This document shows, piece after piece, positions 1 to 47,893 of a DNA stretch of 47,893 bases. Origin of the DNA: Clostridia bacterium (GTDB lineage Bacteria; Bacillota; Clostridia; Lachnospirales; Lachnospiraceae); NCBI GenBank assembly GCA_029101305.1, contig JAQXQS010000115.1, positions 1 through 47,893 of the forward strand, written 5' to 3'. Each line of letters opens with the position of its first letter. The first letter of the stretch is position 1. The translations under genes and the position numbers were made by a program. A model generated the notes under the pieces. The model had not been told where the DNA came from, did not search any database, and was given only the letters and a program-made list of their open reading frames with translations.

Positions 1-31
1 TCAAGGCGATTTCATTTTCAACTTCTATTTC

Positions 32-1030
32 CTAAATTTCTTTTTCGCTTCCGATTACTATTTTTACAATCCCAAGTATTGCCGCGAACAGAACCCCTGC
101 TACCGGCCAGATGATCCAGGTGATATCCCAGCGGGTAGTCCAGAAGCTCCAGCCAAGATAAATAGCTGTGGCAAGGCACCAGTACGCACTGGAGAAAGCG
201 TCTGTTTTTTTCTTCAGATGTTTTTCCTCTTTTGTAAATTCTCCCTCCTGAAGAAGGGTATCATAGCTGCCTTTTACCATGCTTACCCGGATGATCTGGT
301 TTACTCCGATTCCGATCAGAAATAAAAGAACACCTACAAATATTCCACAGATATAATCCGGCGCTTCCATTGCTCCTGCAAAGATAAGGGGAACAACAGA
401 CAGAATACAAAAGACCACACCGATTGCAATTCCCCTGGTAAATACAGGTTCATAAGCATTTCTTTTCTCACGGACCATTCCTGAAACTCCATATTCTGTT
501 TCAAAATTATCCTTTTCCAGATGTTCCAGATGACTTTCCCGTATTCCGTAGGTAATAAATAAAAAGACTGCGGCTGCAATAAGGCCAAACAGGAAAACAC
601 AGCCAAAACCAGCAGCAAATGTTTCCTTAATGTGAAACACCCGGTCATCGGCCATAGTTCTCAGAATCACTAAAAGAACCGGGCTTAAGATACACATGGT
701 TGTGGCATTGGCAACTGTTCTGGCGCCGTTTCGCTTTAATTCCAGAAATTCGTTCGCTTCTTCCATGGATACCTTTTTCAGTGAACCAGAAGGTTCGTTA
801 TAATTTCTGCTTATACTTATAGTTTCTGGAGCTATCTCGTCTTTCAAAAGGTAGTCGGTGCTGACATCAAAAAGCTCTGAGAGCTGGAGAATCTTCTGAA
901 GATCCGGGACTGCGCCTGCACTTTCCCATTTCGAAACTGCCTGTCTGGAAACTCCAAGATGGTTTGCCAGTTCTTCCTGGGACCAGCCATTCTTTTTTCT
1001 TTCTTCTGCTATTTTTTCCGCTAAGATCAT
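32..1030 (-). CDS. XRE-family regulator with C-terminal membrane domain
   Basis: 332 aa. Residues 4-60 form a Cro/C1-type helix-turn-helix with the recognition-helix signature SRQAVSKWE. They are followed by a linker and about six hydrophobic segments (roughly residues 105-320). This XRE-plus-membrane layout is common in Lachnospiraceae; the role is probably transcriptional control tied to a membrane signal, and the target is unknown. The start was placed at the ATG at 1030 because AGGAGG lies just upstream; the longer TTG reading would put that ribosome binding site inside the gene. A 66-bp stretch (651-716) recurs with about four mismatches in a decayed region at 24563-24628. Confidence 0.85.
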   Translation of the reverse strand: MILAEKIAEERKKNGWSQEELANHLGVSRQAVSKWESAGAVPDLQKILQLSELFDVSTDYLLKDEIAPETISISRNYNEPSGSLKKVSMEEANEFLELKRNGARTVANATTMCILSPVLLVILRTMADDRVFHIKETFAAGFGCVFLFGLIAAAVFLFITYGIRESHLEHLEKDNFETEYGVSGMVREKRNAYEPVFTRGIAIGVVFCILSVVPLIFAGAMEAPDYICGIFVGVLLFLIGIGVNQIIRVSMVKGSYDTLLQEGEFTKEEKHLKKKTDAFSSAYWCLATAIYLGWSFWTTRWDITWIIWPVAGVLFAAILGIVKIVIGSEKEI

Positions 1031-1197
1031 TTTCTCTTTCCTCCTCAATGATTTATACCCATAAGTATAACTATCTCACCGGTTGCATACCACCAGGTAG
1101 GGCTTGAAATCTGTCAACCAGTGGTTGCGGGGGCCTTTTTTCTCGTTGTTACTTATAGTTTAATGAAAGAACAACTTGGGGGATACCCTTATTTTCT

Positions 1198-1224
1198 ATG
1201 GGATTGTGTCTTTTTTATAGGAAA
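1198..1224. repeat. 27-bp intergenic repeat, copy 1
   Basis: The stretch beginning ATGGGATTGTGTC and ending TATAGGAAA recurs with one mismatch at 5811-5837. Looser relatives sit at 20469 and 31381. Copy 1 lies in the upstream region of the XRE gene that starts at 1030. Nothing else recognisable was seen between 1031 and 1291. Confidence 0.6.
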
Positions 1225-1291
1225 AACAGGCAGTCTGATTTTTTACTTCCTGTTTTCTATTATGAAATCGGTAGAAGTTTTCAAGATTATC

Positions 1292-1708
1292 TTACTCCTG
1301 CTTCTGCAGCATATCCAGCAGACTTTTTTCTTTTATGATCGCAATCCCCTGTCCTTCATCCCCAAGAACGATCAGATTATCTCCGGGCTGGATATCAAAT
1401 ATTTTTCTTGCTTTTGCCGGGATTACAATCTGCCCTTTCTCTCTCACCTTTACGATTCCAAAGATATGCTTTCCTTTTGGTGGGACTCCCAGTCCGAGAT
1501 TGTCACCGTCTTCTTTGTCATAATTCACAAGGTCATCTATACTGACATCCAGTACGGCTGCCAGAAGTTTACATTTTTCAATATCCGGTAAAGATTCCCC
1601 CGTCTCATATTTCGAGAGAGTCTGCCTGGTTACTCCTATTTTTGCTGCCAGTTCATCCTGTGAGAAACCATTTAGTTTCCGAAGGGAAATAAGATTTTCC
1701 TTAAACAT
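1292..1708 (-). CDS. XRE helix-turn-helix protein with AbrB-like C-terminus
   Basis: 138 aa. An N-terminal Cro/C1 helix-turn-helix (about residues 5-60, TRQTLSKYE) is joined to a SpoVT/AbrB-like swapped-hairpin DNA-binding domain (about 84-128, with KGQIVIPAKARK). It therefore has two DNA-binding domains and no obvious ligand domain. The start is the ATG at 1708, preceded by AAGGAG. It overlaps the end of the upstream acyltransferase gene by 8 bp, so the two are probably translationally coupled. The pairing suggests a local regulator, but its operator is not visible. Confidence 0.85.
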   Translation of the reverse strand: MFKENLISLRKLNGFSQDELAAKIGVTRQTLSKYETGESLPDIEKCKLLAAVLDVSIDDLVNYDKEDGDNLGLGVPPKGKHIFGIVKVREKGQIVIPAKARKIFDIQPGDNLIVLGDEGQGIAIIKEKSLLDMLQKQE

Positions 1709-2807
1709 GTTTTTTCTCCTTTTTGATTCCAAGTACACACCAGCGGATTCCCGGAATCCGGCTGATGACCTCATTTAACAAAAGTGCACCGGCAACAGAA
1801 CTGATTCCGACAAGAAGGTATACCAAAAGCGCCGGCAGCTCTGGAAAATACTGGTGCAGATAATAAGCTGTCATCGCAAGAGGAAGATAATGAAAAACGT
1901 AAAGTCCCCAGGATTTTTTTGCCATCCATTTTGAAACAGGATTTGACTGGTTCCCATACTTTTTCATGAATGCAATTATGGCAAGAACTGCAAACCAGCA
2001 GTAGACACAGGCTGGGATATTGTTCAGTACCGGAGCTACAGCATAATTTTCTCCAAAATAGTGAACTGCATAGAAAATACCAATCAGGGCTGCTGCAATT
2101 GCGAAAATCCACCACCATTTGCTTAGGCGCTCCACTACCTCGTCATGGGAGAATACAAAATATCCCATAAAAAAGCAGAAGCCATAAATCCCAAACCGGT
2201 AAACCGTTATAACGGGGGTATTCAAAATCTGGGCAGATCCATATGCGAAAATAACAAATAGAGCCAGCATCCAGACCGGGGGCTTTGCACCAAGATTCCA
2301 GAGACGTTCTTTTTCTAATTTTCTTACTACAAGCAGCAGCATGGAAAAGATCCACAATACCTGTATGTACCATAAAACGCCAATTCCGGACACCGCCATG
2401 ATCCCATATAAAACAGGAAACGGAACTGCAGGCAAGGGGTCAAATGCCCCACCGATCCTCATATTATAGTATCCCAGGATCCACTGGAAAACAAACAGTC
2501 CCACAGTGGAAGGAACCAGCAGCTTACGTGTTCTGGATCGGACAAATTCCCTGGTATTATGTGTTTCCAGGCAGTACCTGGCACTCATCCCGGATATTAC
2601 AAATAAAAGAGCCATGAACCAGGGATACACCAGATATTGGAAGGCATCCTGATACTGAAGTTTCTGGAAAGGTCCGATCACACCATAAGGCTGAACACCA
2701 TTAAACATATAGATTACATGATATACAACAACGATAAAGACTGTGATCCAGCGGATATTATCCATAAACGGTCTTCTTTTTGCCTTCACATCTGTTTTTA
2801 TCTCCAT
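1701..2807 (-). CDS. Membrane acyltransferase, family 3
   Basis: 368 aa integral membrane protein with about ten hydrophobic segments. The N-terminus matches the Acyl_transf_3 fold, with MDNIRWITVFIVVVYHV carrying the conserved Arg and the membrane His proposed to be catalytic. Family members O-acetylate surface sugars or lipids; the substrate cannot be read here. The start was chosen at the ATG at 2807, after GGTGAG. The longer in-frame reading upstream has no good ribosome binding site and a non-family basic leader. The 3' end overlaps the XRE-AbrB gene. Confidence 0.8.
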   Translation of the reverse strand: MEIKTDVKAKRRPFMDNIRWITVFIVVVYHVIYMFNGVQPYGVIGPFQKLQYQDAFQYLVYPWFMALLFVISGMSARYCLETHNTREFVRSRTRKLLVPSTVGLFVFQWILGYYNMRIGGAFDPLPAVPFPVLYGIMAVSGIGVLWYIQVLWIFSMLLLVVRKLEKERLWNLGAKPPVWMLALFVIFAYGSAQILNTPVITVYRFGIYGFCFFMGYFVFSHDEVVERLSKWWWIFAIAAALIGIFYAVHYFGENYAVAPVLNNIPACVYCWFAVLAIIAFMKKYGNQSNPVSKWMAKKSWGLYVFHYLPLAMTAYYLHQYFPELPALLVYLLVGISSVAGALLLNEVISRIPGIRWCVLGIKKEKKHV

Positions 2808-2886
2808 ACTTTTCTCACCTTTGCTCTCATTTTTAACACATTTTACCATAAAAGAAGCTGGTACGCGACCAACTCCTTTTAACATT

Positions 2887-2920
2887 TTCTGGCAAATTTT
2901 GTTAAATATCGTTGCCAGAA
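2887..2920. promoter_or_regulatory. Perfect 9-bp inverted repeat
   Basis: TTCTGGCAA (2887-2895) and TTGCCAGAA (2912-2920) are exact reverse complements around a 16-bp AT-rich spacer. The site lies between the end of the GNAT gene at 2974 and the acyltransferase start at 2807. It could be an operator for the acyltransferase/XRE-AbrB pair or a weak terminator; no U-run follows it. Confidence 0.35.
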
Positions 2921-2973
2921 ATTTCATTTGGCTTGTAACTAATAGGCAAGCAACTGAAAATATGCTTGAATTT

Positions 2974-3597
2974 CTAAAACATCTGTCCTGGTAGTTTTTC
3001 CTTTTTCTTATACGGAAACTTCTGATCAAATACTTCAGCTTCCTTTTCATTCACCAGATATCCGGCAGGGGTGGCATATTCTCCTGTTATTCCATCCAGA
3101 TATCCGGGTATCAGTTCTTTACATAGGAAAAAGGAAGTATCTGCACTTTCTTCCAAGCCATGATAACGGATTCCAAATTCACTGGCCTGTTTAAATCCGC
3201 TTTTTCCATAAAAGTCTATATTTCCCTCAAAACACAATGCTCCACATCCAAGTTCTTTCGCTTTTTCTAAAGAATAATCCAACAAAATCTTTCCATATCC
3301 CTTTCTTTTCAGTTCCGGTGTGATACAGATCGGTCCCATTGTCATAATCGGGATACTTCTGCCATCATCGGCTGCAATCTCTGCATGCATAAACATATTC
3401 TGACCAATCAGCTTTCCATCCAGGGTCATAACAAAATCCAGTTCCGGAATGAAGGCCGGATCATTTCGAAGCTGATGAATCACATAATGTTCCAGGCATC
3501 CAGGCCGGTACACATTCCAGAAGCTCTCCCTTACCAGATTTTCGACATCCCGGTATTCTGTTTCTTTTTCTAATCGAATGATCATGTTTTTCTTCAT
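2974..3597 (-). CDS. GNAT N-acetyltransferase (YhbS-like)
   Basis: 207 aa. The GNAT fold covers about residues 8-150. The acetyl-CoA-binding motif A is visible as ITPELKRKGYGKILLDYSL (about 92-110), and an FYGKSGF segment follows. The C-terminal 45 residues, rich in Tyr and Lys, are typical of YhbS-type predicted acetyltransferases. Acceptor unknown. It is the last gene of a probable operon behind the HD-GYP and DUF2284 genes (18-bp gap). Confidence 0.85.
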   Translation of the reverse strand: MKKNMIIRLEKETEYRDVENLVRESFWNVYRPGCLEHYVIHQLRNDPAFIPELDFVMTLDGKLIGQNMFMHAEIAADDGRSIPIMTMGPICITPELKRKGYGKILLDYSLEKAKELGCGALCFEGNIDFYGKSGFKQASEFGIRYHGLEESADTSFFLCKELIPGYLDGITGEYATPAGYLVNEKEAEVFDQKFPYKKKEKLPGQMF

Positions 3598-3615
3598 ATT
3601 ACCTACTCGCTTTTC

Positions 3616-4098
3616 TTATATCTTTGAGCCACATGGTTCAAAAAGAATTTGGGAAAAATACCGGATTTTGTCATCCGTTCCCCAACAGGCCATTCCAACT
3701 GCATCTGCCATTTTCTGTGCATCCACACAATACGCAGACATACAGGAATAATGCTTGTAAGGACCTGCACTCATAATTAAAATATCCTCATTTCCAGAGT
3801 CCACCATTTGCAGTGCCAGTTTCTCTGTAAGTTTATTATGGGACAATTTTGCCTTCTTATAATCCATATCTTTATCCTGGATTGTCTGAAGAACAAGGGT
3901 TTTTTGATATTTCAAAGCTTCCTGCATCATTTCTTTCACAGTTCCGCTCTTTGGCGGGCACGCAGGATTTACATTGTAACAACCACACCTGTTTTCCTCA
4001 CAGAATTTCCGGTATTCTGGTTTAAATACAAGGTCTCTGGTGTTCATTATCGCAGCATCTGAGAAGCCAAGAAGCTTGGCTGTTTCCATATAATTCAT
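3616..4098 (-). CDS. DUF2284 metal-binding protein
   Basis: 160 aa. Conserved cysteines appear in the N-terminal third (CGCYNVNPACPP) and again in CMSAYC, with a late Cys near the end. This matches DUF2284, a family of predicted metal-binding proteins of unknown role. The start was moved to the ATG at 4098, nine bases after GGAG; the TTG just after the upstream stop would swallow that ribosome binding site. Its close spacing to the HD-GYP gene indicates cotranscription. Confidence 0.8.
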   Translation of the reverse strand: MNYMETAKLLGFSDAAIMNTRDLVFKPEYRKFCEENRCGCYNVNPACPPKSGTVKEMMQEALKYQKTLVLQTIQDKDMDYKKAKLSHNKLTEKLALQMVDSGNEDILIMSAGPYKHYSCMSAYCVDAQKMADAVGMACWGTDDKIRYFSQILFEPCGSKI

Positions 4099-4113
4099 TC
4101 TAATTTTCTCCAA

Positions 4114-5418
4114 TTAATTCTTCTTATATTTGATCTGTTTCATCAGTTCTTCTACCTCTTCTCTGGCATTCAGAAACAATTCTGCCAGACGGGGATCAAA
4201 ATCTGTACCAATTCCATTTTTTATAATAGAAAAGCTTTCATCCAGTGACATTGCCTCCCGGTAGCATCTTTTCTGGGAAACTGCGTCAAACACATCCGCA
4301 ATCGCCATGATCCTGGCGTGAAGAGGAATCTGTTCCCCCACCAGTCCATCCGGATATCCATTCCCATTATATTTTTCGTGATGGAATCTTGCCACTTCGT
4401 AAGCAATCTGACGGAATTCCTTATCATCCAGGTTATAGAAAGTATGTAAAATAATATCGCCGCCTGTTGCAGCATGTTCTTTCATGATTCTATACTCTTC
4501 ATCTGTAAGTTTTCCTGGCTTTTGCAGGATATTGTCAGGCGTAGCAATCTTGCCAATGTCATGTAAAGGTGCTGCGTTGCTTACATTTATCATATAGTCT
4601 CTATTCAGAATATCCTGGTAATGTTTATCTTTTTTCATTTTTTCCAATATCAGATTTACATAAGCCCTGGTACGCTTAATATGACCGCCTGTATTGTTGT
4701 CCCTGCTTTCAATCATGGTAGCAAAACCATCCAGCATTTCTTCATTATGCAGGGTCAGTTTTCTGATAAACGGATTTTCAAAATCCAGATAAATTACAAG
4801 CAATAAAACCATTGGAAAAATAGAGGTAAGCAGTACCTCTGGAAAGCGGATCTGAACAGCAAGTATCACTCCGGCAATCAAAATAAAGGACAGGGTGCTG
4901 ATTACTTTTTCCTTCGGCAGAAAACGGTGCCTGGTGAAAACCAGAAATAGAATCGTGCCATAATACAGCACTACTGTCCCATAACATACATATACCGAAA
5001 ATCCCATGGAATACCAGGTTGTTACGCCTTGGATATAATCCAGTTCCCCGATTCCGGCAATGATCAGCAATAAAGAAACAGCTCCCGGCAATTCAAGAAG
5101 CAGACGGTCTTTTTTCGAAGCTTTATGAAATCCGATCAGCTGGTCATACATATATTCTGATGTAATAATAATGGTGAGATCCATCCAGATAAAAAAGAAC
5201 AAATGCGCCAGTCTGTTCAGATATCCAGGCACAATGTCCAGATGATTTACAGTCCAGGCGGTAAGTCTATCAAAAAATACCGCAAATGGAGCTGTCAGCA
5301 TTAGCAGTTCAAACTGCCGGTTATAAGAAAAATGTTCTCTTCTTGATTCCCTCAGATAAGTGATTTCAATAAACAGAATGACTAAAAAACATCCCAGTTG
5401 TAATTTAATAGACTGCAT
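4114..5418 (-). CDS. Membrane HD-GYP phosphodiesterase
   Basis: 434 aa. Residues 1-215 form a multi-pass membrane sensor of about seven segments. A short linker leads to an HD-GYP domain with HDIGK at 286-290, a HH pair at 356-357 and NGNGYPDGL at about 361-369. HD-GYP proteins hydrolyse cyclic di-GMP using these His/Asp metal ligands, and all key residues are present. The membrane module shares TVNHLD-x-VP and a later ENP-box with the histidine kinase at 25432-26733, so the two appear to share a sensor type. It faces the diguanylate cyclase gene at 5955, suggesting a local cyclic di-GMP pair. Confidence 0.9.
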   Translation of the reverse strand: MQSIKLQLGCFLVILFIEITYLRESRREHFSYNRQFELLMLTAPFAVFFDRLTAWTVNHLDIVPGYLNRLAHLFFFIWMDLTIIITSEYMYDQLIGFHKASKKDRLLLELPGAVSLLLIIAGIGELDYIQGVTTWYSMGFSVYVCYGTVVLYYGTILFLVFTRHRFLPKEKVISTLSFILIAGVILAVQIRFPEVLLTSIFPMVLLLVIYLDFENPFIRKLTLHNEEMLDGFATMIESRDNNTGGHIKRTRAYVNLILEKMKKDKHYQDILNRDYMINVSNAAPLHDIGKIATPDNILQKPGKLTDEEYRIMKEHAATGGDIILHTFYNLDDKEFRQIAYEVARFHHEKYNGNGYPDGLVGEQIPLHARIMAIADVFDAVSQKRCYREAMSLDESFSIIKNGIGTDFDPRLAELFLNAREEVEELMKQIKYKKN

Positions 5419-5462
5419 TTTTATCTTTTCCCCTTGTTATTTCGTAGCTTGCCCTGCGCCAT

Positions 5463-5552
5463 CTAAAGCAGCAAACACACAGTAGCTGCAAGTAAAGCAA
5501 CAACGATTATGATGCTTGTTTCAACACCATAAGCTCCTCCGTTGCTCTCATT
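5463..5552 (-). pseudogene. C-terminal scrap of a membrane protein
   Basis: An open stretch of about 29 codons ends at TAG (5463-5465) and reads as a single hydrophobic helix followed by LLL at the end. It has no start codon and follows a stop in the same frame. It resembles the tail of a polytopic membrane protein; the family is not identified. Confidence 0.4.
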
Positions 5553-5745
5553 TCATTTTATTTCGTACCACTTTGTAGCGCAATCGAAGATAAGAATTTT
5601 CCAGTGGCGTACAACTTTCCAGCTTCGGAATACCAAGTTTTCTCAGATCTTCTTCCGTTTTTAAAGAATTTCCGTCAATCAAGGTAGGGGTATCCCTGCC
5701 GCCAGACTGGATTGTTAATTTCTCACAGCCTTCCTTTTCTGCCAG
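5548..5745 (-). pseudogene. Unidentified C-terminal coding fragment
   Basis: About 66 codons are open without a start, ending in RNKMK and TGA at 5548-5550. The readable peptide (for example GGRDTPTLIDGNSLKTEED) has a normal soluble-protein composition, so it is probably the end of a lost gene. I do not recognise it. Together with the preceding scrap it fills most of the 536-bp gap between the HD-GYP and GGDEF genes. Confidence 0.4.
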
Positions 5746-5810
5746 ATATCATTTTCTATTTCAAATAATATTCTATACCCAGAAAGCGAACTTCAATAGA
5801 CCCATTTTAT

Positions 5811-5837
5811 ATGGGATTGTGTCATTTTTATAGGAAA
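5811..5837. repeat. 27-bp intergenic repeat, copy 2
   Basis: Identical to 1198-1224 except for one base after GTGTC. It lies about 120 bp upstream of the GGDEF start. Confidence 0.6.
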
Positions 5838-5954
5838 TTATGTTTGATGCAATTTTACAAATATTTAACTTTTTTCCTATATTGTAAACCAGTTTCCACA
5901 GTGATAAAATAATAACGATTTTGTAACCCATTTACCTATCAAACAAAAGAAAGA

Positions 5955-7310
5955 ATGATCACTATGGCTGGAAAAATCAGAATCCGTTCCGTAAGCAACT
6001 GGAACATTGTAACTACCGTTATACTCGCTGTTTTGTGTGTTTCCATTTCTGTATTTGGCTTTACGCAGTACTCTGTTCTGCGCTCCGCCATGCAGGATTA
6101 CATCTCCTGTGAAAATGCCGCCCATGAATTACAAAATGGCTCCGACATCTTAACAAAGCAAGTACGTCTTGCTGCTGGAACTGGGGATTCTAAATACATT
6201 GATGCCTATTTCCAGGAGGCCAATATAACAAAAAGCAGGGAAAAAGCGCTGGAAGATCTTTCCGCCCTGGAGAACAGTTCTGAAGCTGTTGAGGAGCTTA
6301 AGAAAGCCATGGAAGCTTCTGTAGACCTGATGCAGACCGAATTCTACTCCATGCGTCTTGTAGAAGAAAGCATTGAAAGTGATCCATCCGCCTGGCCACA
6401 GGAATTACAGACAGTCGAATTATCGGAAAATGATGCCTCTCTTTCTTCATCAGATAAATTAAATAAAGCCCAGCAGATGGTGATCAGCCTTGAGTATGAA
6501 GAAGCCAAGGATCTCATTTCCGGAGACGTAAATGCCGCAATTGATTCTCTGACACAGATTATCAATAACCGCCAGAACCATGCTGCAAATGTTTTTACAA
6601 AAGTATTTGTTTTAATCATTATCTGTGTCCTTGTTTTTTCTGCTATGATGCTTTTGGTCTGTCTTCTTATGCGGTACTGGATTGTCCGTCCTTTGATGAC
6701 ATACAACACTGCGATCCAGCGCGATGTGCCACTTGTTGTCCGTGGTGCAAATGAACTTCAGGTTCTCGCGCAGACATACAACAGGCTATACGAGGAAAAT
6801 GAAGAACGTCAGAAACTGATCCAGCACCAGGCGGAACATGACCCTCTGACGGATCTTTTGAACCGAGGTTCTTTTGACCGTATTTTAAACTTATATGAAC
6901 AGGAACAGAATTCTTTTGCCCTGATCCTTGTGGACGTAGACACCTTTAAGAGCGTAAATGATACATACGGACATGCAGTCGGTGACGTGATATTAAAAAA
7001 GGTTGCAAGACTATTGACAACCGCTTTCCGTAACATTGATTATATCTGCCGCATTGGCGGTGATGAATTTGCTGTTATCATGGTTGACATGACAACGGAT
7101 CTCAGTTATACGATCACAGACAAGATTCAGGAAATAAACCGTCAGCTCTCAGTACCAGAAAGTGGGATTCCTGCGGTGTCTCTAAGTGTGGGAGTTGCCT
7201 TTACAGACCGCGAGAAGCCAGGGAAGAGTCTGTTCACGGATGCAGATAAGGCACTTTACTATACCAAATACCATGGAAAAGATGGATGCAGTTTTTATCC
7301 CGTTGATTGA
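5955..7310 (+). CDS. Membrane diguanylate cyclase (GGDEF)
   Basis: 451 aa. A transmembrane helix at about 17-38 is followed by an extracytoplasmic four-helix-like sensor region (about 40-212). A second membrane helix lies at about 215-240, then a HAMP-like linker and a GGDEF domain. The catalytic GGDEF is intact at 368-372. RNID at 359-362 lies exactly five residues before it and fits the RxxD inhibitory site, so the enzyme should make cyclic di-GMP with product inhibition. It is one of only two genes on the plus strand, next to the HD-GYP gene. An alternative start is the ATG at 5964. Confidence 0.93.
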   Translation: MITMAGKIRIRSVSNWNIVTTVILAVLCVSISVFGFTQYSVLRSAMQDYISCENAAHELQNGSDILTKQVRLAAGTGDSKYIDAYFQEANITKSREKALEDLSALENSSEAVEELKKAMEASVDLMQTEFYSMRLVEESIESDPSAWPQELQTVELSENDASLSSSDKLNKAQQMVISLEYEEAKDLISGDVNAAIDSLTQIINNRQNHAANVFTKVFVLIIICVLVFSAMMLLVCLLMRYWIVRPLMTYNTAIQRDVPLVVRGANELQVLAQTYNRLYEENEERQKLIQHQAEHDPLTDLLNRGSFDRILNLYEQEQNSFALILVDVDTFKSVNDTYGHAVGDVILKKVARLLTTAFRNIDYICRIGGDEFAVIMVDMTTDLSYTITDKIQEINRQLSVPESGIPAVSLSVGVAFTDREKPGKSLFTDADKALYYTKYHGKDGCSFYPVD

Positions 7311-7324
7311 TAAAGATAGTATTA

Positions 7325-7376
7325 AAAGCCTGCCAGCATGCTTATATATCTGTACAAGCGTGTTGGCAGGCTTTTC
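7325..7376. terminator. Bidirectional intrinsic terminator
   Basis: AAAGCCTGCCA pairs with TGGCAGGCTTT, and the stem extends through GCATGCTT/AAGCGTGT with G-U pairs. A-rich and T-rich flanks suit termination of both the GGDEF gene and the converging genes. Confidence 0.8.
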
Positions 7377-7408
7377 TTTCTCTTTTGCAGAATATTTGTT
7401 CCTTTTTT

Positions 7409-7600
7409 TCAATTCTTCCTTAAAAGCGCCATAAGAACAACCTGAAACAGACCACTTAAAAGAACAAGACAGAGTCCTGCAGGAATCATCCATCCTCTCT
7501 CTGCCTTTTCAAAAACGGCAAGTAAAACAAAGATCATTGCAGCTGCTGCAAGTCCTAAACTGGAGATCCTTAATAAACGGCTCCACAATTCCTGTTTCAT
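7409..7600 (-). CDS. Small two-helix membrane protein
   Basis: 63 aa with two hydrophobic helices (about 12-28 and 37-58), a basic N-terminus and a basic tail. GGAGG lies just before the ATG. No family was recognised. Scraps of both ends of this gene, with the middle missing, recur at 24632-24698. Confidence 0.65.
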   Translation of the reverse strand: MKQELWSRLLRISSLGLAAAAMIFVLLAVFEKAERGWMIPAGLCLVLLSGLFQVVLMALLRKN

Positions 7601-7699
7601 AACAAAATTCCTCCATCATTTTTCTTTAAAAAGAAAAGCTTTTTACCTAGATATGTTCAGCTGGATATTCATGTGACATGACCTCATCTAATAAGTCAT

Positions 7700-8167
7700 T
7701 CAATTTTTTTGAATACCGGACGGGTATATTATCTGGGAAAGTTCTATTTCATCTCCATCGTTGGCACCTGTTTCTACAAACCCTGCCCTATGATAAAGAT
7801 GAAGTGCACTTTGGTTATTACGGTTGCAGGTAAGTGTCACTTTGTTTGAGGTGCCAAACGGTTTTGTTCTGATATAATTCATTACTTCTTTCAGGGCTGC
7901 ACTTCCATACCCTTTCCCTTGTTTGGAACTATCAATCATCATATGCCAGATATCATATTCCGGAATATCATAATCGTAGATTACCATCACATACCCCACC
8001 ATTTCATTTCCATTGTAGATTCCAAACGGCTGGCATTGTTCCCGGTAGACATAAGCCTGCGCCAGACTTCGAATCGGATGAGAAACATAGTTTTCCTGTT
8101 CCACAGCCAGTTTCAGTTGAAAGGCATCAAGAAAATTGTCTTCCGTAATTTTTCTTAAATGAATCAT
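7700..8167 (-). CDS. GNAT N-acetyltransferase (diamine/PaiA-like)
   Basis: 155 aa. A GNAT fold with motif A DSSKQGKGYGSAALKEVM (about 88-105), followed by CNRNNQSALHLYHRAGF, a typical motif B. It is closest in appearance to spermidine/diamine acetyltransferases of the BltD/PaiA group, but the substrate is not provable from sequence. The ATG at 8167 was chosen because GGAG lies nine bases upstream. Its last 20 bp (7728-7747) recur in a scar at 31441-31460. Confidence 0.85.
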   Translation of the reverse strand: MIHLRKITEDNFLDAFQLKLAVEQENYVSHPIRSLAQAYVYREQCQPFGIYNGNEMVGYVMVIYDYDIPEYDIWHMMIDSSKQGKGYGSAALKEVMNYIRTKPFGTSNKVTLTCNRNNQSALHLYHRAGFVETGANDGDEIELSQIIYPSGIQKN

Positions 8168-8215
8168 TGATTCCACTCCATTCAAATTTCTTTTTTGGGT
8201 ACTATAAGCTAGATT

Positions 8216-8581
8216 TTACCTATGAATATACATTCTTGTCATATTAGGCCCATCATTTCCTTGAACCATGCACAAAAATTCCCAACCATATCTTTCATAA
8301 AAATTTATATGGTCTGTAATTAAATAGATAGGTGTAATTCCCTTGGACTTCATATCTTTCACAACATTATCAAGCAGTTGTCCTGCAACTCCCTGACAAC
8401 GATATTCCTTATCGGTATATACCGCACATACATTTGGGGTAAGATCTGTTCTGTTATTAAGATAGGCTTCCATACATTCAAGATAAGCTTCTCGCGGCAC
8501 TTTCCATTTATCATGAAACCATGCAGCAGCTTCTTTTAAGTCAGGTCTTTGTCTCAGTGTAATATAACTATATTGTTTCAT
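8216..8581 (-). CDS. GNAT acetyltransferase with apparent internal deletion
   Basis: 121 aa. The N-terminus (to about residue 43, EAYLNN) and the C-terminus (RTDLTPNVCAVYTDKEYRC onward, ending MTRMYIHR) both look like one GNAT subfamily of roughly 150 aa. The central beta strands that normally lie between them, about 30 residues, are absent. Motif A (YRCQGVAGQLL) is kept. The stop overlaps nothing downstream, while the start ATGA overlaps the end of the Vat-like gene by 4 bp. Activity is doubtful. The family-length comparison is from memory. Confidence 0.6.
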   Translation of the reverse strand: MKQYSYITLRQRPDLKEAAAWFHDKWKVPREAYLECMEAYLNNRTDLTPNVCAVYTDKEYRCQGVAGQLLDNVVKDMKSKGITPIYLITDHINFYERYGWEFLCMVQGNDGPNMTRMYIHR

Positions 8582-9222
8582 ACCATACTCTCCAACATCG
8601 CAAGATCACCAGACTGAATGGCTGGAATACTGCGTTTAATTTTTTCATAGTCCCAATCCCACCAGTGCAAAGCTTCAAGCCGCTCAATTGTCGCATCGTC
8701 AAAACGGCGACGGATTATTTTCGCAGGAATACCTCCTACAATGGTATAGGGTGGAACGTCTTTCGTCACCACGGCACGCGTGCCAATGATTGCGCCATTT
8801 CCAATTTTTACGCCAGACATAATAACTGCCTCATAACCAATCCACACATCATTGCCAACTATAATGTCTCCGTGATTGTCCCATGCTTGTGCAATGGAAT
8901 CAACATCCGATGAAAGCTCCCATTCTTCAAAGAAGATGGGGAAAGTATAAGTTGACATGCTGTTCAACGTGTGATTGCCAGCATTGAAAAGGAATTTCGC
9001 TCCGCAGGCAATGGAGCAAAATTTACCTATTTTCAACTTGTCATGGTTGCACTCTGGATAGTGGTAAAGTACATTGTTCCGTTGAAAATCCCGCGGATCG
9101 TTTACAAAGTCATCATAAATCGTATAATCTCCCACTTCAATCATCGGATCCGTGATCACATTCTTTAGGTATACCGTGCTATGCCCCTGACTACGTGGAT
9201 AGATTTTCCATGTCGGTATCAT
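8578..9222 (-). CDS. Vat/CatB-like hexapeptide O-acetyltransferase
   Basis: 214 aa. Left-handed beta-helix acetyltransferase with hexapeptide repeats (for example GNDVWIGYEAVIMSGVKIG at about 122-140) and a loop containing GNHT, whose His matches the catalytic His of xenobiotic acetyltransferases. The closest resemblance is to Vat (streptogramin A) and CatB families, but resistance cannot be assigned from sequence alone. Good AGGAGG precedes the ATG. The start overlaps the stop of an upstream DUF3795-like remnant by 4 bp, and the end is coupled to the short GNAT. Confidence 0.8.
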   Translation of the reverse strand: MIPTWKIYPRSQGHSTVYLKNVITDPMIEVGDYTIYDDFVNDPRDFQRNNVLYHYPECNHDKLKIGKFCSIACGAKFLFNAGNHTLNSMSTYTFPIFFEEWELSSDVDSIAQAWDNHGDIIVGNDVWIGYEAVIMSGVKIGNGAIIGTRAVVTKDVPPYTIVGGIPAKIIRRRFDDATIERLEALHWWDWDYEKIKRSIPAIQSGDLAMLESMV

Positions 9223-9377
9223 ATATCTCCTCCTGTTTTCAGCCCCTTTTCTCGGACGCAGTTATGTACGGTGCAAAGCTTATCACAGAAGGGCGTTCCA
9301 ATAAGTTGATTGGTGTTTCCCATAACTTCCTCCGTAAACTCGGAACTTGTCGCTTTGCGAATCGGCGCTGCGTCTTC
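9219..9377 (-). pseudogene. DUF3795-like C-terminal remnant
   Basis: Open frame without a proper start that ends at TGA 9219-9221. It carries NTNQLIG joined directly to TPFCDKLCTVHNCVREKG, then GGDI. The Cys-rich end resembles DUF3795 proteins, and NQLIG resembles their N-terminus, so the middle seems deleted. The first half of the fragment is not recognised. Confidence 0.45.
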
Positions 9378-9450
9378 AATTCAGATCTATTGGCATTCCT
9401 CTATCAGCGGTCAGTCTGCAGTAACCGATCAGCTGGTTTGCGTTTTTCAT
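9376..9450 (-). pseudogene. DUF3795-like N-terminal scrap
   Basis: ATG at 9450 with GGAGATAACG upstream begins MKNANQLIGYC, like the N-terminus of DUF3795 proteins, then runs into unrelated codons and stops at TGA 9376-9378. It directly follows the methyltransferase stop. Confidence 0.4.
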
Positions 9451-9452
9451 CG

Positions 9453-10369
9453 TTATCTCCATAAATCTTTCCTGACCGCAAGACAGTAATTGACATGCTC
9501 AAAGGCTTTCAAGTCTGCCCCAGCCTTGCCGATAATGTCCCTTTGAATATCATTCGGTGTCAGCAACTCATAAATCAGGAAGCTGTGTTTCTGAAGCAGC
9601 TTTTCAAGCTCTCCATAGGAAAAGCCGACTGCATCGGTTCACCGCCTGCTTTTGCCATCATAATGGTGTTCTGCACACGCTTCTCGCGCGCGTCAAAAAA
9701 GTTTTCGTCCGGATAATCAAACATCAGCGTGCTACCATCTGCGCAAAGCGATGAAAGCTCGGCAAGCGTTTTGCCGATGGCCTCCGCCGACAGGTAGTAG
9801 GTCACGCCCAGCCAGGAGAAGAAGGACTTTACGGACAGGTCAAACCCGGCGGCGGTCAGCCGTTCTGTCAGGCTGTCCTTTACAAAATCCACGGGGACAA
9901 AGGTGAGATTGTCGGAAACCGTCCAACCAGCACGATGGATTCTCTCTAATTTATCCTTCTGCGTCAGTGGATGATCCACCTCAAAAACCTTGTGCTTTGA
10001 TAGAAACTCCGGCTCACGGAAAGCGAAGGTATCCAGCCCTGCGCCGAGGATGACATATTGCTTTGTGCCGGTCAGGACAGCAGTTTTCAGTGCCCACTCC
10101 GTGTAGGCCGCACGGCACAGCGGTGACGGCGCAATATGTGTATTTACAAGCTTGTGCACCAGTGCGTTCGGTTCCTGCTTAGCAGGGTCGATCTCCTGCT
10201 CAAAAAACTGCGCACCGCAGAGAACATATCCCTGAACGGCGTCATATTCTTCTGCCGTCATCAGTTCTTTGGCAAGATGATCCGTAAAAACCGGATGATC
10301 TTCATTTTCTGTGTGAAACGCCCGTCCGAAGGAACTCATCAGGGCGGTAATACTGGCTTTGTTATTCAT
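9453..10369 (-). pseudogene. Class I SAM methyltransferase, frameshifted
   Basis: The first 250 codons from ATG 10369 (AAAGGTGG upstream) encode a TIGR00027/leucine-carboxyl-methyltransferase-like protein, with VILGAGLDTFAFRE as the SAM-binding loop. The frame then falls apart at 9620-9623. Adding one base to that A4 tract (T4 in the coding strand) restores FSYGELEKLLQKH and reads on for about 50 more residues to TAA at 9453, ending with FEHVNYCLAVRKD. The restored protein is about 305 aa. It is either a real pseudogene or a homopolymer sequencing error. Confidence 0.75.
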
Positions 10370-10518
10370 TCTTGTTGCCCACCTTTCTTTTTTTGAGAAT
10401 TGTTCCGGTTGTCCACCTGCTTGCAGACATCTAAATCCTGACACCACGGAAGTGATACCGCGTCGTTTCGATAATATGGAATTAGCTTGATCTCATTATC
10501 AACAACTCGCACTGTCAT
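10366..10518 (-). pseudogene. GNAT N-terminal fragment
   Basis: 50 codons from ATG 10518. EIKLIPYY and LDVCKQVDN match the beginning of a GNAT subfamily with EIRLIPxYPND and DVCKQVDN, after which the reading becomes Lys/Gln-rich. The stop TGA overlaps the methyltransferase start (ATGA). It looks like a truncated gene whose end was replaced, now acting as leader for the methyltransferase. Confidence 0.45.
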
Positions 10519-10584
10519 TTCGCACACGAATCCTTTCTCTGAGCAATTTCGCTTTCTTACGGCAAATTTTCATTACCGCACTCA

Positions 10585-10838
10585 CTATAAGTTGCTTTCC
10601 GTTTTTTCTTCAATGATGTGTGCGGTAATAATCGTATAGCTGTAAGAATTAACAGTAACCTTGTGTTTCTGATTTCACAATACCAATTCTTTCCTTGCTG
10701 CGTTATATGACATTGAGGACTCAGAATCAAATTCTTACAGTAGCCGACCACATCATATGTATCTAATTTCAAATTTCTTTTTATCAGGTCAACTCCCATC
10801 GGGGTGGTGTGAAGCCGGTCAATATTTTCAATCAACAT
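10585..10838 (-). pseudogene. DUF3781 protein, frameshifted
   Basis: The frame from ATG 10838 reads IENIDRLHTTPMG and QGKNWYCEI, characteristic of the small DUF3781 family, then goes out of family. One extra A in the coding strand opposite 10666-10668 restores KVTVNSYSYTIITAHIIEE and a stop at 10585-10587, giving about 84 residues of normal family length. Function of DUF3781 is unknown. It is third in an apparent operon after the CPBP and HEAQH genes. Confidence 0.7.
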
Positions 10839-10844
10839 TTCGCT

Positions 10845-11744
10845 TTACACCGCATTCGGTTTTCCATACTTTCCTTCCAGTTCTTTGGTATGTGTATGAA
10901 ACAACTCCAACGCCCGTTTCTGGATGCAGGGCAGCGACCTTTGATCCGTGTTCGCAAACTCGCGCTTGATCCGTGCTGAAGCAACCGCATGGCTGTCACT
11001 TTCCCTGTTTTCGTCCGCTTGTGACAAAAACTTTTGAAGCAAGCCCAAAGCATTGGCGTAATGCAGTTCTACCAGCTTTGCCCGGTATTCCAGCTCCGTT
11101 GGGGTAATGTTCGGAAATTGCTTCATATCCACGGTATGCTGCGCTTCATGCTTCAAAAGAGAAACAAGGACCCGCTCACTTTCAAAGTTATATGCCTGCT
11201 CAATGCAGTTGATTGTGCCATCTATCGAAGCCCAGCCGCCTGTACCGTATCGTCCAAAGGTCAGGTAGTCCATCCAACTCCGGAATATAAAACCTTTCAG
11301 GATATTGACGGTATAGTTTGCCGTTCCGCTGGGCAGTTCTACTTGATAAGCAGTCGGAATCGTTTCCCGCCAGATATAAGGGCCGTAATAGCCCTGCGTT
11401 TTCCCAAACAGCGCATAATAGCCCTCCGCTTCGAACAACGCTTGAAGCCGCTCCGCCAGTGCTCCTTCCTCGGTATCCGGCATATCCAGAAGTGTCTGCA
11501 GGTCCGTCAGCAGCTTATCTGCGGCCTCCATCTCTGGTAGCCCGCAATAAAACACATCCCGATAATATTTCTGATATAGCCGCAGGATTTGGTTGAGTGA
11601 TTCCGGCACATCATAGATGCGGTATTCGCAATTTTCAAAAATTGCAATATAATCCGGGAGAACATCCTGAAATTCCTTGTGTTCGCGCATATATGCAATC
11701 GCGCCTTTGATATCCCCATTCAGAAAAAACTGACTGATATGCAT
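10845..11744 (-). CDS. Putative cytoplasmic zinc metalloprotein (HEAQH)
   Basis: 299 aa with no signal peptide or membrane segments. HEAQH (about residue 204) fits the HExxH zinc motif, and ELEYRAKLVEL some 18 residues later offers a third Glu ligand, as in gluzincins. I recognise no named family, so peptidase activity is an inference. It begins one base after the CPBP protease stop with AAGGAG as ribosome binding site, so the two are cotranscribed. Confidence 0.65.
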   Translation of the reverse strand: MHISQFFLNGDIKGAIAYMREHKEFQDVLPDYIAIFENCEYRIYDVPESLNQILRLYQKYYRDVFYCGLPEMEAADKLLTDLQTLLDMPDTEEGALAERLQALFEAEGYYALFGKTQGYYGPYIWRETIPTAYQVELPSGTANYTVNILKGFIFRSWMDYLTFGRYGTGGWASIDGTINCIEQAYNFESERVLVSLLKHEAQHTVDMKQFPNITPTELEYRAKLVELHYANALGLLQKFLSQADENRESDSHAVASARIKREFANTDQRSLPCIQKRALELFHTHTKELEGKYGKPNAV

Positions 11745-11745
11745 C

Positions 11746-12519
11746 TCAACGCTCCTTTATCCCATCGGTATTTTCACCTTGAAGCATTGTCAACTGCCTG
11801 TTCGGCAGCATTCTTGTAAGGATCAGTGTATAGACGATCGTAATGACAATTAAAATGCCGAGATGAATCAGGTGCATTTCCGTAGTAAGATTTGCATCAT
11901 TAGCAAATGTACTAAGCGTATTGATTGCTGAATGGACGAGAACGCAAGGAATCAGGCTGCCGCCACGGTAAAAAATCGTGACCAGCAGGAAGCCTACCGC
12001 AATGGCAAAGACGATCTGGCACAGGTTGCTGATCAAATCCATACCGCTACCGTTGAACAGGTTGATGATGTGTCCGATGCCGAAGGTCAAGCTGGAAATG
12101 ATGATGGCCGATTTCACATTATCTTTTGCAATGGCTGTGAACAGCAAGCCGCGGAAGATCACTTCTTCCAAAAATCCGACACAGAGCATGCATACGATGC
12201 GGCAAACCGTGTTCATCGGCGTGTAGTTGACCGCAACACCGTTCCAGAGGTTTCCCGATGCCAGGATAATCAGCGGCAAGTAGAACAGAAATCGCCATGC
12301 GGGAACAGAAGATTTACAAAGTCCATACTTTTTCATCAAGTTGTTCTTTCGGATAAAGGCAAAAAGAACAATGGACTGCAAAATACAAAAGACCGCGCTT
12401 GCAGTGTATTCGATACCGATTACTTTACCCCACGGATTCGCCAGTGATTGCAGAACGCAGTAAACCACGATCCATACAATTGCAAAGGTCAGCTCATTTT
12501 TCTCATATAGTTTTTTCAT
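11746..12519 (-). CDS. CPBP intramembrane metalloprotease
   Basis: 257 aa with about eight membrane segments. The three CPBP (Abi/CAAX) motifs are present: EEVIFRG with Glu118/Glu119, FGIGH with His150, and HSAIN with His206. These proteases cleave within membranes; in Firmicutes they often sit near bacteriocin immunity or regulatory genes, but no partner is evident here. GGAGG lies before the ATG. Confidence 0.9.
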   Translation of the reverse strand: MKKLYEKNELTFAIVWIVVYCVLQSLANPWGKVIGIEYTASAVFCILQSIVLFAFIRKNNLMKKYGLCKSSVPAWRFLFYLPLIILASGNLWNGVAVNYTPMNTVCRIVCMLCVGFLEEVIFRGLLFTAIAKDNVKSAIIISSLTFGIGHIINLFNGSGMDLISNLCQIVFAIAVGFLLVTIFYRGGSLIPCVLVHSAINTLSTFANDANLTTEMHLIHLGILIVITIVYTLILTRMLPNRQLTMLQGENTDGIKER

Positions 12520-12564
12520 TTTGTTTTCCTCCGCGCCTTTTTATTAAGCAACATAAAACAATAA

Positions 12565-12601
12565 ACGCAGCACAAACCGATTTTCTCGGATTGCACTGCG
12601 T
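12565..12601 (-). terminator. Terminator of KTR gene copy 1
   Basis: CGCAG pairs with CTGCG, with an inner CCGA/TCGG stem. It abuts the KTR stop codon and is followed on the minus strand by a T-rich stretch. The same architecture follows the other two KTR copies. Confidence 0.65.
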
Positions 12602-12796
12602 CTAAGCGTCTGGCATTTTGCTTTCTTCCATTTTTCCATTCTTGAAACAGATTACACAGGTGTATTTGCACTTGGGGCAGAACAGAGGAAAGTCCTCTAA
12701 GACCGTGTGTGCTCGTATCTGTATTCTTGTTTTGCCGCCGCATCTGGGGCAGCGAAGCCATTCTAACAACTCGTCTTTCCTATCTAACTGTTTCAT
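12602..12796 (-). CDS. Cys-rich KTR protein, copy 1
   Basis: 64 aa. A zinc-ribbon-like arrangement of CPRC and CPKC pairs around GKTRIQIR and FPLF matches the Cys-rich KTR family (PF14205), often carried on Tn916-type conjugative elements. The usual PDAKTQ end is cut to PDA because the Lys codon reads TAG. The ATG at 12796 overlaps the TetR stop by 4 bp (ATGA), with AGGAGG seven bases upstream. Confidence 0.8.
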   Translation of the reverse strand: MKQLDRKDELLEWLRCPRCGGKTRIQIRAHTVLEDFPLFCPKCKYTCVICFKNGKMEESKMPDA

Positions 12797-13365
12797 GTAC
12801 ATTCCTCCTGTGCCGCTAATATTGCACCCTGATATGCCTGTTCCAAATGGGATTGTATGAGTTCTTCGTCGTACTGCATGGAATTGTTGGCAATGATACT
12901 TGCGTACCCATGTGCAAACAGAAAAATCGTCAGGAAAACCTTTTTGGTTTGCTCCATACTCATATTCAAGGCTTTCTGCATCGCAGAAAGGACTGGAATC
13001 AACTCATCTGCGTCAATCAGCTCCAGCAGTGTTGCTCCACTAAAACAATCCGACTGAAACAGGAATCGAAACAAATGCGGCTCCTCAATGGCAAAGCGGA
13101 TATAGTTCATCCCAATTCCAAGCATAACGCCTTTTTGAGGACTCTTTAGATCCATCAGATAGTCTGAGTGATAGCTGTCTGCCTTCGCATAGACCGTCCT
13201 TTTCAGTTCTTCAATGGTTGAAAAATGATACATAACGGGCTGTGTGGAGCAATGCAGCCGTACCGATACCGTCCTTGCATTGATGTTTTCCACGCCAGCT
13301 TCACGGGCAATCGCAAAGGCCGCGTCAATAATCATCTCTTTTGTGACTTTTGCTTTTGCGGGCAT
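12793..13365 (-). CDS. TetR-family regulator
   Basis: 190 aa. The TetR_N helix-turn-helix occupies about residues 5-55 (RTVSVRLHCSTQPVMYHF) and is followed by an all-helical ligand domain. Start ATG 13365 is preceded by GGAGG at seven bases. The 70 bp upstream are very AT-rich and could hold its operator. It is coupled to the KTR gene; the CPBP/HEAQH/DUF3781 genes downstream are possible targets. Confidence 0.85.
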   Translation of the reverse strand: MPAKAKVTKEMIIDAAFAIAREAGVENINARTVSVRLHCSTQPVMYHFSTIEELKRTVYAKADSYHSDYLMDLKSPQKGVMLGIGMNYIRFAIEEPHLFRFLFQSDCFSGATLLELIDADELIPVLSAMQKALNMSMEQTKKVFLTIFLFAHGYASIIANNSMQYDEELIQSHLEQAYQGAILAAQEECT

Positions 13366-13456
13366 ATTCACACCTCCATATATAACTCTAATTATGTATA
13401 ACGCAAATTATATATCAGAATGTAAAATATGTCAATCTTCTTTCACTTCCGCATTC

Positions 13457-13843
13457 TCAAAATGATTTCCTGCCAAGATAACGAAAAACCTGTTTTTTAT
13501 ATTCCGTGTATGCTGTTCCAAAAGCACTTTCCAGATACCGCTCCTCCTGCAAAATTTGCAGATGCAGCATGAACATAGCAAATACGGAAAAACCAAAGGT
13601 TAGCAGATTTCCGTACATCAGCAACACACCGATATACATGAAATCAAAGCCCAGAAACGCGGGGTTGCGGCTGTAGCGATAAATGCCGCCTGTGACAAGC
13701 TCTGTCTTGTCCTTGTCCGGGATGCCTGCCCGCCAGCTGTCCTTCATGCAGAGGACGGAAAGTAGGAAGATGCCGTAAAACACTGCCAGCACGATCAGCG
13801 CCAAAGCAGGATAACATAGTTTTTCTTCCAATAGCGTATGCAT
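13457..13843 (-). CDS. Isoprenylcysteine-methyltransferase-like protein, internally deleted
   Basis: 128 aa paralogue of the 205-aa protein at 18190-18807. Residues up to VLAVFYG match the N-terminus, then the sequence jumps to FLLSVLCMKDSWRAGIPD and stays near-identical to the end. The missing piece equals residues 25-97 of the long copy (about 73 residues, in frame). The C-terminal methyltransferase core (SRNPAFLGFDFMYIG) is intact, so some function may remain. It follows the membrane-flavodoxin gene, using the AAGGAG that lies in that gene's last codons. Confidence 0.7.
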   Translation of the reverse strand: MHTLLEEKLCYPALALIVLAVFYGIFLLSVLCMKDSWRAGIPDKDKTELVTGGIYRYSRNPAFLGFDFMYIGVLLMYGNLLTFGFSVFAMFMLHLQILQEERYLESAFGTAYTEYKKQVFRYLGRKSF

Positions 13844-13846
13844 TTT

Positions 13847-14782
13847 CTATTTCTCCTTGGTTACATCGTTATAAACAACCTTGTATCGCCCTTTCCTGCA
13901 CTGTACGCTGCGAAAGCCTGTGCGCTTCAGCCTGAGAAGGCGATTCATCTCATCGGCGGCGTTTTCATAGGTGCTGCCTTGATGATGGACAAGAATATAA
14001 TCAGCCTCTTTGATCTTGCCTGCCGCCTGCGTGCAGAAGCTACGCATAGGGGCTGCCAATGAAAATACCCAGATTGGCGTGCAGATTGTTACTCAGTCAT
14101 AGTCTGCCAGGTTCACGGAGACAGGTTCAATCGGCATTTTCCATTTGTGCATTCCGTATCTTCCGCACCACCAGAAGCCAAGGGTCCCCTCCGTCCGCTC
14201 GGTGGACTTTACCTCATACAGCGTTGCGCCGCTGCGATTTGCTTCTTCATATGCAATCTTCCGAACATACCCCATGCGGGAGAAGAAAACCACCAGACGT
14301 TTTTCATTCGTGCCAATGTTGGGGTAATCCGTCAAAGCAACATGGAATGCTTCCTGCTTGGCGAATACCCATGCGGCATAGCCGGTGGCGGCCTGCGCTG
14401 CGCCGAAAATAAAGTAAATGGTGGACATGAAGTTGGGCGGGAAAATGTAAAACTGGATGCAAATCCACAGCATTAGCGTTATGCCAAATATTCCGCCCAG
14501 CACAGTCCCGACTTTCTTTTTTGCCAGCAGCAATCCAGCTGCCGTCAGATTGGTCAGACCGTTGACGATCAACAGCGCCCAGCCGGAAAAGGTGAAATCC
14601 TGAAAAACACGGTCTGCAAATGGCAGCACTTGAAAGTAGGGCAGCATGGCGTCCATGCCCATGAATTTTCCTGACGAGTCAATGATCATAGCCAGCGCTC
14701 CCGCTACGGCGCCGATGCCGATAAACAGCGTCCAGAAAATCAAGAAACACCGTGCTATCCTAAATCTTGATTTATGTTTCAT
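13847..14782 (-). pseudogene. Membrane-flavodoxin protein with in-frame TGA
   Basis: Frame from ATG 14782 (GGAGGA upstream). About four membrane helices cover residues 8-160. A flavodoxin-like domain follows, with KRLVVFFSRMGYVRKIA as a variant FMN-phosphate loop. TGA at 14093-14095 interrupts it after NLADYD, but the same frame continues with VTICTPIWVF and KIKEADYILVHH to a stop at 13847. The full product would be 311 aa. TGA from CGA (Arg) is one transition away. Mutation, sequencing error or readthrough are possible. Confidence 0.7.
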
Positions 14783-14809
14783 AAAAAGTCTCCTCCATTA
14801 CATTCCTTT

Positions 14810-15094
14810 TCAAAATGTGACCCAATTCTGATAGACAACATGGAACACGATTGCTGCTCCCTCTGCAAAGCCCAGCAGTTTTTCACCGTCGAATGCACCG
14901 TAAGCCACCGATACACCTAGCCATTCACTGGAAAATTCATCCTCAAAGCTCCGCTCGACCGCCATATCGAACGGTACATAGTTGAAATTAAAGCCGTTTT
15001 CTGCTGCACAGATATCATAATAGCCTTTTGTCAGGTAGCGGGCGGTAAACCGCTTTCCGGCAAATGATTCTTTTTCCAAATGTCTGATTTTCAT
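14810..15094 (-). pseudogene. GNAT acetyltransferase, 3' truncated
   Basis: 94 codons. The first 78 residues (for example YYDICAAENGF, FEDEFSSEWLG, GEKLLGFAEG) look like the start of a Lachnospiraceae GNAT. Then the sequence changes to an unrelated 14-residue tail before motif A is reached, so the acetyl-CoA site is missing. The ATG overlaps the upstream GNAT stop by 4 bp. Confidence 0.6.
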
Positions 15095-15645
15095 TGTTTT
15101 TCTCTCTTTATTTTGTTATTGTCTGTATTCAGTTCAAGATTCATCAAATCAAAATCAATCGGCTCACCATTTATTTTGAAAAAATTCGGAAACGTACACA
15201 GCTTCCGAAAGCCGTATTTCTCATATAGATGAATGGCGCGGGCATTGTCGCTGCGCACCTCCAGATTCAACTGCTCAAAGCCGTTTTCCTTCGCAAAGGC
15301 AAGAATTGCTTCCATCAGAGCAGATGCCGCACCGCAGCCCCACCACGCCTTTTTCAGGCTGATACCGAATACCCCACGATGACTCATGCGATTGCTTCTT
15401 CGGTTCAGACTTGCTGTACCAATGATCTCGCCATTCACCTTGGCAAAATACTGAACATTATCGGTCGATTCGCATTGCGACCGCAGATAGTCCTGCTCTG
15501 CTTCAAGGCTGAGCGGTACACCCTCTGCTCCAAAACTGAGATTGTCGGTTTCTCTTCCGATGATTCTCAAATAATCCAGCAGCGCGGCGGCTTCTTCTGG
15601 CTGTGCGCGTTCAATAATGAACAAACTATTCCTAGCGGCCTGCAT
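15091..15645 (-). CDS. GNAT N-acetyltransferase
   Basis: 184 aa. Complete GNAT with motif A in VFGISLKKAWWGCGAASALM (about 96-115) and motif B NARAIHLYEKYGF. Substrate unknown. ATG 15645 was chosen because GGAGG sits five to six bases upstream. It is coupled to the truncated GNAT downstream. Confidence 0.85.
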   Translation of the reverse strand: MQAARNSLFIIERAQPEEAAALLDYLRIIGRETDNLSFGAEGVPLSLEAEQDYLRSQCESTDNVQYFAKVNGEIIGTASLNRRSNRMSHRGVFGISLKKAWWGCGAASALMEAILAFAKENGFEQLNLEVRSDNARAIHLYEKYGFRKLCTFPNFFKINGEPIDFDLMNLELNTDNNKIKREKQ

Positions 15646-15666
15646 AATTACCTCCATAAATCTAAA

Positions 15667-15972
15667 TCAAAATAGTTCTTTTGTATAATAGTATCTTTTC
15701 CCAGTATATGGATATTTTTCGAGGACAAAAGCTTCCCGGTATCTATGTTTTTTGTAAAATGCGGGAGCCTGAAAGGAAAAGGTGTCCACAAAAGCATATT
15801 TACAGCCACGCTGTCTGGCTTCTGCCTCCACAGCCTCCAGCAGTTTGCCCCCGATTCCTTTGCCTCTGAGCTGTTCGCTGACAAAAAGGAATTGAATGCA
15901 AAGCCAATTACCAAATGTTTCTCCTGTCAATCCGGCGATTTTCCGCTTATGCTCACCTTCAAGAAATTTTGA
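15667..15972 (-). pseudogene. GNAT C-terminal fragment
   Basis: About 100 open codons with no good start. LRGKGIGGKLLEAVEAEA is a good motif A, and FYKKHRYREAFVLEKYPY gives the usual C-terminal strands. The first GNAT strands are missing, and the frame is bounded upstream by TAA at 15973. It could be expressed from an internal TTG at 15930, but would be incomplete. Confidence 0.55.
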
Positions 15973-16131
15973 TTACGAAAGAAATCTAAATTCTTGATCA
16001 AACAGCCAGTCTCGACCTTCCAGAAAATCGTACCCCAGTAATGCCTCTATTTCCGCTGGTTGACCGTATAGCTTGTCGAAGATATCGACATTGCGCAAGC
16101 ATACTCTCCATTCAAACGCACCTCTACTTAT
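15973..16131 (-). pseudogene. Unidentified C-terminal fragment
   Basis: About 52 open codons ending at TAA 15973. The peptide contains LYGQPAEIEALLGYDFLEG and ends FRFLS; it is acidic and soluble-looking. I do not recognise the family. It is in the same frame as the GNAT fragment that follows the stop. From 16132 to 16234 nothing is seen. Confidence 0.35.
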
Positions 16132-16234
16132 TTAGAAATATCTTTCTCAGTTGTCATTTTGAAGGTCGCTCACGACCAATGCACTATTCATAAAAGTTTC
16201 CTACATGTTTAAATTTCAGGTGCAAAGTTATCTG

Positions 16235-16981
16235 TCACTTCTTTATACCCGCCAGTTTTAAAAATTTTTTATCCGACTGAATCCCCTGCGTGACAAATTC
16301 GCCGTCTCGGAACAAGGCATAAGTGGTCACAGGGGCAGGCACATTCTGCGCAGCTTCTTTCGTAGTGATGTGGATCGTTTTCAGCAGAATATTGTATTCC
16401 TTTGCCGTTTCCTCCACGCGCGGCACCCAGTAGTAGGTAAAGGGACACTGATCGGAATAGTAGAGAACAAAGCCTTCGCCGTCGGTTTTCGGATGCTTGG
16501 CACAGTCCTTAAATTTTGGTGGTTTGGCGTCTACCATCAACGGCAAATACTGTAACGTAATACCACAATCCGAGGTATCTGCCAGCAAGAAGCCTTTGTG
16601 GGCAAGAAATTTCGGGTCTGCAAGAAACTCCCGCTTGCGTCCGTCGGCACATAGGATACAAATGCCTTTTTTGCTCTGTGTCTTGGCATCACAGATACAC
16701 TTATTCAGCAGGTCGGTGGAGTAACCATGCCCCTTCATGGAGCCTGAAACCCACAGGCAATTGATGTAGAGATACCCGTCCGCCTCAATGGGTACCCATG
16801 CATTTTCTGCTGGGATGTATTCGATAAAACACTTGCCCCGTTCTGCACTTCGATAGAAAACAAGCCCCTCATCAAACTGCTGCTTCAGCCACTCTTTTTT
16901 TACGAGGCTCTGCTTGCCGGACATGGCGCAGCAGATATGTTCCTTGTCGATGTTTTCTTTGGTGATTTGAATATAGTTCAT
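16235..16981 (-). CDS. GNAT acetyltransferase with YoaP-like domain
   Basis: 248 aa. N-terminal GNAT domain (about 1-140, GSMKGHGYSTDLLNKCI as motif A) joined to a YoaP-like C-terminal domain (about 165-245) with YYSDQCPFTYYWVP, a thioredoxin-like strand and Cys. The architecture matches Bacillus YoaP-type proteins of unknown function. AAGGAGG precedes the ATG. Normal length, no damage seen. Confidence 0.85.
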   Translation of the reverse strand: MNYIQITKENIDKEHICCAMSGKQSLVKKEWLKQQFDEGLVFYRSAERGKCFIEYIPAENAWVPIEADGYLYINCLWVSGSMKGHGYSTDLLNKCICDAKTQSKKGICILCADGRKREFLADPKFLAHKGFLLADTSDCGITLQYLPLMVDAKPPKFKDCAKHPKTDGEGFVLYYSDQCPFTYYWVPRVEETAKEYNILLKTIHITTKEAAQNVPAPVTTYALFRDGEFVTQGIQSDKKFLKLAGIKK

Positions 16982-17013
16982 TCCTTTTTCCTCCTTTTCC
17001 TGAAATAAAAAGG

Positions 17014-17054
17014 CGCAGATCGAATCCGATTTTCCTATCAGATTCTGCTCTGCG
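17014..17054 (-). terminator. Terminator of KTR copy 2
   Basis: CGCAGA pairs with TCTGCG, with inner GAATC/GATTC. It directly follows the KTR remnant and is followed by a T-run on the minus strand, as for copies 1 and 3. Confidence 0.65.
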
Positions 17055-17055
17055 T

Positions 17056-17109
17056 CTAAGCGTCTGGCAGTTTAATTTCTTCCATTTTTCCAACCTTGAA
17101 GCTAAGCTT
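17056..17109 (-). pseudogene. KTR protein C-terminal remnant, copy 2
   Basis: Eighteen codons ending GKMEEIKLPDA and TAG match the end of KTR copy 1 (GKMEESKMPDA). The zinc-binding part is gone. Between 17110 and 17382 lie short unrecognised open pieces on the minus strand (for example FKPDLIGNLGTLDYKIAGS at about 17160-17220) with no start and no assignable family. Confidence 0.55.
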
Positions 17110-17382
17110 CTTCTGTGTTCTCTTCAAATTAACTTTTTGTAACAATCGCATTATCTTTCATACGATGCAATGATTTCCTGGCTGCCTGCGATTTTATAAT
17201 CAAGTGTTCCAAGATTACCAATCAAATCAGGTTTAAATGTATTACAGTAAATATTTTTCGAATGCTTTGTGAGCATCAAAGCGCCCCTCCTTCAGAAAAA
17301 CTAATAATTTCAATTTTTCCAGTCCCTTCATTGCCATATATACGCAAATGAGTTCTACTACGCCGTGCATTCAAGCAAAAAG

Positions 17383-17901
17383 TTATTGATTGGTCCAGTC
17401 ATCTCTTGTAATTGCAAATACCTTTGTGATTTCATTCACGTCGTCTTTAAACTCATCAACTTGTTTACATCCATAAGAAATCGCAGTTTTATAGGATGGC
17501 ACATTTGTATGCATCATATAAGAATATATAATGTTAAATGGTGTATTGTGAAATGTCCAGTCTCTGACTGCAATCGCTGCTTCTTTGGCAAATCCCTTTC
17601 TTTGCTTATCGGCACGTATATGATATCCGATTTCAGGTTTTATCTGTCCGCCAATAAGCTGCATTGTCAATCCACAGTCTCCAATCATTTCGTTAGTCTC
17701 TTTCAAACATACAGCCCACAGCCCAAATCCAAATATCCGGTATCTTTCTATATTCCGCTCGATCCAGTTCCTTACCCTGTTTTCGTCAAAAGTATATGGA
17801 TAATGCTTCATGATATCCGAGTCCGCTAAGACCCTGTAAAGTGCATGGAAATCATTTTCCGTCATTTCTCTTAGGTATAAGCGTTCTGTTTCAATAACCA
17901 T
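17383..17901 (-). CDS. GNAT N-acetyltransferase (RimJ/RimL type)
   Basis: 172 aa. Opens with ETERLYLREMTENDFHALY, the usual RimJ/RimL start. Motif A is IRADKQRKGFAKEAAIAV (about 95-112), and NVPSYKTAISYGC is motif B. AAAGGAG precedes the ATG. Acceptor unknown. It appears intact. Confidence 0.85.
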   Translation of the reverse strand: MVIETERLYLREMTENDFHALYRVLADSDIMKHYPYTFDENRVRNWIERNIERYRIFGFGLWAVCLKETNEMIGDCGLTMQLIGGQIKPEIGYHIRADKQRKGFAKEAAIAVRDWTFHNTPFNIIYSYMMHTNVPSYKTAISYGCKQVDEFKDDVNEITKVFAITRDDWTNQ

Positions 17902-18040
17902 AATCTTTCTCCTTTAAGTGTGTCCGCATCTTTTTTTATCAGAATTTCACATATTTTATACGCTGGAATTCTCTACCAGCATGGCCTTCCTTAACATCCG
18001 GTGTTCCTTTTTCATTACATGTCCATTTATTCACAGTTCT

Positions 18041-18187
18041 TTATTTCTGCATCCCGATTCCCATAATGTTAATCTGCTTAAAGGCTCCGGTAAAAAGCGC
18101 ATATAAAAGATGCGCTCCTTCATGAACAAGATAATAGGCTGCAACCGCTGCCAGTATACTGATATATTGGCGGACTCTTTTTGACAT
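18041..18187 (-). pseudogene. HEGAH membrane metalloprotease, N-terminal fragment
   Basis: 48 codons from ATG 18187 (GGAGG upstream). One membrane helix contains HEGAH, an HExxH motif as in M50-like site-2 proteases, but the protein stops right after GIGMQK, before the other membrane helices and ligands. It starts just after the methyltransferase-like gene stop. Likely a truncated gene. Confidence 0.5.
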
Positions 18188-18189
18188 AA

Positions 18190-18807
18190 TTATTTCCTCC
18201 GGATTAGCGATTTTCGGCCGAGATATCGAAAAACCTGATTTTTGTATTTGGTATAAGCCAATCCATATGTGCTCTCAAGATACTGTTCCTCCTGCAAGAT
18301 CTGCAAATGGAGCATCAAAATCGCAAATAAAGAAAAAACAAAGGTCAACAGGTTTCCATACATGAACAGTACCCCGATGTACATAAAATCAAATCCAAGG
18401 AAGGCCGGATTACGGCTGTATTTGTAAATCCCCGTAGTGACAAGCTTTGTCTTGTCACAATCTGGAATGCCTGCCCGCCAGCTGTCCTTCATGCAAAGGA
18501 CTGAAATCAGAAATATGAGGTCACCTGTCATACCAATACAGAATCCGGTAAAACGCATATTTACAGGAAAGTAATTCCATCCAGAGACAATCGAGAATAG
18601 CTGAACCACAGGAGTACTCAGAGTCGCTATGCTCATGAACATTTCTACCATATGAATGCCTGCCTCTTTTCTTCGTCCGATCTGTCTTGTCTGGATGCCT
18701 TTTCGCTTTTGCGTCAGCATCTTTCCAAAATATGTACCGTAAAAAATTGCCAAAACCAAAAGCGCCAGCCCTGCATATGGGAAATACTCTTCTAATGGAA
18801 TTTTCAT
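18190..18807 (-). CDS. Isoprenylcysteine-methyltransferase-like membrane protein
   Basis: 205 aa with about five membrane helices. The C-terminal half has GIYKYSRNPAFLGFDFMYIG and a late ILQEEQYLESTYG, matching the ICMT/phospholipid methyltransferase fold that binds SAM. The methyl acceptor in bacteria is unknown. ATG 18807 was chosen because GGAG lies nine bases upstream. It is the full-length paralogue of the deleted gene at 13457. Confidence 0.8.
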   Translation of the reverse strand: MKIPLEEYFPYAGLALLVLAIFYGTYFGKMLTQKRKGIQTRQIGRRKEAGIHMVEMFMSIATLSTPVVQLFSIVSGWNYFPVNMRFTGFCIGMTGDLIFLISVLCMKDSWRAGIPDCDKTKLVTTGIYKYSRNPAFLGFDFMYIGVLFMYGNLLTFVFSLFAILMLHLQILQEEQYLESTYGLAYTKYKNQVFRYLGRKSLIRRK

Positions 18808-18932
18808 AATAACCATCTCCTTTTTCTTTGCTTCCAACACTAAATGCGATATGCGCAAACCCAGTACGGTCAGTTTCTTTGTAGCATTCGGGCATTTTAA
18901 TCTGAATTTTAGTTGTCTTTTCGTAAAAAAAA

Positions 18933-18970
18933 CGCAGAGTAAATCTGATAGTATCAGTTTCAGCTCTGCG
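18933..18970 (-). terminator. Terminator of KTR copy 3
   Basis: CGCAGAG pairs with CTCTGCG, with an inner CTGATA/TATCAG hairpin, and is followed by eight T on the minus strand. It overlaps the last codons of the KTR gene. Confidence 0.8.
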
Positions 18971-19151
18971 TCTTAGCGTCTGGCTTTTTCAAGCGTGTTA
19001 TATGATATTGTCTTAAATCAATTAATTCTTCTTTTTTGCATTTCGGACAAAAAAGAAGGAAATTGGAAAGGGTGGTATCTTCACGCACCCAGATTCGTGT
19101 CTTACCATGACAATTCGGACACAACAGCCATCTCCCTTGTTTTTCCATCAT
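18960..19151 (-). CDS. Cys-rich KTR protein, copy 3
   Basis: 63 aa. CPNC and CPKC zinc pairs flank GKTRIWVRED, and the family end PDAKTQS is complete. It is the only full copy of three in the window. It lies 8 bp after the ArsR-like gene stop, so it is probably in the same transcript. Confidence 0.85.
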   Translation of the reverse strand: MMEKQGRWLLCPNCHGKTRIWVREDTTLSNFLLFCPKCKKEELIDLRQYHITRLKKPDAKTQS

Positions 19152-19159
19152 ATCATCCC

Positions 19160-19660
19160 CTACTCATTTGTTGGAGCAGAGATAAGTGTTATCTGTCTTA
19201 TCTTGCTTTTTTCACTACTTTTCTTTTTCATATACTTCATTGTGATCTCATTGATTTCCGAAAGATAACGCATAAATTCATCATCGTCCAGTGTCAACGT
19301 ACAGTTTGTCAGTAATAACATATCTTTTTTCGGATCAACATGGGCACCGGAGAAATACTTTGCAAATTTCGCACAGATACTTAGCAAGGCCATCTGAACA
19401 GCTGTACCATCCTGATCTCCTGATTCAAACGCTTTTTTGTTAATCTGATAGACATTTTCGACAGTTCCCCGGATCCTGTTTTCTTCCACAACTATAATAA
19501 GAGAATGATCCGCCAGAACCTTCACGTGACGATATAAACTGGCACTTGGAATATCCTGCAGTTCCTTTTTAATCTCTTTTACCGTTCCTTTCTCATGAAT
19601 CAGAAGATACTGAAAGATTCTTTGTCTGACAGGATTCATTACAACCTCCACCATTTCCAT
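19160..19660 (-). CDS. ArsR-like winged-helix regulator
   Basis: 166 aa. An N-terminal winged helix (about 5-75: NPVRQRIFQYLL, ASLYRHVKVL) is followed by a helical domain without obvious metal-binding cysteines. AAGGAG lies before ATG 19660. Upstream a 10-bp palindrome TCATATATGA (19703-19712) and a 26-bp tandem repeat (19726-19777) are plausible control sites. The same promoter segment recurs as a scar at 31468-31524. Confidence 0.8.
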   Translation of the reverse strand: MEMVEVVMNPVRQRIFQYLLIHEKGTVKEIKKELQDIPSASLYRHVKVLADHSLIIVVEENRIRGTVENVYQINKKAFESGDQDGTAVQMALLSICAKFAKYFSGAHVDPKKDMLLLTNCTLTLDDDEFMRYLSEINEITMKYMKKKSSEKSKIRQITLISAPTNE

Positions 19661-19725
19661 ATGGAGCACTCTCCTTTGCATGTTCTTAAATACTATTATA
19701 TTCTCATATATGATAATGTCAAGGG

Positions 19726-19777
19726 CTGATTATACACATATCAATTTTGTACTGATTATGCACATATCAATTTTGTT
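19726..19777. repeat. 26-bp tandem direct repeat upstream of ArsR-like gene
   Basis: Two adjacent copies of CTGATTATRCACATATCAATT plus a short TTTTG tail, differing at one or two positions. They lie 66-118 bp upstream of the ArsR-like start and just after the end of the GNAT gene at 19797. They could be regulator half sites or a simple duplication. Confidence 0.6.
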
Positions 19778-19796
19778 TCATCCACAAACCAGATTT

Positions 19797-20348
19797 TTAA
19801 AGTTCAAAGTCTTTTTGTAACATCCAGTGCTCTTTCGTCATTACATTTGTATGTCCAATACGAACCTCATTCATTAATGGCACCGGTACATTTTCACATG
19901 TATGATGATATAAAAATCCAACCTTTTCCTGCACTCTTTTGGATTTTTGGTTACCATCATAATATCCGCACCAGATTGTCGTCATCTCAAGGTCTTCAAA
20001 TCCGTGCCGTAGCATTTCTCTTACTGCTTCAGGCATATACCCCTTTCCCCAGAAAGGTTTTCCAAGCCAATACCCTAGTTCACATTCATCATCACGCTCT
20101 GTCATATCTGTATGTCCGTTTAATCGCAATTCTATGGAACCAATTGCTTTATCTGTTCCCTTCTCACAGATAGCATAGCACTCGGCACCATTTAATACAT
20201 TCCGAATAATTTCCAGGCTTTCCTCTTTTGATTTATGTGGCTGCCATCCTGCCGCTGGACCAACCTCTGGCTCCTTCGCATATTCAAATAAATTGTCAGC
20301 GTCTTTTTCTGTCCATTTTCTTAATATCAGTCTCTTGGTTTTTAACAT
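19797..20348 (-). CDS. GNAT N-acetyltransferase (RimL type)
   Basis: 183 aa. LKTKRLILRKWTEKDADNLF is a classic RimJ/RimL start; motif A is WLGKPFWGKGYMPEAVREML (about 93-112), and KSKRVQEKVGF is motif B. GAAAGGA lies upstream of the ATG. Both ends of this gene (19806-19834 and 20296-20319) recur joined together in a short scar at 38803-38861. Confidence 0.88.
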   Translation of the reverse strand: MLKTKRLILRKWTEKDADNLFEYAKEPEVGPAAGWQPHKSKEESLEIIRNVLNGAECYAICEKGTDKAIGSIELRLNGHTDMTERDDECELGYWLGKPFWGKGYMPEAVREMLRHGFEDLEMTTIWCGYYDGNQKSKRVQEKVGFLYHHTCENVPVPLMNEVRIGHTNVMTKEHWMLQKDFEL

Positions 20349-20468
20349 AATGATCCTTTCCCTATAACAAATATATATTGTTCAATTATCCATTTTTCTC
20401 ACGCTTGCTATATTTTTCGCACTAAGAACAGTATAACACATTTATAATCATGAAACAGGTCAAAAATG

Positions 20469-20490
20469 TAGGAAAATGTGTCCATTTTTC
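20469..20490. repeat. Looser copy of the intergenic motif, copy 3
   Basis: TAGGAAAATGTGTCCATTTTTC resembles the core of the 1198 and 5811 repeats (GGAxxxTGTGTCxxTTTT), about 120 bp upstream of the GNAT start at 20348. No other signal was recognised in the 305-bp gap apart from the terminator at 20511. Confidence 0.35.
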
Positions 20491-20510
20491 TTTTTTCGGC
20501 AGTAACTGAT

Positions 20511-20547
20511 AAAAGGTGCATGAAGCATTCGCCTCATACACCCTTTA
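20511..20547 (-). terminator. Terminator after AAA/PD-(D/E)XK gene
   Basis: AAAGGTG-CATGA pairs with TCATA-CACCCTTT around GCATTCGC. It is nearly the same hairpin as at 22455-22491, so the gene between them is framed by twin terminators. Confidence 0.8.
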
Positions 20548-20653
20548 ATAGTTGTGGAGTATTTTATAAGTATCCATTCGGATTCAACTTGGAATACGAA
20601 TCATTCTATATTTGTTCACTATTTTAATAAAGCCTCCCATTTTATGATGGCTG

Positions 20654-22369
20654 TCAGCGACAATCTTCTGCCAGCATCACCTTACATTCTTTTTTATAGC
20701 ACGCAATACCGTATTTCAGAATATTTCGCATGCCATCATCCCGCAGTTTTGCCTCGTATTTCTTCTTTTCAATCTGTTCTAGTGCTTCCTTGCAGCTGGC
20801 ATCCAGATTACCATTTTCGGCATATTTCACCTCGATCACGATACCAGTCCGATTTTCAAAGATCTCTGCCAGGATGTCACTGTAACCAATTCCGGACTCT
20901 GTATTGGAACTGATCCGCCATTCCTCCCGGTGGGATAACAGGCCCAGAAGAATCCCATGGTAAAAGTTTTCTTTTTTTCCATGAGGGGCAGCGGTGTCGC
21001 GGATGCTGATGGTATTCCAGAGATATTCATTGAAAAGGTCTTCGATGAGGGTCGCATTTCCAGAGGGGAACGCATTACAGAAATGGTTCAGCTTAGGGGT
21101 ATCCTTTTTTACAGTGTCCTGAAACCATTCCCGGATCTGGCGGATAAACAGATTACGGATCTCTTTATTCGGGATTACAAGGCGAAGCTGTTCTCCTTCT
21201 GCCCTGCCCCTTGAAGTAAGATAACCGGTGGTAAACAGAACACTCCACAGATTCTCAATGGTGCTGTCCAGTTCGCTGTAGGTCAGTTCCTGGTGTACTT
21301 CCTTTCGGATCTCTTCTCCTGCAATCAGGCGTTCGATATCGTTTCTGGTTTTTCCGTCTGCCTTGTCGATGAAGCGGCGGACCATGTTGTTTCCGCTGGT
21401 ATTCAGCCAGTAGTTTTCCGGGAGGGCTTCTGGATCTGCGCAAAGCTTGTCACAGTACAGGATTACGTCCCAGGGAGAATACACCTCTGTTTTTCCAAAA
21501 CGGTAACCGTCATACCATTCTTTCATAGAACAATAATGTTCTGAAAGACCATAATATTTAAGCATCGTTTTCACATCTTCATCTGTAAATCCGAAATACT
21601 CGTCAAAACGGACATCTGTAATGGACATTACTTTAAAATTGTTCAGTCCGGTAAAGATGCTTTCTTTTGCAATCCGCAGACATCCGGTCAGAACGGCGAA
21701 ATAAAGACTTGCGTTTGTTTTCAGCGCACTTCCAAACATGTTGCGGATCAGGGTGACCATTTCCTCATAATATCCATTCTGGAAAGCCTTATCCAGCGGA
21801 ACATCATATTCATCGATCAGAAGGATCACCTGCTGTCCGTAATGAGCGGCAAGGAGCCCGGAAAGGGTCTGAAGGCTGTTGGTTAAAATATCCTCTGACA
21901 TAATGAACATACTTTCCCCAGGTGCTCCAACCTGGATCAACTGTTCATATGTTTTCTTCTGGGTTTCAGTTAATCGGCTGCTTTCGGAGAGAAAGGAAAA
22001 CTCCATGGCAGTTTTTCCGATCAGGGAGGTCAGTGCGTTGCGTGCGGCCTGGAAGGTTGATCCGTCTACACTTTTCAGACTGATGGAAATAACAGGAAAT
22101 TTCCCCATGTATTTTTCGCAGAGCTCTGTTTCCCTGGAGATTGCAAGACCATCGAATAAAGTCTTGTCGCATCCGATCTGGAAGAAAGCCTTTAACATGC
22201 TTATATTCAGGCTTTTTCCAAAACGCCTGGGGCGGGTGAAGAGGTTTACTTCACCCCAATTATGCAGAAGATCTGCAATCAGCTGGGTTTTATCCACATA
22301 ATAAAAACCTTCTCTTCGCAATTTTGTAAAGTCGTCCATTCCAACTGATAGTTTTTTCTTATTTTTCAT
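20654..22369 (-). CDS. AAA-ATPase-like / PD-(D/E)XK nuclease superfamily protein
   Basis: 571 aa. The N-terminal AAA-ATPase-like domain (PF09820) has FTRPRRFGKSLNISML as Walker A (about 44-59) and ILLIDEYDVPL as Walker B. The C-terminal PDDEXK_9-type domain has YSDILAEIFENRTGIVIEVK with Asp, Glu and Lys of the nuclease core. This family is abundant in gut anaerobes; its role is unknown, though mobile-element or defence links have been proposed. ATG 22369 follows GAGAGG. It appears intact and stands alone between matching terminators. Confidence 0.9.
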   Translation of the reverse strand: MKNKKKLSVGMDDFTKLRREGFYYVDKTQLIADLLHNWGEVNLFTRPRRFGKSLNISMLKAFFQIGCDKTLFDGLAISRETELCEKYMGKFPVISISLKSVDGSTFQAARNALTSLIGKTAMEFSFLSESSRLTETQKKTYEQLIQVGAPGESMFIMSEDILTNSLQTLSGLLAAHYGQQVILLIDEYDVPLDKAFQNGYYEEMVTLIRNMFGSALKTNASLYFAVLTGCLRIAKESIFTGLNNFKVMSITDVRFDEYFGFTDEDVKTMLKYYGLSEHYCSMKEWYDGYRFGKTEVYSPWDVILYCDKLCADPEALPENYWLNTSGNNMVRRFIDKADGKTRNDIERLIAGEEIRKEVHQELTYSELDSTIENLWSVLFTTGYLTSRGRAEGEQLRLVIPNKEIRNLFIRQIREWFQDTVKKDTPKLNHFCNAFPSGNATLIEDLFNEYLWNTISIRDTAAPHGKKENFYHGILLGLLSHREEWRISSNTESGIGYSDILAEIFENRTGIVIEVKYAENGNLDASCKEALEQIEKKKYEAKLRDDGMRNILKYGIACYKKECKVMLAEDCR

Positions 22370-22454
22370 TTCACACATCCTCTCACCTGGAAGATACATC
22401 TGTTTTCCAATTATGAAATGATTTTAACATTATTATTTGTAAATAACAAGTAAC

Positions 22455-22491
22455 AAAAGGTGTATGAAGCCTTCGCCTCATACACCTTTTT
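22455..22491 (-). terminator. Terminator upstream of AAA/PD-(D/E)XK gene
   Basis: AAAAGGTGTATGA pairs perfectly with TCATACACCTTTT around AGCCTTCGCC. It ends the fragment gene at 22541. Confidence 0.85.
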
Positions 22492-22540
22492 AATACGGTT
22501 GTATAATATGATTTGTTACAATGTTTTATCCTGGATTTTT

Positions 22541-23026
22541 TTATCCACAATAATACAGGAAGGATCTCAGTCTCTCCCATCCGGATTCATCGAAATCCCC
22601 GTCCAGTGACAGGTCGTACACTGGTACTTTGCAGTTGTCATGAAGGCCACGCATGTTTAATACCATGGAGGTATTTTCGTATCTTGGTGCCATAGTGATC
22701 ATAGCATTGCACCTGGAGGCAAGGAGAAGTGTTTTGGCATAACGGTATCTTCCGTTGGCACCAGAGAAATCTGCCAGGTACTGATCTGCTGTTTCGAAAA
22801 GCTGTTTTGGGTCTTTTGCAAAACTGCTGCGGTCTTTTAATGCCGCTCCGATTTCCTGCATTTTCTTTTTCCAGGATGCCAGCAGGTCTTTCGCTTTTGT
22901 GTTGTCTCCACAGTCGTTCCACAAGAACCACATCATCTCAGAAAGGGGTGCCCTGTGGAAGGCTTCTGCCGGGGCACTGTACAGGATATCCCCTGCGATC
23001 AGGGCACGCATCAGAAGAATATGATT
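22541..23026 (-). pseudogene. C-terminal fragment, 2-hydroxyacyl-CoA dehydratase-like
   Basis: About 161 open codons begin right after a stop and lack a credible start. The pattern LASWKKKMQEIGAAL, then SRCNAMITMAPRYENTSM and a closing DESGWERLRSFLYY, resembles the C-terminal part of 2-hydroxyglutaryl-CoA dehydratase-related proteins. This is a weak, memory-based match. An internal ATG at 23011 could start a 156-aa product, but no ribosome binding site is evident. It lies 13 bp after glycerol dehydrogenase. Confidence 0.4.
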
Positions 23027-23039
23027 TCAGTAGGGATGA

Positions 23040-24137
23040 TCATTCTCCCAGATAATATTTTCCGTATGCATCTGCCGCTTTGATGGCTGCGAAAACAGTT
23101 TCCAGGGTAACGGTAAATGGCATATTATGAAGGGTATCGTCTGGGGAGCAGGCTGCTTTGGCAACTTCCATGAGCTGATCATCTGTAACATCCTGGGCAC
23201 CAAGCTGTTTTAAAGTAACAGGAAGTCCAACTTCAATACACCATAAAATGATGTCTTCCAGTTCTTCCTGGGAAACATTCTCAAGCACAAGCTGAGTAAG
23301 AGTTCCGAAAGCGACTTTTTCTCCATGATACATTTTATGGCATTCTTCCAGAACAGTAAAACCGTTATGGATAGCATGTGCGCCTGCAAGGCCAGCACTT
23401 TCAAAACCGATTCCGGATAACAGGGTGTTTGCTTCAATAATTTTTTCCACGGCAGGTGTGCAGGCACCGGCTTCCAGGGCAATTTTGGCCTTTACACCCT
23501 CTTCCATTAAGGTATCAAAACACAGCTTTGCAAGGGCCATGGCTGCTTCTGTGGTTTTGCCCCCTGCGCAGGAGGTTGCGCCGCTTCGCTGGCAGGCTCT
23601 TGCTTCAAAGTAGGTTGCAAGGGCATCTCCCATACCGGCTACAGTCAGACGCACCGGAGATTTCGTAATAATGTCGGTGTCCATGAGTACCAGATTTGGA
23701 TTGGCTGGTAGAAACAGGTATTTTTCAAAAACGCCTTCTTCTGTATATATAACGGATAAAGCGCTGCATGGAGCATCTGTGGAAGCGATGGTCGGGCAAA
23801 CGAACACAGGCGTTTTGGCATAATAGCCAACTGCTTTTGCTGTATCAAATATTTTACCACCACCGATGCCGATAGTAAGATCGCAATTGTTGTCGTTTAC
23901 GATTTTAACCAGACGGTCGATCTCACTGTTACAGCATTCTCCGTTAAAGTAATCAAAAATGAGGTCACAGTCACTTTGGGCAAAGCTGTCTTCAATCATT
24001 TTGCCGATTCGGTTATAACCACCCTTACTGATCAGAACAAGTGCTTTCTTTCCGCATTTAGCAGCATATGTTCCAATGTTTTTCATTTCACCTGAGCCCT
24101 GTATATATTTAGATGGGCTGATTAACACTTTTGCCAT
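23040..24137 (-). CDS. gldA: Glycerol dehydrogenase
   Basis: 365 aa. Group III iron/zinc-dependent alcohol dehydrogenase. It oxidises glycerol to dihydroxyacetone with NAD. The NAD-binding loop GIGGGKIFDTAK and the substrate loop PTIASTDAPCSALSVIYT are present. The metal ligands appear as Asp in GMGDALATYFEA and His in AHAIHNGFT and MYHGEKVAFG. ATG 24137 follows AAGGAG and gives the usual family length; the longer frame upstream is out of family. Confidence 0.92.
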   Translation of the reverse strand: MAKVLISPSKYIQGSGEMKNIGTYAAKCGKKALVLISKGGYNRIGKMIEDSFAQSDCDLIFDYFNGECCNSEIDRLVKIVNDNNCDLTIGIGGGKIFDTAKAVGYYAKTPVFVCPTIASTDAPCSALSVIYTEEGVFEKYLFLPANPNLVLMDTDIITKSPVRLTVAGMGDALATYFEARACQRSGATSCAGGKTTEAAMALAKLCFDTLMEEGVKAKIALEAGACTPAVEKIIEANTLLSGIGFESAGLAGAHAIHNGFTVLEECHKMYHGEKVAFGTLTQLVLENVSQEELEDIILWCIEVGLPVTLKQLGAQDVTDDQLMEVAKAACSPDDTLHNMPFTVTLETVFAAIKAADAYGKYYLGE

Positions 24138-24329
24138 TTCTATTTGCTCCTTTTCTTGTATTTTGAAGCCAACCTCCGCATCTGGCTTTGCGTATGGATC
24201 TTTTGCTATGGGATCCAGTTTCATTATAATTAGAGATATCTTGCTTTGCAAGATGGAATCTGTATAACTTTTCTTTTTTCATAAGGAATTCAATTGCAAA
24301 AATACGTCTGTATTTCAGTCTCATTCTTC

Positions 24330-24562
24330 CAGTAATTTTTTTCACTCCCCTAATCTTAAATCTGGCTTCTGCATTTCCTTCCGGATACAGTTTCACCATT
24401 TGAAGCTGGTCTATGGAAACAGCTGCAAGGAAAGAAATGTAATGTGTTCTAGTCATTTCATGCTCGCTCTACACATAATACTCATCTTCTATTTTCTCAA
24501 CAAATATTTTATGGGCTTCATCAGATCCTTCTGCCTCTTCAGGCTGAAGTTGCACTCCATCT
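24330..24562 (-). pseudogene. Desulfoferrodoxin-like (SORL) remnant fused to XRE-membrane scrap
   Basis: In one frame, read from 24628 downwards, a VANATTMCILSPVLL piece of an XRE-membrane protein continues into QPEEAEGSDEAHKIFVEK and a TAG at 24469-24471. It then gives EMTRTHYISFLAAVSIDQ and MVKLYPEGNAEARFKI, which resemble the C-terminal half of desulfoferrodoxin/superoxide-reductase-like domains (HYIxF, KLYPExxAEARF). The end is out of frame. It fills part of the 548-bp gap upstream of gldA. Confidence 0.5.
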
Positions 24563-24698
24563 GCCATAGTTCCCAGAATCATTAAAAGAACTGGGCTTAA
24601 GATACACATAGTTGTGGCATTGGCAACTCAACTTCCTTAAAAGCGCCTACTTCCTCCATCATTTTTCTTTATAAAGAAAAGCTTTTTATCTAGACATA
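24563..24698 (-). repeat. Mosaic scar of three gene pieces
   Basis: 24563-24628 repeats 651-716 (inside the XRE-membrane gene) with about four mismatches. 24632-24647 repeats 7415-7430 (end of the small membrane gene) exactly. 24651-24698 repeats 7608 onward (the leader of that small gene). The 177 bp between 7431 and 7607 are missing. Confidence 0.75.
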
Positions 24699-25435
24699 TC
24701 TTTTATATAAAAATCCCTTCTGTACTGCGAAGGTGTACACCCTTCTGCTTTCTTAAATGCTTTTGTAAATACCCGGTAATCCCCATATCCGCATTGTGCC
24801 GATACTTCTCCAACAGACAGGGAGGTAGAGATCAACAGCTTCTTGGCCTTCTCCATACGGATATTGGTAAGATATGCCAGAAAGTTTACCCCGATTTCGT
24901 TTTTAAAAAGCTGGCTGATATACTGAGGGCTGAGATGGAATTCAGCTGCAAGTATATTCAGACTGATTTCTTCCTCCAGATGCTCCTGCAAAAATTTTAG
25001 GATTCCGGTAATCGTTCTGTCGTTCTGCTCTTCCGGGCTTTCGGCTTTCTTTTTTTCATATAATGCAATCTTCAGCCGGTCAATACAGGATCCAAATTCC
25101 TCATAGTTTACAGGTTTCAGGATATAATCGGTAATCTGCAGACGCAAAGCCTCCCGACAGTAAGAAAAATCATCATATCCTGACACAATAATAAATGCCA
25201 TTTCCGGAAATCGAATCCGGCTGGTCTGAATCACTTTCAGTCCGTTCAGAATCGGAATGTTGATATCCATAATCACGATGTCCGGCTGCAGCTCTTCAAT
25301 TTTTGCTAATGCCTCCATTCCATCAGCTGCTCCCCCTACCACCTCACAGTCGTGGGCTTCCCAGTCAAACAGCTGCTTAAAACCTTCTCTTATCATAATC
25401 TCGTCATCTACAAGAACTACCCGCATTTTTTTCAT
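24686..25435 (-). CDS. YesN-like response regulator with AraC DNA-binding domain
   Basis: 249 aa. Receiver domain (1-120) with the acidic pocket VVLVDDE, phospho-acceptor Asp57 in IVIMDINIP and the conserved Lys in YILKPVNY. A double helix-turn-helix of AraC type follows (about 145-245: GVNFLAYLTNIRMEKAKKLL, GYGDYRVFTKAFKKAEG). The ATG overlaps the kinase stop by 4 bp, so it is the partner of the next gene. Likely targets are the two ABC export operons upstream. Confidence 0.92.
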   Translation of the reverse strand: MKKMRVVLVDDEIMIREGFKQLFDWEAHDCEVVGGAADGMEALAKIEELQPDIVIMDINIPILNGLKVIQTSRIRFPEMAFIIVSGYDDFSYCREALRLQITDYILKPVNYEEFGSCIDRLKIALYEKKKAESPEEQNDRTITGILKFLQEHLEEEISLNILAAEFHLSPQYISQLFKNEIGVNFLAYLTNIRMEKAKKLLISTSLSVGEVSAQCGYGDYRVFTKAFKKAEGCTPSQYRRDFYIKDMSR

Positions 25436-26733
25436 TTTTCAGTCTCCTTAAGTGGCAGAAGAAGATGGGCTGTCGCACCTTCTCCTTCATTTTTGGAATA
25501 CCACAGTCCATATTTTCTGCCGCAGAGCAGCTTGATCCTTTTTTGCACATTCAAAATCCCGATACTGTTTCCTTCCAGGCTTGTTTTCTGTTTCGCATAA
25601 TTGGCAAGCATTTCATTTACCTGCTCCATTTTTCCCGGGGCAAAACCGCTTCCCGTGTCCCGAATTGTGATCTGTACATCTTCTCCTTCTTTCCTTGCAG
25701 AAATGACAACATCTCCTTTGTAGCCTTTGTTCTTCAGCCCATGGAGAAGACTGTTCTCGACCAGAGGCTGGAGAATAAAGTTCGGAACCTGCATTCCTCC
25801 AAGATCCGGATCAATATCATATTCACAATGAATGGAGGGATAGCGGCAGCACATCAGATCCATATAGGCTTCCAAAAGATCCAGTTCATCATCCAGTTCC
25901 ACCATCTGCCGTTTCACCTTAATACTCATCCTAAAAAAATCTGACAGGTGCATAAGAAGCTCTGCCACCTTATTATCCTGGTTCAGCTGTGCCTGGATCC
26001 GGATGGTATCCAGGGTATTATAGAGAAAATGTGGATTTACCTGGCTTTTCAGATATAGCATAGACATCTTCTGTTCGGTCAGCTCCGCCCTGATAATGTC
26101 CGGATTTTCCAGTGTGAGATAAAAAGACATTGTCATCAGGGTGATCCCCATTCCGCTGATCAGCCAGGTATGATGCATCGCCTGCAGTGCACAGATGGTC
26201 AGCTCCACAATAAGAGCCGCACCAATTGCTGACTTCTTTTTCCGGTCGATTTTTTTCCAGTTTCCAAACAGCAGGCCGGTACACAGTGCCAGGTAAAATA
26301 CCACGCTTGCATACAGGACATAAGTATAAATGCCATCCGAATAATTTCCCTGTTCTGTCTGGGTATAATAGATGGGAAGAAACAGTTCTCCAATCTCCGA
26401 CATCACCAGCACAACCAGGGCTGCTTTATCCAGTTTTCTGGGCTTTCCAGTCTCCTCTTCTACCAGGATTGCAATATACCGGTAAAACAGAAAAACCACA
26501 AAAGCCATACTTCCCATGAAAATACGGTGAAAAATATTGTTTAACAAAAGCGGCACCGTATCTAGATGATTTACAGTATAAATCGTGATCCCGTCAAATG
26601 CCATATAGATCAGAACAGTAACCAGCAGGACGGAAAACGTTCTATGAAGCTTTGTAAGCTTTTTCTCAGATGTAAAATAGATAAATGCCACCATAGCAAG
26701 CACCAGAAACAGTGCAATTTCCATACGAATCAT
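25432..26733 (-). CDS. LytS/YesM-type sensor histidine kinase
   Basis: 433 aa. Residues 1-200 form about seven membrane helices that resemble the HD-GYP protein's N-terminus (TVNHLDTVP near 53-61, ENP near 199-201). The His_kinase motif VNPHFLYNTLDTIRIQAQ has phospho-His at about 225. The GHKL ATPase carries QPLVENSLLHGLKNKGY and DTGSGFAPGK. Signal unknown; it would phosphorylate the adjacent regulator. GGGAG precedes the ATG. Confidence 0.92.
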   Translation of the reverse strand: MIRMEIALFLVLAMVAFIYFTSEKKLTKLHRTFSVLLVTVLIYMAFDGITIYTVNHLDTVPLLLNNIFHRIFMGSMAFVVFLFYRYIAILVEEETGKPRKLDKAALVVLVMSEIGELFLPIYYTQTEQGNYSDGIYTYVLYASVVFYLALCTGLLFGNWKKIDRKKKSAIGAALIVELTICALQAMHHTWLISGMGITLMTMSFYLTLENPDIIRAELTEQKMSMLYLKSQVNPHFLYNTLDTIRIQAQLNQDNKVAELLMHLSDFFRMSIKVKRQMVELDDELDLLEAYMDLMCCRYPSIHCEYDIDPDLGGMQVPNFILQPLVENSLLHGLKNKGYKGDVVISARKEGEDVQITIRDTGSGFAPGKMEQVNEMLANYAKQKTSLEGNSIGILNVQKRIKLLCGRKYGLWYSKNEGEGATAHLLLPLKETEK

Positions 26734-26761
26734 AAAAATGCTCCCTTATTTTGTATTTCCA

Positions 26762-28363
26762 TTATAATGCGGCGAACCGCGCACATCCGGTGTTTTTCAG
26801 CCAACGGTAAAGCATAACATCTAGGATAAGATTTACTCCCACAAAGCAGCACATATAAACAGGAAATCCCAGCATCCATCCCGGCAGGAGCAGAAAACCG
26901 GCAAACAGCAAAACCGTGTAGCCCATGCCACCGAATAAAGTAAGCATAACTGGTGCGCTCTGCTTGATGGGCATAAGTTCATTTGTCCATGTCAGCGTCG
27001 GCATTTTCACGCCAAGCATCAAGCCGGACAGTGCAGCCAGCAGCGTGTAAGATACCGCAAAAAGGGCGATTACCAGAAGCCAAATTGGAGGCAGAGGATA
27101 TATAATCGCTGTGCACGCAATACACAGCAGTAACGGCAGGGCTGTCAAAAGCATCTGCATCCGGATTTTTGCCCGTAAAATCTTCCACGTATCCACCGGA
27201 AGCGATTGCATGAGCCACAAGCTTTTTCCTTCCAGAGAGATAGAGGGTGCTGCCATAAAATTCATAGACACAAGGCCACAGAGTATCACGCATAGAAGAA
27301 CGGGCACGCTGCCCGGAGTGTCCACAAACATGGCGTCCAGCATAGCAAAGAGGCTTTTTCCTTTCCACAGCACGGCAACTGCGCAAACCGGCATCAAAAA
27401 GGTGCCAAGACCGCAGTTGAGCATATAGCTGGGGCTGGCAGTGAAATGTGCCAGCTCTCTGCCCAGCAGTGCCGCATCAATACTCCGCTGCCGGCTGGTG
27501 GTTTCCCGGTATTTCCTGCGCTTGGTTTTCCCCGTGGAGGTTGCGAGGCTCAAAAAGCTGCGGGAAAGCAGCATCCACGTCAGGCCGAACAGGACGGTCA
27601 TAACGGCGGCGACGATCAGCATTGCTTTTGGATTTCCCATACCGACGCTGCCGAACAGATATAGCGGGTAGGCACTGCTTTTGATCTGCGCACCGTACAC
27701 TGCTGCATTGGCCAGTAACTCCTGAAGAATACTCTGCGCTTTGAAATACACAAAGTAGTACAGGGCAATAAAGGCTAGCGAGGCCAGTACGGCAATCACG
27801 CTCTTATGTTTGAGCTTCTGGCTGATTTTTGCTACAACCCAGCCAAGGACGCAGGAAAGCGTCAGTACAAAGACAGAAATCAAAAAAGTCAGTACCAGAC
27901 CGCCCAAAAACAAAAATGGAGTAATACCCGCTATCACCCAGTAGACGATGACTGCCGGAAGAATCACAACGATAGAATACATCAGTCCCATCAGGTAGAC
28001 GCTGAACAATCGTGCGGCCACCAGACTTGATACCGGAATCGGCATGGACAGCAGCAAATCATTATCCTTGGGCAAATACAGGCCCGCATAAGTATTGAAC
28101 ACGCTGCCAAAAGCACCCAGCAGCACGGCAATAAGTCCCATCAGCGCAAAATAGAGCCAGCTTAAGTTCGCCGATACCAAAGGTGCGCAGAGTTTTACAG
28201 AAAGAAAGGTAAAAATTCCACCTAGCAGACTGACAATCAACAGCGCAAACAAAGCAAAATACAGCGCTGTAGAAACTTTAGACCGCACTTTATTCTTCTT
28301 GGCATCGTAGAAATAGGGACTAAAAATCTCAAATAATTGCTTTTTCAGCAGAAGTTTCAGCAT
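26762..28363 (-). CDS. ABC exporter permease (large)
   Basis: 533 aa with about twelve hydrophobic segments and no ATPase domain. It is coupled to the ATPase gene upstream (7-bp overlap), with GGAGG before the ATG. Base composition is clearly more GC-rich than that of the kinase genes beside it, suggesting separate ancestry. The substrate is unknown. It is typical of large ABC-2-like permeases paired with a SHGMKQK-type ATPase. Confidence 0.8.
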   Translation of the reverse strand: MLKLLLKKQLFEIFSPYFYDAKKNKVRSKVSTALYFALFALLIVSLLGGIFTFLSVKLCAPLVSANLSWLYFALMGLIAVLLGAFGSVFNTYAGLYLPKDNDLLLSMPIPVSSLVAARLFSVYLMGLMYSIVVILPAVIVYWVIAGITPFLFLGGLVLTFLISVFVLTLSCVLGWVVAKISQKLKHKSVIAVLASLAFIALYYFVYFKAQSILQELLANAAVYGAQIKSSAYPLYLFGSVGMGNPKAMLIVAAVMTVLFGLTWMLLSRSFLSLATSTGKTKRRKYRETTSRQRSIDAALLGRELAHFTASPSYMLNCGLGTFLMPVCAVAVLWKGKSLFAMLDAMFVDTPGSVPVLLCVILCGLVSMNFMAAPSISLEGKSLWLMQSLPVDTWKILRAKIRMQMLLTALPLLLCIACTAIIYPLPPIWLLVIALFAVSYTLLAALSGLMLGVKMPTLTWTNELMPIKQSAPVMLTLFGGMGYTVLLFAGFLLLPGWMLGFPVYMCCFVGVNLILDVMLYRWLKNTGCARFAAL

Positions 28364-29070
28364 GATTCTCCCTCCAGTTCCAAGAATACATCTTCCAGAG
28401 AATCGTCTCCCTTAACCTCCTCCATGGTGCCGGAACGGATCAGCTTTCCTCCTTTGATAATGGCCACTTTATCACAGAGCTTTTCTGCCACCTCCAGGAC
28501 ATGGGTAGAGAAGAAAATTGCGCCGCCCTCGTCGCAAACTTCCCGCATCATCCCTTTGAGCAAATGGGAAGCCTTGGGGTCAAGGCCCACAAAAGGCTCA
28601 TCCATCAGAATCAGCTTTGGCTGATGCAGCCACGCGGAAATAATCGCCAGCTTCTGCTTCATGCCGTGGGAATAGGCGGCGATGGGCTGCGCCAGATCGT
28701 CCGTCAGCTCAAAGAGATCGGCATATTTGCGGATGCGTGCCTTCCGGTCGGCGGCACTGACACCAAAAATATCTGCGATAAAGTTCAGGTATTGGATACC
28801 TGTCATGTAATCGTACAGGTCGGGGTTATCCGGAATGTAGGCAAAGCTGCGCTTACACTCCAGGGGCTGTGTCCGGATGGATTTCCCATCAATAAAGATT
28901 TCCCCTGCATCAAACTGCTGGATACCGGCAATGGATTTCAGGGTTGTGGTTTTACCAGCTCCGTTGTGACCAATAAAACCATAAATCTCACCGGGAGCGA
29001 TATGCAGATTCAGGTCATCCACTGCTTTCTTTTCTCCATAAATTTTTGTTAAATGTTCAATTCTCAGCAT
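28357..29070 (-). CDS. ABC transporter ATPase
   Basis: 237 aa. Walker A GHNGAGKTT (about 33-41), signature YSHGMKQK in place of LSGGQ, Walker B LILMDEPFVGLD and switch His in FFSTHVLE. The SHGMKQK signature is usual for ABC-2 exporters of the Ecs/YhaQ kind. It provides energy for the permease that follows. An AT-rich upstream region with TATAAT at about 29104-29109 may be the promoter. Confidence 0.9.
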   Translation of the reverse strand: MLRIEHLTKIYGEKKAVDDLNLHIAPGEIYGFIGHNGAGKTTTLKSIAGIQQFDAGEIFIDGKSIRTQPLECKRSFAYIPDNPDLYDYMTGIQYLNFIADIFGVSAADRKARIRKYADLFELTDDLAQPIAAYSHGMKQKLAIISAWLHQPKLILMDEPFVGLDPKASHLLKGMMREVCDEGGAIFFSTHVLEVAEKLCDKVAIIKGGKLIRSGTMEEVKGDDSLEDVFLELEGESC

Positions 29071-29155
29071 AATTTTTCTCAGTCCTTCCCAAAAACTTTC
29101 CCTTATTATAATTTCGTTTTTAATAACGATTTCTGTAATAAACAGGCTTAAAATT

Positions 29156-30049
29156 TTATTTCCTTCTTTTTAGCCCTGTCAGAACGAAATAAATAATTCC
29201 CAACAGACAGATGCTTCCAATCATAATGCATACCATTTCTGTAGTCCCCATAACATTTCCTCGAAATACCGGATTACAGTCCAGGGAATCCGCAATCCCT
29301 GTTACGACTTCATCAGGGAATCCACTGCTTTTCATTTCTTCAAATACACCTCTTAGCATATGATTTTTCAAAAGGGCTGTACCATAAGTCCCTGGAAGGT
29401 AAGAGAGAAATTTCTGTAATCCTTTTCCAAAGTTGGATATGGGCATATAAGCTCCACAGATAAATCCATAACCAGCACTGACGATCGTTCCCACTGCGGA
29501 TAACTGTCCCTGTGTTTTTAATGGATAGCAGAGGATCCCAGAAAGGACCGCACCAAATAAAACCAGCAAAACCACGTCCAGAATCAGTTTTAAGATATCT
29601 GTTTCAGACAAATACCAGCCCATTTTTTCAATGTAAAGAAGGCACATTCCAAGTGCCACTGCATTTACCATCAGAGAATTGCAGACTGTTGAGAGCAGGT
29701 AACTTATGTAAAGAACGGGCTTGGAGACAGGTGAGACATCAAAATCCCTCCTTGCTCCATTTGCCCGGTCCTGGATCATGGTCAGGTTCACACAGAAGGT
29801 TACGGTTACACAGGTAACAGCCAGAAGTGCTGCTCCCAGCTGTGCTGCCACAGTTCCATTAATGAGTTTTTCGGAAATCTGCATAAATTCCGGCAGGGAT
29901 GAGGTAAAAGAGTCCCTGTAAACATTTGCCAGGAAGGTGGCATACAGTACAATCAGGATCACTGGCGTGATCAGTGAGGAAAACAGCATTCCTTTGTCCC
30001 GGAAGAACAGCTTCCGATTTCGGTTCATTAAAGCAAAAACAGTTTTCAT
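29156..30049 (-). CDS. ABC-2 type permease (DrrB-like)
   Basis: 297 aa with six membrane helices and the ABC2_membrane layout: a short N-terminal cytoplasmic stretch (NRNRKLFFRDKGMLF), then helices near 25-45 and from about 95 onward. The large extracytoplasmic loop between helices 5 and 6 (about 215-265) is unusual but seen in family members. GAGGTGAC lies before the ATG, which overlaps the ATPase stop by 4 bp. Confidence 0.85.
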   Translation of the reverse strand: MKTVFALMNRNRKLFFRDKGMLFSSLITPVILIVLYATFLANVYRDSFTSSLPEFMQISEKLINGTVAAQLGAALLAVTCVTVTFCVNLTMIQDRANGARRDFDVSPVSKPVLYISYLLSTVCNSLMVNAVALGMCLLYIEKMGWYLSETDILKLILDVVLLVLFGAVLSGILCYPLKTQGQLSAVGTIVSAGYGFICGAYMPISNFGKGLQKFLSYLPGTYGTALLKNHMLRGVFEEMKSSGFPDEVVTGIADSLDCNPVFRGNVMGTTEMVCIMIGSICLLGIIYFVLTGLKRRK

Positions 30050-30960
30050 TTCTCGTCACCTCCAAGCACTTTTCCTGTTGCCGCAAGAAATACGTCATCC
30101 ATGCCGCCTTTTACCACCTCATAATCCCGGAAAAGCCCCCGGTTTGCCGCGATCAGCTCCGTTGCTTCCAGCGTGGAAGAGACCGTCAGCTGGTAGCCGT
30201 CACGGATTGGCTTATAAGGTTTTCCAAGAGATCTTACTTCTTCTTCGGTAACTCCATAAAGGGAAATGGTATCTTCCACATACTTCTCTTTTAATTCATG
30301 AGGGGTTCCTTCCGCAATGATGCTGCCTTTATCCAGAATGACCACATAACTGGCGGCGACAGCTTCTTCCATATAGTGGGTGGTTAAAAATACTGTCATA
30401 TGTTCTTCTTCCCGTAGTTTTTCAATCACATGCCAGAGCGTTTTCCGTGTTTGTGGATCAAGGCCTGTGGTTGGTTCATCCAGAATCAAAATCTCCGGTC
30501 TATGGAGCAAAGCCCTGGCAATGTCGATCCGCCGTCTTTGCCCGCCGGATAATTTTCCAACCGGACGGTTGAGATAATCCTCAAATTTCAAAAGGCCGAT
30601 CAGCTCTTTCAGACGTTTATCAAATGCCTTTCCGGTTATTCCATATAAGGCTGCCCTGCTTTTTAAGTTTTCTTTTACGGTAAGAGGCTTATCCAGTACA
30701 CTATCCTGGAACACAATTCCAAGGAGACAGCCGATTCCCTTTCCAAGAGAATCATTTTCCATTCCGTTGATTTTCACAGTTCCGCTGTCCTTTTGCAGCT
30801 GACCGCAGAGAATGGAAATGGTAGTGCTCTTTCCAGCTCCGTTTACCCCTAAAAATGCAAACAGCTCGCCTTTTTTTACTTGAAAACTTAAATCCCGGAC
30901 TGCTTTTACCGTTCCAAAGCTTTTGCTCAGTTTTTTTACTTCAATTACATTCTGACTCAT
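30046..30960 (-). CDS. ABC transporter ATPase (DrrA-like)
   Basis: 304 aa. Walker A GVNGAGKSTT, signature KLSGGQRRRIDIA, Walker B ILILDEPTTGLD and His switch TTHYMEEA, followed by a C-terminal DUF4162-like extension (about 225-304). Matches DrrA-type drug or peptide exporters. ATG 30960 was preferred because GGAG lies seven bases upstream; the longer reading begins with TTG in that site. It is the first ATPase of the 31.3-29.2 kb operon. Confidence 0.9.
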   Translation of the reverse strand: MSQNVIEVKKLSKSFGTVKAVRDLSFQVKKGELFAFLGVNGAGKSTTISILCGQLQKDSGTVKINGMENDSLGKGIGCLLGIVFQDSVLDKPLTVKENLKSRAALYGITGKAFDKRLKELIGLLKFEDYLNRPVGKLSGGQRRRIDIARALLHRPEILILDEPTTGLDPQTRKTLWHVIEKLREEEHMTVFLTTHYMEEAVAASYVVILDKGSIIAEGTPHELKEKYVEDTISLYGVTEEEVRSLGKPYKPIRDGYQLTVSSTLEATELIAANRGLFRDYEVVKGGMDDVFLAATGKVLGGDEK

Positions 30961-30980
30961 AACACGCTCCAATTGCTCCT

Positions 30981-31277
30981 CTATTTTTTCTTATTCTTAC
31001 CGAAAAAACTGTCAAAATTGTCAATGACAGTTACAATTGCCATCCCCACTAATGGTCCCATAGCGATCAGAATCCCTGTATGATCTCCCTTTTCCGGAAC
31101 AAGTATGGCAATGACAGCTCCTGCCACAAAACCAATCCCAGCCCCGATTCCAATATGTTTTTCTTCCAGTGCCTGCTTCTTTGGGGAACATGCCCGGTCA
31201 TTTCCAATACAGATCACGGCAACTGCAATGCCGCATATGATCCAGGGAAGTGCTGCAAGGATAAAATCCAGAATCAT
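30981..31277 (-). CDS. Small membrane protein upstream of ABC exporter
   Basis: 98 aa with three hydrophobic segments (about 3-22, 47-62 and 70-86), separated by a cytoplasmic CSPKKQ stretch, and ending in a Lys cluster. ATG 31277 follows AAAGGAG; the longer frame is a Lys-rich leader without family features. It is the first gene of the operon with the DrrA/DrrB-like pair and may be an accessory subunit. The family was not recognised. Confidence 0.7.
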   Translation of the reverse strand: MILDFILAALPWIICGIAVAVICIGNDRACSPKKQALEEKHIGIGAGIGFVAGAVIAILVPEKGDHTGILIAMGPLVGMAIVTVIDNFDSFFGKNKKK

Positions 31278-31354
31278 AATACTCTTCTCCTTTCCATTTC
31301 GGGATTCTTTTTTGGCGTTTCTTTTTTTCTTTATGAGAAGAGTATACTGCAATG

Positions 31355-31382
31355 TATAATACAGATATAGTTGTATATTATA
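31355..31382. promoter_or_regulatory. Dyad operator candidate
   Basis: TATAATACA and TGTATATTATA form a near-perfect dyad around ATAG, 78-105 bp upstream of the exporter operon. The arrangement resembles operators of GntR/YtrA-type repressors, but no such regulator is in the window. It overlaps a TATAAT box. Confidence 0.4.
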
Positions 31383-31402
31383 GGAGAATGTGTCTATTTT
31401 AT
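31381..31402. repeat. Looser copy of the intergenic motif, copy 4
   Basis: TAGGAGAATGTGTCTATTTTAT resembles the core at 1198, 5811 and 20469, again upstream of a minus-strand operon. Confidence 0.35.
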
Positions 31403-31440
31403 GGTACTTTACATAAGCCGATTCTAAAAAGTCTTATTCC

Positions 31441-31524
31441 ATTATCTGGGAAAGTTCTATCTCAGATCACTCTCCTTTAAACATTCTTAATTATCATTAT
31501 ATTCTCATATATGATAATGTCAAG
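31441..31524. repeat. Scar: GNAT end joined to ArsR-gene promoter
   Basis: 31441-31460 equals 7728-7747 (last codons of the GNAT at 7700). 31468-31524 matches 19667-19723 (ribosome binding site and promoter of the ArsR-like gene) with a few changes. Neither gene is present here. Confidence 0.7.
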
Positions 31525-31571
31525 AACTGTTCAGGCCAATACAAATTATATTTCCTTTTTAGAAAAAAATA

Positions 31572-31614
31572 CAGGGCATTACCTGCTTCTTCGCGAGAAG
31601 CAGGTAATGCCCTG
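31572..31614 (-). terminator. Strong terminator of the secreted-protein gene
   Basis: Perfect 19-bp stem (CAGGGCATTACCTGCTTCT and its complement) with loop TCGCG, extended by one more A-T pair, and T7 following on the minus strand. Confidence 0.9.
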
Positions 31615-31624
31615 TTCTGATACA

Positions 31625-32449
31625 TCATTCTGTCACTTGCAGTTTATCAAAATAGATTCTGACTCCACTGTCTGTAGTGCCATCTTGTATATCGGAGTCG
31701 TCCGTATTTTCAGCCTCTGCGCTTTCGCTTGCATCTGAATTGCTGATGTAACACATTTTACCGTCATCCAGAAGCTGGAAATCCATAATGCTCATATCTA
31801 CAAGTAATCCCATAGGAGGCTCTTCTTCATCTGCAGAAGGTTTTAAAGTCAGTGTATCTCCATTGAGTTCCGCTGCCAGGGAAAGTGTTGTTTCCTGTCC
31901 GCTTTCCACGATTACTGCATCTGCCTTACCGTCAGAAATGGAAACATGAAATTCCATTTCTGCCAATACCATCGGAAGCTGCATGCCAAAAGCATCCATA
32001 AGAGTTCCGTCCCACTCTCCTTCGAAATCCTTCATCTCAGGTTCCGCTACAGGTTTTCCTGGCTCATACGGAGTATATTCTTCTTTTTCCTGTCCGAAGA
32101 TCATTCGCATATCGCCAGTGTCCAAACTGATTGTTCCATCTGAAAATTCTGCTTCAACACTTTCCCCATCCTGGGTGATGAAAAGCTTGTCATTTTCAAT
32201 TTTCCAGTCTCCTGAGTTAGTGTTATCCTCCCCGAAGTCCATGACTGCATTTCCACCGTCTTTCAGATCAAGAATGCCATTCATTTCCATAGCTTCCGGA
32301 TGGAAAGAGGCTTCGCCCATGGAAATCCCATTGAGATACCAGGTACCTACCACATCCTTCTCTTCCAGAGCATATACATTCACAGCCATTGCCCCTGCAA
32401 GTAGAATTCCACAGGTTCCTAACATCCATTTACTCATTTTTTTACTCAT
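31625..32449 (-). CDS. Secreted protein with two lipocalin-like halves
   Basis: 274 aa. Sec signal peptide at 1-27 (KK, then a hydrophobic run, then VYA) without a lipobox. Two beta-rich repeats follow: about 32-115 (VVGTWYLNGISM) and about 140-255 (FEGEWDGTLMDAFG). Each has a GxW start and a size like lipocalin-type domains. The linker is Pro/Glu-rich and the tail strongly acidic. The ligand is unknown. AAAGGAG lies upstream. Confidence 0.65.
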   Translation of the reverse strand: MSKKMSKWMLGTCGILLAGAMAVNVYALEEKDVVGTWYLNGISMGEASFHPEAMEMNGILDLKDGGNAVMDFGEDNTNSGDWKIENDKLFITQDGESVEAEFSDGTISLDTGDMRMIFGQEKEEYTPYEPGKPVAEPEMKDFEGEWDGTLMDAFGMQLPMVLAEMEFHVSISDGKADAVIVESGQETTLSLAAELNGDTLTLKPSADEEEPPMGLLVDMSIMDFQLLDDGKMCYISNSDASESAEAENTDDSDIQDGTTDSGVRIYFDKLQVTE

Positions 32450-32515
32450 AGCTTCATTTCTCCTTTCTCTACTTTGAACTTTTTTGTAAATTCCAGAGCG
32501 TGTTTAAAAAAGTCT

Positions 32516-33583
32516 TTAAGGCCTTTTTGAGCCACAGCTCTCACAAAAATTTCCTAAATTTACCGCACCGCAAAAGGGACAATTCCAACTTTGCGTGACT
32601 GCACTATTCTGTACGGAAGTACTGGCCGGCATAGTGGCATTACCTGCAACACCTTCTGCCATTGCAGCTGCAAACGCCAGATTTTTAAGGTTTTCCAGAA
32701 CTTTTTCGTCCGAGAATGGTGCGCCGCAGTGCTGGCATGTAGTGGTGCCGTTGTTGGGCCAGTTACAGTTCGAGCATACCCATGTAGTAAGTTTCAGTGC
32801 ATCCGTAACCGCTTTTTGAGCAGCCGGCGAGGAAGAAAGTCCGGGAATAAGAGATGTAATTGAAAATGCCCCCTGCGTGGGCGCACTTGCCTGCTGTCCG
32901 TTCACCGCACCGGTACGGATATGATCAAGCAGATTGCAAATCTCATTACATGCTTCCCTAAAGCCCCGGTAGCAGGGATCATAAAGAGGCTGTTCATGGC
33001 GATCCTGAAAGAAGCTGTCGCCAGTCCATCTGATTGCTGTAGGCTGGAAAGGAATATGTACACGGCAGTCATTCAGCTTGAATTTCATTTCATTGAAATA
33101 CGGATTGTTTACTGAAATAATAATGTTAAAATCGTAGTCATACTCATATCGCGGTGGGTTATAGCTCCGGCGAACAATTTTTCCTTCGCTGTCCTTTGTT
33201 TCCACCTTTAGTTCGGTACGGCTTTCATCGATGTCCATGCGGCAGCCAGTGATGGTCGAGAAGTCTAACACATCGGAATTGTCATCTGCTGGATTTATCG
33301 CCCTTGTAACAGTAAACCATTGGTGGTTTTCGTCAAGAAGCAACTTTGTTCGCTCTCCGAAGGAGCGGGTAGTCCGGAATTTGGCAGCCCGTTCGCGATT
33401 CGCCTCGCGCCAGTCAAGCTGCTTCTTGATTTCCGACACCGTACTGGTACGTCGCTCATTGAACCAAGGCGAGAGCTTTTGGGCGCAGCTCTTGCAGAGA
33501 TTCCCATCTTCCAGTTTGCGATTTCCCAATAAACCGATCTTTTCACCACAAATATCACAATATTTCTTATCAAAAAATCCCAT
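32516..33583 (-). CDS. Zinc-ribbon protein with DUF4428-like N-terminus
   Basis: 355 aa. The N-terminal CDICGEK and CKSC pairs (residues 9-34) match a DUF4428 zinc finger. A middle domain of about 190 residues (70-225) has mixed beta strands. Two C-terminal zinc ribbons (CSNCNWPNNGTTTCQHCG at about 270; CPFCGAVNLGNFCESCG near the end) close it. Role unknown. AGGAGG precedes the ATG. Confidence 0.75.
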   Translation of the reverse strand: MGFFDKKYCDICGEKIGLLGNRKLEDGNLCKSCAQKLSPWFNERRTSTVSEIKKQLDWREANRERAAKFRTTRSFGERTKLLLDENHQWFTVTRAINPADDNSDVLDFSTITGCRMDIDESRTELKVETKDSEGKIVRRSYNPPRYEYDYDFNIIISVNNPYFNEMKFKLNDCRVHIPFQPTAIRWTGDSFFQDRHEQPLYDPCYRGFREACNEICNLLDHIRTGAVNGQQASAPTQGAFSITSLIPGLSSSPAAQKAVTDALKLTTWVCSNCNWPNNGTTTCQHCGAPFSDEKVLENLKNLAFAAAMAEGVAGNATMPASTSVQNSAVTQSWNCPFCGAVNLGNFCESCGSKRP

Positions 33584-33731
33584 AGAAGCATTCCTCCTTT
33601 TCTAGTTGCTTTACATCATTGCTATCAAAAATATCATTGCACTTCACCAAGCATGACAAATCCAACTGTCAAAATCCATTGTTTTCAGTTCTGAATACAC
33701 TTATTGTATTGCCGTCAATGTGGGTAGAACC

Positions 33732-34952
33732 TTAATATGGGTAGAACCTCAACGTTTCCGTTGAACCGGAAGTAAATGGCCAGAATGCATCACCTGACAC
33801 ATCTGTAATCGTCAACGTATTGTCTTCCAATACAACATATATTTCTCCAGAGCGTTGCCCATCCGGTGTATCAAGAAAAAACATATACGTTCCACAGGTA
33901 TATTCTGCAGGATTATAAGCAAAATACGTTCCTGACCAGGTGGAAACACCATTTGACCATGGATCATCGAAGGAAAAAACCAATTCCCCCTCCACTCCAC
34001 TTTCATCGGTCAAAAACTGAAGCGTATAAACCATATCTGTTCCATTTTCCTGCACAAGAACATCTGTCTCCCATTCTCCTTCCATTCCAAAAAGATACCC
34101 ATTCTCTCTATTTGGATACTCAGATCCTGTTTTCCCTTGCAAGGAAGGAAGCTCTTTCAGATAATCTCCATGTACATACCCACTCAGACCGTTGTATTCA
34201 ACATAATAGAATTTCTCTGAAGCTCTAAAGCAATTCCGTAAAATTGTTCCAAGCGGCACCCTGTCCACACATGTTGAATTCACATCAGGTTCCTGCCGCA
34301 GGGAAACCCATTCCTGACAATTTACTACCTGCATAACACTTAAGCCAAACTTTCCATTGGTATCTCCATTGGCTTGATTTCTATATGTCATATCATAAAC
34401 GTAAGGCTCTTCCCATGGCACATCTACACTTCCATCGTTGAGGTTGAGGCCTGGCTGCCATACCAGCACATTTCCCTGAGAATCCACAACTGTGATTTCG
34501 GTGTCTCTTATGATATCACTTGCGTTGCAGCGAAGAATAATCGGATCTCCATATTCACTCCGATACAATACATTTCCTGTTCTTCCAAGATAATCATCCG
34601 GTCCATCATAAACATATTCATTTACTGCCACAGATGCATTCTGATCAGAAGGGAAAATACAATAAAGCTCACTTCCATATTCAATTTCCACGATATGTTC
34701 ATCTGGAATGTCTGATAAAAACGGAAACTCATTCATATTACCTTCGTCATATAATACCTGTTTCAAACAGTCTCTGTCATTTGCACTTCCATCTATATAA
34801 CCAAGGAAAATTACACCGCAGATACTATTGGTGTCTAACAGTGTCTGCCTGTAAAGTCTTGTATAATTCCATACTGTGCTTTTTTCTGCCCGAACAGACA
34901 CAGCAGGAATACAAAGCAGCAATACCCACAACATGTAAAATGTCTTTTTCAT
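33732..34952 (-). CDS. Secreted protein with SH3b domain
   Basis: 406 aa. Signal peptide at 1-22 (VRA cleavage site). The centre holds an SH3b domain (about 212-270: EWVSLRQEPDVNSTC, VPLGTIL, YYVEYNGLSGYVHGDYL), which often binds peptidoglycan. The C-terminus (about 285-406) forms a beta-rich domain with GEWETDVLV like the repeats of the lipocalin-like protein at 31625. GGGAGG lies before the ATG. Its position beside the response regulator suggests control by that system. Confidence 0.75.
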   Translation of the reverse strand: MKKTFYMLWVLLLCIPAVSVRAEKSTVWNYTRLYRQTLLDTNSICGVIFLGYIDGSANDRDCLKQVLYDEGNMNEFPFLSDIPDEHIVEIEYGSELYCIFPSDQNASVAVNEYVYDGPDDYLGRTGNVLYRSEYGDPIILRCNASDIIRDTEITVVDSQGNVLVWQPGLNLNDGSVDVPWEEPYVYDMTYRNQANGDTNGKFGLSVMQVVNCQEWVSLRQEPDVNSTCVDRVPLGTILRNCFRASEKFYYVEYNGLSGYVHGDYLKELPSLQGKTGSEYPNRENGYLFGMEGEWETDVLVQENGTDMVYTLQFLTDESGVEGELVFSFDDPWSNGVSTWSGTYFAYNPAEYTCGTYMFFLDTPDGQRSGEIYVVLEDNTLTITDVSGDAFWPFTSGSTETLRFYPY

Positions 34953-35078
34953 AAATATTATCCTCCCTCCTTTTTTCAGATGTCTTCCGTTTTTATAAAA
35001 AACATAGCCCCCTGTTGTTGTGAAATATAATCTCAGTCTTTATATAATGTATTATATCGTTTTTATAAAATTCACACA

Positions 35079-35129
35079 CTCCCCATATGGGTGGGGTGGC
35101 ACAAATCACATAACATATTATATGGGGAG
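35079..35129. promoter_or_regulatory. Inverted repeat CTCCCCATAT
   Basis: CTCCCCATAT (35079-35088) and ATATGGGGAG (35120-35129) are exact complements 31 bp apart, about 130-180 bp upstream of the SH3b gene and beyond the end of the LuxR-type regulator. Likely an operator, possibly for that regulator. Confidence 0.45.
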
Positions 35130-35148
35130 AAATTTCCTATAATAACGC

Positions 35149-35190
35149 AAAAATCCTGCCGCCTTCTATGAAAGAAAGCGACAGGATTTT
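35149..35190 (-). terminator. Terminator of the regulator operon
   Basis: AAAATCCTGCCGC pairs with GCGACAGGATTTT (one G-U), flanked by A and T runs; it lies directly after the response regulator stop. Confidence 0.85.
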
Positions 35191-35814
35191 CTAAAACCCA
35201 TTGATGATTAAATTTTTCTTTGTAACTGCTACTGCCAGTTTTGTTTTTGAGTCAAAATTCGTTTTCTGAAGCATATTTTTGATATGCCATTTTACTGTTT
35301 CCGGCGATATAGACAAAGTCTCCGCGATTTTTTTATAGGACTGGCCTTCTACTACAAGCCGTAGAACCTCTATTTCTGCCGGGGTAAACTCACTGCTTTT
35401 TGCGGTTCCGATCAATACTTCCGGAAGAGCATCTGGATAAATACTTTCCCCCTGCATGGTACGGTCCATAACCTCCAGTAATTCTTCTTTGCTGGCATCC
35501 TTATACCAGAAGCTGTCTGCACCTGCTTTATGTGCCCGGTCAATAAAACTGCATTCTGCCATAGAAGTAACAATGATCACTTTTATCTGAGGCATCGCTG
35601 TTTTGATCTTCTGGGCAGCAATCAGGCCGCTTGCATCGTTTTCTGTGCAGACATCCATCAGAACAAGATCACATCCACTTTGGCGACATATGGTTTCCGC
35701 CATAGCCGCATTCGTGATAGAACCTGCCAGAGAATATCTGCCGCTTGACTGGATATAGTTTTCCATATCCTCACGCGCCATTCGTTGGTCTTCCACAATA
35801 AGTACACTGATCAT
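35191..35814 (-). CDS. NarL/LuxR-type response regulator
   Basis: 207 aa. Receiver with Asp54 (LVLMDVC) as phospho-acceptor, then a LuxR helix-turn-helix (about 140-200: FTPAEIEVLRLVVEGQSYKK, SISPETVKWHIKNML). GGAGG is present, and the ATGA start overlaps the kinase stop, so the two are coupled. It is probably the output of the sensor genes upstream and may act on the CTCCCCATAT or GGAACAAAAT sites; neither link is shown. Confidence 0.92.
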   Translation of the reverse strand: MISVLIVEDQRMAREDMENYIQSSGRYSLAGSITNAAMAETICRQSGCDLVLMDVCTENDASGLIAAQKIKTAMPQIKVIIVTSMAECSFIDRAHKAGADSFWYKDASKEELLEVMDRTMQGESIYPDALPEVLIGTAKSSEFTPAEIEVLRLVVEGQSYKKIAETLSISPETVKWHIKNMLQKTNFDSKTKLAVAVTKKNLIINGF

Positions 35815-37090
35815 ATATATTCCTCCATTTTGGGGATATTAATTATCAGGGAATATTCCGGAAAAGAACGGATACTGACAGTACCATTACAATTTTCCAC
35901 CTTTTCTCGTATTGCAGACAGACCGCCTCCTTCCTCAATCTCCCTGTCCGGCTTCCTGCCATTATTTGTAATCACAAGCATCCACTCATGAATCCCGCTG
36001 CTTATATTTACATAAAGTTCCGTAGCCCCGGCATGGCGTACACTATTTGAAATCGCCTCTAAAAGAATCACATCCAGTAGTTTGGCTGCTTCCGGATCAT
36101 CCAGGATTTTTCCAATATAAAGGACTTTTAATCCAAGAGCATCGGCCCTTTCCTGCACCATCTGATGAAGGGTCTCTGCCGTAGGTTCATTATCTTTTCT
36201 TAATAAGCTTAAAATCCTGTTCCATTGTGAAAGAAACGCCTCTCTGTTATCTTCAGAATCCTGCAGCAGCATACGATGTGCAGCCAGTACACTGTATCCA
36301 AGATCATCATGCACTCGCATTTTCATGGCCAGAGTCTCTTCCTCCCTGGTCAGTATCACAATATTTTTGGAAAGCTCTTTCATTGCCGCAGACATTTCCA
36401 GAAGCTTCCTGTTTTCTTTTTCCAGAAGCTGTTTGTTATGATATAATTCAGATACTACTGAAATCAGAAATTGCAGGAACCGTTCCCCATTTTCTGCAAT
36501 TATGTAATCTTCTGAAAATTTCCATACACTTCCATCTGAAAAACAATATGCCTGAAAATCAGGATCGTAAGACACACGGTTTTTAAGCGGATGTTCCAAT
36601 GTTTCCCGAAGCTCTGTTTCACTTTGAATATCCCGGTCTGTCAAGTATCTGCTGATTCTGTGCATTTGTCGATTGAGCAGTACAGGCATCCCCTGTTCAT
36701 CAAAGAATCCCACTCCACTTGGTAAGTTGTCCAGGCTTTCCTGAATCGCATTTACCTGTAAATGATTTTTCCCTTGTCTGAGAGCCACCATGATCTGTAT
36801 TACGGCATATGCGCCCCCGCAAATTCCAGAGAAAACATAGACAATATAAGGAATTTTAAAAAGCATAAATGAGTTTTTCTCCCAATCATAGAGAAGATAT
36901 CTCACGCGAAGACATGAAGCTGTGAAAAAAGTCCCAGTGAACAATGCAATATTTATTATGATACGCTTCCATGTCTGTTTCCAGATAATTTCATATATGA
37001 TCAATAGAAAATATGCCAAAGACGTCATCAGAAAAAAACAACCAAAATCATTTGAAATTCCAATGAATTATTTCCAAAAGATTTCATCAT
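35811..37090 (-). pseudogene. Sensor histidine kinase, 5' frameshift
   Basis: The intact frame gives 405 aa from 37028: two or three membrane helices, a PAS-like middle, a HisKA_3-like box MRVHDDLGYSVLAAHRM and a GHKL ATPase (EAISNSVRHAG, then GGGLSAIREKV). The likely true start is ATG 37090, with AAAGGAGG upstream and a 4-bp overlap with the 7TM gene. Its first 20 codons reach the long protein only if one base is added to A7 at 37032-37038. The protein would then be about 425 aa. Confidence 0.75.
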
Positions 37091-38786
37091 CTGTTTTCCC
37101 CTCCTTTTACAGAGAAAGAAAGTAACCATGTGTCATCAAAATCCTGTTCCGCTTCTGCATCATAGCGTTCGGCAATTTTCGTCAGGTTCGCTTCACATTC
37201 TGCACTTATGGATAACACCAGCTTTTCATTTTCCTGCTTCAGTGTTACAAAAAGTGCGGATAAACTCTCCAGTGATTCTTCAATGACTGCTTCAGAAAAA
37301 TCATAGATTCGCATCGCAGTTTCACTTGAGATTATTTTCCCAGTCATTTGCGATAAAGAACAGGGATTATTTTCCCCTATCATAAGAAAGCCTGCAGTTA
37401 CACCACTCAATTCCAGATTTCTTATGGTTTCCTGAAAACATAATTCCAGTTCTCTTATCGGTATGAAATAATTGTGTTCTGCAATAAATATAAGATTGCT
37501 GCGCCTTTTAATATATGCGCCGATGACAACAACCTTTCCCAGTATCTTTTTTCTTTGCTGCGCATTTTCTGCCAGAGAATACTCATCGATCAAGCTGCTC
37601 AGAAGAATAATCTGCCTGGAAGTCTGCTTCTGCATTTTATCATAGAGCTGATTCTTTACAGACAGCTTTGCCATCTGTTTTTTTGCTTTCAGATTTTCTT
37701 CTTCTATCACATTTGCATCTTTTAATTCTTCTTTCATGTCAGATAATTCTTGTAATATATCTTGCAGCTCTGACAGATTTTCTTTCCACAGCACATAACC
37801 GCCACAGATCGGTGCTCCTGATAAGCGGATTCCATTTTCCATCATCACTGGACTCTCCAGTGCACGATGTATGGTTTCTGCTTTGATTTCTCCGGAATTT
37901 TTTGAACGATAGCATACATTCCCGTCTGTGTCTATAATCTGTGCTGCAATAGCAGAGGATTCGAACAATTGTGTATATCCTGTATTGGAGGGAATCAGGT
38001 CGCACTGAATATAACTCTCGATAATCACGGCAAACAGAAGGCAGAAAGCAGCCGTCATATCCCTTGTAAGCATTTTCCAAAAAGGAGATCCAGACAATAA
38101 GTGATCGCATATAATACGGCCAGTCCATACGCACTGAAGGGAAATAAGAGCAGCTTTTTATTCCTGATTACCCGGCATTTAAACAAAATTATACAAACAG
38201 CCGCCAATGTGCACCCGATATCCCATGCAACAATCAAATAATATACTGGCCCATATCTGTATACGCCCACTTCATAAGACGCTACTTCTCCCAGTCTTCC
38301 ATCTGGGAAAGAGAACACAAGTTGATGCAGATCGTTTGTTAATACCAGTGCTATCAGAATCAGCGCAACAAGAAACAGCAAGTATGTCCACCGTGGAAGC
38401 TGGTAATTTTCAGGTTGCCGCATGTGAAATGCCAGATAGAGACTGGCGGTTGGAATCATCAGCATTGGAATATAGTAGAGATACCAGCAATAGCGTAAGG
38501 CTGTCGGCAATTCATATGGCATCTGGTATTTGCACATGCGGATGAACATCCAGAAAAGCATCAGAGCTGCAATTAAGATCAGACAACGGCGTGTATTTGT
38601 TTGCATAATCCTCTTCTGAAAGGAAAATGCCCAGGCCGAATACAGTCCTATATAAATAAAAGGTCTTAAGAAGCAGCACATGGCATCAAGGTAAGGATTT
38701 GTAAAAGTCAAATTCCGAATTGCGATTGCGGTAATTACAGATAAAATTACCGCACTTCCCACGCATAATGTAGATTTCTTTTGCAC
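37087..38786 (-). pseudogene. 7TM-domain sensor kinase-like protein, frameshifted
   Basis: GTG 38786 with GGAGG starts a histidine-kinase-type 7TM domain (about 230 residues). The frame ends early at 38055, and the rest is open in a second frame to 37087. Adding one base to A5 at 38079-38083 joins LDLLF to WKMLTRDMTAAF and gives a protein of about 565 aa. The C-terminal half has GAYIKRRSNLIFI and a degenerate ATPase region without clear N- and G-boxes or a canonical phospho-His, so it may sense rather than phosphorylate. Confidence 0.75.
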
Positions 38787-38802
38787 GGTTCCCCTCCACT
38801 TT

Positions 38803-38861
38803 AAAGTCTTTTTGTAACAGCCTGTACTCTTAAGCTTTCAGCGTCTTTTTCTGTCCATTTT
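38803..38861 (-). pseudogene. GNAT scar: both ends, no middle
   Basis: 38803-38830 resembles 19806-19834 (3' end of the RimL-type GNAT), and 38838-38861 equals 20296-20319 (near its 5' end). The order and strand are the same as in the intact gene; about 460 bp are missing. It lies between the 7TM and ABC genes. Confidence 0.65.
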
Positions 38862-41045
38862 TCAGTTATCCAGCTGTTGCCTTTCTACCAGTTCTGCGAA
38901 AAATCCATTTTGGGCGATCAATTCCTCATAGTTTCCATCTTCTATGATTTTTCCATGATCAAATACAAGAATCCGGTCACATTGTTTAATTGTTGACAGG
39001 CGATGGGCGATGACGATTCTTGTACATTTAAGCCCGTCAAGGGATTCTGAAACTTTTTTCTGCGTCAGATTATCAAGTGCACTGGTAGCTTCGTCAAACA
39101 TAAGGATTTTAGGCTTCGGGGCTATGGCCCGGGCAATCATAAGCCTTTGCTTCTGCCCTCCGGAGATACCGCCGGCTCCCTCTGCGATCATGGTGTGCAT
39201 TCCCATAGGCATTCTCTGGATATCTTCTGCAATTCCTGCAAGGCGTGCAGCCTCCCAGGCATCCTCCATTGTAAGCCATGGAGCTGAAATTATAATATTC
39301 GAGTAAATGTCACCGGTAAAAAGCTTTCCATTCTGCATAACTACGCCAATTCTGCGTCTGAGGGATTTCAGATCAATCTGCTGAAGATCTTTTCCATCAT
39401 AGTAGATTGCACCCTTCTGTGGTTTTTCGAAGCCAAGAAGCAGTCTCATAAGTGTAGATTTTCCACAGCCTGTCTTTCCTACGATCGCCACATACTGCCC
39501 CGGACGGATTTTTAAAGACATATCGTCTATTACAGGCGGCATATCATCCCTGTATCCGAAAGAAACATTATTTAACTCAATTGCACCAGACACTCTGGTA
39601 AGTACCTGCTTTCCTTCAGACACCTCCGGAACAGTTTCGAAAATAGGCTTAACAATTTCAAGAGTAGGCATTATCTTAGCCGTTGTCAGTGTGATTCCTG
39701 CAAGTGACATAAATGCACCTGACAACATACCATAAGCAGTGTTAAAAGCATAATAATCTGCAACTGAAACATTTGATTTTATAGCTGAATAATATATTAC
39801 TATAGTACCTGCAAGAGAGATACCGGTACTGATCACCGTATTAATTTTTAGAAATAACGGAGGATTATATAGCAGTTTCGCCTCTTTTGCATATAAATTT
39901 CCCCATTTTGCAAATACTCTTTTTTCTGCACCTGAAAGCTTGATTTTCTGCACACCGGTAATGAGTGCATAAGTCAATCCATTTTCTTTACCGGACAGTT
40001 CCATCTGTTCTTTACTGATGCTCATCTGGACAAAGGAAGAAATGATTGAAAAAAGCACAGTCACAATTATGATGATAAATGCAGGAACCACAAGTGCAGG
40101 AGCAAACCGGAAGATCTGCGAAATATAAACAAGGGAAAGCACAGAGGTAAGTCCTGTAGTGAAAACAGCACTCACCAGCATTTCACAAAGAACATTGGTC
40201 TGCCTCGCCCTGCTTGCTAATTCACCGGCACTGTATTCCCTGAAAAAATCCGCCGGAAGTGACAGGATTCTCATCATAGTTGCAGTTTCCACAAAAAGTC
40301 CTAATTTTGTATTGATTCTTGCTGTAACCAGCTTATTCACTGCAGTAAGTAAAATACTGCTCACTGATACACAGACTGAAAAAATAGTGATTGCAAATAA
40401 TAGTTTCCTGCTTCCGGAAGGAAGAACCTGTGAAAAAACAATGTTGTTAATCTTTGGAGTAAGCATCCCCACCAGAGTTACTGCCAGTGTAGCCATAACC
40501 ATCATTACATAATCCGACGTAGAGAGGTTTTCAAATATATATTTCACAAGTGTGGAAATTCCCATTTTTTTCAGTGGAAACGGTTTGTAAAAAGCAATTG
40601 CTTCTTTTTCAAACATTTCTTGATTTTTTGAATTGACTTTCCGAGGCTTTCCAGCCGTGTAATCAAAATATGTATAGCCGGAGATTCTGCCCGGAATCAG
40701 TGCCACAACCCTTCCTGATTCTTTCAAAACACCAAGCATCGCACCGGTTGCATCCCTATACCAGCCTTTTTCCAGATATACAGTTCTTCGCATAATCCCA
40801 TAAGGGCGCATCAGGTATTCAAGCTGTTCATTCATATCTGTGATGGAATCCGGCACCTCCCGGCTTTTTACATGATAAAATTTCATAATTTCATCAATTG
40901 CATCTTTCGTTACAACACGGTCATCCTTAAGCGCGGCAGAAACCCTTTTGCCCATAACCGCACCCGCCATATTTACAAACGAATCTGCAAAAGCATTATC
41001 ATCATTTTCTTTTCTTAGTTTTATCTGTTCATCAAACCAGCCCAA
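38862..41045 (-). CDS. NHLP-type peptide export ABC protein, subunit 2
   Basis: 727 aa. The N-terminal 165 residues contain the family-specific region with GRISGYTYFDYTAGKPRKV and FYKPFP. Six membrane helices follow (about 180-460), then an ATPase with Walker A GKTGCGKSTL, signature ISGGQKQRL, Walker B ILMFDEATSALD and His switch IVIAHRLST. Layout matches TIGR03797. It has no peptidase domain. The start is TTG at 41045, seven bases after AGGAGG; no ATG fits better. It begins 11 bp after subunit 1. Confidence 0.9.
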   Translation of the reverse strand: MGWFDEQIKLRKENDDNAFADSFVNMAGAVMGKRVSAALKDDRVVTKDAIDEIMKFYHVKSREVPDSITDMNEQLEYLMRPYGIMRRTVYLEKGWYRDATGAMLGVLKESGRVVALIPGRISGYTYFDYTAGKPRKVNSKNQEMFEKEAIAFYKPFPLKKMGISTLVKYIFENLSTSDYVMMVMATLAVTLVGMLTPKINNIVFSQVLPSGSRKLLFAITIFSVCVSVSSILLTAVNKLVTARINTKLGLFVETATMMRILSLPADFFREYSAGELASRARQTNVLCEMLVSAVFTTGLTSVLSLVYISQIFRFAPALVVPAFIIIIVTVLFSIISSFVQMSISKEQMELSGKENGLTYALITGVQKIKLSGAEKRVFAKWGNLYAKEAKLLYNPPLFLKINTVISTGISLAGTIVIYYSAIKSNVSVADYYAFNTAYGMLSGAFMSLAGITLTTAKIMPTLEIVKPIFETVPEVSEGKQVLTRVSGAIELNNVSFGYRDDMPPVIDDMSLKIRPGQYVAIVGKTGCGKSTLMRLLLGFEKPQKGAIYYDGKDLQQIDLKSLRRRIGVVMQNGKLFTGDIYSNIIISAPWLTMEDAWEAARLAGIAEDIQRMPMGMHTMIAEGAGGISGGQKQRLMIARAIAPKPKILMFDEATSALDNLTQKKVSESLDGLKCTRIVIAHRLSTIKQCDRILVFDHGKIIEDGNYEELIAQNGFFAELVERQQLDN

Positions 41046-41056
41046 TGCTCTGCCTC

Positions 41057-43234
41057 CTATTCGTTTGATACCAGTCTCGTATACATTCCACCAAGCTTTA
41101 TCAGCTCATCATGTGTACCACGCTCTACAACTTTTCCTCTGTCCAGCACAATGATCTCGTCACAATCACGGATTGTGGAAAGTCTGTGTGCCACAACAAT
41201 GCAGGTGACTCCTCTGTCTTTTATGGATTTTACTACATCATATTCGGTTTTTGCATCCAGAGCACTGGTAGCTTCATCCAAAATAATGATCGTCGGATCC
41301 TGGGCAAGCGCTCTTGCAATCTCCAGCCTTTGGCGCTGGCCTCCGGAAAAATCTTTCCCGCCTTCTTTGAGTCTGTACTGATAACCGCCGTCACGATGCA
41401 TGATGTCTTCATGAAGCTGGGCATCTCTTGCAGCCAGGATCATTTCAAAATCTTCTATTGAACTGTCCCACATTTTGATATTGTTGGCTATGGTATCCTC
41501 AAACAGAGTGATCTCCTGATCCACAACAGCAAGGGAACCGGTAAATACGCTTTTGTTTATCTCTGACATCTTTTTGCCGTCAAAAAGGATCTCGCCGCTC
41601 CATGGCTTATATAGTCCGCTGATCAGCTTTGACAGTGTAGATTTCCCACATCCTGATGCTCCTACAAAGGCAACTCTGCTTCCTGGTTTCAGTGAAAGAT
41701 TAAAATCCTCGATCAGGGGCTCGGACAATCTGGAGTATCCAAACGTTATGTGTCTCAGTTCAGTAGAACCAGACAGTTTTTTATATTCTTCATTCTCTGT
41801 GTCCTCATGAAATACTGATTCACAGGGATAATTCATCACGTCTTCCACACGTTCCATTTCAGTACGCATTTCCTGCAATGTCTGTCCCGCCGATATCAAT
41901 GTGTTTGCCGGAGTCATAAATGATGTTAAGAAGCTCTGAAACGCCATGATCATACCCACTGTAAACTGTCCCTGCATAGCGAGAAATACACCTGTCATCA
42001 ATACCAGCGTACTACATAGGGAATTACACAGCTGGGGTAAAATGCCAAGCATCTGATTCAGTTTTGCGAATTTCACCCGCCCGGTATTTACACCTGCCTG
42101 ATATCCGGCCCACTTCTCAAAAAATCCATTTTCTGAACCACTTGCTTTTATCGTTTCGATCATCTCAATTCCCGAAACAGTAGTTCCTGCAAGCTTACCC
42201 GCATTCTGCATCTGCATACGGGAAATATTAATTCTCTTTCTGGAAATAATATTTGAAAATATAAGGTTTAAAATGATAGAACCTATACCCATTATGGTAA
42301 GAATAACGCTGTATCTTAACATTACCACAAGATAAAAAACCATCATTACTGTATTCAACGCCAGAGGTGCAAACGTATTTACAAAATCAGATGATATGGT
42401 TGCGTTGGTATTTTTCCGCAGCTGGATATCCCCAGCCATACGCTGTGAAAAAAAATCCATAGGCATATTGAATACTTTCCACATAAAAGTAGTGCTTCCT
42501 ACCAGATCCAGCTTTCCATTGATTTTTAAAGAATAGACTACCTGAATCCACATGACGATGATCTGAAGCACACAAAGACAAGATAAGCCTGTCAGAAACG
42601 GAACCACCCATCCAGGATTTACTCCGGTTAACAATCTGTCCAGAAAAATTCTGGAAAATGCCGGATTGATGATTCCAATTAAAGCTGATATAAGAGTGGT
42701 CAGTACTACAAAAGCAATGGCTGTACCAGTTCCTTTCAGACGTTTCCTGGCATAGGAAAGCATGGAAGTACGGCTGCCGCCTGGTTCAAAGCTCTCTCCT
42801 GGTTCAAACATCAGGCAGATACCGGTAAACGACTGGTCGAATATGTCCATTGAAACAGAATACGCTCCTTTTGCCGGATCATTTATGTATGCTTTATTGC
42901 CCTTAAATCCATCTAAGACAACAAAATGGTTAAAATTCCAATGAATGATACAGGGAAATTTCCCTTCTTTTTTCAAAACATCTGGTTCATAACGGTATCC
43001 CTTTGCAATGAGACCATAATTCCTTGCCGCCCGCAAAATATTTTTGGCGCTGGAACCATCCCGGGACACTCCGCAATCATGTCTCACCTGCTCAAGGGGA
43101 AGCCATTTTCCATAATATGCAAGGATCATTGCCAGACTGGCTGCACCGCATTCCAAAGCTTCCATCTGCATAACCACCGGTACTTTTGCTGCACCTTTGG
43201 TGACAGGATGTTTTATATTACTTTTCCGACTCAT
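41057..43234 (-). CDS. NHLP-type export ABC protein with C39 peptidase, subunit 1
   Basis: 725 aa. The C39 peptidase domain (about 15-145) has ALECGAASLAMILAYYG (catalytic Cys), FNHFVVLDGF (His) and NDPAKG (Asp), so leader cleavage after a Gly-Gly-type site is expected. The permease covers about 165-450. The ATPase has GASGCGKSTL, FSGGQRQRLEIARAL and IIILDEATSALD. Matches TIGR03796. ATG 43234 follows GAGGTG, eight to ten bases after the HlyD-like stop. Confidence 0.93.
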   Translation of the reverse strand: MSRKSNIKHPVTKGAAKVPVVMQMEALECGAASLAMILAYYGKWLPLEQVRHDCGVSRDGSSAKNILRAARNYGLIAKGYRYEPDVLKKEGKFPCIIHWNFNHFVVLDGFKGNKAYINDPAKGAYSVSMDIFDQSFTGICLMFEPGESFEPGGSRTSMLSYARKRLKGTGTAIAFVVLTTLISALIGIINPAFSRIFLDRLLTGVNPGWVVPFLTGLSCLCVLQIIVMWIQVVYSLKINGKLDLVGSTTFMWKVFNMPMDFFSQRMAGDIQLRKNTNATISSDFVNTFAPLALNTVMMVFYLVVMLRYSVILTIMGIGSIILNLIFSNIISRKRINISRMQMQNAGKLAGTTVSGIEMIETIKASGSENGFFEKWAGYQAGVNTGRVKFAKLNQMLGILPQLCNSLCSTLVLMTGVFLAMQGQFTVGMIMAFQSFLTSFMTPANTLISAGQTLQEMRTEMERVEDVMNYPCESVFHEDTENEEYKKLSGSTELRHITFGYSRLSEPLIEDFNLSLKPGSRVAFVGASGCGKSTLSKLISGLYKPWSGEILFDGKKMSEINKSVFTGSLAVVDQEITLFEDTIANNIKMWDSSIEDFEMILAARDAQLHEDIMHRDGGYQYRLKEGGKDFSGGQRQRLEIARALAQDPTIIILDEATSALDAKTEYDVVKSIKDRGVTCIVVAHRLSTIRDCDEIIVLDRGKVVERGTHDELIKLGGMYTRLVSNE

Positions 43235-43244
43235 AGATGTCACC

Positions 43245-43709
43245 TCAATTCAGCACAAAGTACATGGGAGATACTCTCTCCGTAATAAAATCAGCCTTAT
43301 AAATACCAGCATCCAGTTCCGCGTTTACGGTAACAGCATATATTTTCTCGGCTTCTGAAAAATGTCCGGCTTCCTGCAACGTATTATCTGTGATTCTTTC
43401 CGGAAAATCAGAGATTCCAATGGTTTTATATTCTGCACCATTAATAGAAACTGGTGTTCCTATCTCGATTCCGGAAATGTCTGCCTCCTTTATATAACAG
43501 ACAGCCTTTCCGTTCGCAACCCTGCAAACAGTCTCTACCTTTGTGTCAAGATGTCCAAAGACTCCCCATACACATACTCCGGATAAAAGAAAAATGACTG
43601 ACAGCAGGATTAACCATACTCCTGGATTCGCTACATGAATATAATCATTTAACTGATCAGGAGATGAGATCCTGTTAATGCTTTTTTCTCTGAATAGTTT
43701 TTTCTCCAT
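43245..43709 (-). CDS. Short HlyD-like NHLM secretion adaptor
   Basis: 154 aa. FREKSINRISSPDQLNDYI and a membrane helix at about 32-52 match the start of NHLM bacteriocin secretion proteins (TIGR03794). A biotinyl-lipoyl-like beta domain follows. The long coiled coil of full HlyD proteins is absent, as in other small versions. ATG 43709 follows GAAAGGAG. It is the first gene of the export operon; the upstream in-frame stretch has no start signal. Confidence 0.8.
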   Translation of the reverse strand: MEKKLFREKSINRISSPDQLNDYIHVANPGVWLILLSVIFLLSGVCVWGVFGHLDTKVETVCRVANGKAVCYIKEADISGIEIGTPVSINGAEYKTIGISDFPERITDNTLQEAGHFSEAEKIYAVTVNAELDAGIYKADFITERVSPMYFVLN

Positions 43710-43811
43710 ATTTTCATCTCCTTTCAATTGTGGTAATCCAAAACAATTCTGCATATATTCTACAAATTTCGTTAATAAATCATAGCATAAAGAAAACTGC
43801 ATTCTGATTCC

Positions 43812-43951
43812 AGGGAACAAAATGTGAGTATAGGGAACGAAATCTATTTCTGCTTTTATATCTCGAGCTCTTGTCTAAAATGTTTGTTGACAAGAAATAT
43901 CAACAAAAGTTATAATTGAAAAAATTCTGCACTACACCAGTATTTTGTTCC
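43812..43951. promoter_or_regulatory. Three GGAACAAAAT-like boxes between divergent genes
   Basis: AGGGAACAAAAT (43812) and AGGGAACGAAAT (43832) are direct repeats exactly 20 bp apart. The complement ATTTTGTTCC lies at 43942-43951. The 284-bp gap between the export operon and the symporter holds no other recognised gene. A 20-bp period suits two dimers on one DNA face. Confidence 0.5.
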
Positions 43952-43993
43952 GAAAAAAATAGATACGATCATAAACAGATAAAGGAGCCAAAA

Positions 43994-45586
43994 ATGCAAA
44001 AGATAATGGAAAAATTTCTTCTTCATGCAGGTGAGATTGACCGTTTCAGCCAATTAACAAATGATTTATTACAGCAAATGAAGATTAATCCCAAAGATAT
44101 TTTACGTTTTCGATTAAGTATCGAAAATGTTATGGAGATTTGGATGAATGAACTTGGAGAAAACACCAATTGTACATTTGCCAGCGGTTCCAGGTTTGGC
44201 AGAACATATATTATCTTATCCGCAGAAGGAAGAATGGTAAATCCCAATGAATATCAGGATGAGTTAACAACCATGATCAGTAATGGAAATTCTTTTCTGG
44301 CAACTCTGGGTCTGTTTCTGGAATACCATTATGAAGATGGCAAAAATTTCCTGAAACTGACTTTGCCAAAGAAACAATCCGGACAGTTAACTCCAGTTAT
44401 CCTGGGCATGCTTCTTGGCATCATAAGTGGAGCTGTTCTGACATTTGGACTGCCTGATGTGGGAAACGTGATACAGACATGGATTATTTCGCCAATATTT
44501 GATACTTTCATGAATCTTTTAACCCTTATTGCAGGTCCAATGATTTTTCTGGCTGTGTATTGCGGAATATATGAAATGGGGGATGCTGCGACCTTTGGAA
44601 AAATCGGAAAAAGCCTGATCATCCGTTTCTTATTGTTCGCTTTTCTCGTTTTAGCTGCAGCAGGTCTGCTGGTTTCCTGGCTTTTTATTTCTTCCTCTGG
44701 AAAAAATAATATTTCAGGAAATTCTATTATGGAGCTTTACAAAATGGTACTTAACATTATTCCTGGTGATATTATTTCTCCATTTCAGACTGGAAATGCA
44801 ATGCAGATTATTTTTCTTGCATGTGTATGTGGTACTGGTACATTGGTGTTGGGAGATTCCGTATCAGGAATATCTAAAATAATCTCCCAGATAAATACAT
44901 TAATACAATTACTAATGACTTATATTGGCAGGCTTATTCCAGTGTTTGTGTTTGTCTGCATAATGAATCTGTTTTTATCAGGCAGCCTGAATAATATATC
45001 CGGACTTATAAAACAGATTATCATTGTTGCAGCTGTTACTTGTATAACTCTTGTATTTTATATTGGCCTGGTCTGCTGGAAGTGCCGCGTAAAGCCGGCA
45101 ATTTTAATTTCCAAATTACTTCCCACTTTTTTAATAGCACTTTCCACAGCTTCTTCGTCCGCAGCTTTCGGAACGAATATAGAAAGTTGTAAAAAGATGG
45201 GTATAGATACAAAACTAATTAATTTTGGTGTATCTATAGGACAGGTTATCTTTATGCCAGCTTCTGCTATTATGTATTTTATTTCATCATTATGTATTGG
45301 GCAGAGTTATGGAATTGAAATCACGGTCATCTGGATCATAACATCAATTTTAACCAGTACGATCCTGGCACTGGCAACCCCTCCAATTCCAGGTGGAGCT
45401 TTATCCTGTTATACAATTTTATTTACCCAATTGGGAATTCCAACTGCAGGAATTGCATTAGCAATCAGTATAGATTTACTTATGGATTCATTTTTAACAG
45501 CCAGCAATCTTGCATACCTGCAGGCAGAGCTTGTGCTTTCAGCACAGAAATTAAATTTACTAAATGAAACAAGATTACAAAAATGA
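43994..45586 (+). CDS. Dicarboxylate/amino-acid:cation symporter with N-terminal ATPase-like domain
   Basis: 530 aa. Residues 1-125 form a soluble domain; DILRFRLSIENVMEIWMNEL resembles the N-box helix of GHKL/RsbW-type ATPases, but G-boxes are not clear. Residues 130-525 are a DAACS symporter with about eight to ten membrane segments, STASSSAAFGTNIESC as the serine-rich re-entrant loop and a later PPIPGGALSCYTILF. Substrate: probably an acidic amino acid or dicarboxylate with Na+ or H+. ATG 43994 follows AAAGGAG; the frame upstream is non-family. Confidence 0.8.
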   Translation: MQKIMEKFLLHAGEIDRFSQLTNDLLQQMKINPKDILRFRLSIENVMEIWMNELGENTNCTFASGSRFGRTYIILSAEGRMVNPNEYQDELTTMISNGNSFLATLGLFLEYHYEDGKNFLKLTLPKKQSGQLTPVILGMLLGIISGAVLTFGLPDVGNVIQTWIISPIFDTFMNLLTLIAGPMIFLAVYCGIYEMGDAATFGKIGKSLIIRFLLFAFLVLAAAGLLVSWLFISSSGKNNISGNSIMELYKMVLNIIPGDIISPFQTGNAMQIIFLACVCGTGTLVLGDSVSGISKIISQINTLIQLLMTYIGRLIPVFVFVCIMNLFLSGSLNNISGLIKQIIIVAAVTCITLVFYIGLVCWKCRVKPAILISKLLPTFLIALSTASSSAAFGTNIESCKKMGIDTKLINFGVSIGQVIFMPASAIMYFISSLCIGQSYGIEITVIWIITSILTSTILALATPPIPGGALSCYTILFTQLGIPTAGIALAISIDLLMDSFLTASNLAYLQAELVLSAQKLNLLNETRLQK

Positions 45587-45595
45587 TCACATATA

Positions 45596-45647
45596 AAAAT
45601 CCTTCTAAAGCAGATCCTTATGATAGAAATCTGCCTTAGAAGGATTT
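45596..45647. terminator. Bidirectional terminator
   Basis: AAATCCTTCTAAAGCAGAT pairs with ATCTGCCTTAGAAGGATTT with one mismatch and A/T-rich flanks, between the converging symporter and MATE genes. Confidence 0.85.
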
Positions 45648-45686
45648 CATTTAATAACAAAATGAGATTGTCATCTGCACTTTCCC

Positions 45687-47039
45687 TCAAACCCGCTCCA
45701 GCTTCCTCATATGCCACAGATACACGATCATAATTGCACCGCCAGTAAATATCCAGGAAGCTACATAGACATTCATCAGCATGTCGAAAGTGGGCACCAG
45801 TTTGAAGATGGTTACCAGCCAGATCATACGGAAAACTACAGTTCCAAGGATCGTGATAACAGAGGGTTCCAGAGATTTTCCCATTCCTCTAAGTGCTGCA
45901 CTCTCAACTTCATAGGTAGCAGTAAGCCCCTCTAAGGAGCATACTCGGTGCATACGGATCAGGCCAAATGCTGCCACTCCTGCACTGGTGGTGTAAATGC
46001 TTACAAAGAAATCATCCCAGATCATAAATACAATACTGAGGATTTCCGTAAATCCCATTCCAAATAAAAGGCACAGCCAGAATACCTTTTTACAACGCTT
46101 TAAATTTCCGGCGCCAAAATTCTGGCTGGTAAATGTTACTGCAGCCTGAGCAAAAGCAGCTGCAATATCATATGTAAAATACTCGAAATTCAGAGCCAGG
46201 GAAGAACCTGCAATTGCATCCTCTCCGAAAGAATTGATTCCACTTTGGATAAATACATTGGAGACAGAGAAAATAGCTCCCTGTATTCCCGCCGGAATCC
46301 CAATTGCCAGAACCTTCGACAGTTCTTTTTTATTAATGTGCATTTTACGGAAGCAGAACTGAAATTCATCGTCACGCTTCTGTAAATGTCTGGTTACAAG
46401 GAATGCACTTAACACATTGGAGATCACTGTAGCAATCGCAACACCGGAAACACCAAGCCTAAAGCAGATCACCAGAAACAGGTTCAAAATAACATTTACA
46501 ATTCCAGATGCCAGCAGGTAATACATGGGTCTTCTGCTATCTCCATAGCTTCTGAGAATTGCGGAGCCAAAGTTATAAATTGTCATAAAAGGCAGACTGC
46601 TAAAATAAATCCGGATGTACAAAAGAGCCTCACCCATAACACTTTCCGGTGTTCCGGAAGCCTCCAGCACGATACGCGCAGAAAGCATACCGACAATCAT
46701 AAGAAGTAAGCCAAGGATTGCACCAAATGTCAGTATGGTATGAAGCATCCCACTGATCCGTTCTCTTTTTTTCTGCCCGATCAGTGTAGCCAGTGCAGCG
46801 TTCGGTCCTACAGACATTCCAACTAACAGATTAACAAAAATACCTACAAGTGCCACACAGCTTCCCACTGCTGCCAATGCCCGGTCTCCTGCAAAACGGC
46901 CAACCACAGCCACATCTGCGGAGTTAAATAACTGCTGTAAAATACTGCTGAATGCAAGGGGGATGGCAAATAGGATCAGCTTGCCTGCCAGACCACCATT
47001 GAGCATATCCATTTCCTTTGATTTTTTTACCTGTTCCAT
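45687..47039 (-). CDS. MATE-family efflux protein
   Basis: 450 aa with twelve membrane helices in two homologous halves. The start GGLAGKLILFAIPLAFSSIL and NSADVAVVGRFAGDRALAAV are typical of Clostridial MATE exporters coupled to Na+ or H+. Substrate is not predictable. The ribosome binding site is weak (GGAAACGGG); an internal ATG ten codons later is a possible alternative. It appears intact. Confidence 0.9.
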   Translation of the reverse strand: MEQVKKSKEMDMLNGGLAGKLILFAIPLAFSSILQQLFNSADVAVVGRFAGDRALAAVGSCVALVGIFVNLLVGMSVGPNAALATLIGQKKRERISGMLHTILTFGAILGLLLMIVGMLSARIVLEASGTPESVMGEALLYIRIYFSSLPFMTIYNFGSAILRSYGDSRRPMYYLLASGIVNVILNLFLVICFRLGVSGVAIATVISNVLSAFLVTRHLQKRDDEFQFCFRKMHINKKELSKVLAIGIPAGIQGAIFSVSNVFIQSGINSFGEDAIAGSSLALNFEYFTYDIAAAFAQAAVTFTSQNFGAGNLKRCKKVFWLCLLFGMGFTEILSIVFMIWDDFFVSIYTTSAGVAAFGLIRMHRVCSLEGLTATYEVESAALRGMGKSLEPSVITILGTVVFRMIWLVTIFKLVPTFDMLMNVYVASWIFTGGAIMIVYLWHMRKLERV

Positions 47040-47134
47040 TTCCCGTTTCCAGATAATTCCTTTCCTGTCATATATTATCTTAAATCTGTTTCAAAAATCT
47101 TTCAGGGCAGCCTTCAAACGCAGCTGCTGCATTC

Positions 47135-47893
47135 CTACATCATATCTGCTGCAAACAATGCTGCTCCAAGCGCTCCGCAAAGCTGCGCTTTCTCACTGAT
47201 CACCAGTTTTGTTCCAAGCTTCTCTTCCAGAGTCTTTACAAGCCCTCTGTTCTTGGAAACGCCACCTGTCATCATATACTTTTCCTCTCCGCCTACGCGC
47301 TTGGCAAGAGCCGCGGTCTTGACTGCCACTGCCTTATTCAGACCATGGACTATATCATCTGTCGCCTTATTCTGTGCGATCAGGGAAACCACCTCAGACT
47401 CTGCAAATACGGTACACATACTGGAAATGGTAATATCTTCTTTAAATTCCAGGCCGCACTCACTCATCTGATCCAGATCCATTTCCATGGTCCGGGCCAT
47501 CATTTCCAGGAATCGGCCTGTTCCGGCAGCACATTTATCATTCATGACGAAATTGGCAACAGCTCCGTTTTCATCCAGACGGATCACTTTGCTGTCCTGT
47601 CCACCGATATCAATGACTGTACGCACATCTGGATCAAGGAAATGCGCTCCTCTCGCATGGCAGGTAATCTCTGTGATACTTTTATCTCCGCTTTTGATCG
47701 CGGTACGTCCATAACCTGTGGTAACAAGGGCATCAATATCCTCTCTTTGTAAGCCAGCCTGGTCAAGCGCTTCAGACAATGCCCTTTCTGCACCAATGGC
47801 AGCGCCTGCACCTGTCGGCAGAATAATACTGGTTACAATTTCATGCTCTTTATTTAAGATCACCACATCTGTACTGGTGGAACCACTGTCAAT
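47135..47893 (-). CDS. 2-hydroxyacyl-CoA dehydratase activase (HgdC-like), 5' partial
   Basis: 253 residues visible; the gene runs off the window end. BadF/BadG/HgdC ASKHA ATPase: IDSGSTSTD phosphate loop at the edge, VIDIGGQDSK, NDKCAAGTGRFLE with the cluster Cys, SSMCTVFAESEV with a second Cys, and MTGGVSKNRGLV. The homodimer holds a 4Fe-4S cluster and passes an electron to the dehydratase using ATP. Partners should lie just outside the window or downstream of other loci. Confidence 0.88.
   Translation of the reverse strand: MDSGSTSTDVVILNKEHEIVTSIILPTGAGAAIGAERALSEALDQAGLQREDIDALVTTGYGRTAIKSGDKSITEITCHARGAHFLDPDVRTVIDIGGQDSKVIRLDENGAVANFVMNDKCAAGTGRFLEMMARTMEMDLDQMSECGLEFKEDITISSMCTVFAESEVVSLIAQNKATDDIVHGLNKAVAVKTAALAKRVGGEEKYMMTGGVSKNRGLVKTLEEKLGTKLVISEKAQLCGALGAALFAADMM

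Follow-up and report, generated by a model that had tools for sequence, protein, structure and literature searches.

The exporter genes in the 47,893-nucleotide stretch of a Clostridia bacterium genome analysed here (the window) are, judged by their profile matches, a short-adaptor variant of the known NHLP/Nif11 export system, and this exporter likely serves a precursor peptide whose gene lies on another contig, C89, of the same assembly. The best reading is that of an NHLP/Nif11 exporter for a nostolysamide-like RiPP that is acylated at Lys1 and encoded in trans, in a pathway that may be decaying. What had appeared as an exporter without precursor becomes a testable set of precursor, enzyme and exporter, split across one genome. 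Gene-neighbourhood mining can overlook such trans-encoded cargo. The exporter and its neighbours occupy the following positions in the window.

41057..43243, minus strand: ABC1, C39 peptidase/permease/ATPase (TIGR03796 and Peptidase_C39)
38862..41045, minus strand: ABC2, peptidase-less partner permease/ATPase (TIGR03797)
43245..43709, minus strand: short HlyD-type adaptor, exporter component (partial TIGR03794 match)
38055..38786, minus strand: 5' piece of a frameshifted 7TM sensor gene (HisKA_7TM; Pfam and comparison with the same-genus genome G278)
37087..38097, minus strand: 3' piece of the broken 7TM sensor gene (the G278 homologue is 88% identical in one open frame)
35811..37028, minus strand: sensor histidine kinase, a neighbour (HATPase_c 24.6 bits, just below the Pfam cut-off of 26.4)
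35191..35814, minus strand: LuxR-type response regulator, a neighbour (Pfam)
35191-35149: terminator-like hairpin directly 3' of the LuxR-type regulator
43994..45586, plus strand: SDF symporter with a diverged HATPase_c_2-like front domain, a divergent neighbour (Pfam and profile comparison)
43887..43916, plus strand: promoter-like site TTGACA-18-TATAAT, 12/12 consensus, 5' of the symporter (consensus match only)

All open reading frames listed in an earlier, sequence-only reading of this DNA were found at these positions, the kinase and the LuxR-type regulator among them. That reading had also proposed a C39 exporter with a non-peptidase partner, and both proteins pass the curated cut-offs of the NHLP/Nif11 export system: ABC1 scores 954.5 bits against TIGR03796 (cut-off 853.3) and ABC2 745.8 bits against TIGR03797 (cut-off 709.4). 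The Peptidase_C39 domain of ABC1 (122.9 bits) is the only match to this family in the whole host assembly. PDB relatives of ABC1 include the PCAT-type 4ry2 and the LahT protease domain 6mpz, and the latter matches the C39 domain of the window strongly (249 bits). LahT is the C39 exporter of the lah cluster of Lachnospiraceae C6A11, where it cuts the Nif11-type leaders of several precursors (PMC6363468). Unlike the situation in our host, the nine precursors described there share the cluster with their transporter. The NHLP/Nif11 export system of Haft et al. 2010 (PMC2887384) combines a C39 ABC exporter, a peptidase-less partner and a HlyD-like protein; the window has the first two, with a short HlyD-type protein as candidate for the third. 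Phylogenetic profiling in that work ties the TIGR03794/03796/03797 system to GG-leader precursors, and precursors away from their modification genes are also reported. Compared with the system described there, the window differs in its adaptor, which falls far under the TIGR03794 cut-off, in the lack of a precursor found in cis, and in its unrelated sensor and symporter neighbours.

The short HlyD adaptor of the sequence-only reading is indeed present. It has 154 aa counted from the likely ATG, with a single hydrophobic segment and a small domain, and its TIGR03794 match of 31.4 bits (cut-off 156.2) covers only the first 48 of 421 positions. For comparison we fetched 68 related stretches (L033-L100; 40 from the family and 28 from the genus) that centre on TIGR03797 or ABC1 matches; L070, L071, L072 and L100 are weaker relatives, and ten of the stretches are shorter than 10 kb. 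Adaptor homologues occur in 55 of the 68 loci, 46 of them with less than 280 aa and nine with 283-656 aa. These lengths derive from uncorrected ORF starts, and many of the short forms measure 70-170 aa. Most of the fetched loci thus have a very short adaptor, which annotation via the TIGR03794 cut-off would overlook. A leader-like ORF lies within the stretch in 18 of the 46 short-adaptor loci, while 28 show none in these scans (five of these on stretches below 10 kb). Thus, an exporter locus without visible precursor is common rather than odd. Some related loci carry AAG-type or non-Nif11 leaders, and radical SAM homologues are present in 12/68 (E<=0.01; a raw count without background rate).

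A precursor encoded in the window itself was rejected, since neither motif searches nor a leader HMM built for this analysis found a GG-leader ORF there, in agreement with the sequence-only reading. A known RNA element at the locus was likewise ruled out, as no Rfam family reached the gathering threshold in the window. The host assembly (3.52 Mb in 226 contigs, 93.7% complete) does contain a GG-leader precursor that is unlinked in cis to the exporter. In the host genome the strict motif ELxx[VI]xGG matched 12 times and its reversed-pattern control never; a relaxed motif matched 66 times, against 45 for its control, and the two sets overlap. Most of the relaxed matches are therefore chance. Of these 66 matches 59 translate in frame and seven with a stop, and translation of all motif matches left one leader-like ORF in the host, the 91-aa frame C89:23498-23770(-). 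Its Nif11-like leader ends in ELSDDELEQIAGG and is followed by the core KMKPDDVLGSVITFGASCQKW, which starts KMKPDD... and thus has Lys at core position 1. The TIGR03798 search of the host returned this site only (E 5.5e-7, 29.7-30.0 bits, slightly below the cut-off of 32.3); among control genomes 1/14 rings had a match and none exceeded the cut-off. With TIGR03793, the NHLP-type leader model, only a 9.3-bit match was obtained, located at the GG end of this ORF, and we rejected such a leader in the host. Precursor and exporter lie on different contigs, about 7 kb apart if the nearest ends abut and farther otherwise. As a lone query across the genus the precursor is weak, with matches in 4/64 genomes including the host. 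The absence of precursor and modification genes that the sequence-only reading had noted around the exporter does not extend to the assembly, because both are found on C89, and its suggestion that the substrate is encoded elsewhere gains support.

The modification gene is a 750-aa ORF that starts 4 bp 3' of the precursor on the same strand. A DUF4135/LanM dehydratase core reaches to about residue 442, and the remaining 300 aa or so are GNAT-like. The protein scores 200 bits against DUF4135 (cut-off 29) and 191 bits against TIGR03897 (cut-off 304), and its PDB relatives include LicM2 and CylM. No LanC domain was matched in the 750-aa protein, and a class II lanthipeptide enzyme with dehydratase and LanC cyclase together was rejected. 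Up to residue 432, 25 of the 32 columns that are invariant in seven LanM-like sequences are kept, among them D171, H173, K192, D263, H265, N268, D280, E282, R382 and T388; the equivalent residues presumably have catalytic roles in LanM. In the P-loop of the GNAT half the host sequence is RRKNYA, compared with RQKGYA, RRMGYA and RRKGYA in three relatives, and with the Gly replaced by Asn the predicted acyltransferase activity is uncertain. The Pfam GNAT match stays at 19.5 bits (cut-off 20.7), and the enzyme may be dead. In a limited literature search we found no description of a LanM-GNAT fusion. The fusion of a LanM core and a GNAT, combined with a Lys1 core peptide, is the most interesting new item to which the analysis points, and its activity is putative.

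A locus search with the enzyme gave two loci (L167 and L168), both in the metagenome-assembled genome G313, where the enzyme copies are fragmentary. G313, reached in this way, holds a further 20-kb stretch, L240, which was absent from the results of the locus search. L240 begins inside a LanM gene, and the 568 aa that it covers include a LanC domain (PF05147, 116 bits). The stretch also carries four precursors, with 53-55 of 70 leader residues in common with the host precursor, and a 300-aa GNAT protein that is over the Pfam GNAT cut-off and 62.7% identical to residues 437-750 of the host enzyme. On the opposite strand after the GNAT gene come a HATPase_c_2 protein, a SpoIIE phosphatase, ABC2, ABC1 and a short HlyD adaptor (ORF of 91 aa), and a run of further leader ORFs lies beyond the adaptor. 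Homologues of the C89 genes thus sit near an exporter of the same kind, in support of a substrate encoded elsewhere in the host. From this arrangement the host enzyme looks like a LanM front that was joined to a GNAT protein through loss of the intervening sequence. The ABC1 of L240 is 67% identical to that of the window. The copy nearest to the window's (75%) belongs to a second G313 exporter, L239, which has leaders of other types and an ECF sigma factor as neighbours; no GNAT homologue was found at L239. The partnership of exporter and cargo hence does not follow orthology, and it is because the host has no other C39 match that ABC1 can be singled out as the probable partner of the C89 precursor.

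Lys occupies core position 1 or 2 in all 11/11 leaders that have a homologue of the host GNAT within 5 kb (position 1 in nine, position 2 in two) and in 2/48 others. The corresponding p-values, 2e-7 for position 1 and 3e-10 for positions 1-2, are overstated, as many rows are paralogues within one locus, the rows were collected by hand and position 2 was added after the data had been inspected. Left out of the count were a leader match without a residue after GG (L065); AAG-like sites (L042, L049, L041, L039 at 4901, L060, L098, L239 at 14100, L240 at 12268 and L168 at 18824); one truncated leader that lacks GG (L168 at 8855); weak GG matches (L050, L067, L062 at 1419, L097 at 4800 and L094); non-leader rows; and the two leaders of L146 and L150, which are fused to larger proteins. 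None of the omitted GG rows with a readable core starts with Lys. These counts support a Lys-acylated product in relatives with intact genes, and for the host such a product is a prediction. A precedent exists in the nostolysamides, where the precursor NpuA has a Nif11 leader and its Lys1 is acylated by the tandem GNAT NpuN (PMC13060382). The nostolysamide/selidamide set NpuA/NpuM/NpuN/NpuT (PMC13060382) and the host have in common a Nif11 leader, Lys1, a LanM-type enzyme and a C39 exporter, and the GNAT of that set has a putative counterpart in the host. The core position that is acylated in this class of peptides, with Lys or Orn, is Lys in the host. In the host, unlike there, LanM core and GNAT are fused into a LanC-free protein, with the exporter on a separate contig. 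The host GNAT may be a tandem GNAT like NpuN, as its length of about 300 aa suggests.

In this reading the RiPP pathway is split, and the window would carry the genes for export. ABC1, ABC2 and the minimal HlyD-type adaptor would together bind a peptide encoded at another locus by its Nif11-like leader, the C39 peptidase of ABC1 would cut after Gly-Gly, and the core would be moved out of the cell. The cargo would most likely be the 91-aa C89 precursor with its core beginning with Lys. The expected product would be a Lys1-acylated peptide, perhaps dehydrated as well, without rings from a LanC domain of the 750-aa enzyme. The sequences show what the exporter is, a single C39 peptidase and a single leader ORF among the matches, the domain layout of the enzyme and the neighbouring arrangement of the homologues in G313, whereas the pairing of exporter and precursor, the activity of the enzyme and the nature of the product are inferred from them.

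The pairing of the exporter with the C89 precursor, which we consider probable, overlaps with a somewhat unlikely alternative, namely that the whole pathway is a remnant in which the exporter is intact, the cargo enzyme and the sensor have decayed, and nothing functional is exported. The missing cyclase, the replaced P-loop Gly and a frameshift in the sensor gene fit with this, as do the likewise fragmentary enzyme copies in L167 and L168 of G313. However, the exporter genes, the precursor and the 750-aa fusion have all kept open frames, and the retention of most LanM-invariant columns also speaks against decay.

Within the genus, an ABC1 match (E<=1e-150) is present in 21/64 genomes, host included, and TIGR03798 matches occur in 7/64, all of them among these 21 (hypergeometric 1.9e-4, uncorrected for kinship). 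Without two fused leaders, 5/5 TIGR03798 genomes have ABC1 (2.7e-3, again uncorrected for kinship). The other 14 of the 21 exporter genomes show no TIGR03798 match. The leader is on the contig of the exporter in G288, G308, G286 and G259, and on other contigs in the host, G307 and G267. Leaders adjoining such exporters score 33.4 bits in G288 and 27.5 bits, under the cut-off, in G308; the adaptors of G286 and G259 are long. The Nif11-like leaders in G307 and G267 head larger proteins, of which one measures 237 aa and shows a weak Hint match and the other lies in an open frame of 469 codons, and the cargo of such exporters may thus be broader. A more general proposal, which we regard as doubtful, is that minimal-adaptor NHLP exporters are stand-alone hubs for unlinked Nif11-leader cargo, here a linear RiPP Lys1-acylated by a dehydratase-GNAT fusion and in relatives even larger leader-fused proteins. 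It seems improbable that the true cargo of the window exporter is a leader-diverged or very small peptide missed by the scans, or comprises several unlinked cargoes including larger leader-fused proteins. The fused leaders of G307 and G267, the AAG-type and non-Nif11 leaders and the many short-adaptor loci without a leader ORF would agree with it. Against it, the strict motif, the relaxed motif and TIGR03798 all converge on the single C89 ORF, and the window itself yielded no leader. Among the points against the exporter-C89 pairing are the DNA motifs, which require V or I before xGG, so that for example the G288 and G308 leaders would escape them, and the completeness of the assembly, from which precursors may be missing.

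The sequence-only reading had joined exporter, sensor genes and symporter into one system, and this grouping was not supported. Of its 7TM sensor, the HisKA_7TM ORF exists but represents only the 5' piece of a gene. ORF 37087-38097, which has no Pfam or NCBIfam match, overlaps it in a different frame, the DNA alignment with G278 shows a one-base gap in the window, and the G278 homologue is a single ORF of 566 aa. By this comparison the two ORFs make up a single gene interrupted at this gap, which could be a sequencing error. G278 matches the window at 32510-33636, 33735-34853, 34864-34993 and 35010-38808 with 80-90% identity (about 89% at DNA level in the sensor block), the similarity stops in the interval from the 7TM start at 38786 to the ABC2 stop at 38862, and a search of G278 for ABC1 gave no match (E<=1e-150). 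At E<=1e-3 the four sensor ORFs have homologues in 0/68 related loci, and at E<=1 only two weak regulator matches appeared. The 7TM/kinase/LuxR block is probably an independent neighbour outside the exporter machine. A self-contained circuit, in which a released signal is read by the 7TM sensor, kinase and LuxR regulator, is very improbable given the ABC1-free sensor block of G278, the 0/68 loci and the frameshift, even if the common strand, the short spacing (75 bp) from ABC2 to the 7TM ORF and the hairpin after the regulator make co-transcription in the host possible, and unrelated GHKL or LytTR-type homologues (4/68 and 7/68 loci, E<=0.01; raw counts without background rate) occur at other exporter loci.

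A conserved unit of eight genes, for which the sequence-only reading had suggested a comparison of gene order, was rejected by this neighbour test, in which a symporter homologue, too, is found in only 1/68 related loci (L039). Homologous loci in which sensor genes and symporter are unlinked from the exporter, named in the sequence-only reading as what would speak against its grouping, do exist. The ATPase-like front assigned to the symporter stood in part: no HATPase match was obtained in Pfam at E<=1, but a two-profile comparison relates the front domain to HATPase_c_2 (RsbW-like) proteins (probability 84.5, pairwise E 7e-6). Promoter-like sites such as the one upstream of the symporter number 30 in the region, and shuffled sequences have a mean of 31.4. 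In the genus the symporter is present in 5/64 genomes, host included, as a 195-residue piece in G274. G256 and G274 have no ABC1 match, and in G288 symporter and ABC1 are on separate contigs. In G264 the symporter lies on the contig of the exporter, 12.8 kb apart, and a loose link between the two may therefore exist.

Homologues of partner-switching proteins recur in the 68 related loci that were fetched around matches to the exporter: STAS homologues in 18, HATPase_c_2 homologues in 11 and SpoIIE homologues in 10 (E<=0.01 in each case; these are raw counts without a background rate). The diverged, HATPase_c_2-like front domain of the window's symporter may be part of a similar partner-switching-type module. 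Partner-switching genes lie close to exporters in L034, L038, L053, L059, L074, L086, L088, L094 and L240, among others.

ECF sigma factor homologues are found in 12 of the 68 loci; examples of such homologues are seen in L039, L046, L049, L060, L073 and at L239:14100-14782. In several loci a small protein of 60-96 aa with a leader-like LSxxELExVNAAG-type motif is encoded close to the sigma factor homologue, and a Pfam search of two of these proteins gave no match for either.

A further gene lies beside the sensor block of the window:

33732-34952, SH3 protein, 406 aa

The counterpart of the SH3 protein in G278, a same-genus genome carrying this sensor block, is 1335 aa long; the SH3 protein matches the two ends of this longer protein, whose middle is missing from the window.

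Very short adaptor ORFs (down to 70-80 aa; L036, L037, L055, L058, L067, L076) extend scarcely beyond the N-terminus and one hydrophobic segment.

Nif11-like leaders were also seen fused to larger proteins:

L146:1036-1746, reverse strand, leader plus larger protein, 237 aa, weak Hint match (PF01079, 27.5 bits, below the cut-off of 29.7)
L150, reverse strand, 469-codon open frame, leader plus acidic, repetitive larger protein

In both genomes the exporter lies on other contigs than the fused protein. In genome G313, more than 10 consecutive leader ORFs adjoin the exporter (L240:14919-19515); their leaders are mostly near-alike (MENKEMQELLKKLKAAKSAEELVEMAKA...) and their cores unrelated.
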